A model generated the notes under the pieces. It was not told the DNA's origin and searched no databases. It saw only the letters and a program-made list of their open reading frames with translations. This document shows, piece by piece, positions 1 to 64,000 of a DNA stretch of 64,000 nt (position 1 is its first letter; the number at the start of each line of letters is the position of its first letter). The stretch spans positions 62,001-126,000 of the forward strand of contig CAMDQO010000007.1 of the NCBI GenBank assembly GCA_945906105.1. Direction: 5' to 3'. This stretch comes from Novosphingobium sp. Chol11 (GTDB taxonomy: Bacteria; Pseudomonadota; Alphaproteobacteria; Sphingomonadales; Sphingomonadaceae). Made by a program: the position numbers and the translations under genes.

Positions 1-1329
1 AACCGCCTTCTTGGCGGGCATATCGCCCTTGTTCATCACGGGCAGCAGGCCGCTCTCATCCTCTTCGCCGTCCTGCTTCTGATCCTTGCCTTCCTCGTAA
101 ACCGCGAGGAAGCCGGGGAATTTGATGACCTGACCATTGGCGCGCAATTCATGCTGGCCGGTGCCATCGCGCAGGGTGACGACGGTGCGCTCGATGCTGG
201 CAGATGCCATCTGGCTCGCCAGCGCGCGTTTCCACACCAATTCATAGAGCCGCGCCTCATCGCCACTACCGTAGTGATCCTTGCCGAAATCAGTCGGTCG
301 GATTGCTTCATGTGCTTCCTGAGCATTCTTGGCTTTAGTTTCGTAAATACGCGGTTTTTCGGGCACGTAATGCCCCGAATAGCGGCTATTGATCTCAGCC
401 CGCGCCGCCGTGATGGCGCTTGAATCCATCTGTACGCCGTCGGTTCGCATATAGGTGATCGCGCCCGCCTCATAAAGGTTCTGCGCCACCCGCATGGTGT
501 GGCTGGCGGAAAAGCCCAGCTTGCGCGCGGCTTCCTGTTGCAGGGTCGAGGTGGTGAACGGCGGATAGGGATTGCGCCGGGTTGGCTTGATGTCGACTTC
601 TTCGACGCGGAAGGCCCCGCCTTCAACCGCCGCCTTGGCGCGGGCAGCAATGCCAGCATCACCCAGGCTCAAGCGCTCAAGCTTGTTGCCATCAAATTTC
701 ACCAGCCTTGCTGTAAACGGCGTGCCGCCCTGCTCCATGGAGGCGACAACCGACCAATATTCCTGCGGCTTGAAAATCTCGATCTCACGTTCACGCTGAA
801 CGATCAGGCGCAGCGCCACCGATTGCACGCGGCCCGCTGACTTGGCACCCGGCAGCTTGCGCCACAGCACCGGGCTAAGCGTGAAGCCGAACAAGTAATC
901 GAGCGCACGGCGGGCGAGATAGGCATCGATCAGATCCTGATCGAGTTCACGCGGATGCTTCATCGCCTCGGTCACGGTGGCCTTGGTGATGGCGTTGAAG
1001 GTGACGCGCTGCACGTCCTTGGGTAGCGCCTTGCGCTTGGCCAGCAGTTCGCGGACGTGCCAGGAAATCGCCTCACCCTCACGGTCAGGGTCAGTCGCGA
1101 GGATCAGACGGTCAGCCGTTTTGGCGGCATCGGTGATCGCTTTGACCTGCCGCGCCTTGTCACCATAAAGCTCCCAATCCATCGCGAAATCGTCATCGGG
1201 ACGGACCGATCCATCCTTCGGCGGCAGATCGCGGACGTGACCGTAAGAGGCCAGAACCTTGTAATCCGCGCCGAGATATTTCTCGATGGTTTTGGCCTTG
1301 GCGGGTGATTCAACAATGACAAGCTGCAT
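1..1329 (-). CDS. topA: DNA topoisomerase I, 5' part (3' end outside window)
   Basis: This is the type IA topoisomerase that relaxes negatively supercoiled DNA by passing one strand through a transient break. The reading frame starts at the ATG whose first base is 1329 and stays open for 443 codons to the window edge, so the C-terminal part is missing. The start MQLVIVESPAKAKTIEKYL is the Toprim-domain signature. The acidic Toprim cluster follows (LATDPDREGEA). The active-site region ITYMRTDGVQ places the catalytic tyrosine near residue 293. The family is normally 750-900 residues long. It is followed upstream by dprA on the same strand after a 93-base gap, an arrangement common in alphaproteobacteria. 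Identification is secure. Confidence 0.97.
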   Translation of the reverse strand, partial: MQLVIVESPAKAKTIEKYLGADYKVLASYGHVRDLPPKDGSVRPDDDFAMDWELYGDKARQVKAITDAAKTADRLILATDPDREGEAISWHVRELLAKRKALPKDVQRVTFNAITKATVTEAMKHPRELDQDLIDAYLARRALDYLFGFTLSPVLWRKLPGAKSAGRVQSVALRLIVQREREIEIFKPQEYWSVVASMEQGGTPFTARLVKFDGNKLERLSLGDAGIAARAKAAVEGGAFRVEEVDIKPTRRNPYPPFTTSTLQQEAARKLGFSASHTMRVAQNLYEAGAITYMRTDGVQMDSSAITAARAEINSRYSGHYVPEKPRIYETKAKNAQEAHEAIRPTDFGKDHYGSGDEARLYELVWKRALASQMASASIERTVVTLRDGTGQHELRANGQVIKFPGFLAVYEEGKDQKQDGEEDESGLLPVMNKGDMPAKKAV

Positions 1330-1422
1330 GGTGTGAGCGTTAGCCCCCTTACGTGTGTGTATACGCGCGATGGTGGGAAGCTGGCGGGGCTGCCGTCAAG
1401 CCTTGATACGGAAATCGCTGCT

Positions 1423-2553
1423 TTAACCCGAAAGGCTCACCCTTCCAGCCGCGTGCCGCACCAACCGTCCAGCCAATTCCAGTTCGAGCAGAGCCAGTTG
1501 CACCGCCGCAGCACTTTCGCCTGACTGGCGGATCAATTCATCGACCGAGACGGGCGCGGTTGTGAGCAGTCCCGCAATATCGGCGGGTTCATCGGTCAGT
1601 TCATCGTGGACCGGCAGAAAGCTCGCCGCCGCCTCACGGAACATGCTGCGCGGCGATCCGGTGAAGCCTTCGAGCAGTTCGATGACGTCCGCCGGCGATT
1701 GCACCAACACTGCGCCATCGCGGATCAACTGGTTGCAGCCCTGTGAGCGGCTGTCGAGCGGGGAGCCAGGAATAGCCATGATCTCTCGCCCGGCCTCGCC
1801 CGCCAGCCGCGCGGTGATCAGTGAACCAGACTTGGGCGCAGCCTCCACCACCAGTGTGCCAGCGGCCAGCCCCGCGATGATCCGGTTGCGAGAGGGAAAA
1901 TGGCGGGCGAGAGGTTCTACACCCGGCGGCTGTTCGGCGATCAGCAGGCCCTTTTCGGCAATCTCTGCCTGAAGATCGGCATGTTCTGGCGGATAGGCAA
2001 TATCGATGCCGCTGGCGATCACCCCGATTGTGCCGCCCCCGCCCGCTCCGGCAGACAGCGCCCCGCGATGGGCCGCGCCGTCGATCCCGCGCGCCAGACC
2101 CGAAACGATTATGAATCCGGCGTCGGCCAGCGCCATGGCAAAATCGCGCGATAGCTTCACCGCCGCTGCCGAAGCATTGCGCGCGCCGACCACGGCTACT
2201 GAGGGCCGCATGGCTATGCCGGCTTCACCGCGCACCGTGAGGATCGGCGGCGCACCATCATACTGGGCGAGCAGCGCGGGATAATCAGGCGAATCGTGAA
2301 ACAGGTAGCGCGCGCCGGATCGTTTCACCGCAGCTATCTCAGCCTCGATCCGGTCCTTTGGTGCTGGGCGATAGGCGGTGCCTCCGCGCGAGGCGAGATC
2401 GGGCAATGCCTCCAAAGCCAAACCCGCACTACCGAAGCGCCGCAGCAATTGCGCATAGCTGACCGGGCCGACATTGGGCGAGCGCAGCAGACGGATGCGC
2501 GCGAATGCCTCATCCTGCGCCAGAGTCAGTGTGGCGCTCAATATTTCTGGCAT
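1423..2553 (-). CDS. dprA: DNA-processing protein DprA (Smf)
   Basis: 376 residues. DprA binds incoming single-stranded DNA during natural transformation and loads RecA onto it. The Rossmann-like core contains VAVVGARNAS, the nucleotide-loop segment GLARGIDGAAHRGAL and IPGSPLDSRSQGCNQLIRDG, all diagnostic of the family. A C-terminal winged-helix-like tail (about residues 310-376) is also typical. Its ATG overlaps the stop codon of the upstream plsY by one base (TAATG), so the two genes are probably translationally coupled. Presence of dprA alone does not prove competence, since it is widely conserved. Confidence 0.96.
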   Translation of the reverse strand: MPEILSATLTLAQDEAFARIRLLRSPNVGPVSYAQLLRRFGSAGLALEALPDLASRGGTAYRPAPKDRIEAEIAAVKRSGARYLFHDSPDYPALLAQYDGAPPILTVRGEAGIAMRPSVAVVGARNASAAAVKLSRDFAMALADAGFIIVSGLARGIDGAAHRGALSAGAGGGGTIGVIASGIDIAYPPEHADLQAEIAEKGLLIAEQPPGVEPLARHFPSRNRIIAGLAAGTLVVEAAPKSGSLITARLAGEAGREIMAIPGSPLDSRSQGCNQLIRDGAVLVQSPADVIELLEGFTGSPRSMFREAAASFLPVHDELTDEPADIAGLLTTAPVSVDELIRQSGESAAAVQLALLELELAGRLVRHAAGRVSLSG

Positions 2554-3140
2554 TATTTCTGGCCGATCTTCGGTTCAGTTCCCGCGATGAGCCGCTTTAT
2601 GTTTGTGCGGTGCAGCCAGAGCACCAGCAGGGCAAGGAAAGCGAGCGCGGGCACATGTTCGGGCCATCCCAGCACATAGGAAGCCACAGGAGCCGCCACA
2701 GCGGCGCAGATGCCGCTCAGCGAGGAAATCCGCGTCAGGGCCAGCACAGCGATCCACACCCCCGCGTATAGGCCACCAATGCCCCATGCGAGGCCGAGCG
2801 ACACGCCCATCAGCGTTGCCACGCCCTTGCCGCCCCGGAACTTCAGCCACACCGGGAAACAATGGCCAATCACCGCCGCGAGGCCACCTATCGCCGGATC
2901 GCCGCCCGGAAGATTGGCGGCAACTTGCACCGCGACATAGCCTTTGGCCAGATCGAGCAGCAGCGTTGCCAGCGCCAAACCCTTACGTCCGGTGCGCAGC
3001 ACATTGGTTGCGCCGATATTGCCCGAACCGATGCTCCGCAGATCACCCGCGCCGAAAAGCCGCGTCAAGATGATGCCAAAGGGGATTGATCCCAGCAGGT
3101 AGCCCACCACAAGTGTCGGCAAGAGTGCGGTCAGGTCCAT
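2553..3140 (-). CDS. plsY: Glycerol-3-phosphate acyltransferase PlsY
   Basis: 195 residues from the ATG at 3140; a GTG one codon earlier is possible. PlsY transfers an acyl group from acyl-phosphate to glycerol-3-phosphate, the first step of phospholipid synthesis in bacteria that use PlsX/PlsY. It is a polytopic inner-membrane protein. The sequence shows about five hydrophobic segments and the three conserved loops of the family: GSIPFGIIL with GSGNIGATNVLRT, then FRGGKGVAT, and the C-terminal HRTNIKRL followed by GTEPK. It is transcribed divergently from murI with about 80 bases between them, and it overlaps dprA by one base. Confidence 0.96.
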   Translation of the reverse strand: MDLTALLPTLVVGYLLGSIPFGIILTRLFGAGDLRSIGSGNIGATNVLRTGRKGLALATLLLDLAKGYVAVQVAANLPGGDPAIGGLAAVIGHCFPVWLKFRGGKGVATLMGVSLGLAWGIGGLYAGVWIAVLALTRISSLSGICAAVAAPVASYVLGWPEHVPALAFLALLVLWLHRTNIKRLIAGTEPKIGQK

Positions 3141-3218
3141 CACTATCCCCCGTTTAAGTCCAATCCCTTAGCCGCTGCGCTTGCATTCGTGCAGAGGAAA
3201 AATAGGAATACCGCCAAT

Positions 3219-4046
3219 ATGGGGCAATTGGCACATCAATCCGGCAGCGCAGTCGATCCCGCAGCACCTATCCTGCTGTTCGATTCGGGCGTCGGCGGGC
3301 TCTCGGTTCTGGCTGAACTGCGTCAGGCTCTGCCCCAAGCGCCAGTAATCTACGCCGCCGACCTCAAGGGGCTGCCCTATGGCACCAAAAGCGAGGCTGA
3401 GGTTGCGGCGCGGGTCTGCGGCCTGCTGGGGCGAATGTCCGAACGTTTTCGCCCGCGCCTCATCTGCATTGCCTGCAACACCGCCTCGACCATCGCGCTG
3501 GCTATGGTCCGCGATGTGCTGGAAGTGCCGATTGTCGGCACGGTTCCGGCGATCAAGCCTGCCGCCGAACTGACGCGGAGCGGCACGATTGGCCTGCTCG
3601 GCACCGCAGCGACGATCCGGCAGCCCTATGTTGACCGGCTGGAAGCGAAATTTGCCGCCGATAAGCTGCTGCTGCGGCACGCTGCCCCAGAACTGGTGAC
3701 GGCAGCAGAGGCAAAGCTGCGCGGCGAGCCAGTCGATTCCGGCGTTTTTGCGCGGGCTGCACAGGGCCTGCGCTCACAGCCCGGAGGTGAGGCTATCGAC
3801 ACGGTCGTCCTGGCCTGCACGCACTTTCCCTTGATCGAGGACGAACTGGCTCAGGCATTCGGTGGCGGGGTGCGGTTCGTCCACGGGGCAGCGGGAATTG
3901 CCCGGAGGATCGCATTCCTCACCAAAGGCCAGCCTTTCAAACGCAGTAATTCAGATTGTGCCGTGGTTACGGGTGCAGACACAGATGCCGCCCCTTTGGT
4001 GCCGACATTCAGCCGGTTCGGGCTTTCGCGAATAGAAGTGCTATAG
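3219..4046 (+). CDS. murI: Glutamate racemase
   Basis: 275 residues from the ATG at 3219, preceded by AGGA about ten bases upstream; a GTG at 3189 would add ten residues that align poorly with the family. It converts L- to D-glutamate for peptidoglycan. Both catalytic cysteines are visible, in ACNTAS (C86) and in ACTHFPL (C200). The N-terminal FDSGVGGLSVL and the YAADLKGLPYG segment are family signatures. The next gene begins only seven bases after the stop, suggesting cotranscription. Confidence 0.96.
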   Translation: MGQLAHQSGSAVDPAAPILLFDSGVGGLSVLAELRQALPQAPVIYAADLKGLPYGTKSEAEVAARVCGLLGRMSERFRPRLICIACNTASTIALAMVRDVLEVPIVGTVPAIKPAAELTRSGTIGLLGTAATIRQPYVDRLEAKFAADKLLLRHAAPELVTAAEAKLRGEPVDSGVFARAAQGLRSQPGGEAIDTVVLACTHFPLIEDELAQAFGGGVRFVHGAAGIARRIAFLTKGQPFKRSNSDCAVVTGADTDAAPLVPTFSRFGLSRIEVL

Positions 4047-4053
4047 CCCGGTC

Positions 4054-5016
4054 ATGACCCGGCGACTCAACACTTTCCTGCTAGCCCTGCTGCTGATGAT
4101 CGGCGCTCCGGCCTATTGGTTGCTGAAGGATACTTCGCCCTATGGGGTGCCGGCTAAGCAGCTGGACATCGTGCAACTGCGAACATTGGCCAAGGCGATT
4201 CCCGGCCAGAAACCCAGCCGCATCGAGATGGAGCTGGTGGCTTGGCGGCGCGTTCCGGGGGATCTGTTTGCGGCGGGTTCGGGCCTCAAGCGGCGCGTTA
4301 TCGGCGTCATGGTTTTCCGTCTTGAAGTGCCGGGACAAGGGCCGGTGATGATAGAGACCGGAACTACGCAGACCTTGGCGGATCAACTTGGCATGGACCG
4401 TTTCGATTCGGCGGCTCAGAAAAACGTTGATAGCTTGTTGCGCCAATCGAGCATGATCCTGGTCACCCATGAACACGCTGATCACCTTGGCGGGTTGGCA
4501 GCATTGGGCGCGGCTGAGGGCGGCTTGGCTGTCTTGTCGCGGGCAAAGCTGAATGCACAACAAATGCCTTCCTCACCAATTTCAGCTAAGCTGCCATGGC
4601 CGAGTGGTGTCTTGCTGCACCCCGAGATCTCGGGCAGTCAACCTCAGGCTGTGGCGCCCGGAATTGTGACCATTCCCACTCCCAGCCATTCTCCGGGATC
4701 GCAGATGATCTTTGTCACACTGGATGATGGCCGTGAGTTTCTCTTCGCCGGAGACATCGCGTCGATGGCCGTAAACTGGCGGGAGCAGCGCCCACGATCA
4801 CGGTTTCTCAGCGATTTTTATGCCCCTGAAGACCGCCAAGCCGTAATCGGCTGGCTGCAAGCAATTGCGGCACTCAGAAAGTCAGCACCAGGTTTACGTG
4901 TTCTGCCAAGCCATGATTATGAATGGTACAGCGATCCGTTAAGCCGTTCGGGCGTGGCAAGAATGCTCGGGAATGTGCCGGTGAATCCAGATAACAAACA
5001 ACCAACTGGCCAGTGA
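4054..5016 (+). CDS. Membrane-anchored metallo-beta-lactamase-fold hydrolase
   Basis: 320 residues. Residues 1-24 form a basic then hydrophobic stretch that looks like a signal anchor or signal peptide, so the catalytic part should lie in the periplasm. The zinc-binding motif THEHADH is at about residues 138-144 (H139, H141, D143, H144). Further metal ligands are plausible at TPSHSPGS, at LFAGDIA and at the late PSHDYEW. This is the general MBL hydrolase plan; the substrate cannot be read from the sequence. It follows murI by seven bases. It is not a recognised antibiotic beta-lactamase, and lactonase-like or phosphoester activity is equally possible. Confidence 0.8.
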   Translation: MTRRLNTFLLALLLMIGAPAYWLLKDTSPYGVPAKQLDIVQLRTLAKAIPGQKPSRIEMELVAWRRVPGDLFAAGSGLKRRVIGVMVFRLEVPGQGPVMIETGTTQTLADQLGMDRFDSAAQKNVDSLLRQSSMILVTHEHADHLGGLAALGAAEGGLAVLSRAKLNAQQMPSSPISAKLPWPSGVLLHPEISGSQPQAVAPGIVTIPTPSHSPGSQMIFVTLDDGREFLFAGDIASMAVNWREQRPRSRFLSDFYAPEDRQAVIGWLQAIAALRKSAPGLRVLPSHDYEWYSDPLSRSGVARMLGNVPVNPDNKQPTGQ

Positions 5017-5107
5017 CTGACAAACTCGCTGGAAGTTGATCCACACTTGGGCTAATGGCCGCCGCGCAGCCGCTGGCAAGTCGCCGGTGTAGCAGGACGC
5101 GAAGCCC

Positions 5108-6322
5108 GTGGACTACGACAAGATTTTTGATTCAGCGATCGAGCGGCTCCATTCGGAAGGCCGTTACCGCGTGTTTATCGACATCCTGCGCAACAAGGGT
5201 GCCTATCCCAACGCGCGCTGCTTTGCCGGGCACAACGGCCCCAAAGACATCACCGTGTGGTGCTCGAACGATTACCTCGCCATGGGCCAGCACCCCAAGG
5301 TCGTCGCGGCGATGGAAGAGGCGCTGCACGATGTTGGTGCGGGCTCTGGCGGTACGCGCAATATCGGCGGCAATACGCATTACCATGTCGAACTGGAAGG
5401 CGAACTGGCCGATCTGCATGGCAAGGACGGCGCACTGCTATTCACTTCGGGCTATGTTTCGAACGATGCCACGCTTTCCACGCTGGCCAAGATCCTGCCC
5501 GGCTGCGTGATCTTTTCCGACGAACTCAATCACGCCAGCATGATCGCCGGAATCCGCAATTCAGGGGCCGACAAGAAGGTTTGGCGGCACAATGACATCG
5601 AGCACCTTGAAGAACTGCTGGCTGAAACCGATCCCGATCTGCCCAAGCTGATCGCCTTTGAGAGCGTCTATTCGATGGACGGCGATGTCGCGCCGATCCA
5701 CGCAATCTGTGATCTGGCGGACAAGTTCAACGCGCTGACCTATATCGACGAGGTCCATGCTGTGGGCATGTACGGTCCACGCGGTGGCGGGATTACTGAC
5801 CGCGACGAAGCGGCGCACCGCATAACCATCATCGAAGGCACACTGGGCAAGGCGTTCGGCGTGATGGGCGGCTATATCGCGGCCGACACCAAGATCATCG
5901 ACGTGATCCGCTCTTATGCGCCGGGCTTCATCTTCACCACCAGCCTCTCACCCGCACTGGTGGCGGGTGTGCTGGCTTCGGTAAAGCATCTCAAGGCATC
6001 AAGCGTCGAGCGTGAGGGCCAGCAGGCCGCTGCCGCCATGCTCAAGATGCTGTTCGCCGACGCTGGCCTGCCAGTGATGCCATCGACCACGCATATCGTG
6101 CCCTTGATGGTCGGCGATCCGGTCAAAGCCAAGAAGATCAGTGACATCCTGCTCGCCGAATATGGCGTCTATGTGCAGCCGATCAATTTCCCCACCGTGC
6201 CGCGCGGGCTTGAGCGTCTTCGCTTCACTCCCGGCCCCGCCCATACCGAAACGATGATGCGCGATCTGACCAGGGCACTGGTCGAAATCTGGGAACGCAT
6301 GGAAATGAAACGCGCCGCTTGA
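5108..6322 (+). CDS. hemA: 5-aminolevulinate synthase
   Basis: 404 residues from a GTG start. It condenses glycine with succinyl-CoA to give 5-aminolevulinate, the committed step of heme synthesis by the C4 (Shemin) route typical of alphaproteobacteria. It is a PLP enzyme of the alpha-oxoamine synthase group. The PLP lysine is in EGTLGKAFG (K248). The motifs [21 protein letters not shown]-like glycine-rich region and [12 protein letters not shown] are all present, and the length is normal. A weak AGGA lies about a dozen bases before the GTG. Heme demand fits the two P450 genes further along, but hemA is a core gene and probably independent of them. Confidence 0.97.
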
Positions 6323-6456
6323 AGCGCCACTTCCGCAGGTTTCAGCGCAATATCAATTTACAATGGACCTGTCACAAAATGCGATAGGTTCCCCTCCGCG
6401 TCACGAGTGAAACGGGATTCCCGTGGCGATGTCGCAATGTCATGAAGGAGGGTACT

Positions 6457-8034
6457 ATGGCCCAGGATTGGGCGTCTGACGTCAGGAAATACGTGCCTGA
6501 TGCAGACGATGGAATTATCGCTGGTATCGTTCGTTATTGCGGGATTGCCTTGCAGAAACGTGATTCCTCGCTGGTCAGCTTTTCCGATGCCAAGGAAACC
6601 GATCGAGTCCGCAACAACTTCCTCAAGAAAAAGCTCGCACTGACGCAGGCCGATGACGTGCTCGATGCGGCGATCGCTGCGGTTGGTGCGCGGATGAAGG
6701 AAGATCGCAGCAAGAACCGCGTGACCGTCTATTACCTGCTGGCTGAGCATTTTGACATGCTACAGCTGTTCCAGAAAAAAGGCTCGGCAAAGCTTGCCCC
6801 GGTAGTCGAAGCAATCGAAGCCGATGATGCTGACAGCACGACCGAAGGTGTGGCCTCACTTGCCAGCCTTGGCAGCGGGGCGAAGAAAAAGGCCAAGGCC
6901 ATGGTCGATACCGGTATCGATAAGGGCAGCGAAGTCGTTGCCGGTGCTGGCAAAAAAGCCAGTAAGGCTGGAGCAGCGGTTGTCGGTGCCGCTGGTGCCG
7001 CTGTCGCCGGAGTGGCTGGGGCCGCAGGCAAGGTGGCCAATCTGGCAGGCGATACACTTTCTGGTGCGGCTGACACTGCCAGCAAGGCAGGATCAGCCGT
7101 AGCCGGGGCTGCTGGAGTGGCCGCATCAGGCGCGGCTGATGTTGCAGGAAAAGCGGGTGCTGTTGTTGCCGGGGCCGCCGGAGCAGCGGTTTCTGGCGTA
7201 ACCGATGTTGCTGGCAAGGCAGCGGGCATGGCTGGTGATGCCATGTCTGGAGCTGCCGATCTTGCTGGCAAGGCTGCCGACGTGGCAGGGGATGCCATTT
7301 CCGATGTTGCAGATGCTGCTGGCAAAGCTGGGGTAGCCGTCGCGGGGGCCGCTGGAGCTGCGGTTGCAGGAGCCGCCGGTGCTGCCTCGCTGGTGGGTGA
7401 CAAACTCTCCTCCGCGGCTTCTGGCGCAATGCATGGCCTCAAGGGCGATGATGACAACGGCAAGGGCGGCGGATCGCTGCGCTGGCTGTGGTGGCTGCTG
7501 CTGCTCGCGGTGCTCGCTCTGCTGATCTGGTGGCTGTTCTGCCGCAGTTCCGGCGGCGCAGCAGGTGCAGGTGCAGAAGCCAGCGCGTCTGCCATGGCGA
7601 CAACCGAGACTGGTGGATCAGCCATTCCCGCCGGTGCCGTGGCTCTGGCCTCAGCCCCAGCGGAAGGCAGCGTCGCCATCCCCACTGGCGATGGCGTCAC
7701 AGTGGAATCGCGCGATGGCAAACCAGTGGTGAAAGTATATTTCAGCTCTGGCAAAGTAACCGTTCCGGCATCGCTCGCACTCGCGGCAACTGGTGTGAAG
7801 GACTATCTGGCCAGCCATGCCGGGGCAGCACTTGAAGTATCGGGATATGCTGATCCCAGCGGCAATGCCCAGGCCAACGCCGCGATTTCAAAGCAGCGTG
7901 CGGAGGCGGTGAAAGCCGCGCTTGTTGCTGCGGGAATTGCCGATACACAAGTGGCACTGGTCAAGCCTGAAAGTGTCACAGACGCCGCTGTGCCTGCCGC
8001 AGCTGCACGGCGTGTGGAAGTGCTGGTGAAGTAA
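6457..8034 (+). CDS. DUF2853 - Ala/Gly repeat - TM - OmpA-like fusion protein
   Basis: 525 residues. The ATG at 6457 is chosen because AAGGAGGG sits about six bases upstream; an earlier in-frame ATG at 6442 would put that ribosome site inside the gene. Residues 1 to about 105 match the small stand-alone DUF2853 family (KYVPDADDGIIAGIVRYCGI, KNRVTVYYLLAEHF). Residues about 125-325 are an Ala/Gly-rich repeat with recurring units such as VAGAAGAAVAG and DVAGKAG. A single strongly hydrophobic, Trp-rich segment (about 341-362) follows. A second Ala-rich linker then leads to a C-terminal OmpA-like domain (about 415-525, with GYADPSGNAQAN and QRAEAVKAALVAAG). No cleavable signal peptide is seen, so I infer a cytoplasmic N-terminus and a periplasmic, cell-wall-facing C-terminus. 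Function unknown. Confidence 0.82.
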   Translation: MAQDWASDVRKYVPDADDGIIAGIVRYCGIALQKRDSSLVSFSDAKETDRVRNNFLKKKLALTQADDVLDAAIAAVGARMKEDRSKNRVTVYYLLAEHFDMLQLFQKKGSAKLAPVVEAIEADDADSTTEGVASLASLGSGAKKKAKAMVDTGIDKGSEVVAGAGKKASKAGAAVVGAAGAAVAGVAGAAGKVANLAGDTLSGAADTASKAGSAVAGAAGVAASGAADVAGKAGAVVAGAAGAAVSGVTDVAGKAAGMAGDAMSGAADLAGKAADVAGDAISDVADAAGKAGVAVAGAAGAAVAGAAGAASLVGDKLSSAASGAMHGLKGDDDNGKGGGSLRWLWWLLLLAVLALLIWWLFCRSSGGAAGAGAEASASAMATTETGGSAIPAGAVALASAPAEGSVAIPTGDGVTVESRDGKPVVKVYFSSGKVTVPASLALAATGVKDYLASHAGAALEVSGYADPSGNAQANAAISKQRAEAVKAALVAAGIADTQVALVKPESVTDAAVPAAAARRVEVLVK

Positions 8035-8062
8035 ATCTTCATCAACTGACGAAGCGATAGAC

Positions 8063-8099
8063 AGGCCCGACCGGAGTAAACCTCTGGTCGGGCCTTTGC
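8063..8099 (+). terminator. Rho-independent terminator after the OmpA-like gene
   Basis: A 10-bp perfect stem, AGGCCCGACC (8063-8072) with GGTCGGGCCT (8086-8095), closes a short loop that can pair three bases further. It is followed by a T-rich run (TTTGCTTTGCT). It lies about 30 bases past the stop of the OmpA-like gene and separates core genes from the catabolic region. Confidence 0.85.
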
Positions 8100-8237
8100 T
8101 TTGCTCTCGCTGTGGCGATGGATTTAAGCGGCCATGGCGCAGCTTTTCCTGATCGCTTATACGTCAGCAGAATTTTCCGGACTCTGGCTCTTGCCCTGAT
8201 CCGGCACAAAATCGCATTAATTGAAGGAACAGGCTCT

Positions 8238-9017
8238 ATGGATATTTCGAACGGTTCGGTGATTGTCACCGGTGGCGCGGGCGGTTTTGGCGGGGCAACA
8301 GCGCGGCGTCTGGCAGCACTTGGTGCAAAGGTCGTGATCGCTGATGTCAATGATGAGCGCGGTGAGGCTCTGGCTGCCGAACTCGGCAATGGCTCGGTCT
8401 ATGTCCGCACTGACATCATGGACGAGGCTTCGATGGAAGCTGCTGTCGCCAAGGCGGTCAGCCTGGCCCCGTTGCGCGCTGCTGTCATCACTCACGGCGG
8501 CCCGCCTCCGCCAGACAAGGGTGGCCGCGTGATCAACCGCGAAGGCCAGCGAGTCAGCACCGCGCACTTTGCGCAGACCGTGCAGGTCTTCCTGATTTCC
8601 GCCTATACCATGAGCGCCATTGCGGCAGAGGCCATGGCCAAGAACGAGCCACTGGCATCAAACCAGCGCGGCGTGATCGTCAACACCGCCTCGATTGCCG
8701 GTTTTGAAGGCACACCGGGACAGGTGCCCTATGGCGCTGCCAAAGGCGGCATCATTGCCATGGCGCTCAACATGGCGCGCGATCTGGCACCGATCGGCAT
8801 TCGCTCAATGGCAATCGCCCCCGGCACTTTCGCTACCTTCGCCTATGAGCGCATGGGTCTGGACAAAGCGCAGGAAATGTTCGGTCCGATGGTGCTCAAC
8901 CCCAAGCGGATGGGCGATCCTGACGAATATGCCATGCTCGCGCAGCAGATCGTCGAGAATGACTTCCTTAACGGCACAACGATCCGGCTTGATGCCGGGC
9001 AGCGTTTCGCGGCTTGA
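8238..9017 (+). CDS. SDR oxidoreductase, type II 3-hydroxyacyl-CoA dehydrogenase-like
   Basis: 259 residues from the ATG at 8238, with GAAGGAA about ten bases upstream. It is a classical short-chain dehydrogenase with the glycine motif TGGAGGFGG near the N-terminus, which suggests NAD use with the following VIADVND acidic residue. The active site is serine in NTASIAGF and Tyr/Lys in VPYGAAKGG. The overall look (IAPGTFATF near the C-terminus, length) resembles HSD10/type II 3-hydroxyacyl-CoA dehydrogenases that act on branched or steroid substrates. The usual NNAG after strand 4 is replaced by THGGPPPP, which is odd. It stands alone between the terminator at 8.06 kb and the convergent permease gene. 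Confidence 0.85.
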   Translation: MDISNGSVIVTGGAGGFGGATARRLAALGAKVVIADVNDERGEALAAELGNGSVYVRTDIMDEASMEAAVAKAVSLAPLRAAVITHGGPPPPDKGGRVINREGQRVSTAHFAQTVQVFLISAYTMSAIAAEAMAKNEPLASNQRGVIVNTASIAGFEGTPGQVPYGAAKGGIIAMALNMARDLAPIGIRSMAIAPGTFATFAYERMGLDKAQEMFGPMVLNPKRMGDPDEYAMLAQQIVENDFLNGTTIRLDAGQRFAA

Positions 9018-9063
9018 ATTTAGGTGCGGCCGGGGGTTGGCAAGCAGCCCCCGGCCAATCCCA

Positions 9064-9801
9064 TTAGTAAACGCCGATCAACTTGGCACCGGCGATGATC
9101 AGCACCACGCCAAGCGCGCGCACCACCATCACCGTCTTGAACCTGATCCCCGCCGTGGTGCCGACCAGCCCGCCAGCCAAGGCAGCGCCTGCGTAAAGTG
9201 GTAGCGAAGCGGGCAGCTCTTGCAGCGACGTCAGGTTGCCCAGCAGGCCTGAAGCCGAATTGGCAAGGATGAACAGCGCCGCAACGCCCGATGTCTGCTT
9301 GGGCGCGCACCAGGCCATGAACAGCAGCAACGGCGATAGGAAAATTCCGCCGCCGGTACCGGTAAGGCCGGACAGGAAGCCGATCACCGTCCCGGCAAGA
9401 ATGGCCGGCATGATCGGCGGATCGGAAGTTTCACTCTCGGCAGCCAGATGCTTTGGCCACAGCATCCGCACCGCCGAAAACCACAGTATGACGCCGACCA
9501 GTGGCCGATAAAAATGGCCGGGCAAGACAATCGCGCCGCCCAGAAAGGCAAAGGGCAATGCTCCGAGCAGAAATGGCCAGAGCACCCGCCAGCGGAACAG
9601 CCCGGCCCGCAGATAACGGATGCTGCCCAGCGAAGCGACGACGATGTTGAGCACCAGCGCGGTTGGCTTCATCGACGCTGCTGGCACTCCATAAAGCGCC
9701 ATCAGGGCGATATAGGCTGACGAGCCGCCGTGGCCGACGCTCGAATAGAGCGCCGCTGCCAAAAATATCGAGAGCGCCAGTGCCAGATCAAGAGAAGCCA
9801 T
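9064..9801 (-). CDS. TauE/SafE (TSUP) family permease
   Basis: 245 residues with about eight hydrophobic segments and the paired family motifs SSVGHGGSSAYIALM near the N-terminus and GLTGTGGGIFLSPLLL in the second half. The family exports or imports sulfite, sulfonates, thiosulfate and similar small oxyanions or organosulfur acids; the ligand cannot be assigned. It starts 30 bases after the stop of the UGSC selenoprotein gene on the same strand, so it is the third gene of that operon. This suggests handling of a sulfur- or selenium-containing small molecule, but that is inference from context. The ribosome site is weak. Confidence 0.88.
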   Translation of the reverse strand: MASLDLALALSIFLAAALYSSVGHGGSSAYIALMALYGVPAASMKPTALVLNIVVASLGSIRYLRAGLFRWRVLWPFLLGALPFAFLGGAIVLPGHFYRPLVGVILWFSAVRMLWPKHLAAESETSDPPIMPAILAGTVIGFLSGLTGTGGGIFLSPLLLFMAWCAPKQTSGVAALFILANSASGLLGNLTSLQELPASLPLYAGAALAGGLVGTTAGIRFKTVMVVRALGVVLIIAGAKLIGVY

Positions 9802-9831
9802 GCGTTCAAAACAACGCGGCGGCCTAGCCTG

Positions 9832-11571
9832 TCAACCTTTACCGATCCGCTGTTCCCAATCCTGTGGCAACACGATCTGCTTCGCCACCGGGAAGCCTAG
9901 ATAGCCGTTGTGCGCAAAGGCCTGCGCGTTGGTGCGCAGCGGATCGCCCGAGACGAGCACCATGAAATCATCGGGGTGCATGACAATCGGCACCATGCGC
10001 TCGGGATCGTCGCTAGTCGCAAAAGCGCGCGGCAGGCGGCCCATATTGACCTGATGCTTGAGCGAGCCGATCTTGAATTCAGTCCAGGTGTTCATCATCG
10101 TCTCGACCCGGCCGGCTTTCATGCGGGCATGGTCATAGAGGTAGCGTTTGACGTCATCCTTGCTCCACCCGGCCTTGGCGATGGCTTCGGCAAGGATCGG
10201 ACTGATCACCAGCACCGGACGCAGCGTACCGAATGTCAGCCCGCCAACGGTGAAGGAAATCTCCCACCCGGTCTCCTTGGCGACACCATCCGCAAGGTAG
10301 GGCATCAGCAATTCGGGCGTGCTGCCGGTAACGGATGGCATGACATCGCCGCCCGTCAGACGCGTGATGGTGACGGTGTTGTCACCCGTCTTGAAGCCCA
10401 TATCCTCGCTGTTGGCGGGCCAGCCGATCTTGGCCAGCGCATCCTCGTTTTCGGCCAGCACGACGCGGAAGGTGTTGCCGAAGGTGCCCTTGTCAGTCTT
10501 GTGCAGACGGAAACCGGCGATGTTGCGCAGTGCCAGACGCCAGAACCGCCCGACACTGGTGTTGGGCTTGAAGCCATCACGCAGTACGCCCTGTTCGTAG
10601 TTGAACTTCAGATCCTTGATGATCGGACCGTTGAGGATGATCAGCGTTTCTGCACCCGGCGTATTGCCGCTGTGCTCTACGCCATATGTCGGATCGGCCA
10701 TCGCCTCACCAAGCGCGACGAGAATCGGCATATATTCCGGACGGCACCCGGCCATCACGCCGTTGGCTGCAATCGCCCATACAGTCACCGCGCGGCTTTC
10801 GGGCAGGACGATACCCAGCACTTCATCGGGATCGCGGTTAGTATAGCTCAGGAACGCCTCGATCTTCTCTATCGTCGGTGGAACGATGGGCAGGCCGTCG
10901 CTCCATTCACGATCATAGAAGAAGTCGTTCACGTCCTCGAAGCTGCCGGTGAAAACGATCTCGCGCGCAGTCGGCTCTGGTTCCAGCACGATTGTTTCGG
11001 GCTGCACCGTCAGGTTGGCGATCACCTCGGCGGCGGTCACTTCCATGGCGTTGCGGCGGATTTCCTCGACCGACTGCGTGCCGGGATGGCCGACAATCGT
11101 TGCTACCGGCATATTCGGATAGCCCAGCCCCACCGACGTGGCGGTAGCCTGCGTCAGGAACCCTTCGCAAACCAGCGAAGAGGTTGGAATTCCAGCTTTT
11201 TCACAAACCTCGCTTGCCCGCAACACGGCGGGCGTGCAAGAACCTCAGCAGGCCATACTTGATATGGCAGCATCAACCCCAAGCTCCTTGAAGCGTTGAG
11301 GCAGCGAGGCGAGAAGCTCCTTCTCATTGACGCCGTGAGTCGAGCCGAATTCGCGCCATGAGATGAATTTCACTTGCGGGTAAGTCTCACGCAGCTTGAC
11401 CTCAAGCGCGTCATAAATCTCGTCTCCGGCGAAGAGGTAATCCCACAGCTGCGCCACGGTCTTGCCGTTCAGTGTATCGAGGCGCTTGGCCAGCGGCCGC
11501 ATCTTCATCCGCCGCTCGCCGCAGGGCCAGACGACGGGATATTGGCCGTCCTGATTTGCCTTCTCAGCCAT
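9832..11571 (-). CDS. UGSC-family selenoprotein (in-frame UGA = selenocysteine 109)
   Basis: 579 residues if the UGA at 11247-11245 is read as selenocysteine. The ATG at 11571 has AGAGGA nine bases upstream. The frame runs 108 codons to ...SSMAC, then UGA, then GSCTPAVLRASEVC and on without a break to the stop at 9832. A gene caller that stops at UGA would report two fragments. The residues around the UGA form U-G-S-C, the name-giving motif of the UGSC (seleno)protein family. The N-terminal segment (PLAKRLDTLNGKTVAQLWDY and later PNMPVATIVGHPG) also fits that family. C17, C108, U109 and C112 could form a redox centre. From about residue 210 there is a further domain of about 370 residues (DREWSDGLPIVPPTIEKIE, TPGAETLIILNGP, SVTGSTPELLMPYLADG) that I do not recognise. 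The protein is probably a selenol-based reductase or thiol transferase. The reductase 18 bases upstream and the permease downstream are likely partners. The selA/B/C/D genes needed for decoding are not in this window. Confidence 0.87.
11213..11247 (-). promoter_or_regulatory. Candidate bacterial SECIS hairpin with the UGA
   Basis: Read on the minus strand, the UGA (11247-11245) is followed after 11 bases by a perfect 6-bp stem GCCCGC (11233-11228) / GCGGGC (11221-11216), closing the hexaloop CGUGUU. CUU (11240-11238) can pair with AAG (11215-11213) below a 4-base bulge. The loop begins 17 bases after the UGA and has a G at its second position. As I recall them, these match the criteria used for bacterial SECIS elements (loop 16-37 bases from UGA, G among the first two loop bases). 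SelB binding is inferred. Confidence 0.65.
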
Positions 11572-11589
11572 GATAATCCTCTTTCTACA

Positions 11590-12528
11590 TTACTTGCCAG
11601 CCAGCAGACGGTGCGCAGCCTCTGCGGCTGAGACGCCTTCTGCCATGGCTTCGATACCCGTGCCACCAAATCCGCTGCGCACCAGGCCAGCGGCGAAGAT
11701 TCTGGGATCGGCAGTCGTCAGCCCTGCTCCGGTGCGCACAAAACCGCATTCATCACGCAGCGCAGCGGGCAGAAAGCTCGAAACCGGCTCTACTCCGATG
11801 AAGGGAAACACGCCGTCGCAGGCCAGATCGCGCTGCGAACCGTCACGCAGATTGCGCAAGGTAATGCCCGTCACTTTGCCATCACCGACGATGGCGCAAA
11901 CTTCGCTATCCCAGACAAAATGCACATTCTCACGCCCATCAAGCTTGTCAGCATGTTCGCGGCGGGCTTTCAGAGGACTGTGGCTGACCAGCGTTACCTT
12001 GCCGCAGACCGCTGCCAAGGTCAGCGCCTCATGCACCGCGCCATCGCCGCCGCCGACCACAACCACGTGCTTGCCGAGATAGAAGGTGCCGTCGCAGGTG
12101 GCGCAGTGCGATACACCGCGCCCGGCAAATTCGGCTTCTCCAGGGACGCCCAGCTTGCGCAACCGCGCGCCCGAAGCGACGATCACGGCACCGGGGTAAT
12201 ATGAGCGCCCTTCCCCGTCGATCAGTTCCAGCCGCTCACCCGCGTCGATCCGCCTGACCGGCGTTTCGACAATGCGGACACCCATTTTTTTCGCTTGCTC
12301 GTAAAGATGCATGGCAAGGTCTTGGCCAGACCATGTACCGGGAAACGGTAGATCATCAACTTCACCGATGGTGGAAACCAGCCCGCCGTAAAGCCCGCTA
12401 CCCTCAAACAGCGTGACCAGCCGCCCGATCCGCGCGGCATGGCGCGCTGCGGAAAGCCCTGCCAGCCCGCCGCCAATAACCGCAATCTCTTCCAGATTTT
12501 TGAGCGGCCGCGTTACCATCGGAGCCAC
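11590..12528 (-). CDS. Thioredoxin reductase-like FAD/NAD(P) oxidoreductase
   Basis: 312 residues from a GTG at 12528; an ATG at 12519 is an alternative with better spacing to GGGAG. It has the two-nucleotide-domain plan of low-molecular-weight thioredoxin reductases: FAD motif VIGGGLAGLSA (about 17-27), redox-active SHCATCDGTFY (C142, C145), second dinucleotide motif VVVGGGDGAVHEA (about 157-168), and a C-terminal FAD contact IFAAGLVRSG. It is first in an operon with the UGSC selenoprotein (18-base gap) and the TSUP permease. I infer that it passes electrons from NAD(P)H to the selenoprotein, as TrxR-type enzymes do for other selenoenzymes. It is not necessarily the housekeeping TrxB. Confidence 0.88.
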   Translation of the reverse strand: MAPMVTRPLKNLEEIAVIGGGLAGLSAARHAARIGRLVTLFEGSGLYGGLVSTIGEVDDLPFPGTWSGQDLAMHLYEQAKKMGVRIVETPVRRIDAGERLELIDGEGRSYYPGAVIVASGARLRKLGVPGEAEFAGRGVSHCATCDGTFYLGKHVVVVGGGDGAVHEALTLAAVCGKVTLVSHSPLKARREHADKLDGRENVHFVWDSEVCAIVGDGKVTGITLRNLRDGSQRDLACDGVFPFIGVEPVSSFLPAALRDECGFVRTGAGLTTADPRIFAAGLVRSGFGGTGIEAMAEGVSAAEAAHRLLAGK

Positions 12529-12746
12529 ATTCTCCCATTCGTATTTTTATTGAACAGGTGATCAGCACAAGCAGGAGCACCGCGCAAGCCCCAAGATCCG
12601 TAACACCCATCCCGTCACGCCATTTTTCACAAACTTATGCAGAAGATGCGCGCCATTGTCTGCACCACTTGCTGAATCCGCATTGCCTTGTGCTTCGCCT
12701 TAAACCATGGCGGTGCCAACACAGTTGATAGTGGGTAGCTAATACG

Positions 12747-13229
12747 ATGATCGACGCGGCACTATTCCGGCAGGTTTTGGGCCATTACCCCACTGGCGTC
12801 AGTGTGATTACCGCGCTCGATGAAAATAGCGTGCCGGTGGGTATGGTGGTCGGCACATTCACCTCGGTCTCGCTCGATCCGCCGCTGGTGGGCTTCCTGC
12901 CAGACAAGCGCTCGTCCTCCTGGCCGTTGATCGAAGCCGCAGGTCACTTTTGCGTCAACGTTCTCGCCAGCGATCAGAAATCCCTGTGCGCGCAGCTGGC
13001 AAAATCCGGGCCGGACAAGTTCACCGGGGTCGATTTCGCCATCTCGCAGCATAATCTTCCAGTTCTGGCAGAAGCTCTGGTGGCAATCGAATGTCAGCTT
13101 CATTCGGTGACAGAAGCTGGCGATCACTGGTTTGTGCTGGGTGCGGTGCTTGGGCTTGAAGCCAAACGTGATGCTGATCCGATGCTGTTTCACAAAGGAC
13201 GCTACGGCGGATTTGCCGAGATCGCCTGA
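12747..13229 (+). CDS. Flavin reductase-domain protein
   Basis: 160 residues of the flavin reductase-like FMN-binding split-barrel family that feeds reduced flavin to two-component monooxygenases. Visible signatures are ALFRQVLGHYPTGVSVITA, VGTFTSVSLDPPLVGFLPDK, CVNVLASDQ and the C-terminal FHKGRYGGFA. No oxygenase partner is adjacent: the next gene is an SDR. A possible partner is the luciferase-like oxidoreductase at 24.2 kb, but this is only a guess. It is divergent from the TrxR-selenoprotein operon across 218 bases in which I see no clear regulatory site. Confidence 0.88.
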   Translation: MIDAALFRQVLGHYPTGVSVITALDENSVPVGMVVGTFTSVSLDPPLVGFLPDKRSSSWPLIEAAGHFCVNVLASDQKSLCAQLAKSGPDKFTGVDFAISQHNLPVLAEALVAIECQLHSVTEAGDHWFVLGAVLGLEAKRDADPMLFHKGRYGGFAEIA

Positions 13230-13322
13230 GCGCATCAGCTGTAACTTGACAGCGCGGGCGGCAACTGCTGTTCACCTGTTCAGTTGTCGCCGTTATACCA
13301 ACGGCGCGGGAGAGATTCTGAC

Positions 13323-14075
13323 ATGACACGTTCGCTCAGCGGCAGGGTTGCCGTCGTCACCGGTGCTGGTTCGGGCATTGGCCGCGCAATCGCCAAGCGC
13401 CTTGCCGAAGATACTGCCAAGATCGCCATCTGGGACATAAACTTTGCCGGTGCCGAAGAAACCGCGCAGATGATCCGCGATGCAGGTGGCACTGCCATCG
13501 CCATCAACGCCGATTGCTCTGACAAAGCCGCCATTCAGGCCGCCGCTGCACAGACCCGCAAGGAACTGGGCAAGATCGCCATTCTGGTGAACAACGCTGG
13601 CATTGCCCCGTTTACGCCGTTCCTGGAAATCGAAGATGATCTGTTCGACAAGGTAATCCGCATCAATCTGCGCGGGCCATACCTCGTTACGAAGGAAGTG
13701 CTGCCCGATATGCTTGAGGCCGGCTGGGGCCGGGTGATCAACATCACCTCGTCATCGGTGCAATCGGGGTCGTTCGGTCAGGGGCATTATGTGTCGTCAA
13801 AGGGCGGTCTGGTCGGCATGACCAAGGCGCTGGCGCTCGAATTTGCCGCTTCTGGCGTCACCGTCAACATGATCCCGCCGGGCTTCATCGACACCCCGAT
13901 GCTGCGCGGCGCACCGGTCGATGTCGATGCCTTCACCAAGACCCTGCCGATGAAGCGCATCGGCCAGCCTGAGGATATCGCCGCCGCGGCTGCCTATCTC
14001 GCCTCCGAAGAAGCCAGCTATATCACCGGGCAGACGATCAGCACTAACGGCGGGCGCTATATGGGTTCGCATTAG
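13323..14075 (+). CDS. SDR family NAD(P)-dependent oxidoreductase
   Basis: 250 residues from the ATG at 13323, preceded by GGGAGAG. Classical SDR: TGAGSGIGRAIA cofactor motif, LVNNAGIAPF, serine region NITSSSVQSG, catalytic HYVSSKGGL, and C-terminal ITGQTISTNGG. It resembles FabG-like 3-hydroxyacyl or alcohol dehydrogenases; the substrate is unknown. It lies about 90 bases after the flavin reductase on the same strand, so they may be cotranscribed. The downstream side is the intergenic element at 14.1 kb. Confidence 0.88.
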   Translation: MTRSLSGRVAVVTGAGSGIGRAIAKRLAEDTAKIAIWDINFAGAEETAQMIRDAGGTAIAINADCSDKAAIQAAAAQTRKELGKIAILVNNAGIAPFTPFLEIEDDLFDKVIRINLRGPYLVTKEVLPDMLEAGWGRVINITSSSVQSGSFGQGHYVSSKGGLVGMTKALALEFAASGVTVNMIPPGFIDTPMLRGAPVDVDAFTKTLPMKRIGQPEDIAAAAAYLASEEASYITGQTISTNGGRYMGSH

Positions 14076-14126
14076 ATTTCATCGAATCGTCATTGCGCTC
14101 TGGACCGAAGTAGAAAAACATCAGGC

Positions 14127-14281
14127 CTGTCCTACAGGAGCGAAAATTGACATATTCTGCAGGCTCTTTGAAAGTCTGAAGATCAATTTGCTGCTAAAAG
14201 CGGACATGTGTCCGTTTTTTCGGGATATAATGCTGATATTACGTAATAATATACCCGGACAGGGTGTCCGCCCTGTCCGCT
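14127..14281 (+). repeat. Intergenic hairpin element, copy A
   Basis: A non-coding stretch between two convergent genes, clearly related to copy B at 37059-37213. The best block (14159-14188 against 37091-37120) is identical at 25 of 30 positions and ends TGAAGATCAATT. Copy A has a hairpin CGGAC-ATGT-GTCCG (14201-14214) followed by six Ts, so it looks like a terminator on the plus strand. It also has a perfect 9-bp stem CGGACAGGG (14256-14264) / CCCTGTCCG (14271-14279). It could be a bidirectional terminator, a dispersed REP-like repeat or a small RNA gene. Confidence 0.6.
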
Positions 14282-14328
14282 TTACGCTGTGAGCCACAGG
14301 AGCGTGATGGCAATAACGAAGCAACTGG

Positions 14329-15405
14329 TTACCCGACAACTTCACACAAATCAGCGGGCGATGATCTTTCGATCATCCCGTATGCCACTTGCCCGTCCCA
14401 GGTGAATTTCACCCCGCCCTGATTGTTGTTGAAGCCGTTCACACCCGGATTGCCCATGTGGAACGTGCCGTTGACCGTGACGCCTTCGATCCGCGTAATG
14501 CCAAGCTCGGATTCGAACTCGACTGACACATCATCGCCGCGCGGCATGATGCGGCGCAGGAACGGGATGTTGCGCGCTTTGGCCGGAATGAACCGCCCAT
14601 CCACATAGAGATAGGCGTTGTTATAGGTATCTTCCGGTTCCTCGCCTTCAATCGGCGGATAGGCGATGTAACCAAAGGCGCGGCCATCTGGGAACACGGC
14701 TTCTTGCCAGCAATGCCCCCGGAACGCGCCCATGGGCCGCACGCTCTGGCGGCGAATGCGCGAGCCAAGGCATCTGAAGTCGCGCGTTTCGCCATCCAGC
14801 TTCATGGTGCCAGTGCCGCGAAAACAGTGTTCAACCCGCCAGCCATAACCCATCGATCCCGCATCAGCCCGCTCACGCTCCGTCATACCAGCCAGCTTTT
14901 CCGCGCGGTAATCCTGAACCCATGCCGGGGTGACCATTTCCAGATCGACCGACCATGATACCGCCACGCGCTTGCGGTGTTCCAGCCCTTTGCTGCGGCC
15001 CGGATCGGCATAGACACCAAATTCCCCGCGAATCTGTTCCTCGACCCGGCCTTCCCACGCCTCGCCTTCATAGGAGACGGTCCAGCGGCGGAATGGCTCG
15101 ACGCAGCGGAATATCAGGCCGTCACTGCCCAGCGTATCGGCAAGGCCCGACGCGCCAACCGAAGGAACAGTGGTGCCAACCTTGCTCTCACGCAGCACGC
15201 GGCCATCTTTGAAGGCCACGTTCATGTCATAGCGGTGTGTGTCCCACAGCGCGCCCTGCGCCTCAATACCGACGCGCGGGAGGGCAAACTCGCCGTTCTC
15301 CTCGAATATCCACACCGAGGCGCTTTCGCGCATCTCGGGGTCTTCGGGTTTGGCTGGAAACATATAGTCGATTTCGCTTGGCAGCCCGCCAGTCCAGTCA
15401 GTCAT
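14329..15405 (-). CDS. Uncharacterised protein, possibly CrtC-like two-lipocalin fold
   Basis: 358 residues from the ATG at 15405 with GGGAGA upstream. I do not recognise firm motifs. The composition is soluble, rich in Trp, Tyr and Gly, with many beta-strand-like segments (GGLPSEIDYMFPAKPEDPE at the start, MGYGWRVEHCFRGTGTMKL in the middle, NGTFHMGNPGVNGFNNNQGG near the end). Proteins of this sort (DUF7064/7065, distant from hydroxyneurosporene hydratases) occur beside SDR, P450 and acyl-CoA genes in sphingomonads and mycobacteria. A role in binding or hydrating an isoprenoid or steroid-like substrate is speculation. About 90 bases separate it from the upstream SDR on the same strand. Confidence 0.6.
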   Translation of the reverse strand: MTDWTGGLPSEIDYMFPAKPEDPEMRESASVWIFEENGEFALPRVGIEAQGALWDTHRYDMNVAFKDGRVLRESKVGTTVPSVGASGLADTLGSDGLIFRCVEPFRRWTVSYEGEAWEGRVEEQIRGEFGVYADPGRSKGLEHRKRVAVSWSVDLEMVTPAWVQDYRAEKLAGMTERERADAGSMGYGWRVEHCFRGTGTMKLDGETRDFRCLGSRIRRQSVRPMGAFRGHCWQEAVFPDGRAFGYIAYPPIEGEEPEDTYNNAYLYVDGRFIPAKARNIPFLRRIMPRGDDVSVEFESELGITRIEGVTVNGTFHMGNPGVNGFNNNQGGVKFTWDGQVAYGMIERSSPADLCEVVG

Positions 15406-15493
15406 CACGCTGTCTCCCAATGCTCGTTGGGACGCATGGTGAAGCAACGGGCAGCGCTGACAAGTCGCCCCCGCGATGCCTTATCGGTTGAAG

Positions 15494-16330
15494 CTATTCC
15501 CCCAGCACCCGCGCCCGCGCATCCATGATGTCCGCCAGATGATTGACCGGATCGCCCGCCGTCACCCCGGCCTCGACCGGCATGACTATCCCGGTGATCT
15601 GCCGCGCGCGGTCGCTGGCGAGGAACAGCGCGGCCTGTGCGCAGTCTTCCGGCTCACCGCGCCGCTTGATGATCTGGTTGGAAAGGTAAACCGCATCAAT
15701 CTCACTCTCCAGCTGGACAATCTTGTCATTGGACGCGCCCTGCTGGAACGAGGACAGCTGGGTGCGGATATGCCCCGGCACAAGGCAGTTCACCCGGATG
15801 CCATAACGGCCAAGATCAATCGCCGCAGACTTGCTGAACTGGTTGAGCGCCGCCTTGGAGGCGCGGTAGGTCATCATCGCGTGGCCTGCGAGCAACCCGG
15901 CAATCGAGGAGTTTTGCAAGATCACCCCGCCGCCATGATCCTTCATGTGCCGCGCCGCAATCTGTGTGCCGAGCATTGGGCCGAGCACATTGACCCGCAT
16001 CACCCGGTCAAAATCATCGAGCTTGTCATCGATGAAATCGGGATAGGCACCGCAGGACATGCCGGCATTGTTGAACATGATATGCAAGGCCCCAAAGTGC
16101 GAAACGGCAAGGTCCACTGCCGCCTGCACCTGATCGCGGTTGGAAACATCGGTACGAATGAACACCGCGTCATCGCCAAGGCTGTCCGCCAGCGCCTGAC
16201 CGCCAGCCTCGTCCATATCGGCGATGACCACTTTCGCGCCTTCCAGCACGAAAAGCTCCACAGAGGCGCGGCCAATCCCGCTGGCCCCGCCCGTAATAAC
16301 TGCAACTTTGCCCGCCAGTTCCTGTGCCAA
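15494..16330 (-). CDS. SDR family oxidoreductase
   Basis: 278 residues. Classical SDR with TGGASGIGRASVEL, IADMDEAGG (acidic end of strand 2, so NAD is likely), FNNAGMSCGAY, serine region QNSSIAGLLAG and catalytic TYRASKAAL. A roughly 20-residue C-terminal extension follows the usual end. It begins 11 bases after the P450 stop on the same strand, so the P450 product (an alcohol) is a plausible substrate. Confidence 0.88.
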   Translation of the reverse strand: MAQELAGKVAVITGGASGIGRASVELFVLEGAKVVIADMDEAGGQALADSLGDDAVFIRTDVSNRDQVQAAVDLAVSHFGALHIMFNNAGMSCGAYPDFIDDKLDDFDRVMRVNVLGPMLGTQIAARHMKDHGGGVILQNSSIAGLLAGHAMMTYRASKAALNQFSKSAAIDLGRYGIRVNCLVPGHIRTQLSSFQQGASNDKIVQLESEIDAVYLSNQIIKRRGEPEDCAQAALFLASDRARQITGIVMPVEAGVTAGDPVNHLADIMDARARVLGE

Positions 16331-16341
16331 GTTCCGGCTCC

Positions 16342-17643
16342 TTAAGCGCTGCGGCGCGTGAATGTGATCGGCAGCTTTTCTATCGTTCTGGTGGCCACCG
16401 TGGGCACAAAGCGCACGTCTTCAGGTGCAATCGCCAGCTTGATATTGTCCATCCGCCGGGCAATCTCGCGCGCCATGACCTTTACTTCCATGCGCGCAAG
16501 GGCAAGGCCGACACAGCGATGCACGCCGCCGCCAAAGGCCACGTGCCGGCCAATATTGGGCCGATCAATGTCGAAGCTGCGCGGATCGGGGAAAACTTCT
16601 TCCTGATCGTTGGCCGAGCCATAGACCAGCAGCAAATGCGCGCCTTCGGGCAGCGTGATACCGCCGAGTTCAACCTCGCGGGTGGTCATACGCGAAAGCG
16701 CCCGCACAGGAGGTTCAAGCCGCAGCAGTTCCTCGACAAAGCGGGTCATCTTGCGCTCATCGTCCACTGAATCTTTGAGCAGCTGCGCCACATCAGGCCG
16801 TGTCGCCAGGATGAAGAACAGGTTGCTGATGGCGGTGGCAGTCGTGTCATTCCCGGCAATCAGCATCGCCCGCACGAGGCTGACCGCTTCGTCAAAGGTC
16901 AGCGTCTCCACCGTGCCATCGGGCATAGGGATTTTGGCGTGAACAATGTCAGAAATCATATCTTCGCCGGGATTGGCTTCGCGTGCGCGCATCTTGCCGA
17001 TCAGATAGTGCTGAAGATCGCAGATCTCGCGTGCCGCCTCGACCATTTGTTCGCGGTTCTGCATCCGCCCAATCTGGGCCGTGACCGCCACTGACCAGCG
17101 CGAAATCTTGTCCTCCATGCCATGATCGAGCCCCAGCTGTTCAACGATCACGCGGATGGTGAGCGGCACGGCAATCTCTTTCACTGCATCGGCCGCGCCC
17201 TTATCGGCGACGCTTTCCAGCAGATCGACCACCGTTTCCTGAATCCGCGGCTCAAGATCTTTCACCCGGTGCGCCGTAAAAGCGTTCTCCATCAGCTTGC
17301 GGATGCGTGTATGATAGGGCGGGTCCGACATGATCGCATCGGGGAAATAGCCGCCACCATCGCGGCGCAGGATGTCCTGATACTCATCCTGCATGCCGCG
17401 CGCCTGCTGGGTGTGATACCCCTTGTTGACCGAAAAGGTCAGCGGATCGGCCTGAACAGCAAGGATATCCTCGTGCCGGGTCACCAGCCAGGAATTGAGC
17501 GTTGGATCAAGGTGAACCGGATCGCCATGGCGCAGCGCCCGGTAAAAAGCATGCGGCTGCGCCTGAACGGCAGGATCGGCAAGAGTAGCGCTGGCGATCA
17601 GTTCCTGTTCTGCGGGGGTAAGGGTTGCTGAATCGGCTGACAT
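16342..17643 (-). CDS. Cytochrome P450
   Basis: 433 residues from the ATG at 17643; no membrane anchor, as in soluble bacterial class I P450s. The heme-binding loop FGGGVHRCVG places the thiolate cysteine at about residue 377. The oxygen-activation helix has AGNDTTATA and the ExxR pair is in EELLRLEPPVRALSR. It introduces an oxygen atom into a hydrophobic substrate. A [2Fe-2S] ferredoxin gene lies about 140 bases upstream on the same strand and is the natural electron donor; no ferredoxin reductase is in the cluster. A following SDR could oxidise the alcohol formed. The exact CYP family would need a search. Confidence 0.93.
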   Translation of the reverse strand: MSADSATLTPAEQELIASATLADPAVQAQPHAFYRALRHGDPVHLDPTLNSWLVTRHEDILAVQADPLTFSVNKGYHTQQARGMQDEYQDILRRDGGGYFPDAIMSDPPYHTRIRKLMENAFTAHRVKDLEPRIQETVVDLLESVADKGAADAVKEIAVPLTIRVIVEQLGLDHGMEDKISRWSVAVTAQIGRMQNREQMVEAAREICDLQHYLIGKMRAREANPGEDMISDIVHAKIPMPDGTVETLTFDEAVSLVRAMLIAGNDTTATAISNLFFILATRPDVAQLLKDSVDDERKMTRFVEELLRLEPPVRALSRMTTREVELGGITLPEGAHLLLVYGSANDQEEVFPDPRSFDIDRPNIGRHVAFGGGVHRCVGLALARMEVKVMAREIARRMDNIKLAIAPEDVRFVPTVATRTIEKLPITFTRRSA

Positions 17644-17786
17644 GCGTTGATCCTGTCCTTGCGCGGCCACCGGCTGATGCTGCGGCTCATTATATCTCTG
17701 TCACCACAGTGCGATGAGAAGTCGTGAGCCGCCATGGCCTCTTTGGAATCGACGCTTGCCTAACACGGCAAGTGCCCCCCTTGTAA

Positions 17787-18122
17787 TCAGTATGCCGAAG
17801 CCGGAGCGACCGTCACTTCCACGCCGTCCAATTCGGCGCTCATCTTGATCTGGCACGATAAACGGCTGTTTTCCTGCTGCACATCAGAGACCATATCGAG
17901 CATACCAAATTCGATATCGTCTGGTTGGCCTACCTTGGCCATCCAGTCAGTGCTGACATAGACATGGCACGTGGCGCAGGAACAACCGCCTCCGCAATCA
18001 CCGAAGATGCCCTCAACGCCATGCGCCTTGGCCACTTCCATCAAGCTCACACCTTCATCAACATCGCTGAAAGTGCTGGTTTCGCCCTTAACGTCTGTCA
18101 TGGTCACAGTCAGATTGCCCAC
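17787..18122 (-). CDS. [2Fe-2S] ferredoxin (adrenodoxin/putidaredoxin type)
   Basis: 111 residues from a GTG at 18122 with GGAG eight bases upstream. The frame is open far further upstream, but that extension has no ferredoxin similarity and no good start. Cluster ligands are C43, C49, C52 and C90, in GDCGGGCSCATCHVYV and SRLSCQIKM. The C-G-G-G-C-S-C-A-T-C form has the extra cysteine common in alphaproteobacterial P450 ferredoxins. It probably donates electrons to the P450 encoded just downstream. Confidence 0.92.
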   Translation of the reverse strand: MGNLTVTMTDVKGETSTFSDVDEGVSLMEVAKAHGVEGIFGDCGGGCSCATCHVYVSTDWMAKVGQPDDIEFGMLDMVSDVQQENSRLSCQIKMSAELDGVEVTVAPASAY

Positions 18123-18383
18123 GGGTATGTTCTCCGATCGTTTGTGTTTCAGGCGATGCCAGCAGGTCTCATGCCCGATATTCTGCCGTAAAGCCAAGTA
18201 CCGGTAGTGCGCCGTGAGTTGACTGCCAAGGCAGCAAGGGCAAGTCTGCTTCCTCCCGTGTGCTGGGAAACGCCGCTGGGGGAAACCGCCAGTGCCATGG
18301 CAGTCATTGGGCTGTCTGCTCAGGCGAATTATGCTCACGGTTGAAATGGCGCCATCCGCGCGCCTGATAGGAGAGACAGGACA

Positions 18384-19625
18384 GTGGCAACCACGCTCAT
18401 CGCCCAGGCCACGATTTTCGATGCTACCTGTGCGAAGCCGTTCACTGGCTCTGTGCTGATTGATGGCAACCGCATCGCATCTGTCATCACTGGCCGTGAC
18501 AGGCCGCAAGCCGATCATGTGATCGAGGCTGACGGCAAGTTCCTGATGCCCGGAATGACCGAGGGCCACGGCCATCTCTCGTTCGAGAATGTCACCGCCA
18601 CCGAAAACCTGATCACCCCCTGCCCAGAAGAACAAGTGTTTACTGCCGCGCGCGGGGCGAAGGCACTGCTCGATGCCGGTTTCACCAGCGTCTATGGCGC
18701 ATCCGAGGCCAAGCTGCGGCTGGCCGTGGCGGTTCGCAACGAAGTCAACGCTGGTCGCATTCCCGGCCCACGCATCCGCGCTGGCGGCCTCGAAATCAGC
18801 GTCACTGGCGCGATGGGAGATGAAAGCAAGGAACACAACCCGCGCGTTGGTCCATCAACGCTGGTCGATGGACCAGAGGAAATGCGCAAAGCCGTGCGGA
18901 CGCATTGCCGCGAAGGCGTGGACAATATCAAACTCGATGTCTCGGGCGATCCGTTCTACCCCTCGACCCCCGGCCACACCACGCCGATGAGCTTTGAAGA
19001 GATCAAGATGGCGGTCGACACCGCCCATGCCTATGGCCGCAAGATCAATGCCCATACCCGCTCGATACAGGGCTCAAAGGATTGCATCAGGGCTGGCGTA
19101 GATGGTCTGTTCCACTGCGAGTATTCCGACGAGGCACTGCTCGATATGATGGAAGAGGCGAAGGATCGCATTTTCGTTGTACCGACCATCGATTTGTTTG
19201 ACTGCATGGCAACTGGCAAGGCTGCCAACTGGGGAATAACTGCCGAAGTCGCCGGCTGGATGGGCATTCCCGGCCTGATCGAGGAATCGATCAAGACCCA
19301 CACGGCGCTGCGCCAGCGCGGTGTTCGGCATCTGATCGGCGGTGATTTCGGTTTTGCCTGGAGCGCGCAAGGAGCGCAGGCGCGTGATCTCCAGCATTTC
19401 ATCAAATACTATGGCTACAGCTCTGCCGACGCGCTGATCTGCGCTACGCGAAACGGCGGACAAGCGATGATGGCTGACGGCAGTCTTGGCACGATCGAAG
19501 CGGGAAAACTCGCCGACATGGTGCTGGTCGACGGCGATGTGCTGGCCGACATTTCCCTTCTCACCGATACCAGCAAACTTGTCCTGATCATGAAGGACGG
19601 CTCGCTTTACAAGTCACCCGCCTAA
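18384..19625 (+). CDS. Metal-dependent amidohydrolase family protein
   Basis: 413 residues from a GTG at 18384 with AGGAGAG upstream. It has the amidohydrolase-superfamily plan: a small beta domain at both ends (SVLIDGNRIASVI; GTIEAGKLADMVLVDGD) around a TIM barrel. Metal ligands are visible as TEGHGHLS, a lysine in DNIKLDVSGD, histidines in INAHTRS and LFHCEYSD, and aspartate in IGGDFGFAW. This resembles imidazolonepropionase/prolidase-like hydrolases that cleave amides, lactones or cyclic compounds. It is the first gene of a five-gene plus-strand operon with a Rieske oxygenase 32 bases downstream, so it may open a ring or release an amide from the growth substrate. Substrate unknown. Confidence 0.85.
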   Translation: MATTLIAQATIFDATCAKPFTGSVLIDGNRIASVITGRDRPQADHVIEADGKFLMPGMTEGHGHLSFENVTATENLITPCPEEQVFTAARGAKALLDAGFTSVYGASEAKLRLAVAVRNEVNAGRIPGPRIRAGGLEISVTGAMGDESKEHNPRVGPSTLVDGPEEMRKAVRTHCREGVDNIKLDVSGDPFYPSTPGHTTPMSFEEIKMAVDTAHAYGRKINAHTRSIQGSKDCIRAGVDGLFHCEYSDEALLDMMEEAKDRIFVVPTIDLFDCMATGKAANWGITAEVAGWMGIPGLIEESIKTHTALRQRGVRHLIGGDFGFAWSAQGAQARDLQHFIKYYGYSSADALICATRNGGQAMMADGSLGTIEAGKLADMVLVDGDVLADISLLTDTSKLVLIMKDGSLYKSPA

Positions 19626-19657
19626 GTCGCCGAGAACTCACTAGGAAGGCACACACA

Positions 19658-21067
19658 ATGAACGTCGAAACAGGCAAGCTGAACCCCGGAGAGGCACGCT
19701 GCCCCGCAATCAGCACGCAGGATATCATCGCACAGGACAAGGTGGCAGCGCCCGGTTGGGTGCGCTCGGAAAACTATGAATACCTTGGCAACGAGGATAT
19801 TTCCAAAGACCGCTACATCGACCCCCAGTTCGCCAAGTCCGAAATGGAACGTCTGTGGACCCGCACCTGGCAATTCGCCTGCCGTGAGGAACACATTCCC
19901 GAGGTTGGCGACTATTACGTCTATGATGTCGGCCCTTACAGTTTTATCATCACCCGGTCTGACGAAACCACAATCAAAGCGCATTTCAACGCCTGCCTGC
20001 ATCGCGGCACCAAGCTCAAACCTTCGGGAACCGCAGGCTTTGCCAATGACCTCAAATGCCCTTTTCATGGCTGGTCGTGGAATCTTGATGGCAGCAATAA
20101 GGAAGTCGTTTGCCCCTGGGACTTCCCTCATGTCGACAGGTCCACGCTCAACCTGCCCGAAGCGCGGGTGGAACTGCTGGGCGGCTTTGTGTGGATCAAC
20201 ATGGACCCGGCAGCCCTTGGTCTGCGCGAATATCTCGGTCCACAAGCGCTCAGCCATATCGAGGCATGGAAGCTGGAAGACCGCTATATCCATGTCCATG
20301 TGCAGAAGAGCTTTCCGGCCAACTGGAAGCTGACGATGGAGGCCTTCATGGAGGCCTACCACGTGATCGAAACCCACCCCCAGGTGGCAGCGTCCAACGC
20401 TGATGCTAATTCGCAGTATGATTTCTACGGCGAACACGTCGATCGCTTCATCTCTTGCCTTGGCGTGATCAGCCCGCATCTGGAAGGCAAATTCACCGAG
20501 CAGGAAATCCTCGATCAGTTCACCATCGGCGATGCCTCGGTGATGTCCGATGATCGCCCGAAAGTGGGTGATGGCACCGCGCGTCAGGCCATGGCCGATA
20601 TGTTCCGCGGCATGTTCGAGACCGCCACCAACAGCGACCTTTCGGACGTTTCGGACTCCGAAATCCTCGATTGCTTCAGCTATACGGTGTTCCCCAACAC
20701 CTTCCTGTTCCCCGGAATCTCGCTGCCAATGGTCTATCGCTTCCGCCCGGACCCGAAGGACCACCGCCGCTGCATTTACGAGGTGATGTTCATGCGCCCC
20801 GTACCCAAGGATGGCCCTCGCCCCGATCCGGCCGAGCCAGTTATCCTTGCCGATCACCAATCCTTCGCCGAAGCCGAGGGCATGGACCCCGGTTTTGGCA
20901 AGATCCTCGATCAGGATACCGACAATCTGCTGGCCCAGCAGGAGGGGCTTGAGGCAAGCGCCAAGCCGGGGATCACTCTGGGCAACTATCAGGAAATTCG
21001 GGTTCGCCACTTTGAGCAGGCGGTGGACAGATATGTCGCCATGCCGCCGTTCGTACCGGGATCGTGA
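19658..21067 (+). CDS. Rieske non-heme iron oxygenase, large subunit
   Basis: 469 residues. The N-terminal Rieske domain binds [2Fe-2S] through C113, H115, C134 and H137 (ACLHRGTKL and CPFHGWSW). The C-terminal catalytic domain shows the mononuclear-iron motif MEAFMEAYHVIETHP, with the bridging Asp/Glu and two His expected there. It hydroxylates or demethylates an aromatic or alicyclic substrate. No beta subunit is adjacent; a Rieske-type ferredoxin gene at 30.9 kb could supply electrons. It shares an operon with an amidohydrolase upstream and an SDR nine bases downstream. Confidence 0.93.
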   Translation: MNVETGKLNPGEARCPAISTQDIIAQDKVAAPGWVRSENYEYLGNEDISKDRYIDPQFAKSEMERLWTRTWQFACREEHIPEVGDYYVYDVGPYSFIITRSDETTIKAHFNACLHRGTKLKPSGTAGFANDLKCPFHGWSWNLDGSNKEVVCPWDFPHVDRSTLNLPEARVELLGGFVWINMDPAALGLREYLGPQALSHIEAWKLEDRYIHVHVQKSFPANWKLTMEAFMEAYHVIETHPQVAASNADANSQYDFYGEHVDRFISCLGVISPHLEGKFTEQEILDQFTIGDASVMSDDRPKVGDGTARQAMADMFRGMFETATNSDLSDVSDSEILDCFSYTVFPNTFLFPGISLPMVYRFRPDPKDHRRCIYEVMFMRPVPKDGPRPDPAEPVILADHQSFAEAEGMDPGFGKILDQDTDNLLAQQEGLEASAKPGITLGNYQEIRVRHFEQAVDRYVAMPPFVPGS

Positions 21068-21075
21068 CAGACTAA

Positions 21076-21837
21076 ATGGCCAATTTTGAAGGCCACACAG
21101 TGCTGATTGCGGGAGCATCGACAGGACTCGGTGCAGGCTTTGCCAGGCTGCTGGGCGCTGCGGGCGCGTGTGTCGTACTGGGTGCGCGGCGGCTTGACAG
21201 GGTTACCGCTTTGGCGAGCGAAATCGCAGCGGCAGGCGGACATGCGGTTGCCGTCCCGCTTGATGTGACTGACGAGGAATCGGTCATTGCCGCGTACGAT
21301 GCGGCGGAAGCTCGATTTGGCACGGTGGACTGCATCCTCGCCAACGCGGGGATTGGCACCGGTGGCCGTGCGACCGATGTTCCGATCGATGGTCTGCGGA
21401 GTGTCCTCGATACCAACCTGCTCGGCTCCTACCTTGTCGCCCGCGAAGGCGCACGGCGAATGATCGCGGCGGGCAGTCAGGAGCGCGGCGATGGCCGCAT
21501 TGTGATGATCGGCTCGATCACGGCGGAGCAGAACGGCACCGGCGATGCCATGTATGCCGCAACCAAGGCCGGTCTTGCTCACCTCACCCGCCAGTTGGCG
21601 CGTGAATGGGTGCGTCAGGGGATCAACGTCAACTGCCTGCAACCCGGCTGGATACCGACCGAGATTAACGCCGATTGGTTCGCCAGTCCGCGCGGCCAAT
21701 CGGATATCGCTGCCCTGCACCGCCGCCGCCTGCTCGAACCCTCTGCGCTCGATGATATGCTGCTCTATTTGCTTTCGGACCGATCGCGACAGGTAACCGG
21801 ATCCACCTTTACCATCGATGATGGTCAATCGTTATGA
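21076..21837 (+). CDS. SDR family oxidoreductase
   Basis: 253 residues. Cofactor motif AGASTGLGAGFA, LANAGIGTGG (variant of NNAG), serine in MIGSITAEQNG and catalytic MYAATKAGLAHL. The start lies nine bases after the Rieske oxygenase stop, and its last codons overlap the next gene by four bases (ATGA), so the three are clearly cotranscribed. It probably oxidises a hydroxyl or cis-diol made by the oxygenase, but this rests on position only. Confidence 0.88.
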   Translation: MANFEGHTVLIAGASTGLGAGFARLLGAAGACVVLGARRLDRVTALASEIAAAGGHAVAVPLDVTDEESVIAAYDAAEARFGTVDCILANAGIGTGGRATDVPIDGLRSVLDTNLLGSYLVAREGARRMIAAGSQERGDGRIVMIGSITAEQNGTGDAMYAATKAGLAHLTRQLAREWVRQGINVNCLQPGWIPTEINADWFASPRGQSDIAALHRRRLLEPSALDDMLLYLLSDRSRQVTGSTFTIDDGQSL

Positions 21838-24200
21838 ACGCACTTTCCGGTATCACCGTGATCGAAATCGCAAACCGCGTGTCAGGCGAATATTGCGGCA
21901 AACTGCTCGCCGATTTTGGTGCCGATGTAATCAAGGTGGAGTGTTCAGGAGGTGCCCCAACGCGCGGACTAGGCCCGTTCCACCACGGTAAAAGCACCTT
22001 GTTCGCTTACCTCAATACCAACAAGAAGTCGGTAGTGCTGGACCTCGATACCGCCGAAGGTCGCGCTGGGCTGGATCGCCTGCTCGCCCGCGCCCATGTG
22101 CTGATTGATGACCATGACGAGACTTGGGGCCAATCTCACGAGTTGACCTTGGCTAGCATCGCCGCAAACTATCCCGAGATGGTGCACTGCATAGTCACAC
22201 CCTTCGGTCATGGCGCACCCGCAGAATGGCAAATCGCCCGCCCGCTCAATGTCATCAACGCTGGCGGGTGGGCCTATCACAGCCCAAGCGAATGTGCGCC
22301 AAACAAGCCGCCGCTGAAAGGTGCTGGCCGGTTTCTGTCGGACTATGAAGCCGGAATCGACGCGGCACTTGCCATCCTCGCCTCGTTGCAACGGCTGCGT
22401 TGGACGGGTTCAGGCCAGTTCATCGACATAGCCGAAGTCAAAGTACAGGTGAACCGCAATGATTGCGTGCTGGGGCGCATGCTGGCGGGTGAGGCTGAAC
22501 CGAGCAGCGCGCGCACCGCCTATGATATGGGCGGCCCCGGCGCATCCTTCGCCACGCGCGACGGGCATGTGTTCCTGCTAATAACCACCCGCGTTCACTG
22601 GCAGGGGCTGTGCGCACTGATGGGTAATCCCTTATGGACTAACGCTTTTTCGGCGGATTGGCTGGAGTTTCACTGCACCCCGGATCGCGTTGCAGAGTTT
22701 CGTCAGCACTTTCGCAAATGGTGCGCCGGGCAGTTGAAAGAGCCAATCTCCGAGGCTGCGCAAAAGCTGGGCGTGGCCATGGTGCCGGTCAATACCGCCG
22801 CTGATCTGCCCGGCAATGCCCAGTTCCAGCACCGGGGGTTCTTTCAGGAACTGGCACAAAAGCGTTATCCGACGGTGCCGTACAAGCTGACTGCAACGCC
22901 GGTGCAACTGACTTCCACCGCACCTGCACCTGGCCAGCATCAGGCGGAAGCAAGCAAAACCGTTCCACGCGCTCCGCTGACCGCCCGATCCACCCCGCGC
23001 ACCATGGCATTTCAGCGCGGCGGACCGCTGGCAGGCCTGCGCGTGATAGAGCTGACCAAGGTCTGGGCCGGGCCATATGCGGGCAAGCTGCTCGCCCATC
23101 TCGGTGCCGAAGTGATCAAGATCGAGTCGATGACCAATCTTGATGAGATGCGCGCTTATGGCGGCGTCGATATCAATTCGGCCCCCTATTTCCTGTCGAT
23201 CAATCAGGAAGTGCTCTCAACCCAGGTCAACATGAAGACCGAGGAAGGTCTGGCGCTGCTCAAGGACATGATCCGGAACTGCGACATCCTGATCGACAAC
23301 ATCCGCCCCGGCGCGATGGAGCGGTCAAAGCTTGGTTGGGACGATCTGCGGGCGTTCAAACCCGATCTCATTCAGGTGTCGATCAAGATGTGGGGCAATG
23401 ATGGCCCACTGGGCTATCAGACAGGCTATGCCCCCTGCTTCGCCGCTCTGTCTGGCCTCAACTACCTCGTCGGCCACGAAGACGAAGTGCCGCGCGGCAT
23501 GAACATCCGCTATGGCGATTCCACCGCCGGTGCGCTCGCCGCCCTCGCCGCACTGGCAGCCCTGCATCACCGTGAGGCAACCGGCGAAGGCCAGTTCGTC
23601 GACCTATCAACGGTCGAAGCGATGTCGAGCCTCGTCGGTGACAGCCTGTTTTCCTATTCGCTGACCGGCCAAGTGCCGCAGCCCGATGGCAATTTCCACC
23701 CGGAGATGTGCCCGCACGGCGCTTACCCTTGCGCGGATGGTGAATGGATCAGCATTGCCGTGGCGAGCGATGGCGAATGGCAGGCCTTACGCCGCCAACT
23801 CGCCCTGCCCGACGATCCGCGCCACGCCGATTTTGCGGGTCGTCAGACGGATCGCCATGCGCTCGATGCGGAAATCGCAGCGGCAACTTCCAGCCGCAAT
23901 GCCGTGACGCTAGGCGAGGAATTGCGCGGTCAAGGCGTCCCCGCATTCCGTAGCTCCAGCAGCCTTGATCTGTGCGGCGATGACTGGCTGTGGTCGCGCG
24001 GCGGCTACCGCATGGTCAGCGATCACAAACACGGCTCGCGCCCGATCATTGGTCCTTCATGGCGAATGACCCCGGACGAAGCGCGCATCGAACGCGGCGC
24101 GCCTTTGCTGGGTGAACATAATGATTACGTCTATGGACAGGTTCTCGGCCTTCCCCCCGGCGATATCGCCGCGCTGAAGTTGCGCAAGGTGATCGACTAG
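21834..24200 (+). CDS. Double-length family III CoA transferase (CaiB/BaiF)
   Basis: 788 residues, about twice the normal length, made of two complete CaiB/BaiF units. The first runs from residue 1 to about 370 (ITVIEIANRVSGEYCGKLLA...), the second from about 400 on (LAGLRVIELTKVWAGPYAGK...). Each unit keeps an aspartate at the catalytic position: D170 in FLSDYEAG and about D562 in YGDSTAG. These enzymes move CoA from one acyl-CoA to another carboxylic acid. Natural fusions of this sort are known in sphingomonads and actinobacteria near terpenoid and steroid genes. It overlaps the SDR upstream by four bases and precedes the LLM gene by 34 bases. Confidence 0.9.
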   Translation: MNALSGITVIEIANRVSGEYCGKLLADFGADVIKVECSGGAPTRGLGPFHHGKSTLFAYLNTNKKSVVLDLDTAEGRAGLDRLLARAHVLIDDHDETWGQSHELTLASIAANYPEMVHCIVTPFGHGAPAEWQIARPLNVINAGGWAYHSPSECAPNKPPLKGAGRFLSDYEAGIDAALAILASLQRLRWTGSGQFIDIAEVKVQVNRNDCVLGRMLAGEAEPSSARTAYDMGGPGASFATRDGHVFLLITTRVHWQGLCALMGNPLWTNAFSADWLEFHCTPDRVAEFRQHFRKWCAGQLKEPISEAAQKLGVAMVPVNTAADLPGNAQFQHRGFFQELAQKRYPTVPYKLTATPVQLTSTAPAPGQHQAEASKTVPRAPLTARSTPRTMAFQRGGPLAGLRVIELTKVWAGPYAGKLLAHLGAEVIKIESMTNLDEMRAYGGVDINSAPYFLSINQEVLSTQVNMKTEEGLALLKDMIRNCDILIDNIRPGAMERSKLGWDDLRAFKPDLIQVSIKMWGNDGPLGYQTGYAPCFAALSGLNYLVGHEDEVPRGMNIRYGDSTAGALAALAALAALHHREATGEGQFVDLSTVEAMSSLVGDSLFSYSLTGQVPQPDGNFHPEMCPHGAYPCADGEWISIAVASDGEWQALRRQLALPDDPRHADFAGRQTDRHALDAEIAAATSSRNAVTLGEELRGQGVPAFRSSSSLDLCGDDWLWSRGGYRMVSDHKHGSRPIIGPSWRMTPDEARIERGAPLLGEHNDYVYGQVLGLPPGDIAALKLRKVID

Positions 24201-24234
24201 GTCAGGTTTCTCGCCTAACCGCTGGAGAAACGCC

Positions 24235-25155
24235 GTGGAACTGTCCTTTTCGATGCCGCATATGCTGGAAATCCAGGCGATGATGCAGCCGTGGGAAGCG
24301 CGGGTCACAGGCGCTGATCAGACACGGCTGGCAAAGTGGGCGGAAAAGCTGGGCTATGCGATGATTTGCGTGCCCGAACATCACGTTATCTCGAACAACC
24401 ATGTCGGTCTTTCGGGCAAGTTCTATTTCAACGCCTATGCCGGCATGGCCTATTTCGCCGGGGCGACTGAGACCATCAAGGTCAACTCGTGCATCGCCAT
24501 TCTGCCGCTGCAAAACCCCATCGTTTCCGCCAAGGCGTTGGCGACGATTGACTGGTTTTCGGGCGGACGCACCATCATCACTTTTGCTGCGGGCTGGCTC
24601 AAGGAAGAATTCGACGCGCTTGGCGTCCCTTTCCACGAGCGCGGCAAAATCTGTGACGAATACCTCGCGGCGATCATCGAACTGTGGACCAGCGACGATC
24701 CGGTGTTCGAAGGCAAATATGTCTCGTTCAAGGACGTCGCTTTTGAGCCCAAGCCAGTACAGAAACCGCATCTCCCGGTGTGGATGGGTGGTGATGCCGA
24801 TGCCGTGATGCGCCGTATTGCGCGCCATGCTTCTGGCTGGTGGCCGTTTCTCACCAAGCCCGAAAACATCCCTGGCCGCATCGATTTCATCAAAAGCCAG
24901 CCCGATTACAACGGCAGGCTCGACAACGTGTTCTATGGCTTTGCCACCAGCCGGCTTGGCGATGGCCATGTGCCGCAGGATGATCCCAAAGTGCGTCCGG
25001 GCATGACTAAACAAGAGATCATCGACCGCCTCGGCTGGTTCAAGACTCTTGGCGTGACCATGAGCGGACTGCCGGTGCCTGCTGTCACCGATATTCAGGC
25101 CTATTTCGATTACACGCAGTGGGTAGCCGAGGAGATCATGCCTGCGATCCGATAG
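24235..25155 (+). CDS. Luciferase-like (LLM class) flavin oxidoreductase
   Basis: 306 residues from a GTG. It has the TIM-barrel family features of bacterial-luciferase-like enzymes that use F420 or FMN: VPEHHVISNNH, IAILPLQNPIVSAKALATID, TFAAGWLKEEFDALG and VWMGGDADAVMRRIARH. This form is often annotated as TIGR03619-like F420-dependent, yet sphingomonads often use FMN. A flavin reductase gene is at 12.7 kb. It closes the amidohydrolase operon and converges with the acyl-CoA dehydrogenase gene after a single base. Confidence 0.86.
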   Translation: MELSFSMPHMLEIQAMMQPWEARVTGADQTRLAKWAEKLGYAMICVPEHHVISNNHVGLSGKFYFNAYAGMAYFAGATETIKVNSCIAILPLQNPIVSAKALATIDWFSGGRTIITFAAGWLKEEFDALGVPFHERGKICDEYLAAIIELWTSDDPVFEGKYVSFKDVAFEPKPVQKPHLPVWMGGDADAVMRRIARHASGWWPFLTKPENIPGRIDFIKSQPDYNGRLDNVFYGFATSRLGDGHVPQDDPKVRPGMTKQEIIDRLGWFKTLGVTMSGLPVPAVTDIQAYFDYTQWVAEEIMPAIR

Positions 25156-25156
25156 C

Positions 25157-26074
25157 CTACCCCCAGATCGCCTCAGCCGCCGCCAAAGCATTGGCCCCGC
25201 GCCCGCCCAGTTCGCCGGTGAGAAACTTGAGCCGATAGGTCCATAGGTGCAGGGGATGCTCCAGCGTCATACCCATCGCGCCCAGGAACTGGTGGTAATC
25301 ATAGCCCACACGTTTCGCTGCATCCTGCGCATAGCTGGCCGCCATGGCCGCATCGCCTGCGTCCCCCGTCCCGGCAGCGCGCAGCGCCAGCAAGTACGTG
25401 CCATTCGTCACCACCTGCGCCTCGGCCAGACGGTGGCGCATGGCCTGAAAGGTGGCGAGCGGGCGGCCAAACTGCTTGCGCTCTGACACATAGGTGGTGA
25501 CGCTGGCCAGCGCCGCCGCGAGCAGGCCCGCAGCCTCAGCCGCAAGACCGATACGCCACAGGCGGCGCAGTTTATCTGCCGCCATGTCATGCGCGCGCAT
25601 ATCGGCGGGCAGCGCGTTCAGGAAAGCGACCGGATAGGCATAGAGCGACTCATCGCCCGCCTCGCGCACATCGGCCTCGCTGGCTGTAAAGCTGCGCACA
25701 CCGATGGCTCCCACGACAATTACCGTCGCGCCCGGCTTCAGGAAACGCACCGGGCGCGAAAGCTTGCTTTCTTCCACCACACACAATGGCCGGGGCAAGA
25801 GGGGATCGAGCAGCGAACGGATCAGCGCCGAGGCCGCCGCTTCAACCGCAAACGGCAATCGCGCCAACCGTTCCACCACCAAAGCGGCGGTTACAGGGCC
25901 AAGCTCTTCCATCCCGGCCACATCAAGGAACCCGCCCTCGGCCAGCTCTGCGTCCAGAGCCTCGCTGGACAATGACAATGAGCAATCGTGCAGCGGTGGG
26001 CTGGCATAGGGGCGTGACAGCGTGTCGAGAAAATCGACGATCTGGCGCTGGTCGTCAGTGAGCGAGAGTTCCAT
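25157..26074 (-). CDS. Short acyl-CoA dehydrogenase-like subunit
   Basis: 305 residues, some 75 shorter than a usual acyl-CoA dehydrogenase; the N-terminal helical part and the middle beta domain are reduced. The C-terminal helical domain is recognisable (ERKQFGRPLATFQAMRHRL; HQFLGAMGMTLEHPLHLW). It follows a full-length family member by 36 bases. Pairs like this form heterotetramers in mycobacterial cholesterol side-chain degradation, where only one subunit binds FAD fully. That such a complex forms here is inferred. Confidence 0.85.
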   Translation of the reverse strand: MELSLTDDQRQIVDFLDTLSRPYASPPLHDCSLSLSSEALDAELAEGGFLDVAGMEELGPVTAALVVERLARLPFAVEAAASALIRSLLDPLLPRPLCVVEESKLSRPVRFLKPGATVIVVGAIGVRSFTASEADVREAGDESLYAYPVAFLNALPADMRAHDMAADKLRRLWRIGLAAEAAGLLAAALASVTTYVSERKQFGRPLATFQAMRHRLAEAQVVTNGTYLLALRAAGTGDAGDAAMAASYAQDAAKRVGYDYHQFLGAMGMTLEHPLHLWTYRLKFLTGELGGRGANALAAAEAIWG

Positions 26075-26109
26075 CAGCGCGGCTCACTTTTCATCGGGGT
26101 TCACGGACT

Positions 26110-27255
26110 TCATCGGGGTTCTCTGGGCAGTTCAAGTACATCGGTGGCAATGATATTCAGCTGGATCTCCGCCGCACCCGCCGCGATCCCGGCAACGATG
26201 CCGCGCTGGTGGTGCATCTTGAGATAGGGTGAGGCATCGACCAGCGCCTCGGGCAGATATTCAACGACGAATTCGCACACCGCCCGCTCCGCCATCACCG
26301 TGGCAAAACGGGCAGAGGATGATTCCGCGCCAACCTTCAATCCCTCGGCGCGCTTTTGCACGATGGCATAATTGGCCGTCCGTGCTGCCTCACACAGCGC
26401 GGCGCAGCGTCCGGCCTCGGCCTTGATCAGATCGCACGACCAATAGCCATTATCCTTGAGCATGGCCACCGCCCGATCAAGCGCCGTGCGCGCCAGATGA
26501 TAGCGCGGGATGCCCAGACGCTCATTGGTCAGCGAAAAGCCGATGATCTCCCAAGCCTGCCCTTCTTCGCCAAAGCGCTGGCCGACAGGGACGATCACAT
26601 CGTCGAAAAACACCTCATGGATGTCACCCTCGCCGATCAGGCTGGGTATCTGTCGTACGGTGATTCCCGGCGTATCCATTGGCACCAGCAGGATGGTGAT
26701 GCCGCGCTTCTTGTCATCACTGGTGCGGGTGAGCAGGAAGCAGGTGTCAGCAAGGCCTGCATAGCTTGTCCAGATTTTCTGGCCATTGACCCGGTAATGA
26801 TCGCCTTCCAGCACCGCACGGGTGCGCAGACTGGCAAGGTCGGAGCCAGAATCAGGCTCGGAAAAACCCTGACACCACAGCATTTCACCGGTGGCGATTT
26901 TCGGCAGGTAGTTCGCCTGCTGGGCATCCGTGCCATAACGCATCAGCGTCGGCCCGATCCAGTTGACATTCATATATTGCCCGCCGCGCGGCTCGCCATA
27001 TTCCCACATGACTTCGGCGAGGATCTGCTGGTGCCACGGGCTTAGCCCCTGCCCGCCATGTTCCACCGGCCAGTGCGGAAACAGCATCCCCTGATCGGCC
27101 AGTTCGCGGCAGAACTTCGCCGCATAGGCGGTCAGCGCCGGGCTGGCGGGGCCGTGCTGCGAAAACTTCTCCCAGTCATCGGGCAGTGTCTTGTCGAGGA
27201 AAGCGCACAAGGATTCGCGAAAGCTGCGCTGTTCCTCATTCCAGGTAAAATCCAT
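26110..27255 (-). CDS. Acyl-CoA dehydrogenase
   Basis: 381 residues from the ATG at 27255, with GAGG eight bases upstream; an extension to 27333 is unlikely. FAD-dependent alpha,beta-dehydrogenation of an acyl-CoA. Signatures are QGFSEPDSGSDLASLRTRA, RVNGQKIWTSYAGLAD and the late NIIATDVLELPREP. It is the first gene of a two-gene minus-strand operon with the shortened partner. The nearby divergent gene at 27422 is an enoyl-CoA hydratase, the next step of beta-oxidation. Confidence 0.92.
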   Translation of the reverse strand: MDFTWNEEQRSFRESLCAFLDKTLPDDWEKFSQHGPASPALTAYAAKFCRELADQGMLFPHWPVEHGGQGLSPWHQQILAEVMWEYGEPRGGQYMNVNWIGPTLMRYGTDAQQANYLPKIATGEMLWCQGFSEPDSGSDLASLRTRAVLEGDHYRVNGQKIWTSYAGLADTCFLLTRTSDDKKRGITILLVPMDTPGITVRQIPSLIGEGDIHEVFFDDVIVPVGQRFGEEGQAWEIIGFSLTNERLGIPRYHLARTALDRAVAMLKDNGYWSCDLIKAEAGRCAALCEAARTANYAIVQKRAEGLKVGAESSSARFATVMAERAVCEFVVEYLPEALVDASPYLKMHHQRGIVAGIAAGAAEIQLNIIATDVLELPREPR

Positions 27256-27421
27256 CGGGTGCCTCATCGCAGAACAGTGCTGCAAAGGGGTTAGACCAGC
27301 CTCGCCCGTGGTGCCAGAGGCATCGCGCGACACAACGCGGGGGTGATGGGGGGCGCGCTATTCTTGCCGCCTTCCGCCATTTGCCACAAACACGCGGCAA
27401 TAGACACTTGGGAGCCACCAC

Positions 27422-28201
27422 ATGAACCTTGGAACCGATTGCCTGCGCATTGAACGCGAAGGCCCGATCGCCTGGTGCATCATTGATCGCCTGCAAGCGC
27501 GCAATGCTTTTACTCCGGCAATGTATTTCGGCCTGAAGAAGGCGGTGCGCTTCGTCAATTCCGATCCAGAATTGCGCGCTCTGATCATCACCGGCACGGG
27601 AGATGTCTTCGCCCCCGGCGGTGATCTGGGCGGACGATATGAACCGGGCGATGAAAAAGTGCCCGAGGGCATGACCTATGAAACGCTGCCGTTTGTCGCC
27701 ATCCGCGAGTCGATGGCCCCGGTGATTTCCGCCGTTAACGGCATCTGCCAAGCTGGCGGCTTGCTGGTGGCGATGATGAGCGACATTGCCGTGGTCAGCG
27801 AACGCGCGACCTTCCGCGTTCCCGAACTGCTGCGCGGCATCATCGATGCCACCTATGCCGCCGTACTGCCCGCCCATGTCGGCATGGCGCAGGCGCGCGA
27901 CCTGCTGCTTTCGGCGCGCAAGATTGACGCCGCCGAGGCCCACCGCATCGGTCTGATCAGCCGCGTCGTGCCGCATGAACAGCTGCGCGCCGAAGCGCTG
28001 AAAGCCGCCGTCGAAGTGCTGCAAACCGCGCCGGAAGCCCGCGCTCACGTCAAGCGGATGCTCAACCAGCAATACGGCCAGATTGACTACGAAACGATGT
28101 TCACTTCGCTCGCGGTCGGCACCGAAGTGCGCGAAGGCATGCGCAGCTTCATGGAAAAGCGCCAGCCGAACTGGATTCCTGAGGGTTTGCCCTCGGTTTG
28201 A
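27422..28201 (+). CDS. Enoyl-CoA hydratase/isomerase (crotonase) family
   Basis: 259 residues. The oxyanion-hole segments are present as ITGTGDVFAPGGDLG and AVNGICQAGGLLVAMMSDIA, and the region after it (FRVPELLRGIIDATYAA) lies where the catalytic Glu residues usually sit. It adds water to, or isomerises, an enoyl-CoA. It diverges from the acyl-CoA dehydrogenase pair across about 165 bases, a likely shared promoter region. Confidence 0.9.
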   Translation: MNLGTDCLRIEREGPIAWCIIDRLQARNAFTPAMYFGLKKAVRFVNSDPELRALIITGTGDVFAPGGDLGGRYEPGDEKVPEGMTYETLPFVAIRESMAPVISAVNGICQAGGLLVAMMSDIAVVSERATFRVPELLRGIIDATYAAVLPAHVGMAQARDLLLSARKIDAAEAHRIGLISRVVPHEQLRAEALKAAVEVLQTAPEARAHVKRMLNQQYGQIDYETMFTSLAVGTEVREGMRSFMEKRQPNWIPEGLPSV

Positions 28202-28205
28202 GTGA

Positions 28206-28982
28206 CTACCCCCGCACCGCCCCCACCGCTTCTGGGGCAAGGTAGCGCGTGGTCGAGATGCCGCCATCGACCGCAATGGTCTGGCCGTTGATCATTGCCG
28301 CTTCGTCCGAGCACAGGAAAGCGACCATATTGGCGACGTCTTCCACCGTGCATTCGCGGGGCAGAGGCGTCATTTCGTGATTAGTGCGGCGGAAGAAATC
28401 GAGATCCCAAAAGGAGTCAGTCATCTCGGTGCGCACGACCGTTGGCGCAATGTAATTGCTGCGCACCCCGCGCGGACCATATTCGGCGGCCATGGTCTGC
28501 ATCAGGCCGATCTGCCCGGCCTTGACCGTGGAGTAAGCCCCTCCCCCGGGGGTGCCATAAAGCCCCCAGGTCGAGCCGATAAAGACGATGGAGGAACCTG
28601 CTCCCATATGCCCCAGCGCTTCCCGGCACAGACGGAATGGCGCGCGCAGCGAGATGGAGAACACCTCGTCGAGCATCTCGTCAGTCGTGGCATGGACCGG
28701 GCCGAAATTGAACGATCCGGCATTGTTGACGAGAATATCCAGCCGCCCGAATGCTGAGACAGCCGCTGCGACAATCTTTGCCGGAGCATCGGCATCGGTG
28801 ATGTCAGCCGCGCAGAATTCGAACGCCATCGACGCGCCAAGTTTGTCCTTCAAAGCCTGAAGCTTGGCCGCATTGCGTCCGGTTCCGAGCACTTTGACGC
28901 CTTTGGCTCCCAGCCCCAGGACAATGGCCTCGCCAATCCCGCCTGCCGCACCGGTGACGATGGCTACTTTGTTTAGGCTCAC
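28206..28982 (-). CDS. SDR family oxidoreductase
   Basis: 258 residues. The GTG at 28982 has GGAG six bases upstream and gives the normal SDR beginning (LNKVAIVTGAAGGIGEAIV); a TTG four codons earlier has no site. Other motifs are LVNNAGSFNFG, FIGSTWGLYG and the catalytic AYSTVKAGQ, with a long C-terminal segment ending in GQTIAVDGGIS. It lies 20 bases after the KstD-like flavoprotein on the same strand. Confidence 0.88.
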   Translation of the reverse strand: MSLNKVAIVTGAAGGIGEAIVLGLGAKGVKVLGTGRNAAKLQALKDKLGASMAFEFCAADITDADAPAKIVAAAVSAFGRLDILVNNAGSFNFGPVHATTDEMLDEVFSISLRAPFRLCREALGHMGAGSSIVFIGSTWGLYGTPGGGAYSTVKAGQIGLMQTMAAEYGPRGVRSNYIAPTVVRTEMTDSFWDLDFFRRTNHEMTPLPRECTVEDVANMVAFLCSDEAAMINGQTIAVDGGISTTRYLAPEAVGAVRG

Positions 28983-29002
28983 GTAATTCTCCAAAATTCA
29001 GT

Positions 29003-30733
29003 TCAGCTGGGCTGCTTGCCGGAAAGTTGATTCCCCGCCCGCTCGGCAATGTCATTCGCAGCGATATAGCCAAAGGTCATGGCCGGACCGATGGTGGCAC
29101 CCGCGCCGGGATAGCAATCGCCAAACGGGTTGCCCGAGGCGTTGCCCGCTGCATAAAGCCCGGCAATCGGCTTGCCCTGAAGGTCAATCACCCGCGCGCG
29201 GGCGTCGGTCTTGATGCCGCCCTTGGTGCCCAGATCGCCGTTGTTGATCGGCACCGCATAGAATGGAGCCTTGTCGATCGGCCCAAGGTTGGGATTGGGC
29301 GAAACGGTGGGATCGCCAAAGAACTGGTCGTAAATATTGCTGCCGCGTCCGAATTCGGGATCGACGCCGGTCTTCGCATAGCCATTCATATTGCTGACCG
29401 TTGTGCGAAGCGCATCGACCGGCACTTTGATCTTGGTAGCCAGTGCTTCGATGGTATCGGCACGAAAGATGTAATGGTCCCACCAATCGGCAGGAACCTT
29501 GTGTTCGGGAGTGTGCGCCCAGGGCATCAGGCCGCCGGCGCTGAACTTGGCGCGGAACTTGGCGTCAAACACCAGCCAGCAAGGGCAGTTTGCACCCGTG
29601 GCGATCTGGTCTTGCACCATGGCCTGCCCGAAGCTGTCATAGCCCGTCGCTTCATCGACAAAGCGCACACCCTTGCGATTGACGCAGACTGACCATGGCC
29701 TGCCAACATCGAAAGCCGCCTGATGGATTTCGTGGAAGTTCGACGATTTGGGCATCGGCAGCGTCATCGTCGGGATCCACCAGCCCTCGCCGGTGTGCTC
29801 GGTTGCCGCACCCAGTTTCTCCGCTGCGATCAGCCCCTCGCCGCGATTACCGTCTTCAGGGGTGGAGGAATAGCGGGTGAGGCCGGGCACCGGATAGAAC
29901 CGATCCCGCAGCTCCTGATTCCACTCAAACCCGCCCGATCCCAGCACCACGCCGTGCTGCGCGGTAATTGTATATTTCCGGCCAAAATTGCTGACCTCAA
30001 CACCAGTCACCTTGCCGCCAGCATCGATTACCAAATGCTCAAGCTTTGTCTCCATGCGCAACTGCACGCCGCGCTTGAACACCTGCTCATAAACCGCACC
30101 GATCAGTGCTGCTCCCTGCGTGAAGCGGCGGTCACGGTGCGAGACCTTGCGGGTGCTGCGGTCCATCCAGTAGCGCCGGATCACATTAGCGGCGACACGC
30201 CGCCAGCCCTTGTTCTGCATCATCAGCGAAAAGGTTTCGGTGAGGTCCATGGCATAGCGGTTGAACAGTTTGAAGCGATTGAACTGCTCGCGCATCAGCG
30301 AATAGCGATCATCCCCCAGCCGCCGACCGTCATAAGTCGGGCAGACCACTGAACGGTCAGCGCGCGCGCCGGGCTTGTCGGGGAAATAGTCCGGCCAAGC
30401 GGCGGGGATCAGTTCCACACCGCTGGCTTTGAGATAGTACGCCATCTCGGGTGCCTGATCGACATAGGCGTTCAGCTTTTCAGGATTGACCGGGCCGCTG
30501 GTGACACTGGCAAGATAGTCCATCACCTGCTCGCGGCTGTCCTCATTGCTTTCGCCAAGGCCATGGTTGGGAATCCACATTACCCCGCCAGACGTGGCGC
30601 TGGTGCCGCCGAACTTGTGCGCCTTTTCGATGATCAGCACCGAAAGCCCGTTTTCTGCCGCGCGCAGTGCCGTCATCGCTCCTGCTGCGCCAGAACCGAC
30701 AACCACGACATCAAAAGTCTCGCCGGTGTTCAC
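29003..30733 (-). CDS. FAD-dependent 3-ketosteroid dehydrogenase-like flavoprotein
   Basis: 576 residues from a GTG at 30733, preceded by GGGGAG six bases away; a 12-residue longer start is less likely. The FAD motif is VVVVGSGAAGAMTA (about 9-22) followed by FGGTSATSGGVMWIPNHG. The C-terminus has CYPGAGATIGPAMTFGYIA, the segment that carries a catalytic Tyr in KstD. The family includes 3-ketosteroid delta-1 and delta-4 dehydrogenases and fumarate reductase-like enzymes. I therefore assign a ring desaturase of a cyclic ketone, without naming the substrate. It is cotranscribed with the SDR downstream. Confidence 0.88.
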   Translation of the reverse strand: MNTGETFDVVVVGSGAAGAMTALRAAENGLSVLIIEKAHKFGGTSATSGGVMWIPNHGLGESNEDSREQVMDYLASVTSGPVNPEKLNAYVDQAPEMAYYLKASGVELIPAAWPDYFPDKPGARADRSVVCPTYDGRRLGDDRYSLMREQFNRFKLFNRYAMDLTETFSLMMQNKGWRRVAANVIRRYWMDRSTRKVSHRDRRFTQGAALIGAVYEQVFKRGVQLRMETKLEHLVIDAGGKVTGVEVSNFGRKYTITAQHGVVLGSGGFEWNQELRDRFYPVPGLTRYSSTPEDGNRGEGLIAAEKLGAATEHTGEGWWIPTMTLPMPKSSNFHEIHQAAFDVGRPWSVCVNRKGVRFVDEATGYDSFGQAMVQDQIATGANCPCWLVFDAKFRAKFSAGGLMPWAHTPEHKVPADWWDHYIFRADTIEALATKIKVPVDALRTTVSNMNGYAKTGVDPEFGRGSNIYDQFFGDPTVSPNPNLGPIDKAPFYAVPINNGDLGTKGGIKTDARARVIDLQGKPIAGLYAAGNASGNPFGDCYPGAGATIGPAMTFGYIAANDIAERAGNQLSGKQPS

Positions 30734-30933
30734 ACATCTCTCCCCATTCATCAGCGCCGGGCTTTCCAAAAGCCACCCTAGCGCTCTCTATCGGTCTCGC
30801 GATACCGCCACGAAATGACCCGCACGGCACGGCAAATTGCTTGCGCCGGGTCAAAGCTGCAAGCAGGGATTGTGCTCTGTCCGATAAGATCGCATTCACT
30901 TGGTCAGAAAGTGAATTTGTGGAGAATGATGGC

Positions 30934-31242
30934 GTGCCGGGTTTTGTTGCTGTTGCTAAAGTTGCCGATCTCCCGCCGGGCTCAAAACTGCTGGTGACGA
31001 TCAATGGTGCAGAGGTTCTGCTGTGCCACACGCTTGACCGGATTTTCGCGGTCGAAAACCGCTGCAGCCATGCCGAGGAGCGGCTCGATTGTGGCCGGAT
31101 GCGGTCCGGTTGGATCGCCTGTCCGGTGCATGGCGCTCGGTTCGATCTGGCCTCGGGCGAAGCGATGAATCCGCCAGCCAGCCAGCCGATCCAGACCTTC
31201 ACGGTGCGCATCACCGGAGATACGGTGGAAGTGGCTCTATGA
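30934..31242 (+). CDS. Rieske-type [2Fe-2S] ferredoxin
   Basis: 102 residues from the GTG at 30934 with GGAG nine bases upstream; the open frame goes further up but without ferredoxin character. Cluster ligands are in ENRCSHAEERL and IACPVHGARFDLASGE (Cys-x-His and Cys-x2-His). It acts as an electron carrier for Rieske oxygenases such as the one at 19.7 kb, or for an unrelated oxidase. Its stop overlaps the ATG of the kinase-like gene (ATGA). Confidence 0.9.
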   Translation: MPGFVAVAKVADLPPGSKLLVTINGAEVLLCHTLDRIFAVENRCSHAEERLDCGRMRSGWIACPVHGARFDLASGEAMNPPASQPIQTFTVRITGDTVEVAL

Positions 31243-32318
31243 ACCTGCCTCGCTGGGCCTCGTTAAAGCCGGTCGTTCCACGGCGATGGGAAGACCTGAC
31301 ACCCGAATGGATGACCCAGGCGATCAGCCGCGATCATCCCGATGCCGTCGTCAGCAAGGTTACGTTGGTGGGTTCAGACGATGGCACAAACCGCCGCGCC
31401 CGCTTCGCACTGGACTATGCGCAAGGCACCGGCCCTAAGCGCCTGTTTCTGAAGGCCCACGCGCCAAGCCACCGCTTTGTTCACTTACGCAATGGCAACC
31501 TGTTCCTCGAATCGCGGTTGTTCGCCGCCAGAGCCGATCTGCCGCTGGAGCATCCACACGTTTATCTGGCGGTGCCGGACTATCCGCGGCTCGATTTCCT
31601 GCTGGTCATGGAAGATCTGACCCTTCGCGGGGCCGATCCGTTAGACGCGCTGCGACCGATGACAGTGGATCAGGCAGCGAGCGGTCTGCGCGGGCTGGCA
31701 GCGTTGCACAGCCGTTATTGGGGCATGGGCAAGCGCACCCATAAAGGCCTCGGCTGGATCAAGCAGTGGGCACCATCACAAGGCTGGCAAGTCGGCCTGC
31801 GTAAACGCGTGCCCATCGGCCTGACGCGCGCCGGAGACGGAGTCGCCGCTTCCGTTCTGTCAATGAGCGGCGATGAAGTGGTCGATCTGTGGGTGGCCAA
31901 TGTCACCACACTGGCAAACGGCGCGCAGACGCTGCTGCATGGCGATGCGCATATCGGCAATACCTATGTGCTGCCTAATGGACAAAGCGGATTCCTCGAT
32001 TGGCAGGTCGTGCGGCGCGGCAACTGGGTGCAGGATCTGGGTTATTTTATGGTCGGTTCGCTGACCATCGCAGATCGCCGCCAGCATGAGCGCCACTTGC
32101 TGGAGCTTTACCGCGATGCGCTGCAATTACCGGCCAGCGAACTGCCATCATGGGATGAGATGTGGCTGCGTTACCGCCAGTCTCCAGCCTATGGCCTCGC
32201 CATCTGGCTCTCGACCTTGGGCACCGATGGCTGGCAACCTCACGCAGTATCGCGGGCGCTGGCAGAGCGTTATGCCGCTGCTTTCGATGATCTCGAAACG
32301 TTGAAAGTCCTTCTCTGA
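31239..32318 (+). CDS. APH-family phosphotransferase
   Basis: 359 residues. It has a protein-kinase-like fold with the catalytic loop LLHGDAHIGNTY (Asp at about residue 236) and the following metal-binding GFLDWQVVRRGNW. The family is that of aminoglycoside phosphotransferases and ACAD10/11 kinase domains. Two acyl-CoA dehydrogenase genes follow after 82 bases. In Pseudomonas LvaA and in human ACAD10/11, a kinase of this type phosphorylates the hydroxyl of a 4-hydroxyacyl-CoA before elimination; the same role here is inferred. Antibiotic resistance is unlikely given the neighbours. Confidence 0.82.
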   Translation: MNLPRWASLKPVVPRRWEDLTPEWMTQAISRDHPDAVVSKVTLVGSDDGTNRRARFALDYAQGTGPKRLFLKAHAPSHRFVHLRNGNLFLESRLFAARADLPLEHPHVYLAVPDYPRLDFLLVMEDLTLRGADPLDALRPMTVDQAASGLRGLAALHSRYWGMGKRTHKGLGWIKQWAPSQGWQVGLRKRVPIGLTRAGDGVAASVLSMSGDEVVDLWVANVTTLANGAQTLLHGDAHIGNTYVLPNGQSGFLDWQVVRRGNWVQDLGYFMVGSLTIADRRQHERHLLELYRDALQLPASELPSWDEMWLRYRQSPAYGLAIWLSTLGTDGWQPHAVSRALAERYAAAFDDLETLKVLL

Positions 32319-32400
32319 CTTACTCAGGCCTGGCCCGCTTGGGCGATATCGCGCGTAAAGCCTCTTCCGCTCCGCCCGCAGGCACGGCATTACACTGCCC

Positions 32401-33579
32401 GTGACTGAACAAACCTCTCTCGACGCGCTGCGGCAGGATCTACGCAGCTGGCTGGCTATCAACGCGCCCAAGGACTGGCGCACCATCGCCGATCATCAGG
32501 CCTTCGCGACAAGCCAGCGAGGCTGGTTCATGAAACTGGTCGGGGCCGGTTATGCCGTGCCGCACTGGCCGGAGCAGTGGCCAGGCGGCGGGCGCAGCCT
32601 GGCCGAGCAAAAGGTGATTTACGAGGAACTGGCCCGCGCCGATAGTCCGCGCCTGCTGCTGTCGTTCGTCTCCACCTATCACGCTGCCTCCACGCTGATG
32701 GAATGCGGCAGCGATGAGCAGAGGGCGCGCTATCTTCCCGCCATTCTCAGGGGCGAAACCTGGTGTCAGGGTTTTTCCGAGCCGGGCGCTGGTTCAGACC
32801 TTGCCGCGATCAAGACCAAGGCAGAACTGCGCGGCGATCACTATGTCGTTTCGGGCCAGAAAGTCTGGTCGACCATGGCGCAATATGCTGACAAGTGCCT
32901 GCTGCTGGTGCGCACCTCCAGCGACGGCCCCAAGCAGGCGGGCATCACCTTCCTGCTGATGGACATGAAGGCCAAGGGCGTTTCTGTCCGCCCGATCAAT
33001 CAGATTCAGGGCGATGAGGAATTCTGTGAAATATTCCTCGATGATGTCGAAGTGCCCGTTTCTGACCGGGTGGGCGAGGAAGGCAAGGGCTGGGTCGTGG
33101 CGCAGACCACGCTCTCATCCGAACGCGGCCTGACGTTGATGGAACTGTCCTACCGAATGAAGGGAGCTCTGAACCGCGCCGCAGACCTGATCCGCCAGAA
33201 CAAACGGCAGGACGATGTCGGGGTGCTGCGGGAATTTGGCAAGCTGGTTACCCAGGTCGATGCCGCCTGTGCGATTGCCGACAAGTTCCTGGAAAACCGG
33301 ATTGGCGGCGTTGAGCGGATCGGCGACGCTTCGATCGTCAAGAACTCTTATTCAAGCGCACTGCGGGCCTATGCCGCATTCGGGGTGAATGTCGGTGGCA
33401 TCGAAGAGCAATACCGCGCCCCGATCACCTTTGGCGATCTCAACACCGGCAACTGGATGGCCGATTTTATGAACTCATACGCTTGGACCATTGCCGGAGG
33501 TAGCGAGGAAGTGCAGCGCAACATTATCGCCGAGCGAATGCTGGAAATGCCGCGCGAACCGAAGTCTTGGGTGTTGTGA
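32401..33579 (+). CDS. Acyl-CoA dehydrogenase
   Basis: 392 residues from a GTG at 32401. Motifs are CQGFSEPGAGSDLAAIKTKA, VSGQKVWSTMAQYADKC, FLDDVEVPVSDRVGEEGKGW and the C-terminal GGSEEVQRNIIAERMLEMP. It is a full-length FAD enzyme, paired with the next gene 12 bases downstream, which is shorter. It resembles the 26.1 kb protein, so the window holds two such pairs. Confidence 0.93.
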   Translation: MTEQTSLDALRQDLRSWLAINAPKDWRTIADHQAFATSQRGWFMKLVGAGYAVPHWPEQWPGGGRSLAEQKVIYEELARADSPRLLLSFVSTYHAASTLMECGSDEQRARYLPAILRGETWCQGFSEPGAGSDLAAIKTKAELRGDHYVVSGQKVWSTMAQYADKCLLLVRTSSDGPKQAGITFLLMDMKAKGVSVRPINQIQGDEEFCEIFLDDVEVPVSDRVGEEGKGWVVAQTTLSSERGLTLMELSYRMKGALNRAADLIRQNKRQDDVGVLREFGKLVTQVDAACAIADKFLENRIGGVERIGDASIVKNSYSSALRAYAAFGVNVGGIEEQYRAPITFGDLNTGNWMADFMNSYAWTIAGGSEEVQRNIIAERMLEMPREPKSWVL

Positions 33580-33591
33580 AGGGGCCGTGCT

Positions 33592-34605
33592 GTGATTGAG
33601 CTCGCCGAACTGCATGACTCCGCGCAGAAAGCCTTCCCGGCTGACAAGCTGATGCCCGAACGCGATACCAGCTGGGCGCTCGCTGCCGAGATGGGCTGGC
33701 TGATGATTGAGCTGCCCGAGGATCAAGGCGGGCTTGGCCTCACCCGTCAGGCGGCTGCCGCTATTCATTACGAACTGGGCAAGGTGCTCTCCTCAGCGCC
33801 GCTGATCCCCGCCATGCTCGCCCTGCGCGGTATTGCGGGAGCCGCAGACTTTGCCGCGCGGGATGAATGGATCGAACGCATCTGCTGCGGAGAATATGTG
33901 CCGCTCAATATGTTGCCAGCAAGGATCGAAGCCGGGGCTGATGGCAAGTCCAATGGCACGGTGCCCGGCCTGTTTGATGCCGACATGGCGAGCCATGTGC
34001 TGGTCGGCTGCGGCGGTGCCTATCATCTCGTCCCGCTCGATGCCCCTGGCGTCAGACTGGTCGAGCGCAAGCTGTGGGATCAAAGCCGCCGGGTGTTCGA
34101 TCTGGTGCTTGAGGAAGCGCGCCTTGATGCCAACACACTCGTCGCCGATGGCGCTCTCGCCGCTTCGCTGCATGATGACATCGCCCGCAGCGCGCACTTG
34201 TTCCTCGCAGCGGATTCGCTGGGTGGGGCCACGGCAGCGCTGGAGATGACGATCGACTTCCTTAAAATGCGCAAGCAGTTTGACCGCCCACTCGCCATGT
34301 TCCAGGCTCTGAAGCACCGCTGTGCAGACCTGAAAACGCAAGTCGTTGCAGCCGAAGCCCTGCTCTGGTCACGCGCAACCGGCGCCGAGCAAGTAAGTGT
34401 CACCGATCTCGGCGCGATGAAAGCTCTGGCGACCGATGTTTACCGGCGGGTCACCGAGGAGATGATTCAACTGCACGGCGGCATCGGCCTGACCGACGAG
34501 CACCCCTGCCACCAGTTCATGAAACGTGCGATGCTGAACCTTCAGCTGTGTGGCGGACTTGATCACTGGCGCGAGGCGGCTGGACGCGCGGCGTTGAGGC
34601 AATAG
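33592..34605 (+). CDS. Acyl-CoA dehydrogenase-like partner subunit
   Basis: 337 residues from a GTG at 33592. It has the N-terminal helices (AAEMGWLMIELPEDQGGLGL) and the C-terminal helical domain (RKQFDRPLAMFQALKHRCAD; MIQLHGGIGLTDEHPCHQF). The central FAD/substrate part is degenerate compared with the upstream gene. This is the alpha-beta pattern of heteromeric acyl-CoA dehydrogenases. It converges with the acyl-CoA synthetase gene over 14 bases. Confidence 0.88.
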   Translation: MIELAELHDSAQKAFPADKLMPERDTSWALAAEMGWLMIELPEDQGGLGLTRQAAAAIHYELGKVLSSAPLIPAMLALRGIAGAADFAARDEWIERICCGEYVPLNMLPARIEAGADGKSNGTVPGLFDADMASHVLVGCGGAYHLVPLDAPGVRLVERKLWDQSRRVFDLVLEEARLDANTLVADGALAASLHDDIARSAHLFLAADSLGGATAALEMTIDFLKMRKQFDRPLAMFQALKHRCADLKTQVVAAEALLWSRATGAEQVSVTDLGAMKALATDVYRRVTEEMIQLHGGIGLTDEHPCHQFMKRAMLNLQLCGGLDHWREAAGRAALRQ

Positions 34606-34619
34606 GCCATTAGAGACTA

Positions 34620-36326
34620 TCAGCCCGCAGCAAGCCGGGCCACAGCCTTGTCGCGGATATCACTGGCCTTGATCTTCTCATTACCCGTCAGTGCATAGTC
34701 CGCATCGGTAAATAGCAGCACGCGGCGCGGAATCTTGAAGCTGGCCAGTTCCTTCTTGAGAAAACTAAGCAACGTCGGCTCATCGATAATGACACCATCG
34801 ACTGGAACGATGCAACTGACCACCATCTCACCCAGCAGATCATCGGGAACACCAACCGTCTGCGTGCGTTTGACCCCGGAAAAACGCGCAATCACCGCGT
34901 CCACTTCCTCGGGCGAGACATTGGCGCCGCCGGTCTTGATCATGTCGGTCAGGCGGCCTTCCCAGAAAAACCGTCCGTCACCATCAACATAGCCACCGTC
35001 GCCGGAACAATAGAATCCTTCCGCATCAAAGCACTGCTCGGGCGCCTTGCCGAGATAACCCGACATCAGCGTCGGCCCCTTGATGCACATCTCGCCGCGC
35101 TGCCCGACAGGAACCGGAGCGCCAGTCAACGGGTCGACAATCTTGAGCACATTGCCCGGCAGCGGCGGGCCGCAACTGCCCTGATAATGTTCAGCCGTAA
35201 CATCGCGGCCAAACGATGTGCAGATCGTCATCGTCTCGGTAGTGCCGAAGGACATCGGCTCCTCCCAATCAAAGCCAGCTGTCGGATGCTGGCGCAGGAT
35301 ATCCCCGCGCGTCACATATTTGAGGCTGGAGAGGTCAGCGGTTGCCCAGTTCGGCGAAGCCTGCAACCGCGCCCATTGATGCGGACGACCGGCCATAAAG
35401 GTGATCTGCTCACTGCTGATCAGGTCGAGCGCTTCGGTCTCTTCGAACATGCGTTGGAGGATCACCGCGCCACCGCTCGAAAAAGCTGAGCCGACGATCA
35501 TGCTGACATTGCCCGACCAGAAAAAGCCATTGCCCGTCCAGCTACGCACCGGCTCACGCATGGCGAAAACCTGCGGCCAGCGCCACCACTGGATAGCAAA
35601 AGCACGCTGCGAATGGGCGATGCCCTTCGGCAGACTGGTGGTGCCAGATGAGAAGAAGATACCGCCGGGATCGCTCGGGCAAACGCTATCAGCACGGCTC
35701 AATACCAGAGATTCAGGCACCGCCGTGCCGCGTGTCAGGAATTCGCTCCAGCCTTCGACAGCGCCGCCAAATGATGCCCGCGCAGGTTCGCCGCTGCCCG
35801 GCACTCCGCCCAGCACAACCAATTGGCGCAGAAAAGGCCAGCGCGCAGATAGCAGCGCGTTTGGTTTGGCAGCTAACAAGCCCGATTCCAGACCCTCCAG
35901 CATCGCGCCAAAGTCTTTCTTCAGCACCACCTGTTCGTAAATCAGCACCGAAATTTGTGAAGCGCCCAGCAGATAATCGAGCTCGGGAACTGTCGAAAAA
36001 GTGCTCAGCGCCACCGGCACCGCTCCAGCCAGTGCCGCGCCAAACAGCGCCGCCAGAAACTCGGGCCGGTTGGTCATCAGGATGCCGACGCGGGTGTTCT
36101 TGCCCGCCCCGCTCGCCACCAATGCTCGCGCAACTTCGAGCGAACGGGCGAGCAGATCATCGTAACTCCAGGCGATGCGATGCCCGCCATTGCGCAGTAC
36201 CAGCGCCTCTGCCGCGCCGTATCGCGCCACCACTTCACGCAAGTAGCCGGGGATCGTCAGAGTGCCGATTCCCGGCTCATCAGCCAAGGGAATGCCGCAC
36301 ACGATGGATAGTTTTTGCTCACTCAT
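34620..36326 (-). CDS. AMP-dependent acyl-CoA synthetase
   Basis: 568 residues from the ATG at 36326; the preceding open region lacks a start with a ribosome site. It activates a carboxylic acid as acyl-adenylate and then CoA thioester. The phosphate-binding loop is IFFSSGTTSLPKG, the adenine/Mg region is MSFGTTETMTI, and the A8 hinge region lies near WEGRLTDMIKTGGANVSPEEV. The final Lys of the family may be in LTGNEKIKASDI. It is divergent from the small unknown gene at 36457. Confidence 0.92.
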   Translation of the reverse strand: MSEQKLSIVCGIPLADEPGIGTLTIPGYLREVVARYGAAEALVLRNGGHRIAWSYDDLLARSLEVARALVASGAGKNTRVGILMTNRPEFLAALFGAALAGAVPVALSTFSTVPELDYLLGASQISVLIYEQVVLKKDFGAMLEGLESGLLAAKPNALLSARWPFLRQLVVLGGVPGSGEPARASFGGAVEGWSEFLTRGTAVPESLVLSRADSVCPSDPGGIFFSSGTTSLPKGIAHSQRAFAIQWWRWPQVFAMREPVRSWTGNGFFWSGNVSMIVGSAFSSGGAVILQRMFEETEALDLISSEQITFMAGRPHQWARLQASPNWATADLSSLKYVTRGDILRQHPTAGFDWEEPMSFGTTETMTICTSFGRDVTAEHYQGSCGPPLPGNVLKIVDPLTGAPVPVGQRGEMCIKGPTLMSGYLGKAPEQCFDAEGFYCSGDGGYVDGDGRFFWEGRLTDMIKTGGANVSPEEVDAVIARFSGVKRTQTVGVPDDLLGEMVVSCIVPVDGVIIDEPTLLSFLKKELASFKIPRRVLLFTDADYALTGNEKIKASDIRDKAVARLAAG

Positions 36327-36456
36327 GGCGTAACAGCCTAACCTTCGCGCCCAGACGATGAAAGCGCTGTGCTTGGCCGCATGGTCACCAGTCACATTGG
36401 CAAGCCGTTGCAGACAAGCTGGCATCCGCGAGATATGATCCCTAAGTTACCCAGCC

Positions 36457-36972
36457 ATGAGCCAAACTATTTTCATCATCCAGACTTTCACCATGGCATC
36501 GGACTTTGACGAGGACCGGATTCGTATCCATGCGGTTGACCCGGAGGGCGCGTTTCAGGCGATCTTCATCACCCGGCGATTGGCAGGCCGCTTTGTTCCG
36601 CTGCTCGTCACCCATGCCGAAGCTCAGGTAAAAGCGGCGATTCCTGCCGATCTGGCGCTGTCCTTTGAGCAGGAACGGCTGAGACTCAATCGTGATGACA
36701 ACCCGCAGCCCGCTGTCGAGTCGCTGCCTGATGCTGCGCCATGGCTATGCCGCACCATCCACCTGAACGCACATCCCGAAGGTCTGCAATGGACCATGAC
36801 CGACGATGCCGCAATCGATGCGCATATGGTGCTGAATGAAGAGGGCGTGCGCACGGTGCTCGATGTTCTGCTGATCACCTACCGCGCGCTCGAATGGAGC
36901 GAACAGGCATTTCCCGAATGGGTCAGCGCGCGCGGACAGGTTTCCGTGGTGGCACCGGGGTCGCTCAACTAG
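36457..36972 (+). CDS. Hypothetical protein
   Basis: 171 residues, soluble and acidic, no membrane segment or signal peptide. I do not recognise it. It begins MSQTIFIIQTFTMASDF and has a Leu-rich segment near the C-terminus (GVRTVLDVLLITYRALEW). Codon use is like its neighbours and the frame is well isolated from any antisense gene. It sits 130 bases from the divergent acyl-CoA synthetase start. It could be a ligand-binding or accessory protein of the pathway, but nothing shows this. Confidence 0.65.
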   Translation: MSQTIFIIQTFTMASDFDEDRIRIHAVDPEGAFQAIFITRRLAGRFVPLLVTHAEAQVKAAIPADLALSFEQERLRLNRDDNPQPAVESLPDAAPWLCRTIHLNAHPEGLQWTMTDDAAIDAHMVLNEEGVRTVLDVLLITYRALEWSEQAFPEWVSARGQVSVVAPGSLN

Positions 36973-37288
36973 TTCGTTGTGAGCGATATCTGCACCACAT
37001 TACTAGGCACCTGTCAGGAGCGCAGACCTGCGAGCCGGTGCAGTAAGCCAATAAATTGCTGTCCTACTGGCCAAGGAAGCCACATGATCCGCAGGTACTT
37101 TGACAGCTTGAAGATCAATTCGTAGCAAAAAGAGGACAGGTGTCACCTTCTTCGGCTTAATATACTGATTTTATGCAGTAATGAACCCGGACAGGTGCAT
37201 CCGGCCTGTCCGGTTTGAGCCCCCTCAGTCGGGGTCAAAAATGTGGTGGCCCAAAGCAGATTAATCGCAAAATTCAAGTGACCATAAC
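36973..37288. other. Gene-free stretch between convergent genes
   Basis: 316 bases with no convincing reading frame. The main content is intergenic element copy B (37059-37213). A weak fold follows it: TTTGA (37213-37217) with CCCC (37219-37222), pairing back to GGGG TCAAA (37230-37238). Nothing else was found. Confidence 0.7.
37059..37213 (+). repeat. Intergenic hairpin element, copy B
   Basis: This is the second copy of the element described at 14127-14281. It keeps the TGAAGATCAATT block (37109-37120) and a strong hairpin CCGGACAGG (37187-37195) / CCTGTCCGG (37205-37213) with a nine-base loop. The arm sequence is the same as in copy A (GGACAGG/CCTGTCC), while the loop differs. The inner hairpin of copy A is degraded here (GGACAGGTGTC). 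Like copy A it lies between convergent genes. Confidence 0.6.
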
Positions 37289-38971
37289 CTACAGGCTATT
37301 CTCAACCCCCGCCGCGTGTTTGGCCGCTATATAGCCGAAGGTCATCGACGGCCCGATACTCGCGCCTGCACCCGGATAGACCCCGCCCATCACAGAGGCA
37401 GTGGAAACGCCGCAGGCATAGAGGCCGGGGATCGGTTCACCATCGGCTTTAACTACGCGCCCCTTGGTATCGGTCAGCGCGCCGCCATAGGTAGAAACAT
37501 CACCGGGCACGACCTCAACCGCATAGAACGGGCCGTCTGCGATCTTGCCGAGTGCGGGATTACCGCCCTTGAACGGATCTCCGAGCCACTTGTCATATTC
37601 GCGCGCACCCCGCCCGAAATCTTCGTCAACGCCCTTGTCGACAAAGCCATTCCAGCGATTGATGGTGCTGCGAAGAACTGCTGGATCGACGTTGATCTGG
37701 CTCGCCAGATTTTCGATCGTATCCGCCACCTTGAGGTAGCCCGCATTGCGCCACTTGGCGATCAGTTCAGGCTTCATTTTCATATAGGCGACCTGATATT
37801 CGCGCAAATAGCGGCCATCAAGAATCGCCCAACTCGGCACCGCAGGAACTGTCTTGTTCCGCTCGAGCATATTCTGACAATAGAGCTCGTAAGACCCGCC
37901 TTCGTTGAGATAGCGCAGGCCTGATTGGTCAACCAGGATCGCTCCGGGTTTGCCGGTCAGGCTTTGTCCCGGCGGCTTGACATACATCTGCTCCCAGCCT
38001 GGTGATCGAGTCATCTGGTAGCCGACCATCTGGTCCATCTGGGCGAGCACACCGCCGATGCGCTCCATCTCGATGTGCATGTCGCCAGTGTCGCCTTCGG
38101 GCGTCTGCGACCATTCGGCGCGGGTTCCGGGCATGTATTTGTCCCGCAACGCCTGATTCTGCGCGATACCACCGGCATTGACCAACACACCAAGGTTCGC
38201 GCCAATCCGGCGAAGCTGGCCATTCACCTCGGCAACAACGCCTGTGACCTTGCCAGATTCGACGATCAGTTCCTTGACCGGAGATTCGGTGCGAATATCC
38301 ACCCCTACGGCCAATGATGCCTTAAGCATACGGCCCTGAAGCGCCGCGCCGGCAGTGGTGTAATGCTTGCCTGTCAGCTTGCCGTAAACCACCGCGCAGG
38401 CAATTTTTGCGAAGATCATCTTGATCTTCCAGCTGTGCTTCTTGAACGCCAGCTTCATGCCATCGTCGAGCTTTGCCGGAACCGGCATGAAGCCCGGACG
38501 TAGCTTCTTTTCCCAGGAACCAAGCTCCTTGAGGTTGAAATATTTCGCGGTGACGCAACGACTGGTTTTGCAGCCGCCCGGCAGATCATCGTAATAATCC
38601 GGCCAGAAGTGCGATGCGCGTTCCACCTCAACGCCCTGCTCGATAATGAAATCGAGCATCTTGGGTGCCTCATTCACATAGGCCAGACGCTTTTCATGGC
38701 TGGTGCCGGGGGTGTCAGTGCCGTCATTGCTGACGGCATCGAGATAAGTAATCGCTTTTTCCGCAGACTCATCAGGCTCTTCCGCACGGATGAAACGATT
38801 GTTGGGTATCCACATAACACCGCCCGATTTGGATGTGGTGCCGCCGACAAATTCGGTTTTTTCAAGGATCAAGACCGACTTTCCGGCCTCGCGCATGACC
38901 AGCGCTGACGACATCGATCCTGCGCCGCTGCCCACCACTACCCAGTCAAAGGTCTCGTCGAAATCGGCCAT
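37289..38971 (-). CDS. FAD-dependent KstD-like flavoprotein
   Basis: 560 residues with AGGAGAGG before the ATG at 38971. FAD motif WVVVGSGAGSMSSALVM (about 10-26), VGGTTSKSGGVMWIPNNR, and C-terminal GGVYPGAGASIGPSMTFG, the region carrying a catalytic Tyr in KstD enzymes. It resembles the flavoprotein at 29.0 kb, so two related desaturases are present and probably act on different ring positions or different intermediates. It is monocistronic and divergent from a crotonase gene over about 160 bases. Confidence 0.88.
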   Translation of the reverse strand: MADFDETFDWVVVGSGAGSMSSALVMREAGKSVLILEKTEFVGGTTSKSGGVMWIPNNRFIRAEEPDESAEKAITYLDAVSNDGTDTPGTSHEKRLAYVNEAPKMLDFIIEQGVEVERASHFWPDYYDDLPGGCKTSRCVTAKYFNLKELGSWEKKLRPGFMPVPAKLDDGMKLAFKKHSWKIKMIFAKIACAVVYGKLTGKHYTTAGAALQGRMLKASLAVGVDIRTESPVKELIVESGKVTGVVAEVNGQLRRIGANLGVLVNAGGIAQNQALRDKYMPGTRAEWSQTPEGDTGDMHIEMERIGGVLAQMDQMVGYQMTRSPGWEQMYVKPPGQSLTGKPGAILVDQSGLRYLNEGGSYELYCQNMLERNKTVPAVPSWAILDGRYLREYQVAYMKMKPELIAKWRNAGYLKVADTIENLASQINVDPAVLRSTINRWNGFVDKGVDEDFGRGAREYDKWLGDPFKGGNPALGKIADGPFYAVEVVPGDVSTYGGALTDTKGRVVKADGEPIPGLYACGVSTASVMGGVYPGAGASIGPSMTFGYIAAKHAAGVENSL

Positions 38972-39132
38972 GGGAATCCTCTCCTGCTTGGGATCGTTTG
39001 AACCCGACTTGGTGCTACGATCAAGGGGACAAAGGGCGCATATCGCAGGGGCGCAGATTGTTGCATCCTGGCACGGTTGCCGCGCAACACACGACTGCTA
39101 GGAAGGCGCATCGCGATGAAAGGTGTTATTGC

Positions 39133-39927
39133 ATGAGTGACCTGCCCAGCTTCAGCACGATTGAACTCTCGCGCCGTGGCCGCCTGCTGAAGCTCACGCT
39201 TAACCGCCCCGATGCGATGAATGCGGTGAACCTCGCACTGCATGATGATCTGGCAGCTGCATTGTGGTTCGCCCAGTGTGACACATTATCGGATGTGCTG
39301 ATGATCACCGGTGCTGGACGTGCCTTTTCGGCTGGTGGTGACCTTGATCACATCGCCAACAGTGCTGCCCATCCGCATCTGTTCGATCATGAAGCGCAGG
39401 TCGCCAAGCGTATAATCTATACCATGCTGGATATCGACAAGCCGATTGTCTGCCGCCTTAATGGCCACGCGGTGGGTCTTGGAGCGACGATTGCGCTGTT
39501 CTGCGACGTGATATTTGCTTCCGAAAAGGCCAAGATCGGCGATCCGCACGTAGGCCTTGGCCTGGTAGCAGGCGATGGCGGGGCGATAATCTGGGCACAA
39601 CGAATCGGACTTGGCCGCGCCAAGGAATACCTTTTGACCGGCGAAATACTCAGTGCCAGCAAGGCCGCCGAAATCGGTTTGGTCAATCACTGCCTGCCAC
39701 TCGATGAACTGGACGGCGCGGTCGATGCCTTTTGCGACAAGTTGCTAGCCGGGGCCATGGGTGCGATCAAAGCGACCAAGGTTCTGACCAACATGGAACT
39801 GAAACGTATTGCCCATTCGGTGATGGAAGCGGGCATCGCGATGGAATCTGTAAGTGTGCGCAGCGCGGATCATCTGGAAGGGATCGCGGCGCTTCGGGAA
39901 AAACGTGCGCCGAAGTTCGGTAACTGA
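39133..39927 (+). CDS. Enoyl-CoA hydratase/isomerase (crotonase) family
   Basis: 264 residues from the ATG at 39133. Oxyanion segments ITGAGRAFSAGGDLDHI and RLNGHAVGLGATIALFCDV, and an active-site-like stretch KIGDPHVGLGLVAGDGG. It hydrates or isomerises an enoyl-CoA. It converges closely with the large oxidoreductase gene (10 bases). Confidence 0.9.
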   Translation: MSDLPSFSTIELSRRGRLLKLTLNRPDAMNAVNLALHDDLAAALWFAQCDTLSDVLMITGAGRAFSAGGDLDHIANSAAHPHLFDHEAQVAKRIIYTMLDIDKPIVCRLNGHAVGLGATIALFCDVIFASEKAKIGDPHVGLGLVAGDGGAIIWAQRIGLGRAKEYLLTGEILSASKAAEIGLVNHCLPLDELDGAVDAFCDKLLAGAMGAIKATKVLTNMELKRIAHSVMEAGIAMESVSVRSADHLEGIAALREKRAPKFGN

Positions 39928-39937
39928 TCTTGCCCTG

Positions 39938-42900
39938 CTAAATTCGCGCCAATAGTTCCGCGCATCGCACTCGCCATGCCGCAACACCTGCCTGCTTGAC
40001 CGGGCCATACCCCGCAATCAGCGCAGGGGATGCCGCAATATCAAGGGCAATAGGCAGATTTTCTGCCGTCACCTGCCCGGCAATGCTGCGCAGCATTTCG
40101 CGGTATTCACCCGCCAGCGCGCGCTCCATGCGGCGCCCTGTTGTTTGGCCAAAGGGGTCACACCAGCGCCCGCGCAGGCCTTTGCAATGCGCCAGCATGC
40201 GGAATAGCGGAAACACCCAGCCCCCGAAGGCAATCTTGCGCGGACGACCCGTTTTGGCATCCGTGCCCAGCGGCAAGAGCGGCGGGGCGAGCCAGACTTT
40301 CAGCTTGGGCTTGCCGGCGAAACGATCACCCAATGCCGCGCGGAATTCCGGTGCGCAATAGAGCCGGGCAACTTCGTATTCGTCCTTATAGGCCATGAGG
40401 CGCGCGAGTTGCCTTGCCGTTTCGATCAGCAGTGGCTCCGGATCGGCAATGCTGCGCGCAGCAATTGCAGCACGAAGCTCCTCGATGAATGCTGCATATT
40501 GCGCAGCATAGGTTTGATTTTGATAGGCAATGAGGTGTGCTGTGCGGCTTTCTAACATGGCTGTGATCGTTTTCGGTTCACCCGCAACGACAGTCACACC
40601 GCCCGCCAGGGCAAACAGTGCATCCGAATCGTCAGCCGCCAATCGACCAAGGGCAAAGGCATCGAGATTATTCTGCACTTTGATCCCGTTGAGCCTGATC
40701 GCCTCCTCAACCGATTCCACCCTTACCGGCAGTAGCCCTTGCTGCGCCGCGAACCCCACCATCATCAGGTTGGTATAGATCGTATCGCCACACAGCCGAG
40801 TTGCCAGAGATGCCGCTCGGATTGTCGCGATGCGGTCTCGCGGCACGCGCTTGGTTATGGCTTCGATGAAGCGGGCGGACGACAGGTCCATCGCCTTGTT
40901 GGTCTGAAATTCGCCGGTCGGCTGAACATCGGCATTGGCCAGAACCCGCGTATTTTCGCACGCCAGCGTCAGCACATCAGGGGACGAGGCAACGATCAGA
41001 TCGCAGCCGATGATCAGGTTTGCCTGCCCCGCCCGCAGCCGCGCGCTGGGGATCTCATCGACTTGCATGGCAATGCGGATATGGCTGGTCACCGCCCCGC
41101 CCTTTTGCGCCATGCCGGTCATGTCGAGCACTTTGGCGGCCTTGCCCTCCAAATGCGCTGCCATCGCCAGCAGCGCGCCGACAGTCAGCACGCCGGTGCC
41201 GCCGATGCCGGTGACGAGCATGGCATGATCCGCCTCCGCGACATCGATCACCGCAGGGGCTGGCAGCTCTGAAACGCGGCGGTACAGTTCACCGCGATCA
41301 AAGCCATGCCGCGCCATTGCCGCTCCGCTTACCGAAACGAAGCTGGGGCAGAAGCCCTTGATACAGGAATAATCCTTGTTGCAGCTTGATTGATCAATCG
41401 CGCGCTTGCGACCAAACTCGGTTTCGATCGGCTCGATCGAGAGACAATTTGATTGCACCGAACAATCGCCGCAGCCTTCGCAGACTGCCGGGTTGATAAA
41501 CAGGCGCTGTACCGGCTCGGCAAGGCTTCCGCGCTTGCGGCGGCGGCGCTTTTCGTTGGCGCAGGTCTGTTCGTAAACGATGGCCGAGGTGCCCTTTACC
41601 TCGCGCAATTCACGCTGCACATCGTCGAGCAAATCACGGTGCAGCACGCGGGTGCCATTGGGTAGATCGGCCTTGCGGTAACGATCTGGGTCTTCGGTCA
41701 CTAGCACGACCGGACTAACGCCTTCGATGACCAGTTCGCTGACGATCTGCTCAGGCGTCAGCGCGCCTTCGGCCGGTTGACCTCCTGTCATGGCGACGGC
41801 ATCGTTGTAGAGGATCTTGAAGGTGACGCTGCTCTTTGCCGCCACTGCCGCACGGATTGTGAGCAGGCCTGAATGGGTGAACGTGCCGTCGCCAAGGTTC
41901 TGAAACATATGCGGCGTATCGACATAGCTTTGCGCTGCGACCCAGGGCATGCCTTCCGCGCCCATGCCAACGGTCTGCATGGTGTGCCGTTCAGGCATGA
42001 AATGGGCAAGGCCGTGGCAGCCAGTGGCCCCCATCGCTTTCGACCCTTGCGGAACAACAGTTGACCTATTGTGCGGACAGCCCGAGCAGAAAAAGGCCGG
42101 ACGCGTCGCGGTGGAAGCCAGCAAGCCTGCGTCCAGTTCAAGGTGGCACAATGCCTGATCGCGCGCTTGCACATCATCGGTGAGCATCCCCAATGCCGCC
42201 AACCGCCGCATCAACGCACGGCGCACAGTGCCGGGATCGAGCACGCCGACCGAGGATAACAGCGGCCCACCGTCAGGCTCCACCTTGCCGGTGATGATGG
42301 GCGCGCCAATGGTGCCGTAAAATACCCGCGCCAGTTGATCCTCGATAACCGGGCGCTTTTCCTCGACCACGAACAGTTCGGTACTGCCTCCACAAGCATC
42401 GCGGGCAAATACCGGATCCATAGGCCAGACCAGCCCGATCTTGACCACTCGCAATCCGATGTTCCGGCACGCCGCTGCATCAAGGCCAAGATCGTCTAGC
42501 GCCTGCATGACATCGAGCCATGCCTTGCCCGCGCTGACCACAGTCAGTCGCCGCTGCGGCGCATCAAGCGCTATCTTATCAATCCCGTTGGCCCGCGCGA
42601 ACTGCTGCGCCATCGGCAGGCGGTGATCGACCACCATAGCCTCCTGCGCCAGCGCCATCATCCCTTCGCGCAGATTGAGCGACACGCCGCCCGGCGCATC
42701 AGGCATCACAATGGGGAAGTCGGTTCCCGGCAAGGTGACGGTTGAGGTGAGGTCCAGCGTATCGGTGATCGCCTTGAAGCCGACGTAAAGCCCGCATGCC
42801 CGTGACATGGCGATGCCCAACTGGCCAAATCGCAGCAATTCCTCGGTCGTCGCCGGATAGAGCACCGGAATGAACCCGGCGATCAGCGTGTGTTCTGATT

Positions 42901-43372
42901 GGTGCGCGGTGAGCGAGCTTTTCGCCGCGTGATCGTCCCCTGCCATCACCAGCACCCCGCCTTGGCGCGCAGTGCCTTCGAAATTGGCCAATTTCAGCGC
43001 CTCGCAAGCGCGGTCAACGCCGACACCCTTGGCGTACCACAGCGCAAACACGCCATCGACACGCGGCTTGCCATACCAGCCAAGCTGCTGCGTGCCGCGA
43101 AGGGACGTTGCCGCCAGTTCTTCATTAAGCCCTGGCTCGAAGCGTATGTCATGCGCGGTGAGCAGCTTTTCGCTCGCCCATAATTGCGCATCGAGCGTGG
43201 TAATCGGCGATCCGCGATACCCGGTAACATAGCCGCCAGTCTTGCGGCCTTCGCGCTGGTCCCGCCGCGCCTGATCGAGCAACAGCCGGACCACGGCTTG
43301 CAGCGATGACAGCATGACCTGACCCGATGGCTGAAGATATTTGTCGTCCAACGTGACGACGGTTTTGGTCAT
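39938..43372 (-). CDS. Fused indolepyruvate:ferredoxin oxidoreductase-type enzyme
   Basis: 1144 residues. It joins the thiamine-diphosphate (alpha) and catalytic gamma parts of 2-oxoacid:ferredoxin oxidoreductases in one chain. The N-terminal half has GGYVTGYRGSPITTLDAQLW and the TPP-binding MGATGCHGLAHFMPERHT and FQNLGDGTFTHSGLLTI. [4Fe-4S] motifs are CEGCGDCSVQSNC and SCNKDYSCIKGFCPSF. The C-terminal part has LVTGIGGTGVLTVGALLAMA, typical of the gamma subunit. It decarboxylates a 2-oxoacid to an acyl-CoA with ferredoxin reduction. In an estrogen-degrading Novosphingobium, a comparable enzyme (EdcC) acts on a ring-cleavage product. An AraC gene lies upstream. Confidence 0.93.
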   Translation of the reverse strand: MTKTVVTLDDKYLQPSGQVMLSSLQAVVRLLLDQARRDQREGRKTGGYVTGYRGSPITTLDAQLWASEKLLTAHDIRFEPGLNEELAATSLRGTQQLGWYGKPRVDGVFALWYAKGVGVDRACEALKLANFEGTARQGGVLVMAGDDHAAKSSLTAHQSEHTLIAGFIPVLYPATTEELLRFGQLGIAMSRACGLYVGFKAITDTLDLTSTVTLPGTDFPIVMPDAPGGVSLNLREGMMALAQEAMVVDHRLPMAQQFARANGIDKIALDAPQRRLTVVSAGKAWLDVMQALDDLGLDAAACRNIGLRVVKIGLVWPMDPVFARDACGGSTELFVVEEKRPVIEDQLARVFYGTIGAPIITGKVEPDGGPLLSSVGVLDPGTVRRALMRRLAALGMLTDDVQARDQALCHLELDAGLLASTATRPAFFCSGCPHNRSTVVPQGSKAMGATGCHGLAHFMPERHTMQTVGMGAEGMPWVAAQSYVDTPHMFQNLGDGTFTHSGLLTIRAAVAAKSSVTFKILYNDAVAMTGGQPAEGALTPEQIVSELVIEGVSPVVLVTEDPDRYRKADLPNGTRVLHRDLLDDVQRELREVKGTSAIVYEQTCANEKRRRRKRGSLAEPVQRLFINPAVCEGCGDCSVQSNCLSIEPIETEFGRKRAIDQSSCNKDYSCIKGFCPSFVSVSGAAMARHGFDRGELYRRVSELPAPAVIDVAEADHAMLVTGIGGTGVLTVGALLAMAAHLEGKAAKVLDMTGMAQKGGAVTSHIRIAMQVDEIPSARLRAGQANLIIGCDLIVASSPDVLTLACENTRVLANADVQPTGEFQTNKAMDLSSARFIEAITKRVPRDRIATIRAASLATRLCGDTIYTNLMMVGFAAQQGLLPVRVESVEEAIRLNGIKVQNNLDAFALGRLAADDSDALFALAGGVTVVAGEPKTITAMLESRTAHLIAYQNQTYAAQYAAFIEELRAAIAARSIADPEPLLIETARQLARLMAYKDEYEVARLYCAPEFRAALGDRFAGKPKLKVWLAPPLLPLGTDAKTGRPRKIAFGGWVFPLFRMLAHCKGLRGRWCDPFGQTTGRRMERALAGEYREMLRSIAGQVTAENLPIALDIAASPALIAGYGPVKQAGVAAWRVRCAELLARI

Positions 43373-43493
43373 GGCGCAATTTCCTCGCAGCGCCGCAGCG
43401 CCCTTATCTATCCCGCCACCTTAGTCATTAGTCAGCACAGGCGAATAGTGTACGCTGAGCATGGGCTTGCCCCTCTGGGAAGGCGCTCAGCAC

Positions 43494-44510
43494 TTAGTTG
43501 AGCGCAATTTCCTCATCGCTCACTACAAAATCGGCCAGACAGTGATCATTATCAGCCACACCGCGGAACTCACGCGGGTTGATGCTGAACACGCGCTTGA
43601 ACATCCGGCTGAAATGCGCCGGACTTTTGAAACCGACGCCGTAAGCAATCTCGCTGATCGAAATATCGCGCGGATCGGTGGTGGACAGCCAGTTCTTCGC
43701 CTTTTGCAGCCGCTGCTCCCAGACCAGCTCGGAAAAGCTCGTGCCCTTGAGCCGTAGCAGGAACGAGAGATAGCGTGGACTGATCCCGCAGCCTTTGGCG
43801 ACCATCGCGGTGGACAGCTGCGGGTCTGAGAGATGCACTTCGATGAAGCGCAGCACTTCCTCCAGTCGGCGGTCAGCTATGGTCTGGCGGGCGTGGACGC
43901 CCTCGCTATCGGCGCGAACGGCATTGCCGATGATAGTCAATGCCGTTTCCACCAGTGCCCGAGCCGATTCTGGTGCCAGATTGCCATCATCCTCGAAGAC
44001 ATCAGTGAAGATATTTTCGGCGATTGCCAGTTCGGGCCGCTCGACATGCATAAACAGACCTGTGCTGAAATCCTGCGCGATGTGTGTTCGCAGGATATGC
44101 GTCGGCAGCGTGACGTGCAGCACCTCATGCACAGCATCTTCGTCGGTCCGAAGCTCGATCAGGAAGGGTGACATCGAACGGGTAATGGCGAAATCACCGG
44201 GACGCGCCACTTTTTTGCCGCACTGGTTGGACAGCGCCAACGCCCCGCGCTTGACGAACCACAGCACCGAAAGGTCGGTCGCATCCTCGCGGATGTGCTT
44301 GCGGGTGCGGCGGAAATAGCTTTGCGGTGAGGAGCGGATGCGGATGATCGAGATGGCACCGACCGACTTGCGCTCGGCCTTGACCTCGATCACCGGGCCA
44401 TCGTCCATCCAATAATCGCCAAGATAATACTCCTGCTCACGCTCCCCGCGGAACAGTTTCTGACACTCGCGGAAATTGCCGCGATCAAGCGAAAACAGGG
44501 TTTCAGCCAT
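43494..44510 (-). CDS. AraC-family transcriptional regulator
   Basis: 338 residues from the ATG at 44510 with GAGGAGAG upstream. The N-terminal part (about 1-200) is an effector-binding domain of the AraC-binding-like type. The C-terminal domain has two helix-turn-helix units (STAMVAKGCGISPRYLSFLL; ISISEIAYGVGFKSPAHFSR followed by FKRVFSINPREFRG). It lies 121 bases upstream of the large oxidoreductase and may activate it. The ligand is unknown. Confidence 0.9.
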   Translation of the reverse strand: MAETLFSLDRGNFRECQKLFRGEREQEYYLGDYWMDDGPVIEVKAERKSVGAISIIRIRSSPQSYFRRTRKHIREDATDLSVLWFVKRGALALSNQCGKKVARPGDFAITRSMSPFLIELRTDEDAVHEVLHVTLPTHILRTHIAQDFSTGLFMHVERPELAIAENIFTDVFEDDGNLAPESARALVETALTIIGNAVRADSEGVHARQTIADRRLEEVLRFIEVHLSDPQLSTAMVAKGCGISPRYLSFLLRLKGTSFSELVWEQRLQKAKNWLSTTDPRDISISEIAYGVGFKSPAHFSRMFKRVFSINPREFRGVADNDHCLADFVVSDEEIALN

Positions 44511-44640
44511 GGCGTCTCTCCTCGCGGGAGCGGATGCATCCCGCATGCCGACTCAGGCCGGTTCTTGGTGATGTGAGACTAGGAGAGGCGGCCTATCATG
44601 CCACGCCAAGCGCGCAGCATGATAGACAATTGGTGCAGGC

Positions 44641-45612
44641 CTATCCCTTACGCCCCTTCTTGCTCAGGCGCCATTCGGGTGGATAGTTGAGATCGTTGTT
44701 TTTCACTACCTTGCCGATGCCCTGATCGAAGGTGCTGTCCTTGCCAAGATTGACATCGTTATCCCCGTCATCCTTCATCAGCGGTAGCATACCTTCCAGC
44801 CAGCCGGTGAGCAGGCTGCCCAGATATTCGCCGCGGTGCTGCTTGTAGGCCTCGATAAAGGTTTTCTGCGCCACGACGACATCGGTGGGCCGGGTGATCG
44901 AACAGGCGTGGGCATATTTCGCCGTCTCTGCTTCAAGCTTATCGCGCGGCACTACCGAGTTGACGAAGTCGCAGTGGTGCATTTCATCAGCGGTGAAAGG
45001 CCGCCCGGTGAACAGCATCTCCGAAAAACGCCGAATCCCGATCATCTCCAGCCACTGCCACATGCGCGGCCCCCAGCCTGCGTAACGGAATGAGGGATGC
45101 CCGAATAACGCATCGTCAGAAGAAACGATCATGTCGGCATCGGCGCACTGATAGAAGTGCCAGCCATAGCAATAGCCCTTGGCCTCAATGATGCTAATCT
45201 TCTTGAATTCTTGGAGTGGCCGGTTGCCCGAACGCGCCTTGGCGTAATAGTCGGTCAACCCGTGCAGATAGCGGAATGATCCCGGCGGCGGGTATTTCAC
45301 ATCGGGATCGTCGATTTCCAGATCGACCAGAAAGCCGTCGCCCGGCTGCGGGTTGAGATAAAGATCGCCGTGCTCATCCAGATCGCCGCCGCTGCCCAGA
45401 TTATCCCCTTCGCCGCGGATCACCAGCACCTTCACATCGTCGTCAATGTTCGCCTTGTGCACCAGTTCGCCAAAGCGCGCGCGCATACCAATGGTGGCGG
45501 TGTTGTGCTTGTCGAGTCGGCTGAAGGTGATCGTAGCGATCTTGGTCGCCTTGTCCTTTTCATAAAGGACATGCGCTTCGGCTTCCTTTTTGAGATCGAC
45601 AATCGTCACCAT
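44641..45612 (-). CDS. Enoyl-CoA hydratase/isomerase-like protein
   Basis: 323 residues from the ATG at 45612 (GAGG eight bases upstream); a TTG 11 codons earlier lacks a site. Crotonase fold: IRGEGDNLGSGGDLDEHGD, IIEAKGYCYGWHFYQCADAD and ALFGHPSFRYAGWGPRM. It is longer than usual, with an insert after the first oxyanion loop (about residues 85-115) and a polar C-terminal tail. The insert may reflect an unusual substrate. It is divergent from an AraC regulator at 45805. Confidence 0.85.
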   Translation of the reverse strand: MVTIVDLKKEAEAHVLYEKDKATKIATITFSRLDKHNTATIGMRARFGELVHKANIDDDVKVLVIRGEGDNLGSGGDLDEHGDLYLNPQPGDGFLVDLEIDDPDVKYPPPGSFRYLHGLTDYYAKARSGNRPLQEFKKISIIEAKGYCYGWHFYQCADADMIVSSDDALFGHPSFRYAGWGPRMWQWLEMIGIRRFSEMLFTGRPFTADEMHHCDFVNSVVPRDKLEAETAKYAHACSITRPTDVVVAQKTFIEAYKQHRGEYLGSLLTGWLEGMLPLMKDDGDNDVNLGKDSTFDQGIGKVVKNNDLNYPPEWRLSKKGRKG

Positions 45613-45804
45613 CTTTGCATCCTCTGTTTCGCTGCTTTGTGCCAAGCTGTGCCACAGGGTGACGCAGGTCCACCGACATCAGGCGCAGCTGTGTCGATAA
45701 GAGACGCGATTGCTGCTGGTCTGCCCCCTGCCCATCTGTTAGCTTTCCGGTCCTGAGACAGAAGCCACACAAGAACATGGCCGCGCCGGAATGGATGGGA
45801 AGCG

Positions 45805-46857
45805 ATGATGGAAAGCGATGCATTCTTCACCCTTGACGGGCCGCTCGATGTTGCACCGGGAAGCGGGCAATGCCGCGCAGCAAATTTCACCGGGCTGGCA
45901 GAAATGGCGCGTTCTCTGGGCCGTGATCCGCGCGGCATTGTTGAGCGGCACGGGCTTGAGGCGCGGGTGCTCACCGATCCCGAAAGCCACATCAACTGCC
46001 AGCAAATCGCCGATATCTTTGAATATTGCAGCACAGTTTTTGACGACTCGCTGTTCGGCCTGCACTTTGCCGCGCATCAGGATCCCGATGTCTTCGGCTG
46101 CATAACCTCACTCGCCCGCGCCGCCCCCACCTTGCGCGCTGCGATTGATGCTTTTGTTGAATACATGCCGGTGGTCCATTCGCCTGATAGCGAGGTGGTG
46201 CTGATTGAAGGCACGGATACCGCCGAGTTCTGCTGGCAGGTCAACACCGATCTCGGCGTCAATGATCAGGCGCATTATCAGGCGGCTATGCTCAATGTGA
46301 AGCTAATGCAGATGATTGGCGGCCCGGCGTTTCGCCTGTCCTACGTCAGCTTGTCCGCCGATCCGCAGGCGAGTGATCTGCCCGAAATGGAGCGCTTGCT
46401 CGGCTGCCGGGTTCACCCGCGTTCTGCGCGCAATTCGGTGGCATTTCCGCTCCACGCGCTTGAGTTACCGGTGCCGACTTCGAACCGTCTGCTTTACCGG
46501 CTGCTTGGTGGCTATCTTGAGAAGGTGAAGACAACGCAGCGCATCGGCGCGATTGAGAAGGTCGAAAGCTATATCCGCGGTGCCTTGCCCACCGGTAACT
46601 GCTCGATTGAGCGCTGCGCCGCCAAGCTGGGGGTTTCAGTGCGCACATTACAGGCACGGCTGGCGGCAGACGGCGCGCGGTTTTCCGAACTGGTTGAAGG
46701 CCAGCGAGCCGGAATCGCCCGCACGCATTTGCGCGAAAGCACTCTGTCGCTCGACGAGATTGCAGACCGGCTGGGCTATGGCGAACAGACCAGTTTTGGC
46801 CGCGCATTCAAACGCTGGACCGGGCAAACGCCGCAGCAGTTCCGCGTAATGGTTTAA
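45805..46857 (+). CDS. AraC-family regulator with arabinose-binding-like domain
   Basis: 350 residues; two ATGs at 45805 and 45808 share the GGGAAG site. The N-terminal part matches the 'Arabinose_bd' type sensor (HINCQQIADIFEYCS; LFGLHFAAHQDPDVFGCITS). The C-terminal AraC HTH is complete (CAAKLGVSVRTLQARLAADG; LDEIADRLGYGEQTSFGRAF). It lies divergently from the crotonase-like gene at 44641, which it probably controls across the roughly 190-base gap. Confidence 0.9.
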   Translation: MMESDAFFTLDGPLDVAPGSGQCRAANFTGLAEMARSLGRDPRGIVERHGLEARVLTDPESHINCQQIADIFEYCSTVFDDSLFGLHFAAHQDPDVFGCITSLARAAPTLRAAIDAFVEYMPVVHSPDSEVVLIEGTDTAEFCWQVNTDLGVNDQAHYQAAMLNVKLMQMIGGPAFRLSYVSLSADPQASDLPEMERLLGCRVHPRSARNSVAFPLHALELPVPTSNRLLYRLLGGYLEKVKTTQRIGAIEKVESYIRGALPTGNCSIERCAAKLGVSVRTLQARLAADGARFSELVEGQRAGIARTHLRESTLSLDEIADRLGYGEQTSFGRAFKRWTGQTPQQFRVMV

Positions 46858-46913
46858 GAACGGCCAGTGACAACCCGGTTGCCGATATTTGAATGGTATG
46901 TCATTATCTGAGA

Positions 46914-47117
46914 ATGACGAGGATTCAGCTTGAGTTTATGCGCTGGAGTTCGTTCGCGACGTGCATATCATGCTGGGGAGCAGGCAGCTACTTTCAGTCC
47001 ACCGGCGGCTTGGCAGTTTTGCTGTTCTTCGGCGGCTTTTTGCTTGGTGTTCCTGGCGCGATGCTGACGCTTCATCTGCATCCGCCCAAATGGCTCAAGT
47101 ATTTGGAACGACCATAG
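46914..47117 (+). CDS. Small membrane protein, hypothetical
   Basis: 67 residues from the ATG at 46914; a start at 46893 would add seven residues. It has two hydrophobic stretches (about residues 10-25 and 30-52) separated by a short turn, and a basic C-terminus (HPPKWLKYLERP). It lies 56 bases after the AraC gene on the same strand. Family unknown. The hydrophobic pattern supports a real protein, but no ribosome site is clear. Confidence 0.5.
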   Translation: MTRIQLEFMRWSSFATCISCWGAGSYFQSTGGLAVLLFFGGFLLGVPGAMLTLHLHPPKWLKYLERP

Positions 47118-47141
47118 CGCTAAAGCTCGCTTCCAACCCCA

Positions 47142-48134
47142 TCACCCCATCTCAAGCACCACCCTACCAGCCACCTTGCCCGAAAACGCCTCGTTCATAG
47201 CCTGCGCATAGTCTGCCATGGGGTAACGCGCCGCTATCGCCGGCTTGAATATGCCCTGCCCCGCCAGTTCCATCACTTTGACCCGGTTCGCCGCCGCTTC
47301 GGCAGGCCGGTTGATCGCATGGCCGCGCACCTGCACGCCGATCAAGCTGGCGCATTTGAGTAGCGGCAGGTTGGTCTTCAGCGCCGCAATTCCGGCGGGA
47401 AAACCGATCACCAGATGCCGACCACCATAGCCGAGCGTACGGAAGGCCAGCTCTGTGGCATCACCGCCAACCGGGTCGAAGACGATGTCGATCTCCCTCC
47501 CCTTTCCATTTGGGCCGCTATTCGCCGCCTTGACCTGATCGCGCCAATCCGCAGCTCCGGTAACAACCAATGCATCTGCGCCGCCCGCCAGCGCTGCAGT
47601 ACGTTTTTCCTCGCTGGAGGCTGAGGCGATAACCCGCAAGCCAAGGTATTTGCCGACTTCAACCGCCGCATAGCCCGTGCCACCAGCGGCCCCGAGCACC
47701 AGCAAGGTCTCGCCGGGCTTGGCTGCAGCGCGATCAACCAGTGCGTGCCATGCCGTCTGGTAATTGACCGGAAATACCGCTGCGGCATCAAAGGCCATGC
47801 CCTGAGGAATCAAGCTGACATTTTCGGCATTGAACAGCGCTGCTTCGCACAAGGTGCTGCCTAGGCTTGATCCGAACACCCGGTCGCCAATGGCAAATTT
47901 GCTCACACCCTCACCCAGCGCTTCCACCACACCGGCATATTCGCTGCCGGGAATGAACGGCAACGGCGGCTTGAACTGATATTCGCCGCGCGCGGTCAGC
48001 ACATCGACATAGGAAATCCCCGCCGCCTTGATCGCAACGCGAATCTGCCCCGGTCCAGGGGCTCCGGGATCGAACTCTTCCAGAACCAGCGTTTCGGGCA
48101 GGCCGAATTCATGGGCGATAACGGCGCGTGGCAT
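47142..48134 (-). CDS. Zinc-independent MDR alcohol/quinone oxidoreductase
   Basis: 330 residues of the quinone oxidoreductase branch of medium-chain dehydrogenases. Cofactor motif LVLGAAGGTGYAAVEVGKYLG-type region at about 145-165, substrate-domain start SYVDVLTARGEYQFKPPLP, and PGSEYAGVVEALGEGVSKF. No zinc-ligand set is visible. It reduces an enone or quinone, perhaps a double bond in an acyl or ring intermediate. It is the last gene of a six-gene operon and overlaps the SDR upstream by one base. Confidence 0.88.
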   Translation of the reverse strand: MPRAVIAHEFGLPETLVLEEFDPGAPGPGQIRVAIKAAGISYVDVLTARGEYQFKPPLPFIPGSEYAGVVEALGEGVSKFAIGDRVFGSSLGSTLCEAALFNAENVSLIPQGMAFDAAAVFPVNYQTAWHALVDRAAAKPGETLLVLGAAGGTGYAAVEVGKYLGLRVIASASSEEKRTAALAGGADALVVTGAADWRDQVKAANSGPNGKGREIDIVFDPVGGDATELAFRTLGYGGRHLVIGFPAGIAALKTNLPLLKCASLIGVQVRGHAINRPAEAAANRVKVMELAGQGIFKPAIAARYPMADYAQAMNEAFSGKVAGRVVLEMG

Positions 48135-48886
48135 CAGTGCTGTCCTCCATCACATCGCACCAATGTGCCGGTTACGTTAACCGATGCAGGGCTGGCCAGA
48201 AACAGTGCAGCGGTGACGATATCTTGCGGATCAGCAGCAAACCCGCGCGGGGTAGGTATCGGCCCTTCGCCCTTGTCTGGCCATGCCTGGACGATGTCAG
48301 TCTTGAAGGCTCCCGGCGATAGAGTGTTCACCCGCACTTTGGGGGCATATTCATGCGCCAGGCTCAGCGACATGGCGTTGAGCGCCGCCTTCGATGAACC
48401 GTACGGCACCACCTGCGGCAGCGGCATCAGCGATCCTGACGAGGTGACATTGATGATACAGCCGGTCCCATGTTCATCGGCACTATCAAACATCCGCTTA
48501 CCGATCTGGCTGGCCAGCCGAAACGGCCCTTTGAAATTGAGGTTTACGACGGAATCAAACATCGCCTCGGTTACTTCGTGGCTGGGGCAACGCGGCCCCA
48601 TACCTGCGTTATTCACAAGGATATCCACACGCCCGAAAGCCGCATAGGCCTCCTCGATCAATCGGTCACATTCGGCCCATTTGCCGACATGGGCTGATAT
48701 AGCGAGCGCTTTGCGGCCCAGCGCGCGGCACTCCTCGGCCACCGCCTCGCAGTTTTCCAGCTTGCGGCTGGCGATGATCACATCGGCCCCGCGCTCCGCA
48801 AAGGCCTTGACCATCTGGTATCCCAACCCTCGGCTGCCGCCGGTCACCAGTGCCACCTTGCCGACGAAATCAAATAGCGGGTCCAT
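48134..48886 (-). CDS. SDR family oxidoreductase
   Basis: 250 residues from the ATG at 48886 with AAGGA upstream. TGGSRGLGYQMV, LVNNAGMGPRCPS, serine in NVTSSGSLMP, and catalytic PYGSSKAALNAM. It follows the acyl-CoA dehydrogenase by 14 bases and overlaps the MDR gene by one base, so all are translationally linked. The function is likely a 3-hydroxyacyl-CoA or ketone dehydrogenase in the same pathway. Confidence 0.88.
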   Translation of the reverse strand: MDPLFDFVGKVALVTGGSRGLGYQMVKAFAERGADVIIASRKLENCEAVAEECRALGRKALAISAHVGKWAECDRLIEEAYAAFGRVDILVNNAGMGPRCPSHEVTEAMFDSVVNLNFKGPFRLASQIGKRMFDSADEHGTGCIINVTSSGSLMPLPQVVPYGSSKAALNAMSLSLAHEYAPKVRVNTLSPGAFKTDIVQAWPDKGEGPIPTPRGFAADPQDIVTAALFLASPASVNVTGTLVRCDGGQH

Positions 48887-48900
48887 TGCCAATTCCTTGT

Positions 48901-50229
48901 TCAAAGTCTGCTCTGCCCCGGCACACCTTCTGGCCGCGCGTCCGGATAGCGTTCCAGCGCCGCCTTCAGCCGGGTCGGGATATGTTCGGAGGGGAACATC
49001 CCTTCCACCGGCTTCGTCCGTTTCAGGTAAGCCCGAGCCAGCTGGCTTTTGTGGGCGTCGGTCGGTCCATCGGCAAACGCCAGCCCCATACCGCCGCCAA
49101 ACCAGTTCGCCAGCGGCATATCGAGCGAGATGCCGAGCGATCCGTGGATTTCCAAAGCCTTGCCGATCACGCTCATCCAGACACTGGCCATGGCGACTTT
49201 GCACATACCGATATGATTACGCGGAGTGCCATGCGGCATCCGTCCGGCCTCTGTTTCATCAATCAACCACGCGGTCTTGAGCGTGAGCAGGCGGAACTGT
49301 TCGAGCTCGATGACGGATTCGGCGATCTTGGCCTGCACCATCTGATGATCGCCCAGTTTGCGCCCGCGCGTCACCCGCGAAACCGCACGTTCGAGCATCA
49401 TGTCGAGCGCGCGCTGGCACTTGCCGACGGTGCGCATGGCATGGTGGATACGCCCGCCGCCCAGTCGTGCCTGCGCAACCTTGAAGCCCTCACCGGGCTG
49501 CCCTAGGATGTGATCAGCCGGAATACGCACCTTGTTATAGCGGATATGGCCATGCGCGCCCTCCTCATAAGGGCTCTCCCCGGCTATCGCGACATTGCGG
49601 AGGATCTCGATCCCCGGCGTTTCGGCAGGAACCACGAACATCGACATCCGCTCGGTCAGCGGCGCGCCTTCAGCCGTTACCGCGATGACAAGGTAAAAGC
49701 TGGCGAAGCGGGCATTGGAGGAGAACCATTTCTCACCCTCGATCACCCATTCGCCGTCTTCAAGCATGGCCTTGCAGGTAAACACGCCGGGATCAGCCCC
49801 ACCCTGCGGCTCGGTCATCGAAAAGCACGAGACGATCTCTCCTGCCATCAATGGCCCCAAATAGCGCTGTTTCTGTTCAGGCGTGCCGAACAGCGCGAGG
49901 ATTTCGGCGTTGCCGGTGTCGGGTGCAGCGGTGCCGAACACCATCGGTGCCCAGTTTGATCGGCCAATGATCTCGTTCATCAGCGCCAGCTTGACCTGAC
50001 CATAACCCGGTCCACCCAGGTTTTCGCCGAGATGGCATGCCCACAGCCCCTGGGCCTTGACCTGCTCCTGCAAAGGCTTGGCATGGTCGCGCGCAGACTT
50101 CAGCGCGGGATCGAACTGGCAACCTTGCTCGGGCCACAGCAAGTCCATCGTCTCGCATTCCTCGCGGACGAACTGTGCCATCCAGTCCAACTTGGCCTGG
50201 AATTGAGGCTCTACGGAAAAATTGATCAT
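48901..50229 (-). CDS. Acyl-CoA dehydrogenase, ACAD10/11-like
   Basis: 442 residues. Typical signatures are CFSMTEPQGGADPGVFTCKA, VIEGEKWFSSNARFASFY and the ACAD10/11-type LGGGRIHHAMRTVGKCQRAL. The length and the C-terminal tail after the helical domain are normal for that subgroup. It overlaps the kinase gene by four bases (ATGA). In the LvaA/LvaC system, a kinase phosphorylates 4-hydroxyacyl-CoA and this kind of dehydrogenase removes the phosphate to give the enoyl-CoA. I infer the same here. Confidence 0.9.
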   Translation of the reverse strand: MINFSVEPQFQAKLDWMAQFVREECETMDLLWPEQGCQFDPALKSARDHAKPLQEQVKAQGLWACHLGENLGGPGYGQVKLALMNEIIGRSNWAPMVFGTAAPDTGNAEILALFGTPEQKQRYLGPLMAGEIVSCFSMTEPQGGADPGVFTCKAMLEDGEWVIEGEKWFSSNARFASFYLVIAVTAEGAPLTERMSMFVVPAETPGIEILRNVAIAGESPYEEGAHGHIRYNKVRIPADHILGQPGEGFKVAQARLGGGRIHHAMRTVGKCQRALDMMLERAVSRVTRGRKLGDHQMVQAKIAESVIELEQFRLLTLKTAWLIDETEAGRMPHGTPRNHIGMCKVAMASVWMSVIGKALEIHGSLGISLDMPLANWFGGGMGLAFADGPTDAHKSQLARAYLKRTKPVEGMFPSEHIPTRLKAALERYPDARPEGVPGQSRL

Positions 50230-51305
50230 TTCATCCTCGCGATCTGGGCGGCGGTTTCCTTGAAGCAGTTATCGACGATGCGGGCGAAAAAGCGCCCGAC
50301 ATCCTTGGGCAGCTGCCCGGCTTCAGCGGCGGCGACCTTGTATTCGAGCAGGCAGCCCGACTTGAACTTGGCGAGTACCGAGAAGTACTCGTAATCACTG
50401 AAATCCCGGCCTGTTCCCGCGCAGTAATAACGGGCGAGCTCCTGCTTGGTCGGGAACAGCTTGGGGTCTTGCAAGGCTGTGGGGAACGCTTTGTCCGGAT
50501 CGTCCTCATCGCGCATCCCGCCGGTGAACCAACCAAGATCGATCATCGGATCGCCGATGGTGGAAAGCTCCCAGTCAATCATCGCAGCCAGCCGGGGCGG
50601 CGGGCCGTGGTGGAACATCATGTTGGGCGTACCGACATCGCCGTGGATGATGCCGGTAACTTCATTGGCCAGCACATTGGCGCGCAGCCATTTCTCGGTT
50701 TCGGCATAGCCAGCAAAACTGCGACCTTCGTATCCGGCATAGCGCTCCTTGTAGCTCGCCAGTTGCCCGGCCCAGCGATCAACCTGCCGTTCAAGAAATT
50801 TGCCCGGCTTGCCATAGTCGCCAAGGCCAATGGCAACATGATCGACATTGGCCAGCTTGATCAGCCCATCAATGATCGCAAAAGGAATGCCGTAGATATA
50901 AGGCATCCGATCAAACGGCGGCTCGTTATGGATCTTTTCGTCGCGCAAATTAGGCGCCCAGCCCTTGACCATTTCCATGACATAGAACGGCCTTCCGATC
51001 ACCGTGGCGTCCTCGCAGGCACCATAGCAATGCGGGTGCGGCACATCGGTCTGGCCCAGCGCAGTGAGGATACGCGCCTCACGCAGCACACCCTTTTCCG
51101 CCCCCGGCGGCGGCACAGCAGGCGGACGGCGCAGCACCATCAGTCCTTCGCCGCGATCCAGTGTCAGCACGACGTTGGAAGTGCCGCCCGAAAGGATCGC
51201 CGTTTGCAACGGTCCCTTACCAAGCTGCGGAACATGCGCATCGAGCCAATCGGTCAAAGGGCCGATGGGGGCGAGTTCCGCGAGGTTATGTTCGATTTGT
51301 GACAT
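50226..51305 (-). CDS. APH-family phosphotransferase, ACAD10/11 kinase-like
   Basis: 359 residues from the ATG at 51305 (a GTG one codon earlier is possible). It has the kinase N-lobe LSGGTSNVVLTLDRGEGLMV, the catalytic loop IIHGDVGTPNMMFHHG and the metal-binding MIDWELSTIGDPMIDLGW. These are the family signatures of the kinase domain of ACAD10/11 and of bacterial LvaA-like enzymes. It lies directly after the MarR gene (TGATG overlap) and before the dehydrogenase. Confidence 0.9.
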   Translation of the reverse strand: MSQIEHNLAELAPIGPLTDWLDAHVPQLGKGPLQTAILSGGTSNVVLTLDRGEGLMVLRRPPAVPPPGAEKGVLREARILTALGQTDVPHPHCYGACEDATVIGRPFYVMEMVKGWAPNLRDEKIHNEPPFDRMPYIYGIPFAIIDGLIKLANVDHVAIGLGDYGKPGKFLERQVDRWAGQLASYKERYAGYEGRSFAGYAETEKWLRANVLANEVTGIIHGDVGTPNMMFHHGPPPRLAAMIDWELSTIGDPMIDLGWFTGGMRDEDDPDKAFPTALQDPKLFPTKQELARYYCAGTGRDFSDYEYFSVLAKFKSGCLLEYKVAAAEAGQLPKDVGRFFARIVDNCFKETAAQIARMK

Positions 51306-51772
51306 CACTCACCTCCCGCGCGCAATTGCGATTCAAGCTGTCGGCGCAAGGTGCCAAGGGCCAGTGTCGTCTGCCCCACAGTGCCGAGATCGACAGCTGC
51401 GGCAAGCCGCTCGGCGATGGTATCGGCATGGGCATCAGCCTGCCGCTTGAGCGCTATGCCCGCCCCAGTGGCGACAAGCAGGGCTGCTCGTTTATGATCC
51501 GGGTTTGGCTGCGCTTCGATCAGTCCAGCATCCATCAAAGCATTGGCCGCGCGCTGAACAAGCTGGCGCGGACTCCCCAATGAGCGCCCGATCTGCGGCA
51601 CGGTCGGTGAACGATCTGCCTCGACGACGGCATTGAGCACCATCATCTCGGATTCACCAAGCCCGACCACGCGGCGAGAATCCGCAAAGGTGCTTTTAAG
51701 TCGACCGGTAAGGCGCGTTAGCTCATCGACAAGGCCTACGAGCGGGTGCCGGGAATCAAATTTGCCATTCAT
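51305..51772 (-). CDS. MarR-family transcriptional regulator
   Basis: 155 residues. Winged-helix DNA-binding region is visible (TVPQIGRSLGSPRQLVQRAA, DAGLIEAQPNPDHKRA), flanked by the dimerisation helices of MarR proteins. It heads the kinase-dehydrogenase part of the operon. A TGACA/TGTCA palindrome overlaps the gene's own upstream region and the end of the preceding gene, suggesting self-control. An acyl-CoA or aromatic acid is a likely ligand by analogy, but not shown. Confidence 0.88.
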   Translation of the reverse strand: MNGKFDSRHPLVGLVDELTRLTGRLKSTFADSRRVVGLGESEMMVLNAVVEADRSPTVPQIGRSLGSPRQLVQRAANALMDAGLIEAQPNPDHKRAALLVATGAGIALKRQADAHADTIAERLAAAVDLGTVGQTTLALGTLRRQLESQLRAGGE

Positions 51773-51782
51773 GGAATGATTT

Positions 51783-51807
51783 TGTCATATTGACACGATC
51801 ATGTCAA
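51783..51807. promoter_or_regulatory. Candidate MarR operator (TGACA/TGTCA palindromes)
   Basis: TTGACA (51790-51795) and TGTCAA (51802-51807) form an inverted repeat with a six-base spacer. A TGTCA at 51783-51787 adds a second, overlapping inverted repeat with TGACA (51791-51795). It lies 11 bases upstream of the marR-like start on the minus strand, overlapping the end of the acyl-CoA synthetase gene. A site of this size suits a MarR dimer. Confidence 0.5.
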
Positions 51808-53372
51808 ATAACCGCTACCGGGTTCCCATACAGCTTCCGCAGTTCATGCTTGGCCAGTTTGCCCGAGGGGATGCGTGGCAAGTCTTCGACGAATTCATAT
51901 GATCGCGGCTGCGTCACCGGCGAAATCCGGGTGCGGCACCAATCGCGCAGTTCGGCTTCAAGTTCCGGCCCAGCGTCGGCCCAATTCTTTGGCTGGATGA
52001 CGGCTTTTACCTCTTCACCATATTCAAGGTTGGCAACCCCGATCACGGCAACGTCAAGAACTTTGGGATGGACGATCAGGCAATCCTCGATCGCTTGCGG
52101 ATAGATATTCACCCCGCCAGAGATGATCATGAAGTCCTTGCGATCGGTGAGGAACAGATAACCGTCTTCATCAAGCCTGCCGATATCGCCCACGGCATAC
52201 CAGTTTTCGTGGGCAGGATGGCTGGCTTTGCGGGTTTTTTCGGCATCGTTGAGATAGTGGATGGTGCGGCCTTCGGGCGCTTCGAAATAGATCACGCCGC
52301 TGGTCCCGGCGGGCAGTTCCGTGCCTTCATCATCGCAAATATGGATGATGCCAAGCCCCGCCCGCCCGACCGAACCCGGCTTTTTCAACCATTCCTCAGA
52401 ACTGATCGAGGTGCCGCCGACGCCTTCGGTGCTGCCGTAATATTCAAAGATGATCGGCCCCCACCAATCGATCATCCGCCGCTTGATTTCAACCGGGCAT
52501 GGCGCCGCTGCATGGACCGCCAGCTTGAGGTGCGAGAGATCAAATCCCAGCCGCACATCGTCAGGAAGCGCCAGCATCCGAACGAACATGGTCGGCACGA
52601 ACTGCGCTGAATTGACCTTCCAGTCCTGCATCGCTTCCAGAGCCTCTGCGGCGCTGAACTTGCGGAGGGTAACGAATGTCCCTCCCAGCCGGTGCGTCGC
52701 AACCATGCCGCTGAGCGGTGCGCCATGATAAAGCGGACCGGCGTTGAAGGCGACGAGCGGATTAAAATGCTCGTAGAACGTCGGCACGCCTTCCGAGCGA
52801 TTGAACTCGTCAATTGGACCGGGGGTGAAGGGCATGACGATGCCCTTGGGGCGCCCAGTCGTGCCGCTCGAATAGATCAGGTGAAAGCCGGAAATCTCGT
52901 CCGATACCGGCGTGGTGGGCATGGCCGCCAGTGCCGCAGTCAGGGATTCGGCACCGGCAATCTCCTCATCCCCGGCATAGTAAATGTGCGAAATACCGGG
53001 AACCAACCCCGCAGGATCGGCGGCCAGCGCGCGCGGAGTTTCGCCCAGCGATGCCGAGAGCACCAGCGCCTTGGCCTCAAAGTCGCCCAGAATATACGAG
53101 ACTTCAGCCGGTTTGAGATGGGTTGAGAGCAGCGTTACAAACAGTCCGCTGCGCGTTGCGCCCCAATAGACAAGCGCGAACTCCGGCGAATTGCGCATCA
53201 TCACACCGATGCGATCACCGGGCCTCAGCCCCTGTGAACGAAACAGCTGTGCCACGCGGTTTGAGCCTTGCTCAAGCTCACGATAGGTCAGCGTCTCGCC
53301 AGTGTCCGCGATCACGAAAGCCAGATGATCGGGCTGAGTGAGGGCGTGACAACTGGGGTGAAATCCGGGCAT
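51804..53372 (-). CDS. AMP-dependent acyl-CoA synthetase
   Basis: 522 residues from the ATG at 53372, with GGAGGG nine bases upstream; a start at 53414 is less likely. ANL motifs: LIYSSGTTGRPKGIVMPF, YYGSTEGVGGTS, and the hinge TDRKDFMIISGGVNIYPQ. The C-terminal LPRIPSGKLAKHELR provides the conserved lysine. It activates an acid to its CoA ester and heads a six-gene operon with regulator, kinase, dehydrogenase, SDR and MDR. Confidence 0.93.
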   Translation of the reverse strand: MPGFHPSCHALTQPDHLAFVIADTGETLTYRELEQGSNRVAQLFRSQGLRPGDRIGVMMRNSPEFALVYWGATRSGLFVTLLSTHLKPAEVSYILGDFEAKALVLSASLGETPRALAADPAGLVPGISHIYYAGDEEIAGAESLTAALAAMPTTPVSDEISGFHLIYSSGTTGRPKGIVMPFTPGPIDEFNRSEGVPTFYEHFNPLVAFNAGPLYHGAPLSGMVATHRLGGTFVTLRKFSAAEALEAMQDWKVNSAQFVPTMFVRMLALPDDVRLGFDLSHLKLAVHAAAPCPVEIKRRMIDWWGPIIFEYYGSTEGVGGTSISSEEWLKKPGSVGRAGLGIIHICDDEGTELPAGTSGVIYFEAPEGRTIHYLNDAEKTRKASHPAHENWYAVGDIGRLDEDGYLFLTDRKDFMIISGGVNIYPQAIEDCLIVHPKVLDVAVIGVANLEYGEEVKAVIQPKNWADAGPELEAELRDWCRTRISPVTQPRSYEFVEDLPRIPSGKLAKHELRKLYGNPVAVI

Positions 53373-53443
53373 TGTATTCGTCCCTCCCCGCCGATGTTCC
53401 GGCAAGCCGGACAAAGCCTATCACCGGCGCAGGAAGGCGCAAT

Positions 53444-53455
53444 AACAGCGCTGTT
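53444..53455. promoter_or_regulatory. 12-bp perfect palindrome upstream of the acyl-CoA synthetase operon
   Basis: AACAGCGCTGTT lies about 70 bases upstream of the synthetase start in the 125-base gap to the acid phosphatase gene. It is self-complementary over 12 bases. It could be an operator for the MarR protein or another regulator, but a single copy is weak evidence. Confidence 0.3.
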
Positions 53456-53497
53456 GCCCAGCCTCTCACACGCCGCTTTTCGCCGGGGCGATAGGGT

Positions 53498-54331
53498 CTA
53501 TTGCACAGCCAGAGCGGCAGCCTCGGCCTCACACCCAGCCGGATTGCTCTTGCCGGCAAGCGCTGTCGCTTCGGCGCGGGCTGCTGCGATATCGGCCTGG
53601 AATGCCGGTTCTGACGCCAGACGTGCCAGCACCGCGCTGCCATCAACCCGGCCTTCTTCAACATCCACTAGCCAGTGGACATTACAGACCCTGCGGCTGT
53701 CACCAAAAGCGCGCCCGCGAGCAACCAGCTGCGTTGTGCGCCCGGGTATGACTTCGGCCAGGATCAGCCCCCAACCCCAGCCAATCGCGCTGTGGCCCGA
53801 TGGATAGGAACCATCGCTGCGCAAAACCTTTTCATGCTCAGGCGTGCAAACAGGCTCACCATTCACCATGAACGGACGTTGACGCATGTATTTCCGCTTG
53901 GTCGCAGAGGTGGACATGGCAAGATCACGCGCGACGCGCAGCATGAGCTGCTCGATCTTAGGGGTGGTTTTTGCCCCAAGGTTGATCCCTGCTGCGCATG
54001 AAAACGTGCTGGTCGCGGATGGCGAAAACAGATCGGCATCGCGCCGCGCCAGATCCCAACGCGGTGTTCCGCGCAGCGCCAGACCCGCCTTCGAAGCTTC
54101 GATATCACGCGCCTCTGCGCCCGATCCGGGAGCGGGAGGCGGCGGATTGAGCGCCAGACTATCTGGCGACGCTCCGGCGGGCAAATAGCCCTTCATGGCA
54201 AGAAAATTGGCCGGTACAGGCGTCACAGCAGGGGCAGGTTTCACTATGGGAGCCGGAGCAATCGTCTGCTTGGCCACTGCACCGACTGAGACAATGGCGA
54301 TTGCTGCGATCAGTCCCCGGCTCAACATCAT
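53498..54331 (-). CDS. Class A acid phosphatase (PAP2 family), exported
   Basis: 277 residues. An N-terminal signal peptide (about 1-21, ending near AVAKQ) is followed by a Pro/Ala-rich linker. The catalytic signature is complete: KYMRQRPF, then SDGSYPSGHSAIGW, then SRRVCNVHWLVDVEEG. It is a periplasmic non-specific phosphatase or phosphatidate-type phosphatase. It overlaps the DUF1330 gene by four bases and so belongs to the LuxE/LuxC-like operon; why a phosphatase is there is unclear. Confidence 0.9.
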   Translation of the reverse strand: MMLSRGLIAAIAIVSVGAVAKQTIAPAPIVKPAPAVTPVPANFLAMKGYLPAGASPDSLALNPPPPAPGSGAEARDIEASKAGLALRGTPRWDLARRDADLFSPSATSTFSCAAGINLGAKTTPKIEQLMLRVARDLAMSTSATKRKYMRQRPFMVNGEPVCTPEHEKVLRSDGSYPSGHSAIGWGWGLILAEVIPGRTTQLVARGRAFGDSRRVCNVHWLVDVEEGRVDGSAVLARLASEPAFQADIAAARAEATALAGKSNPAGCEAEAAALAVQ

Positions 54332-54624
54332 AGTCCTTCCACCATAAAGCAGCGATAAGGGGCAGCCTTTTGCCGATGCTTGATCGCAGCCTGATATGAA
54401 GGGCTGTTATACCAATTGCTGGCAGCTTCCTTGTCAGGAAATTCAAGGATAACGGCGCCATCGGCGCTGTCACCTTCGAGTGTTTCCAGCGCGCCATAGA
54501 CCGCGAGAGGCTTCATACCCACTGGTGGCGGGGCCGCACTGTTAATCTTCTTATAGGCGGCCATCGCTTCGTGATCGACCACTTCACCTTCGCGGATGAA
54601 AATCATGTAGGTTGCCAAGTGCAT
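54328..54624 (-). CDS. DUF1330 family protein
   Basis: 98 residues from the ATG at 54624; a TTG two codons later fits the GGGAG spacing better. Small ferredoxin-like dimeric alpha-beta barrel fold is expected. The family pattern includes VDHEAMAAYKK, LETLEGDSADGAVILEFP and the aromatic NWYNSPSYQAAI. No function is proven for the family. It lies six bases after the LuxC-like gene. Confidence 0.85.
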   Translation of the reverse strand: MHLATYMIFIREGEVVDHEAMAAYKKINSAAPPPVGMKPLAVYGALETLEGDSADGAVILEFPDKEAASNWYNSPSYQAAIKHRQKAAPYRCFMVEGL

Positions 54625-54630
54625 TCTCCC

Positions 54631-56070
54631 TTAGTCGCGGGCATCCTGCCCTGCGACACCATCTTCATGCACCATCCAGTGCACGAAACGATGCAAGGCG
54701 TACATCGCGTCGTGCGGATTGCCAATGGTACTTGGTCCGGCTTCTCCCAGATGGACGACGCGCTGTGCGCCGCCAGCCGCCAGCCGGTCTCTATAATCAG
54801 CCATCCTGTCAAACGGATAGAAACCCACCGTTTGTGTGGCGACGTTCACCCACTTCACCGCATCATCGAGCTTATTCACGCGCACGACATTAGCGGTCTT
54901 GTTGATCGGATGAAAATCCACTGGTTCTTCGGAACGGATCACCAGTCCCTTGCCGTCGGTCTTGCCCCAGACGCCGTAATCATCGTCCATCATCATCAGC
55001 GCTTCCACCTGTTCCTTCATGTCCATATCGAGCGGGCGGACATCACCAGAGGCGGCAGCGCGGGTGGCAATGTGCTTGTGAAGCACGGCGCAGAACTTGT
55101 TCACCTGCTCCTCGCTGCCTTCGACATATTGGAAGCGGCTGGCGACACAGGCCTCCTGATTGAGCGTCATGACATCAGCAGCGGCGAGATCGGCCGCCAT
55201 GTCGATGGTCTCGTCCGATGCAAATGCCTGGTTGCCGATCATCGAAATCGAGGTCTTTGGATCGAACGATACCAACTGAAAGCCGGGGCCGAGATATTTT
55301 ACCACATTGTTGATCGCATCGCCCCCGCCCCAGGCAACGATCTTGTCGAAATACTGCGGGCGATAGAGCACCCGCTCGGTGGCTTCATCCCCGCCGCGCC
55401 AATAGACCGCTGACATCGATTTGACGATCGGATGGCAGGGATCAATGTCGGCCATGATCCGCAAAATCGCGACCATGGTGAAGGGATCAGCCGAGCTCAT
55501 CTTGAACAGGTTGATCGCCTTGACCATCGCCCCTTGCGCCACCGATTTCACCGCCACGCCCGGTGAATTACCCGGCAGCACGTGAATCAACCGCGGAGCA
55601 AAGGCCCGCACAAAGCTCTTGCGACCGGTGAAATCCTGCTTGGGGATCCATTCATCCAGCGCGCGCGGATCGGGGAAATTCTGCTCGACTTCCGCCATCA
55701 GCTTGCGCTTGTCGAGATAGCTTGCCGCATACATCGCTTGATTGGCCACCACTTCGCGCGGCAGGATATGCGTTGAACACATGCGCTCGATGCACTCGGC
55801 CATGAACGCGTTTTTGGGATCGCGGATTCGGTCCCCTGTCATGCACAGAAAATCGATGATTTCGGCGAGCGGCACATTGAGCAGCGGTGGCACTTCGGTG
55901 CGCGGCGGGACTGCCCGGTCAAAGGGTATATGCGGCGTCGCGAAGGTAACGCCGAGGTCTCGTGATTTCTGGATCACGTCCTTACCTTCGAGCAACTCAC
56001 CGCGCAGAAAAAACGGCGCCGAAACGATGGGTTCAGCCGTATCGGTGGCGAGTTCGGTCACCTGGTTCAT
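54631..56070 (-). CDS. LuxC-like acyl-CoA reductase
   Basis: 479 residues of the aldehyde-dehydrogenase-fold acyl-CoA reductase family typified by LuxC. The catalytic cysteine is likely C308 in TLNQEACVASR. Other segments are VLPGNSPGVAVKSVAQGAM and AWGGGDAINNVVKYLGPGF. It reduces an acyl thioester or acyl-enzyme to an aldehyde with NADPH. Its ATG overlaps the stop of the LuxE-like gene by four bases, so the two proteins are made together, as in lux operons. No luciferase luxAB genes are adjacent, so bioluminescence is not implied. Confidence 0.87.
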   Translation of the reverse strand: MNQVTELATDTAEPIVSAPFFLRGELLEGKDVIQKSRDLGVTFATPHIPFDRAVPPRTEVPPLLNVPLAEIIDFLCMTGDRIRDPKNAFMAECIERMCSTHILPREVVANQAMYAASYLDKRKLMAEVEQNFPDPRALDEWIPKQDFTGRKSFVRAFAPRLIHVLPGNSPGVAVKSVAQGAMVKAINLFKMSSADPFTMVAILRIMADIDPCHPIVKSMSAVYWRGGDEATERVLYRPQYFDKIVAWGGGDAINNVVKYLGPGFQLVSFDPKTSISMIGNQAFASDETIDMAADLAAADVMTLNQEACVASRFQYVEGSEEQVNKFCAVLHKHIATRAAASGDVRPLDMDMKEQVEALMMMDDDYGVWGKTDGKGLVIRSEEPVDFHPINKTANVVRVNKLDDAVKWVNVATQTVGFYPFDRMADYRDRLAAGGAQRVVHLGEAGPSTIGNPHDAMYALHRFVHWMVHEDGVAGQDARD

Positions 56071-57431
56071 GCCACGCCCCTTACATAAGCGTCGATAGTG
56101 CCTGCACAGCCGATCTTGTCGTCACCTTCAAGGTCGGCAAAGCGGGTGATGTTATCGCGAATTGAAGGTCCTTTGTTACCGCAGGCGCAGGGGGAGTAAT
56201 CGAGTGAAATCTTGTCACCGGTGATAACTCCGCCCCAACGGCCATCGAGCGAGAGATCAAAGAACGCCGCGCGGCCTTCCACTTCTCCGCCATTGATGTC
56301 GAACGGCAGCAGGGCGTCGCCCTCTTTGTTGAGGATCATCGGCACAATCCATGGCGGCACGTGATAGCGACCACCGTCACGGCATTTGGGCATGCCGGAA
56401 TTGAGCTCCTGCATCGAATAATTCTGGAAATGTCGGCCATCCGGGATGTTGAAAGTGCCGTGGACAAATTCCTGATAATCATTAGGCAGCAGCGCGCGCT
56501 TGAGCCCGCCGCCGACATAGATGCAGTTATCGGGATTGAAGTCCTTGGCCGAATAGCCCTTGTCGCGCACCGCCTTGGCCACGGCATAGAGCCCGCTCCA
56601 CAGGCCGGAGACCATCAGCTTCTTGTCACGGTTGGCGATGATCGCATCGGCTGTGAGGCCGATGGCATCGTCGAGAACTTTCTGGCGCTCTGCCGAGGTA
56701 CTTTCGAAAGCGGCGATTTCATCGGGCCGCGCGGTGCCATCCGACATTTTTTTGCGCATCACCACCATCTTGGTCAGCGAACCGACGGTGATCGGCGGAA
56801 CTGGATAGTTCCAACGCGGCCATTCCGGGTTGGAGAATGCCGCAGTCTGCGCCGCACCAATGGTCAGGTTCTTGGGCACCGTGGCAACCGGCGCACAGCC
56901 CACCATCATGCGGTCCTGAGCAGGCTGTAAGCCCGAGCCCCATGAGAAAACGCCTACTGTATCGAGTTTGGACCAGTCCATGTCCTGCTGGCTGGCGATC
57001 AGCATTGCAGACTTGCTGGTTGTGCCGCTGGAGCACGAGATGAAATAACCCTTGGCGGCCAGCCGCTCGATCCACTCATCGATATCGGCAATGCCTTCGA
57101 GATCTACACCCTCGATAGGATAGGGAGAGACCGTGCCCAGCCACTTGGTCAACCGGTCCCATCTTTCCTCGATCAGAAAGCTTTCAGGATAAGACTTGTA
57201 TGCAGTGTGCGGAAACAGCAGCGGGACAATGTCTTCCACCGAGGTTATCTTGCTGGTGCCTGCCTCATTGGCACGGTGAGCCAGCAGTTTGATGCAGGTC
57301 TTACGCTCCTGAATCCGCTCATCCAACGCCTCGACTTGCAGAGCGCGAACCTCTGCCGCAGAGTAATCAAAGCGATCCGGTGCATCGACCTGCTTTGTCA
57401 GTTTCTCGATAGCTGAGGTCACGTTCGGCAT
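56067..57431 (-). CDS. LuxE-like acyl-activating protein
   Basis: 454 residues from the ATG at 57431; the AAAAAAGG right before it suits a GTG three codons later (57422) at least as well. It belongs to the LuxE/PaaK-type branch of the ANL fold. Visible features are SCSSGTTSKSAMLIA (nucleotide-loop-like), HFQNYSMQELNSGMPKC and the C-terminal DYSPCACGNKGPSIRDNI. It would activate a fatty or other carboxylic acid and pass it to the LuxC-like reductase. It diverges from the TetR gene with about 100 bases between. Confidence 0.85.
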   Translation of the reverse strand: MPNVTSAIEKLTKQVDAPDRFDYSAAEVRALQVEALDERIQERKTCIKLLAHRANEAGTSKITSVEDIVPLLFPHTAYKSYPESFLIEERWDRLTKWLGTVSPYPIEGVDLEGIADIDEWIERLAAKGYFISCSSGTTSKSAMLIASQQDMDWSKLDTVGVFSWGSGLQPAQDRMMVGCAPVATVPKNLTIGAAQTAAFSNPEWPRWNYPVPPITVGSLTKMVVMRKKMSDGTARPDEIAAFESTSAERQKVLDDAIGLTADAIIANRDKKLMVSGLWSGLYAVAKAVRDKGYSAKDFNPDNCIYVGGGLKRALLPNDYQEFVHGTFNIPDGRHFQNYSMQELNSGMPKCRDGGRYHVPPWIVPMILNKEGDALLPFDINGGEVEGRAAFFDLSLDGRWGGVITGDKISLDYSPCACGNKGPSIRDNITRFADLEGDDKIGCAGTIDAYVRGVA

Positions 57432-57534
57432 CCTTTTTTGGTCGTTCCTAATGGACTCGACAAATGGCATCTCTTGCGTATCATTATTTGGCGATTCGCA
57501 ACCTTGTGCAAGCGATTTATTGGGAGAGGCCGAT

Positions 57535-58194
57535 TTGAAGGATGGAATCCCCCCTGCCTGCCCGGCCTTTCGGCAGGGCGCTGGTCGCCCCACAAAGCAG
57601 CAGGCAGAAGCACGTTTCGAGCAATTGCTCGACACCGCACTCGATCTATTTCTTGAGCATGGCTACGAGCGCGCGACGATCGAAATGATCGCCACACAGG
57701 TCAGCATGACCAAGCGCACGGTCTATGCAAAATTTGATGACAAGGCCGCGCTGTTCCTCGCTTCCGTCAGTCGCGCAATCGAGCGGGTTATGGTGCCGGG
57801 TCAAGCGCTTGATGCCTTGGAGGGCGATGATCTGGAAACAGCCCTGATCGCCGTTGCACGCCTGCGACTTCGCCACCTGATGACCGCGGAGGGGCTAAAA
57901 CTGCAGCGTATCGTCAACACAGAATCCTATCGTTTTCCGGCGATCATGACTGAATCTTTCGAACGTGGTGCCGGGCCAATCGTCGATTTTATCGCCCGTC
58001 AGTTGCGCCGTCACGCCCTGCCCGGAACCGCTGCGTATGACCGGCCCGAACTGGCCGCCGCATCGTTCATGTCCATGGTCATCGGCGGTCCGGTGCGCAT
58101 GATCGTCTCGGGCAGGACAATGACCAATGACGAGATAGAAGAACGTATTGCCTTCACCGTCCGCTTGTTTGTCGAAGGCATCAGAACCGTCTGA
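57535..58194 (+). CDS. TetR/AcrR-family regulator
   Basis: 219 residues from a TTG at 57535, chosen because GGGAGAGG lies directly upstream; longer starts have no site. The N-terminal HTH is standard (LDTALDLFLEHGYERATIEM; VSMTKRTVYAKFDDKAALFL) and the C-terminal ligand domain is helical. It is divergent from the LuxE/LuxC-like operon and is 24 bases from the MFS gene, so it may regulate both. Confidence 0.88.
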   Translation: MKDGIPPACPAFRQGAGRPTKQQAEARFEQLLDTALDLFLEHGYERATIEMIATQVSMTKRTVYAKFDDKAALFLASVSRAIERVMVPGQALDALEGDDLETALIAVARLRLRHLMTAEGLKLQRIVNTESYRFPAIMTESFERGAGPIVDFIARQLRRHALPGTAAYDRPELAAASFMSMVIGGPVRMIVSGRTMTNDEIEERIAFTVRLFVEGIRTV

Positions 58195-58218
58195 AGGCGG
58201 TCAATTGGGAGAGGCCAG

Positions 58219-59448
58219 TTGTACTTTCGCGAATTCAAACTGAACTGGGTGACTTTGCTCGGCTGCTGCATGGGCATGGCACTCGGTTCGGCGATCAGCC
58301 ACTACACTATGAGCCTGATGGGCCCGCCGATGATGAAGGAGTTTCACTGGTCAAAAGCACAATTCGCGCTGATCGGCTCGATCTCGTTGCTCGCGATGCC
58401 ACTCATCCCCCTCGCCGGGCGCTTTACCGATCGTTACGGCCCGCGCTTGGCCGCGATGGTGGGCTTCAGCGCCGTACCACTGGGATTTATCGCCTATACA
58501 CAGATGACCGGATCCATCGTCCAGTTCTTCATGATCTATCTGCTCCAGCACGTATTTGGCGTTCTCACGACCTCAATGGTGTTCTGCCGGGTGATTGTCG
58601 AACGCTTCGATACGGCGCGGGGTGTCGCCCTGTCGGTGCTGATGTCCGGTCCGCCGCTGGTGGGGGCAATAGCCGCCCCGCTCCTCGCCGTATTGATCCG
58701 CAACGAAGGCTGGCGGGCGGGCTGGTTTGCATTGGCGGCTGTGTCTGCTGTGGGCGGAATCGTCGCCATTTCGCTGATGGGCGGGACCAGGCGCGGTCCC
58801 GCAAAGCCGAAGCAAGAGCTGCACCTAAGCCGAGCGGAATTGTTTGGCTTGCTGGGAAACCGCACTTTCCTGCTGTTGCTCATCGGTATGATTCTGGTGA
58901 ACCTGCCACAGGTCTTCGCTTCATCTCAGCTCAAGCTGGTGGTGATGGATAATGGAGTCAGCGATTCCCTCGCGACCTGGATGGTCTCGCTCTATGCCAT
59001 CGGAGTGATTGTTGGCCGTTTTGGCTGTGGTTTCGCGCTTGACCGGATTTCCGCCCATATTGTGGCGATTGCCGCACTCGGGCTTCCGGCAATTGGATTT
59101 CTCATCCTCGCCTCACCGGTATCAGCGGTGTGGCTGCTGTGCGGAGCGGTGCTGGTCATCGGCCTTGCCCAAGGGGCCGAGGGTGACATCGGCGCCTTCC
59201 TGATCTCTCGCAGGTTCGCCATGAAGAACTACAGCCTTTTGCTCAGCCTGCTGACAACAGCCATCGGCCTTGGGGCGGCGATTGGATCGCTGTTTCTCAG
59301 CCTGACGCTGCACAGCTATGACAGCTACACGCCCTTCCTGCTGCTGGCAGTGGGAGCGACCCTGATCGGGGCCGTGCTGTTCTTCCTGATCGGCAAGACT
59401 CCCCCGCAAGACATTGTCCCCCGCCCCTTTGCCATGGATCCTTCATGA
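58219..59448 (+). CDS. Major facilitator superfamily transporter
   Basis: 409 residues from a TTG with GGGAGAGGCC upstream, a leader also found before the TetR gene. About 12 hydrophobic segments are seen. The loop motif GRFTDRYGPRLA between helices 2 and 3 is the MFS signature, and GRFGCGFALDRIS recalls its repeat in the second half. It probably carries a carboxylic acid or hydrophobic substrate across the inner membrane. It overlaps the SDR gene by four bases. Confidence 0.92.
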   Translation: MYFREFKLNWVTLLGCCMGMALGSAISHYTMSLMGPPMMKEFHWSKAQFALIGSISLLAMPLIPLAGRFTDRYGPRLAAMVGFSAVPLGFIAYTQMTGSIVQFFMIYLLQHVFGVLTTSMVFCRVIVERFDTARGVALSVLMSGPPLVGAIAAPLLAVLIRNEGWRAGWFALAAVSAVGGIVAISLMGGTRRGPAKPKQELHLSRAELFGLLGNRTFLLLLIGMILVNLPQVFASSQLKLVVMDNGVSDSLATWMVSLYAIGVIVGRFGCGFALDRISAHIVAIAALGLPAIGFLILASPVSAVWLLCGAVLVIGLAQGAEGDIGAFLISRRFAMKNYSLLLSLLTTAIGLGAAIGSLFLSLTLHSYDSYTPFLLLAVGATLIGAVLFFLIGKTPPQDIVPRPFAMDPS

Positions 59449-60320
59449 TGAGCGCTAGCAACCGTCCCGTTGCGCTGCTCACCGGTGCCAGCGCCGGTAT
59501 CGGCAAAGCCACCGCGCGAATGCTGGTTTCCATGGGCTGGCAGGTGATCGGCACGGGCCGCGATCAGCTGCGCAGTACCGCCGCTATTGCAGAGGTTTCA
59601 GCCGCCGCGCAGGATGGCGGCAGCTTCACCATGCTGCGCGGAGACTTCAACCTGATGGCTGATGTGAAGCGCGTGGCGGATGAGGTTATGGCGCTCACCC
59701 CTCGCCTCGATGTGCTGATCAACAATGCGGGCGGTGTGCGTGACCGGCTGATCACAACTGACGAAGGCACCGAGGCGACCTTTGCCGTCAATCACCTCGC
59801 CCCCTTTCTGCTGACACGCGAATTGATGCCGCTGCTGAAGGCGACTGCCACCGCTCAGCCCACCGGAACGGTTCGCGTGATCGGCGTTGCCTCCAGCGCG
59901 CACCGCCATAGCCCGGGCTTCAATTTCGACGATCTGCAAAGCATGGCCAGTGGCCATCCGGTCGCGGCCTATTGTCAGGCGAAGCTGGCGAACATCCTGT
60001 TCACCCGCGAACTGTCGCGCCGTGTCGGGCCGGACAGGATTGTGGCGCAGGTCATGCACCCAGGCGTCGTAGCCAGCAATTTCGCCAGCCACGGTGATGA
60101 GGCGATGCAGACGCACATGGCTTCAGCGCCCACCGTTTCACCCGACGAGCCTGCCGAAACGCTGGTCTGGCTGGCAACCGATCCTGAAGGCGGGTGCCAA
60201 AGTGGACGCTACTTCCACAAGAAAGCCGAGGAAGTGCCCGCTGATGTCGCGCTGGATGATGCTGCCGCCGCTCGTCTGTGGAGCGAGAGCGAGGTCTTGC
60301 TGGCAGGCTTGGGTTTCTAG
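59445..60320 (+). CDS. SDR family oxidoreductase (retinol dehydrogenase-like)
   Basis: 291 residues; ATGs at 59445 and 59448. TGASAGIGKATARM, LINNAGGVRDRLI, the serine region VASSAHRHSPGF and the catalytic AYCQAKLANILFTRE are typical of retinol dehydrogenase/WWOX-like SDRs, which act on long-chain alcohols, retinoids or steroids. It is coupled to the MFS gene (ATGA overlap). Aldehydes from the LuxC-like enzyme could be its substrates, but this is speculation. Confidence 0.88.
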   Translation: MMSASNRPVALLTGASAGIGKATARMLVSMGWQVIGTGRDQLRSTAAIAEVSAAAQDGGSFTMLRGDFNLMADVKRVADEVMALTPRLDVLINNAGGVRDRLITTDEGTEATFAVNHLAPFLLTRELMPLLKATATAQPTGTVRVIGVASSAHRHSPGFNFDDLQSMASGHPVAAYCQAKLANILFTRELSRRVGPDRIVAQVMHPGVVASNFASHGDEAMQTHMASAPTVSPDEPAETLVWLATDPEGGCQSGRYFHKKAEEVPADVALDDAAAARLWSESEVLLAGLGF

Positions 60321-61258
60321 ATTTTCACCCCGCGCAGCTCGGCCACGATGCGGAACTCGTCCGTGTTGTTGGCCGGAATGCCATAGCCGGCAGCATCGTT
60401 ATTGATTGCTGTCCAGTTGGCGGCGATGGCTTCTGCATCAAGCGGCTGATCATCAGCAATACCGTGGCAGATGCCGATAAAGGCCCGACCAATGCGCCCG
60501 CCCAGCGCCGAATATATGCCGTGATGCGTGGTGCAGTCCTTGCTCGCCAGAAAGCTGACAAGCCCCGCAGTATAGCGCGGGTCAAAATACTGACCCAGCT
60601 TTGCCGCCCACGGATTTTCGCCCAGTTCACCCGGCTGGATATTGCTGGTCATGCGGCTCATGGCATTGGGCATCAGCGCGTTGCACACAATGCCATGCGG
60701 CTCTCCAGCTTCGGCAAGGCCATGCATCAGCCCCATGATCCCGCCCTTGGCCGCGCCGTAAGCCGCAAGGTGCGCATTACCGAGTGTGCCCCCCGATGAT
60801 GTGGTGAATACCATGCGGCCATAGCCCTGACGCTTCATATGTGGCCATGCCGCCTGCGCGACATTCCATGATCCGCCGACATGGACTGAAAGCAGCGCGT
60901 TCAGATCCTCGAAGCTGAGATCCTCAAACTCTCCGTGCCGCATATTCCCGGCATTCGCGACCACGGCATCAATCCGACCGAAATTATCGAGCGCCGCCTG
61001 GTTGATCGCTTGGCCGCCTTCAGGACTGGCGACGCTATCGTAATTGGCGACAGCCTTGCCGCCCTTCTCACGGATTTCATCGACCACCCGATCGGCAAAG
61101 CTGGCCGACGCCTCATCTCCCAGCCCCGTCGTCGATCCGCCCAGATCATTGACCACCACCATGCCGCCGCGCTGTGCGATGTCGAGGGCATAGGCACGCC
61201 CCAATCCGCCGCCAGCACCGGTGATGACCACGGCCTGACCTTCAAATGAGATCGTCAC
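60317..61258 (-). CDS. SDR, peroxisomal multifunctional enzyme-like (HSD17B4 type)
   Basis: 313 residues from a GTG at 61258 with GAGGAG nine bases upstream. The beginning VVITGAGGGLGRAYAL and VVVNDLGGS are characteristic of the (R)-3-hydroxyacyl-CoA dehydrogenase domain of MFE-2/HSD17B4. The serine lies in FTTSSGGTLGN and Tyr/Lys in AYGAAKGGIMGL. It follows the second P450 gene by 16 bases. Confidence 0.9.
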   Translation of the reverse strand: MTISFEGQAVVITGAGGGLGRAYALDIAQRGGMVVVNDLGGSTTGLGDEASASFADRVVDEIREKGGKAVANYDSVASPEGGQAINQAALDNFGRIDAVVANAGNMRHGEFEDLSFEDLNALLSVHVGGSWNVAQAAWPHMKRQGYGRMVFTTSSGGTLGNAHLAAYGAAKGGIMGLMHGLAEAGEPHGIVCNALMPNAMSRMTSNIQPGELGENPWAAKLGQYFDPRYTAGLVSFLASKDCTTHHGIYSALGGRIGRAFIGICHGIADDQPLDAEAIAANWTAINNDAAGYGIPANNTDEFRIVAELRGVKI

Positions 61259-61274
61259 TTGCTTGCTCCTCAGT

Positions 61275-62498
61275 TCAGACCGGATCCCACACCAGCGGCA
61301 GGTAATCGACACCAAAGGTGCGGCCCGTGTGATAGCGATATGTCTCGCCATCCTTGATCCGGATGTTGTTGAAGCGCTTCAGGAACTGCTCGATCACGAT
61401 CTTCAATTCGCGCCGAGCCAGATGGATGCCAAGGCAGTTATGCGTGCCGGTGCCAAAAGCCAGATGGCGCGGCTTGCGGGCGATATCGACTTCATGCGGG
61501 TTTTCAAAGACGCGCGGATCGCGGTTGGCGAGTGCCAATGGCATATGGATCTCGTCACCTGCGCGCATCTGCACACCGTGAAAAACATAATCTTGGGCAA
61601 GTTGGCGGTGTGTGTTCACCACCGCAAATGCGCGGGTAAACTCTTCCACCGCAAAAGGAATAAGCTCGGGGTTCTCACGAAGCTGAATTTGCATTTCGGG
61701 ATGGGTCGCAAGGTGGCGAAAAATCCAGCCCAGCGTCGAATAGACCGTATCGAGCCCGCCGACATAGAGCACATAGAACATGCCCATTGTCTCCAGATGC
61801 TCGATCGGACGGCCTTCGACCTCGCCACTCGTCATCGCGCGGAGCAGTTCGTTGCCCGGCTGGAGTTTCTCCTTTTCCTTGTGAACCTTAAGATATTCAT
61901 AGATCGCTCTCGCCGCTGCAACCCGCTTCATCTGATCGGGTGCTCGCATCAGATCATCCTGCCAAGCGATGAAATCCTTCAGTTTGGCACGCGGCATATC
62001 CATCAGATCGAGGAACACATAGGACGGGAAGGGAATCGCGAAATCCTCGACGAACTCGCAGCCGCCGTTGCCCGCGAACGCATCAATCAGCGCCGAACAG
62101 GACCGCGCCACCTGTTCTTCCAGTTCGCGCAGTGCCTTGGGCGTAAAGTGCGGATTGAGCAGACGACGATAGCCATGGTGTGCGGGTGGATCGATTTCAA
62201 TCGGGTTGAGCCGCACATTCTCGCCCACCAGATCGGCGATCATGCCGGGGCGCTCGGCGGTGAAATGCTCATAATCGATGAACACCTCAGCGATCAGTTC
62301 ATTGCTGGTGACCAGCCAGCCGGGACGTCCGAACGCGACATCTGTTACCCAGAGGATTTCCGGTCCGTCGCTCAACCGGCTGACGGCGAGATAGGGATCA
62401 TCACCCTCGGCGGTGAAGGCATCATAGCTGGCATCCCACACCAGTTCCGGCGCAACATGTGCCGGAATCCGGACTTCGGCGGTAGCTGCTTCTGACAT
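61275..62498 (-). CDS. Cytochrome P450
   Basis: 407 residues. The heme loop FGTGTHNCLGIHLA places the thiolate cysteine at about residue 355. ExxR is in EEFTRAFAVVNTHRQ. The I-helix segment is VGGLDTVYSTLG, which keeps the Asp-Thr pair although the usual first alanine is changed. It is a soluble class I enzyme, needing a ferredoxin that is not adjacent. It resembles terpene-oxidising bacterial P450s in style, without a firm family call. It pairs with the MFE-like SDR downstream. The divergent gene is a lyase. Confidence 0.93.
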   Translation of the reverse strand: MSEAATAEVRIPAHVAPELVWDASYDAFTAEGDDPYLAVSRLSDGPEILWVTDVAFGRPGWLVTSNELIAEVFIDYEHFTAERPGMIADLVGENVRLNPIEIDPPAHHGYRRLLNPHFTPKALRELEEQVARSCSALIDAFAGNGGCEFVEDFAIPFPSYVFLDLMDMPRAKLKDFIAWQDDLMRAPDQMKRVAAARAIYEYLKVHKEKEKLQPGNELLRAMTSGEVEGRPIEHLETMGMFYVLYVGGLDTVYSTLGWIFRHLATHPEMQIQLRENPELIPFAVEEFTRAFAVVNTHRQLAQDYVFHGVQMRAGDEIHMPLALANRDPRVFENPHEVDIARKPRHLAFGTGTHNCLGIHLARRELKIVIEQFLKRFNNIRIKDGETYRYHTGRTFGVDYLPLVWDPV

Positions 62499-62535
62499 TG
62501 AACCTCTCCTGTGTCGTCCGGCTTTCCCGGATCAA

Positions 62536-62582
62536 CTGAACACTAGTTCAGCAACTCTGTGACAAACATTGACAACGGTCAA
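62536..62582. promoter_or_regulatory. Two inverted repeats in the P450/lyase divergent promoter region
   Basis: CTGAAC-ACTA-GTTCAG (62536-62551) is an inverted repeat with six-base arms. TTGAC-AACG-GTCAA (62569-62582) is another with five-base arms, 17 bases further on. Both lie between the P450 start (62498) and the lyase start (62671), and the first one begins 38 bases upstream of the P450 start. They look like operators for dimeric regulators such as TetR types. Confidence 0.5.
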
Positions 62583-62670
62583 GTCCAGTAAGGTGACTGC
62601 TTGGGATTGACGGATGGGCTGCCAAGGCAGGAAAGGGGCTGATTCATTCCTGACGCGAGAATCCGCACCG

Positions 62671-63543
62671 ATGATTCCCTCCGACCGCCCCCGCCGCAGC
62701 GCGCTTTATCTCCCCGCAACCAATGCCCGCGCCATCGAAAAGGCACGGACGCTGCCTGCAGACATTGTGATCCTCGATCTCGAAGACGCCGTCGCGCCGG
62801 AGAACAAGGATTCCGCCCGCGATGCAGCAATCACCGCCGTGCAGTGCGGAGGATTTGGCAGCCGGGAGGTGGCGATCCGTGCCAATGGCCTCGATACACC
62901 ATGGGGAGCGGCAGACCTTGCCGCGATTGCCGGATCAGGCGCCGATGCTGTGCTGGTGCCCAAAATATCCACCGCGGATGATATCGCCGCCTGTGAAGTG
63001 ACCCTCTCTGGCGCGCCGCCATCATTGCAGCTGTGGGCGATGATCGAAACCTGCACGGCGGTCGGCAAACTTGATGCCATTGCCGCCATGGCTGCATCGA
63101 CCCGGCTGTCACTGTGGGTGATGGGCACCAATGACCTCGCCAAGGAAATGCGCGCCAAGCTTACCCCTGAGCGCACTCCATTTCTGCCGATCCTGAGCCT
63201 CGCCGTCTGCGCGGCAAGAGCGCATGGACTCATCATTCTTGATGGCGTCTGCAATGAATTTCGTGACCTTGGGGCTTTTCGCGCCGAGGCCGAACAGGGT
63301 CTGTTGTTCGGCTTTGACGGCAAGAGCCTGATCCACCCGGACCAGATCGCCCCGTGCAACGAGGTTTATTCGCCGAGCGCAGCAGAATTGCTCTGGGCAA
63401 AAACAGTGATCGATGCGTTTGCCCTGCCTGAAAGCACCGGCAAAGGCGTGATCCGGGTGGACGGCAAGATGACTGAATTGCTCCATCTGGAACAGGCAAA
63501 GCGGCTAGTTTCATTCGCTGCGCAAATCGCCGAAGCTAGCTGA
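62671..63543 (+). CDS. CitE/HpcH-HpaI family C-C lyase
   Basis: 290 residues from the ATG at 62671. TIM-barrel aldolase/lyase family typified by CitE and malyl-CoA lyase: SALYLPATNARAIEKARTLP, VILDLEDAVAPENKDSARDA (acidic, metal-binding), and LWVMGTNDLAKEM. The Mg-binding Glu/Asp pair is plausible in LWAMIETCTAV and MGTNDL. It cleaves a beta-hydroxyacyl-CoA such as malyl- or citramalyl-CoA, a late step of side-chain degradation. It overlaps the end of the convergent gene by eight bases. Confidence 0.9.
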   Translation: MIPSDRPRRSALYLPATNARAIEKARTLPADIVILDLEDAVAPENKDSARDAAITAVQCGGFGSREVAIRANGLDTPWGAADLAAIAGSGADAVLVPKISTADDIAACEVTLSGAPPSLQLWAMIETCTAVGKLDAIAAMAASTRLSLWVMGTNDLAKEMRAKLTPERTPFLPILSLAVCAARAHGLIILDGVCNEFRDLGAFRAEAEQGLLFGFDGKSLIHPDQIAPCNEVYSPSAAELLWAKTVIDAFALPESTGKGVIRVDGKMTELLHLEQAKRLVSFAAQIAEAS

Positions 63544-64000
63544 ACGTCGCGATTACCTGGGCCATATCGGCAGTAGTGCGAATACCCGGTGCAGCCGCGC
63601 AGACTGTCGCCACGGCATTGACCGCCCGGTGCGCGGTATAGCCCGGGGTCATCTCGGTGTAGCTCTCCTTGGCAATCGGGTAGTCAATCGTGATGTCCAA
63701 CGGTGCATCGCCATCAACCAGCACACGCCAGCCGATATCGCGAATCTCCCAATCGGCATCGATATTGCGCGAAATGAACCACAGGCCGACGAAATTGAGG
63801 TAAGACTTGCCGCCACGCAGGGCCGAAACGGTGATCTTCTGGGCTGCGACAGTGCCCTGCTTGAGCGGCCCGGCAACCACCACTTCGTCCGCCATGGCCA
63901 GAGCAATCTCGCTACCAACGGTGAAATCCTCAGCCGGTAGTCCGATAGCATCGCCCAGTTGCGCCAGCGTGCCGGTGAACATCTCGCGCAGGTGGTGCAT
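63536..64000 (-). CDS. DapB-like dehydrogenase, C-terminal part (5' end outside window)
   Basis: The reading frame enters from the window edge and gives 154 residues. The N-terminal Rossmann part is not visible. The region matches the C-terminal half of dihydrodipicolinate-reductase-like NAD(P) dehydrogenases found in catabolic clusters (FTVGSEIALAMADEVV; AQKITVSALRGGKSYLNFV; TPGYTAHRAVNAVATVCAA). No motif supports a lysine-pathway role. The Met at 64000 may be internal. Confidence 0.6.
   Translation of the reverse strand: MHHLREMFTGTLAQLGDAIGLPAEDFTVGSEIALAMADEVVVAGPLKQGTVAAQKITVSALRGGKSYLNFVGLWFISRNIDADWEIRDIGWRVLVDGDAPLDITIDYPIAKESYTEMTPGYTAHRAVNAVATVCAAAPGIRTTADMAQVIATFS

Follow-up and report, generated by a model that had tools for sequence, protein, structure and literature searches.

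A Selenocysteine-Type UGSC Fusion Protein in a Sphingomonad Clade, with a Thioredoxin Reductase-Like Neighbour and a Predicted Remote Relation to GrdB and PrdB

Introduction

The UGSC family of selenoproteins has been in print since 2008, as has a fusion of the UGSC domain to a further domain called Unknown_1 (PMC2398784). In the accessible part of that GOS survey of ocean and fresh water, UGSC is among the commonest selenoprotein families (255 sequences), and a thioredoxin (Trx)-like fold was supposed for it. A 2026 review, in its available text, places UGSC among families with largely uncharacterized functions (PMC13188914). Clusters of selABC and fdhA have been described in bacteria with a single selenoprotein, and the same source, in the part available, proposes FdhA or SelD as maintaining the selenocysteine (Sec) trait (PMC1794560). 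A 2016 paper, in its accessible portion, states that sphingomonads lack selenoproteins (PMC4741004).

The window analysed here, 64,000 nucleotides of DNA from Novosphingobium sp. Chol11, contains a gene that is ordinary in kind, belonging to a known selenoprotein family and a known fusion type, and unusual in host and setting: Sec is seen in a sphingomonad clade, partly within a gene cassette, beside an upstream TrxB-like gene, and in a domain with predicted remote homology to GrdB and PrdB. With the published fusion, as far as the available text of its description goes, the protein shares a UxxC motif with Sec or Cys in first place and a fused further conserved domain, which is presumably the Unknown_1 of 2008; in contrast to that description, which supposed a Trx-like fold, the domain model is Rossmann/flavodoxin-like, and TrxB-like and sel genes are linked to it (PMC2398784). 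As in the published selABC-fdhA clusters, Sec machinery and selenoprotein stand side by side in 5 of the 9 UGA genomes, but the linked selenoprotein is UGSC and not FdhA (PMC1794560).

Results and Discussion

The Gene and Its In-Frame UGA

9832..11571, minus strand: gene of the UGSC-fusion selenoprotein (579 aa, a single in-frame UGA; translation, Pfam UGSC match)
11245..11247, minus strand: UGA codon 109, read as selenocysteine (TGA conserved; Cys in other fusions)
11002..11571, minus strand: N-terminal UGSC domain, residues 1-190 (AF2 model; remote GrdB/PrdB homology by profile)
9835..10974, minus strand: C-terminal partner domain, residues 200-579, with a DGLPxxPPT motif (a separate gene in other genomes)

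With TGA translated as U, the frame from 11571 to 9832 encodes 579 residues, and its single internal TGA is codon 109 (11247-11245), preceded by 108 codons and followed by 470 before the true stop, also TGA. Translation thus bears out the minus-strand frame of the original prediction, 108 codons, one UGA and 470 more. The start ATG at 11571 is preceded by GAAAGAGGA, and UGA109 lies in the motif MACUGSCTPAVLRASEVC. The Pfam UGSC family (PF24696) matches residues 13-188 with 93.3 bits against a cut-off of 25; the NCBIfam equivalog UGSC_fam (NF041046) scores 43.3 bits, under its cut-off of 125, which places the protein in the family and outside the equivalog. The window gene is the only UGSC match in a search of its own genome, and the [UC]GxC motif columns are invariant across 14 sequences.

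Under translation table 11 the locus reads as two open reading frames, 11245-11571 (108 aa) and 9832-11226 (464 aa, GTG start), as would be the case if the UGA were a true stop and the locus either a pseudogene or a pair of separate proteins. It is thus plausible, as the original prediction held, that annotation would miss the selenoprotein as two fragments. The conservation of the locus bears on the reading as a true stop. A match to the window protein was found in 16 of 148 genomes, its own included, and the fusion with TGA at this codon in 9 of the 148 (G000, G010, G013, G026, G043, G053, G056, G068, and G083). The eight orthologues from other genomes, all of the same genus, are 76-87% identical to the window protein; one of these genomes, G043, is in 3 contigs, and in G053 the fusion gene is split over two contigs. 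Searching GTDB contigs with the protein returned four loci: two apparently on the same contigs as those of G013 and G026, a third from another member of the clade (L044), and a Desulfosporosinus homologue (L046) that is 47% identical and has UGA at the same site. The L045 contig seems to be identical with the one in G026, and its label, Actinobacteria bacterium 21-64-8, is probably wrong. Since both halves are conserved in one frame in eight further genomes with TGA at the same codon, the open frame is not a product of chance, and the same TGA in the eight congeneric genomes and in Desulfosporosinus makes a base error at 11245-11247 very unlikely.

Homologues without the UGA have Cys at the site, not Trp. 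Among the fusions with Cys, the motif is CCGAC in L023 (G125), SCGTC in L024 (G074), and DCGSC in L025, L026, and L031. More widely, UGSC matches occurred in 5 of 398 genomes drawn from the phylum (own included). The six other loci of that draw comprise three with UGA at the motif (L047, L048, and L051), one with CGSC (L050), and two (L049 and L052) that represent one place, with CGSC at the motif and a TGA elsewhere. UGA at the UGSC motif is also found on an Acidovorax plasmid (L102), which is a conjugative IncP plasmid, and on a Paracoccus plasmid (L130), whose host is Paracoccus versutus. Alignment with UGSC relatives, which had been proposed as a check, accordingly gives U or C at this position and supports the claim that the UGA occupies the Sec site of the family.

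Selenocysteine Machinery

The own genome (3.0 Mb in 59 contigs, 99.08% complete) encodes a tRNA-SeC with anticodon TCA (C2:116593-116682, 67.6 bits; ARAGORN agrees), as well as selA, selB, and selD, which are grouped on contig C2 and score 576, 401, and 514 bits respectively, in each case above the curated cut-off. The lack of any of selA, selB, selC, or selD had been named as grounds for abandoning the original prediction; all four are present and pass their curated cut-offs. One more locus passes the tRNA-Sec cut-off, with 48.7 bits, but ARAGORN calls it a tRNA-Ser. The selA, selB, and selD genes (L011, G000:C2:24-35 kb) adjoin genes resembling assimilatory nitrate and nitrite reductases; the tRNA-Sec is about 90 kb away from them, and the selenoprotein gene is on a different contig.

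Across the 148 genomes, selA scores above cut-off in 10, namely the nine with the UGA (own included) and G041, a genome of 64% completeness that gave no match to the window protein; in another four, selA matches are weak and fall short of the cut-off. Besides the own genome, each of the 9 with selA above cut-off has a tRNA-Sec at 66.8-80.6 bits, with the next best match at 51.2 bits or less. The expectation that Sec use is uncommon in this group agrees with these counts and with the accessible text of the 2016 paper, and the window selenoprotein runs against the statement there that sphingomonads have none (PMC4741004).

A Candidate SECIS Element

11208..11241, minus strand: predicted bacterial SECIS stem-loop (position, conservation, frozen codons)

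A hairpin lies 17 nt after the UGA, with an inner 6-bp stem (11233-11228/11221-11216, GCCCGC/GCGGGC) and the loop CGUGUU (11227-11222); at the same place the Desulfosporosinus gene has a 4-bp stem with the loop CGUGAC. A simple count of stacked pairs gives 5-6 for the clade UGA genes and 4 for Desulfosporosinus; in four Cys genes it gives 3, 3, 4, and 5. Because two of the four Cys genes reach 4-5 bp, stem length alone does not separate UGA from Cys genes. When fold energy was compared with synonymous shuffles, P ranged from 0.04 to 0.78 over 11 UGA genes and was below 0.05 in just one, and a test of frozen codons was then made. Nine full-length UGA orthologues share 212 invariant residues whose codons are threefold degenerate or more; at 25 of these the third base is frozen as well, and the longest frozen run in the gene is formed by codons 114-118, within the hairpin. 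Column shuffling gives P ~1e-5 for codons 114-118 and 0.003 for such a run anywhere, both values being approximate given that the nine orthologues are related. Moreover, CCGCCGTG and GCGG are invariant in 11 of 11 aligned rows, Desulfosporosinus included. By position, conservation, and frozen codons, the stem-loop is predicted to be a bacterial SECIS element and the putative binding site of SelB.

Taken with the in-frame conservation of both sides at 76-87% identity and of the UGA in nine genomes, the Cys of the homologues, and the presence and co-occurrence of Sec machinery, the frozen synonymous sites after the UGA leave a true stop very improbable. Nothing was found in favour of a sequencing error or of a UGA read as some other amino acid. 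Against the former stands the same TGA in separate genomes; against the latter, the TCA-anticodon tRNA-SeC, selA, selB, and selD, together with homologues that replace the UGA codon by Cys and not Trp. The chance of either is smaller still, next to nil. Sec incorporation at UGA109 is virtually certain, and the window gene is read here as encoding a genuine selenoprotein in which a Sec-bearing UGSC domain is fused to its usual partner domain.

Domain Structure

AF2 models the whole protein with a pLDDT of 89.7 and a pTM of 0.89. The modelled UGSC domain resembles three-layer folds of the Rossmann/flavodoxin-like type (Z 8.3-11.2, rmsd 2.8-4.1 A over 113-156 residues), and residue 109 is placed after the strand 101-107 and before the helix 112-125. 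The Trx-like fold suggested in the available part of the 2008 description is not supported by the AF2 model (PMC2398784). In Foldseek the full model gave no match at E 0.001 or better, and none of the 50 matches listed for it bears a thioredoxin-fold title, a listing that excludes nothing. Sequence searches of solved structures found nothing for the protein up to E 1 and nothing for profile A2 up to E 10; profile A3 gave only matches of E 0.13 and worse.

The partner domain, of about 380 residues, is conserved, with invariant G, P, T, N, R, and E residues, and matched no Pfam family. Modelled alone (pLDDT 89.6, pTM 0.90), it gave 14 Foldseek matches at E<=0.001, all to Leishmania major fumarases (best 6e-5), with TM-scores of 0.16-0.24. 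Over the top fumarase matches as a whole the TM-score runs from 0.16 to 0.32, the rmsd is high, and the VIA-align Z is about 5; the best VIA-align hit (Z 6.2) is to chorismate mutase-like pieces. Given the low TM-scores, no fold relation of the partner domain to the matched structures is claimed. Two additions suspected by eye were dropped: a Trx-like extension of the partner domain, seen in both L048 and L050, which had no Pfam match, and a NifU-like tail on L029, which had none up to E 10.

Relation to GrdB and PrdB

A profile of 14 UGSC domains (A3) was compared with 14 GrdB and 4 PrdB-type sequences. HHalign matched it to the two together at 96% (E 3.9e-9, 101 columns), with the UGxC motifs aligned and Sec on Sec; against GrdB alone the value was 96% and against PrdB alone 92%. 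With the motif masked it was 88% (both sides) or 89-90% (one side), and two subsets of the UGSC profile gave 94-97% each. Reversed profiles reached at most 8% and eight unrelated families less than 1%. These comparisons, which are of sequence profiles, indicate that the UGSC domain is remotely homologous to the Sec region of the glycine and proline reductase proteins GrdB and PrdB.

Pfam GRDB (PF07355), a family found in 36 of 101 other genomes, does not match the window protein up to E 10. A PrdB fragment up to its UGA matches PF07355 to position 346 of 347; the model thus appears to end at the Sec and to see only half of the shared region. Matched to 31 ORF clusters of grd/prd loci, A3 reached at most 27%, with the part of GrdB before its Sec. 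In an incomplete literature search no statement of a relation between UGSC and GrdB/PrdB was found, and the portions of the sources available list them as separate families.

The likeness, then, lies in the UGxC region and in the profile match that aligns Sec to Sec. It extends to the neighbourhood, in that TrxB-like ORFs stand beside grd genes in 3 of 5 fetched loci (one checked by Pfam). In contrast to GrdB and PrdB, the window protein has no PF07355 match, and its partner domain is unrelated to GrdE and PrdA. As a relative of these, the partner domain was rejected at 0.12% against the GrdE/PrdA cluster (PF09338), and as a relative of any grd/prd protein at less than 2% against all 31 ORF clusters (25 + 6). 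With a partner unrelated to GrdE and PrdA, which are the pyruvoyl subunits, the reaction of GrdB and PrdB cannot be carried over unchanged.

The TrxB-Like Neighbour and the sel Cassette

11590..12528, minus strand: TrxB-like flavoprotein with a CATC motif, the next upstream gene, 18 nt away (FAD/NAD domains)
9064..9801, minus strand: TauE/SafE-type permease, the next downstream gene, 30 nt away

The upstream neighbour shares with TrxB (TIGR01292) the FAD/NAD domains and CATC, but its 231.9 bits fall short of the 343 that this model requires; another gene of the genome, on contig C47, is a TrxB that passes with 390 bits. A TrxB-like gene lies directly upstream of the fusion at all 10 clade UGA loci (window, L044, and L053-L060). 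Desulfosporosinus also has one upstream, and a second copy nearby. The permease was found at 1 of the 9 other clade UGA loci (L060); L057 ends inside UGSC.

Five of the nine UGA genomes (G068, G056, G026, G010, and G053) share the order selA-selB-TrxB-like-UGSC, with selD divergent beside selA in three of the five and, in G010, a tRNA-Sec 1.1 kb beyond UGSC. Over the aligned parts, SelA of the cassettes is 43-46% and SelB 32-44% identical to the own-genome proteins, a distance that implies two different sets of Sec genes serving the same selenoprotein. In their remaining flanking genes the cassette genomes are unlike the window group, which points to the TrxB-like protein and UGSC as a functional unit and at the same time means that gene context names no substrate.

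The TrxB-like neighbour and the UxxC pair would also suit a general thiol peroxidase or disulfide reductase that draws electrons from the TrxB-like protein and uses its C-terminal domain for regulation or docking. In the accessible part of the GOS survey, 33 of 51 selenoprotein families, UGSC included, are called homologues of thiol oxidoreductases or of Trx-like-fold proteins (PMC2398784). The UGSC model is Rossmann/flavodoxin-like, though, the profile match is to the substrate-binding GrdB and PrdB, and a conserved 380-residue partner with invariant residues looks like a substrate site. Such a general thiol enzyme is therefore considered unlikely.

The Module in Other Lineages and on Plasmids

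In 19 of 20 loci from relatives and plasmids, the UGSC and C-terminal domains are fused or are neighbours (16 by tblastn; L067, L102, and L129 by reading the motif); in the remaining one, L128, the partner but no UGSC was found. Of 24 plasmid records found, 12 were examined. The fetched stretch contains a TrxB-like gene at 7 of these 12 plasmid loci (L101, L104, L123, L124, L127, L129, and L130), at a distance of about 2 kb in L127 and 5 kb in L130. One is also present at L051, a UGA locus of another alphaproteobacterial lineage. None was found at the 8 Cys-type loci of relatives (L061-L068, 6.7-17 kb fetched each), in 17 kb around the UGA-type UGSC of L102, or within the 1.5-kb flanks of L047-L050. 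That the TrxB-like gene is exclusive to Sec forms was rejected, because it adjoins Cys-type plasmid modules too and is missing at the UGA-type L102.

The missing TrxB-like gene near the relatives' Cys-type loci is what one would expect if Sec were the nucleophile of a non-redox reaction, as in a transferase or lyase, and the TrxB-like protein only protected the selenol; the top Foldseek matches of the partner domain, class I fumarases, are lyases as well. Those matches have the poor TM-scores, rmsd, and Z given above, however, and more than one lineage has a TrxB-like gene accompanying the module, so that non-redox chemistry appears quite improbable.

Transporter genes recur near the module: a CitMHS-type gene in L046, tripartite tricarboxylate binding proteins in Variovorax, Acidovorax, and Natrinema, TRAP proteins at three haloarchaeal loci and in Roseovarius, and the TauE/SafE-type permease of the window. 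Elsewhere, L123 has only an MFS gene, L124 has ABC genes, none is listed for L127, and L130 is unannotated. From the annotation of the recurring genes, the pattern suggests an organic acid as substrate.

On the haloarchaeal plasmids L125, L126, and L127, two copies of the partner gene flank UGSC, one on each side. In L124 (Neorhizobium galegae, 7588-8500), a TrxB-like stretch in two pieces follows UGSC and the partner; no listed gene covers it, and it probably contains a frame break.

A Model for Function and Maintenance

The preferred explanation, a genuine selenoprotein together with the mechanism that follows, is given a probability of about 0.65. In this model SelB and tRNA-Sec would decode UGA109 through the stem-loop directly downstream. 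NADPH would reduce the adjacent TrxB-like flavoprotein, which in turn would reduce a Se-S bond between Sec109 and Cys112. The freed selenol might then attack and reduce a small organic acid bound by the C-terminal domain, most likely with cleavage of a carbon-heteroatom bond by analogy with GrdB and PrdB, after which Cys112 would release the product and restore the Se-S bond. The TrxB-like protein is the probable electron donor. For chemistry like that of GrdB and PrdB, which the model takes over by analogy, the odds are put a shade below even. The GrdB/PrdB link, the linked reductase gene, and the conserved partner domain make the reaction directly testable.

Of the three families looked for (FdhA, SelD, and UGSC), only UGSC was seen as a selenoprotein. 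In the 4 checked of the 10 selA genomes (own, in which SelD lies on C2, and those of L053, L054, and L056), SelD carries Cys. FdhA-type matches, some of them partial, occur in the own genome and in 8 of the 9 others with selA, and none of them is interrupted by an in-frame stop. On these grounds the case runs against the proposal, as worded in the available part of its source, that FdhA or SelD is needed for the Sec trait (PMC1794560).

The host group of the window gene is mainly aerobic. We tentatively propose, with less confidence than for the chemistry itself, that UGSC proteins form a further branch of GrdB/PrdB selenol reductases outside strict anaerobes, one that lacks the pyruvoyl partner and relies on its own substrate domain and a dedicated NADPH-TrxB-like donor, and that in sphingomonads the UGSC gene moves in a compact cassette with selA, selB, often selD, and once tRNA-Sec, and is itself what keeps Sec in the genome, in place of FdhA or SelD.

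Flanking Regions

Upstream of the TrxB-like gene, window positions 12747-19625 form a catabolic-looking stretch with a flavin reductase like HsaB, short-chain dehydrogenases, a P450, and an amidohydrolase, largely common to G000, G013, G043, and G083. At 14329-15447 on the minus strand lies an ORF of 372 residues with no Pfam match, whose synteny is kept in three relatives. Near the UGSC cassette of G056 (L054, 18159-18367) are tandem glycine riboswitch aptamers (61.5 + 50.8 bits).
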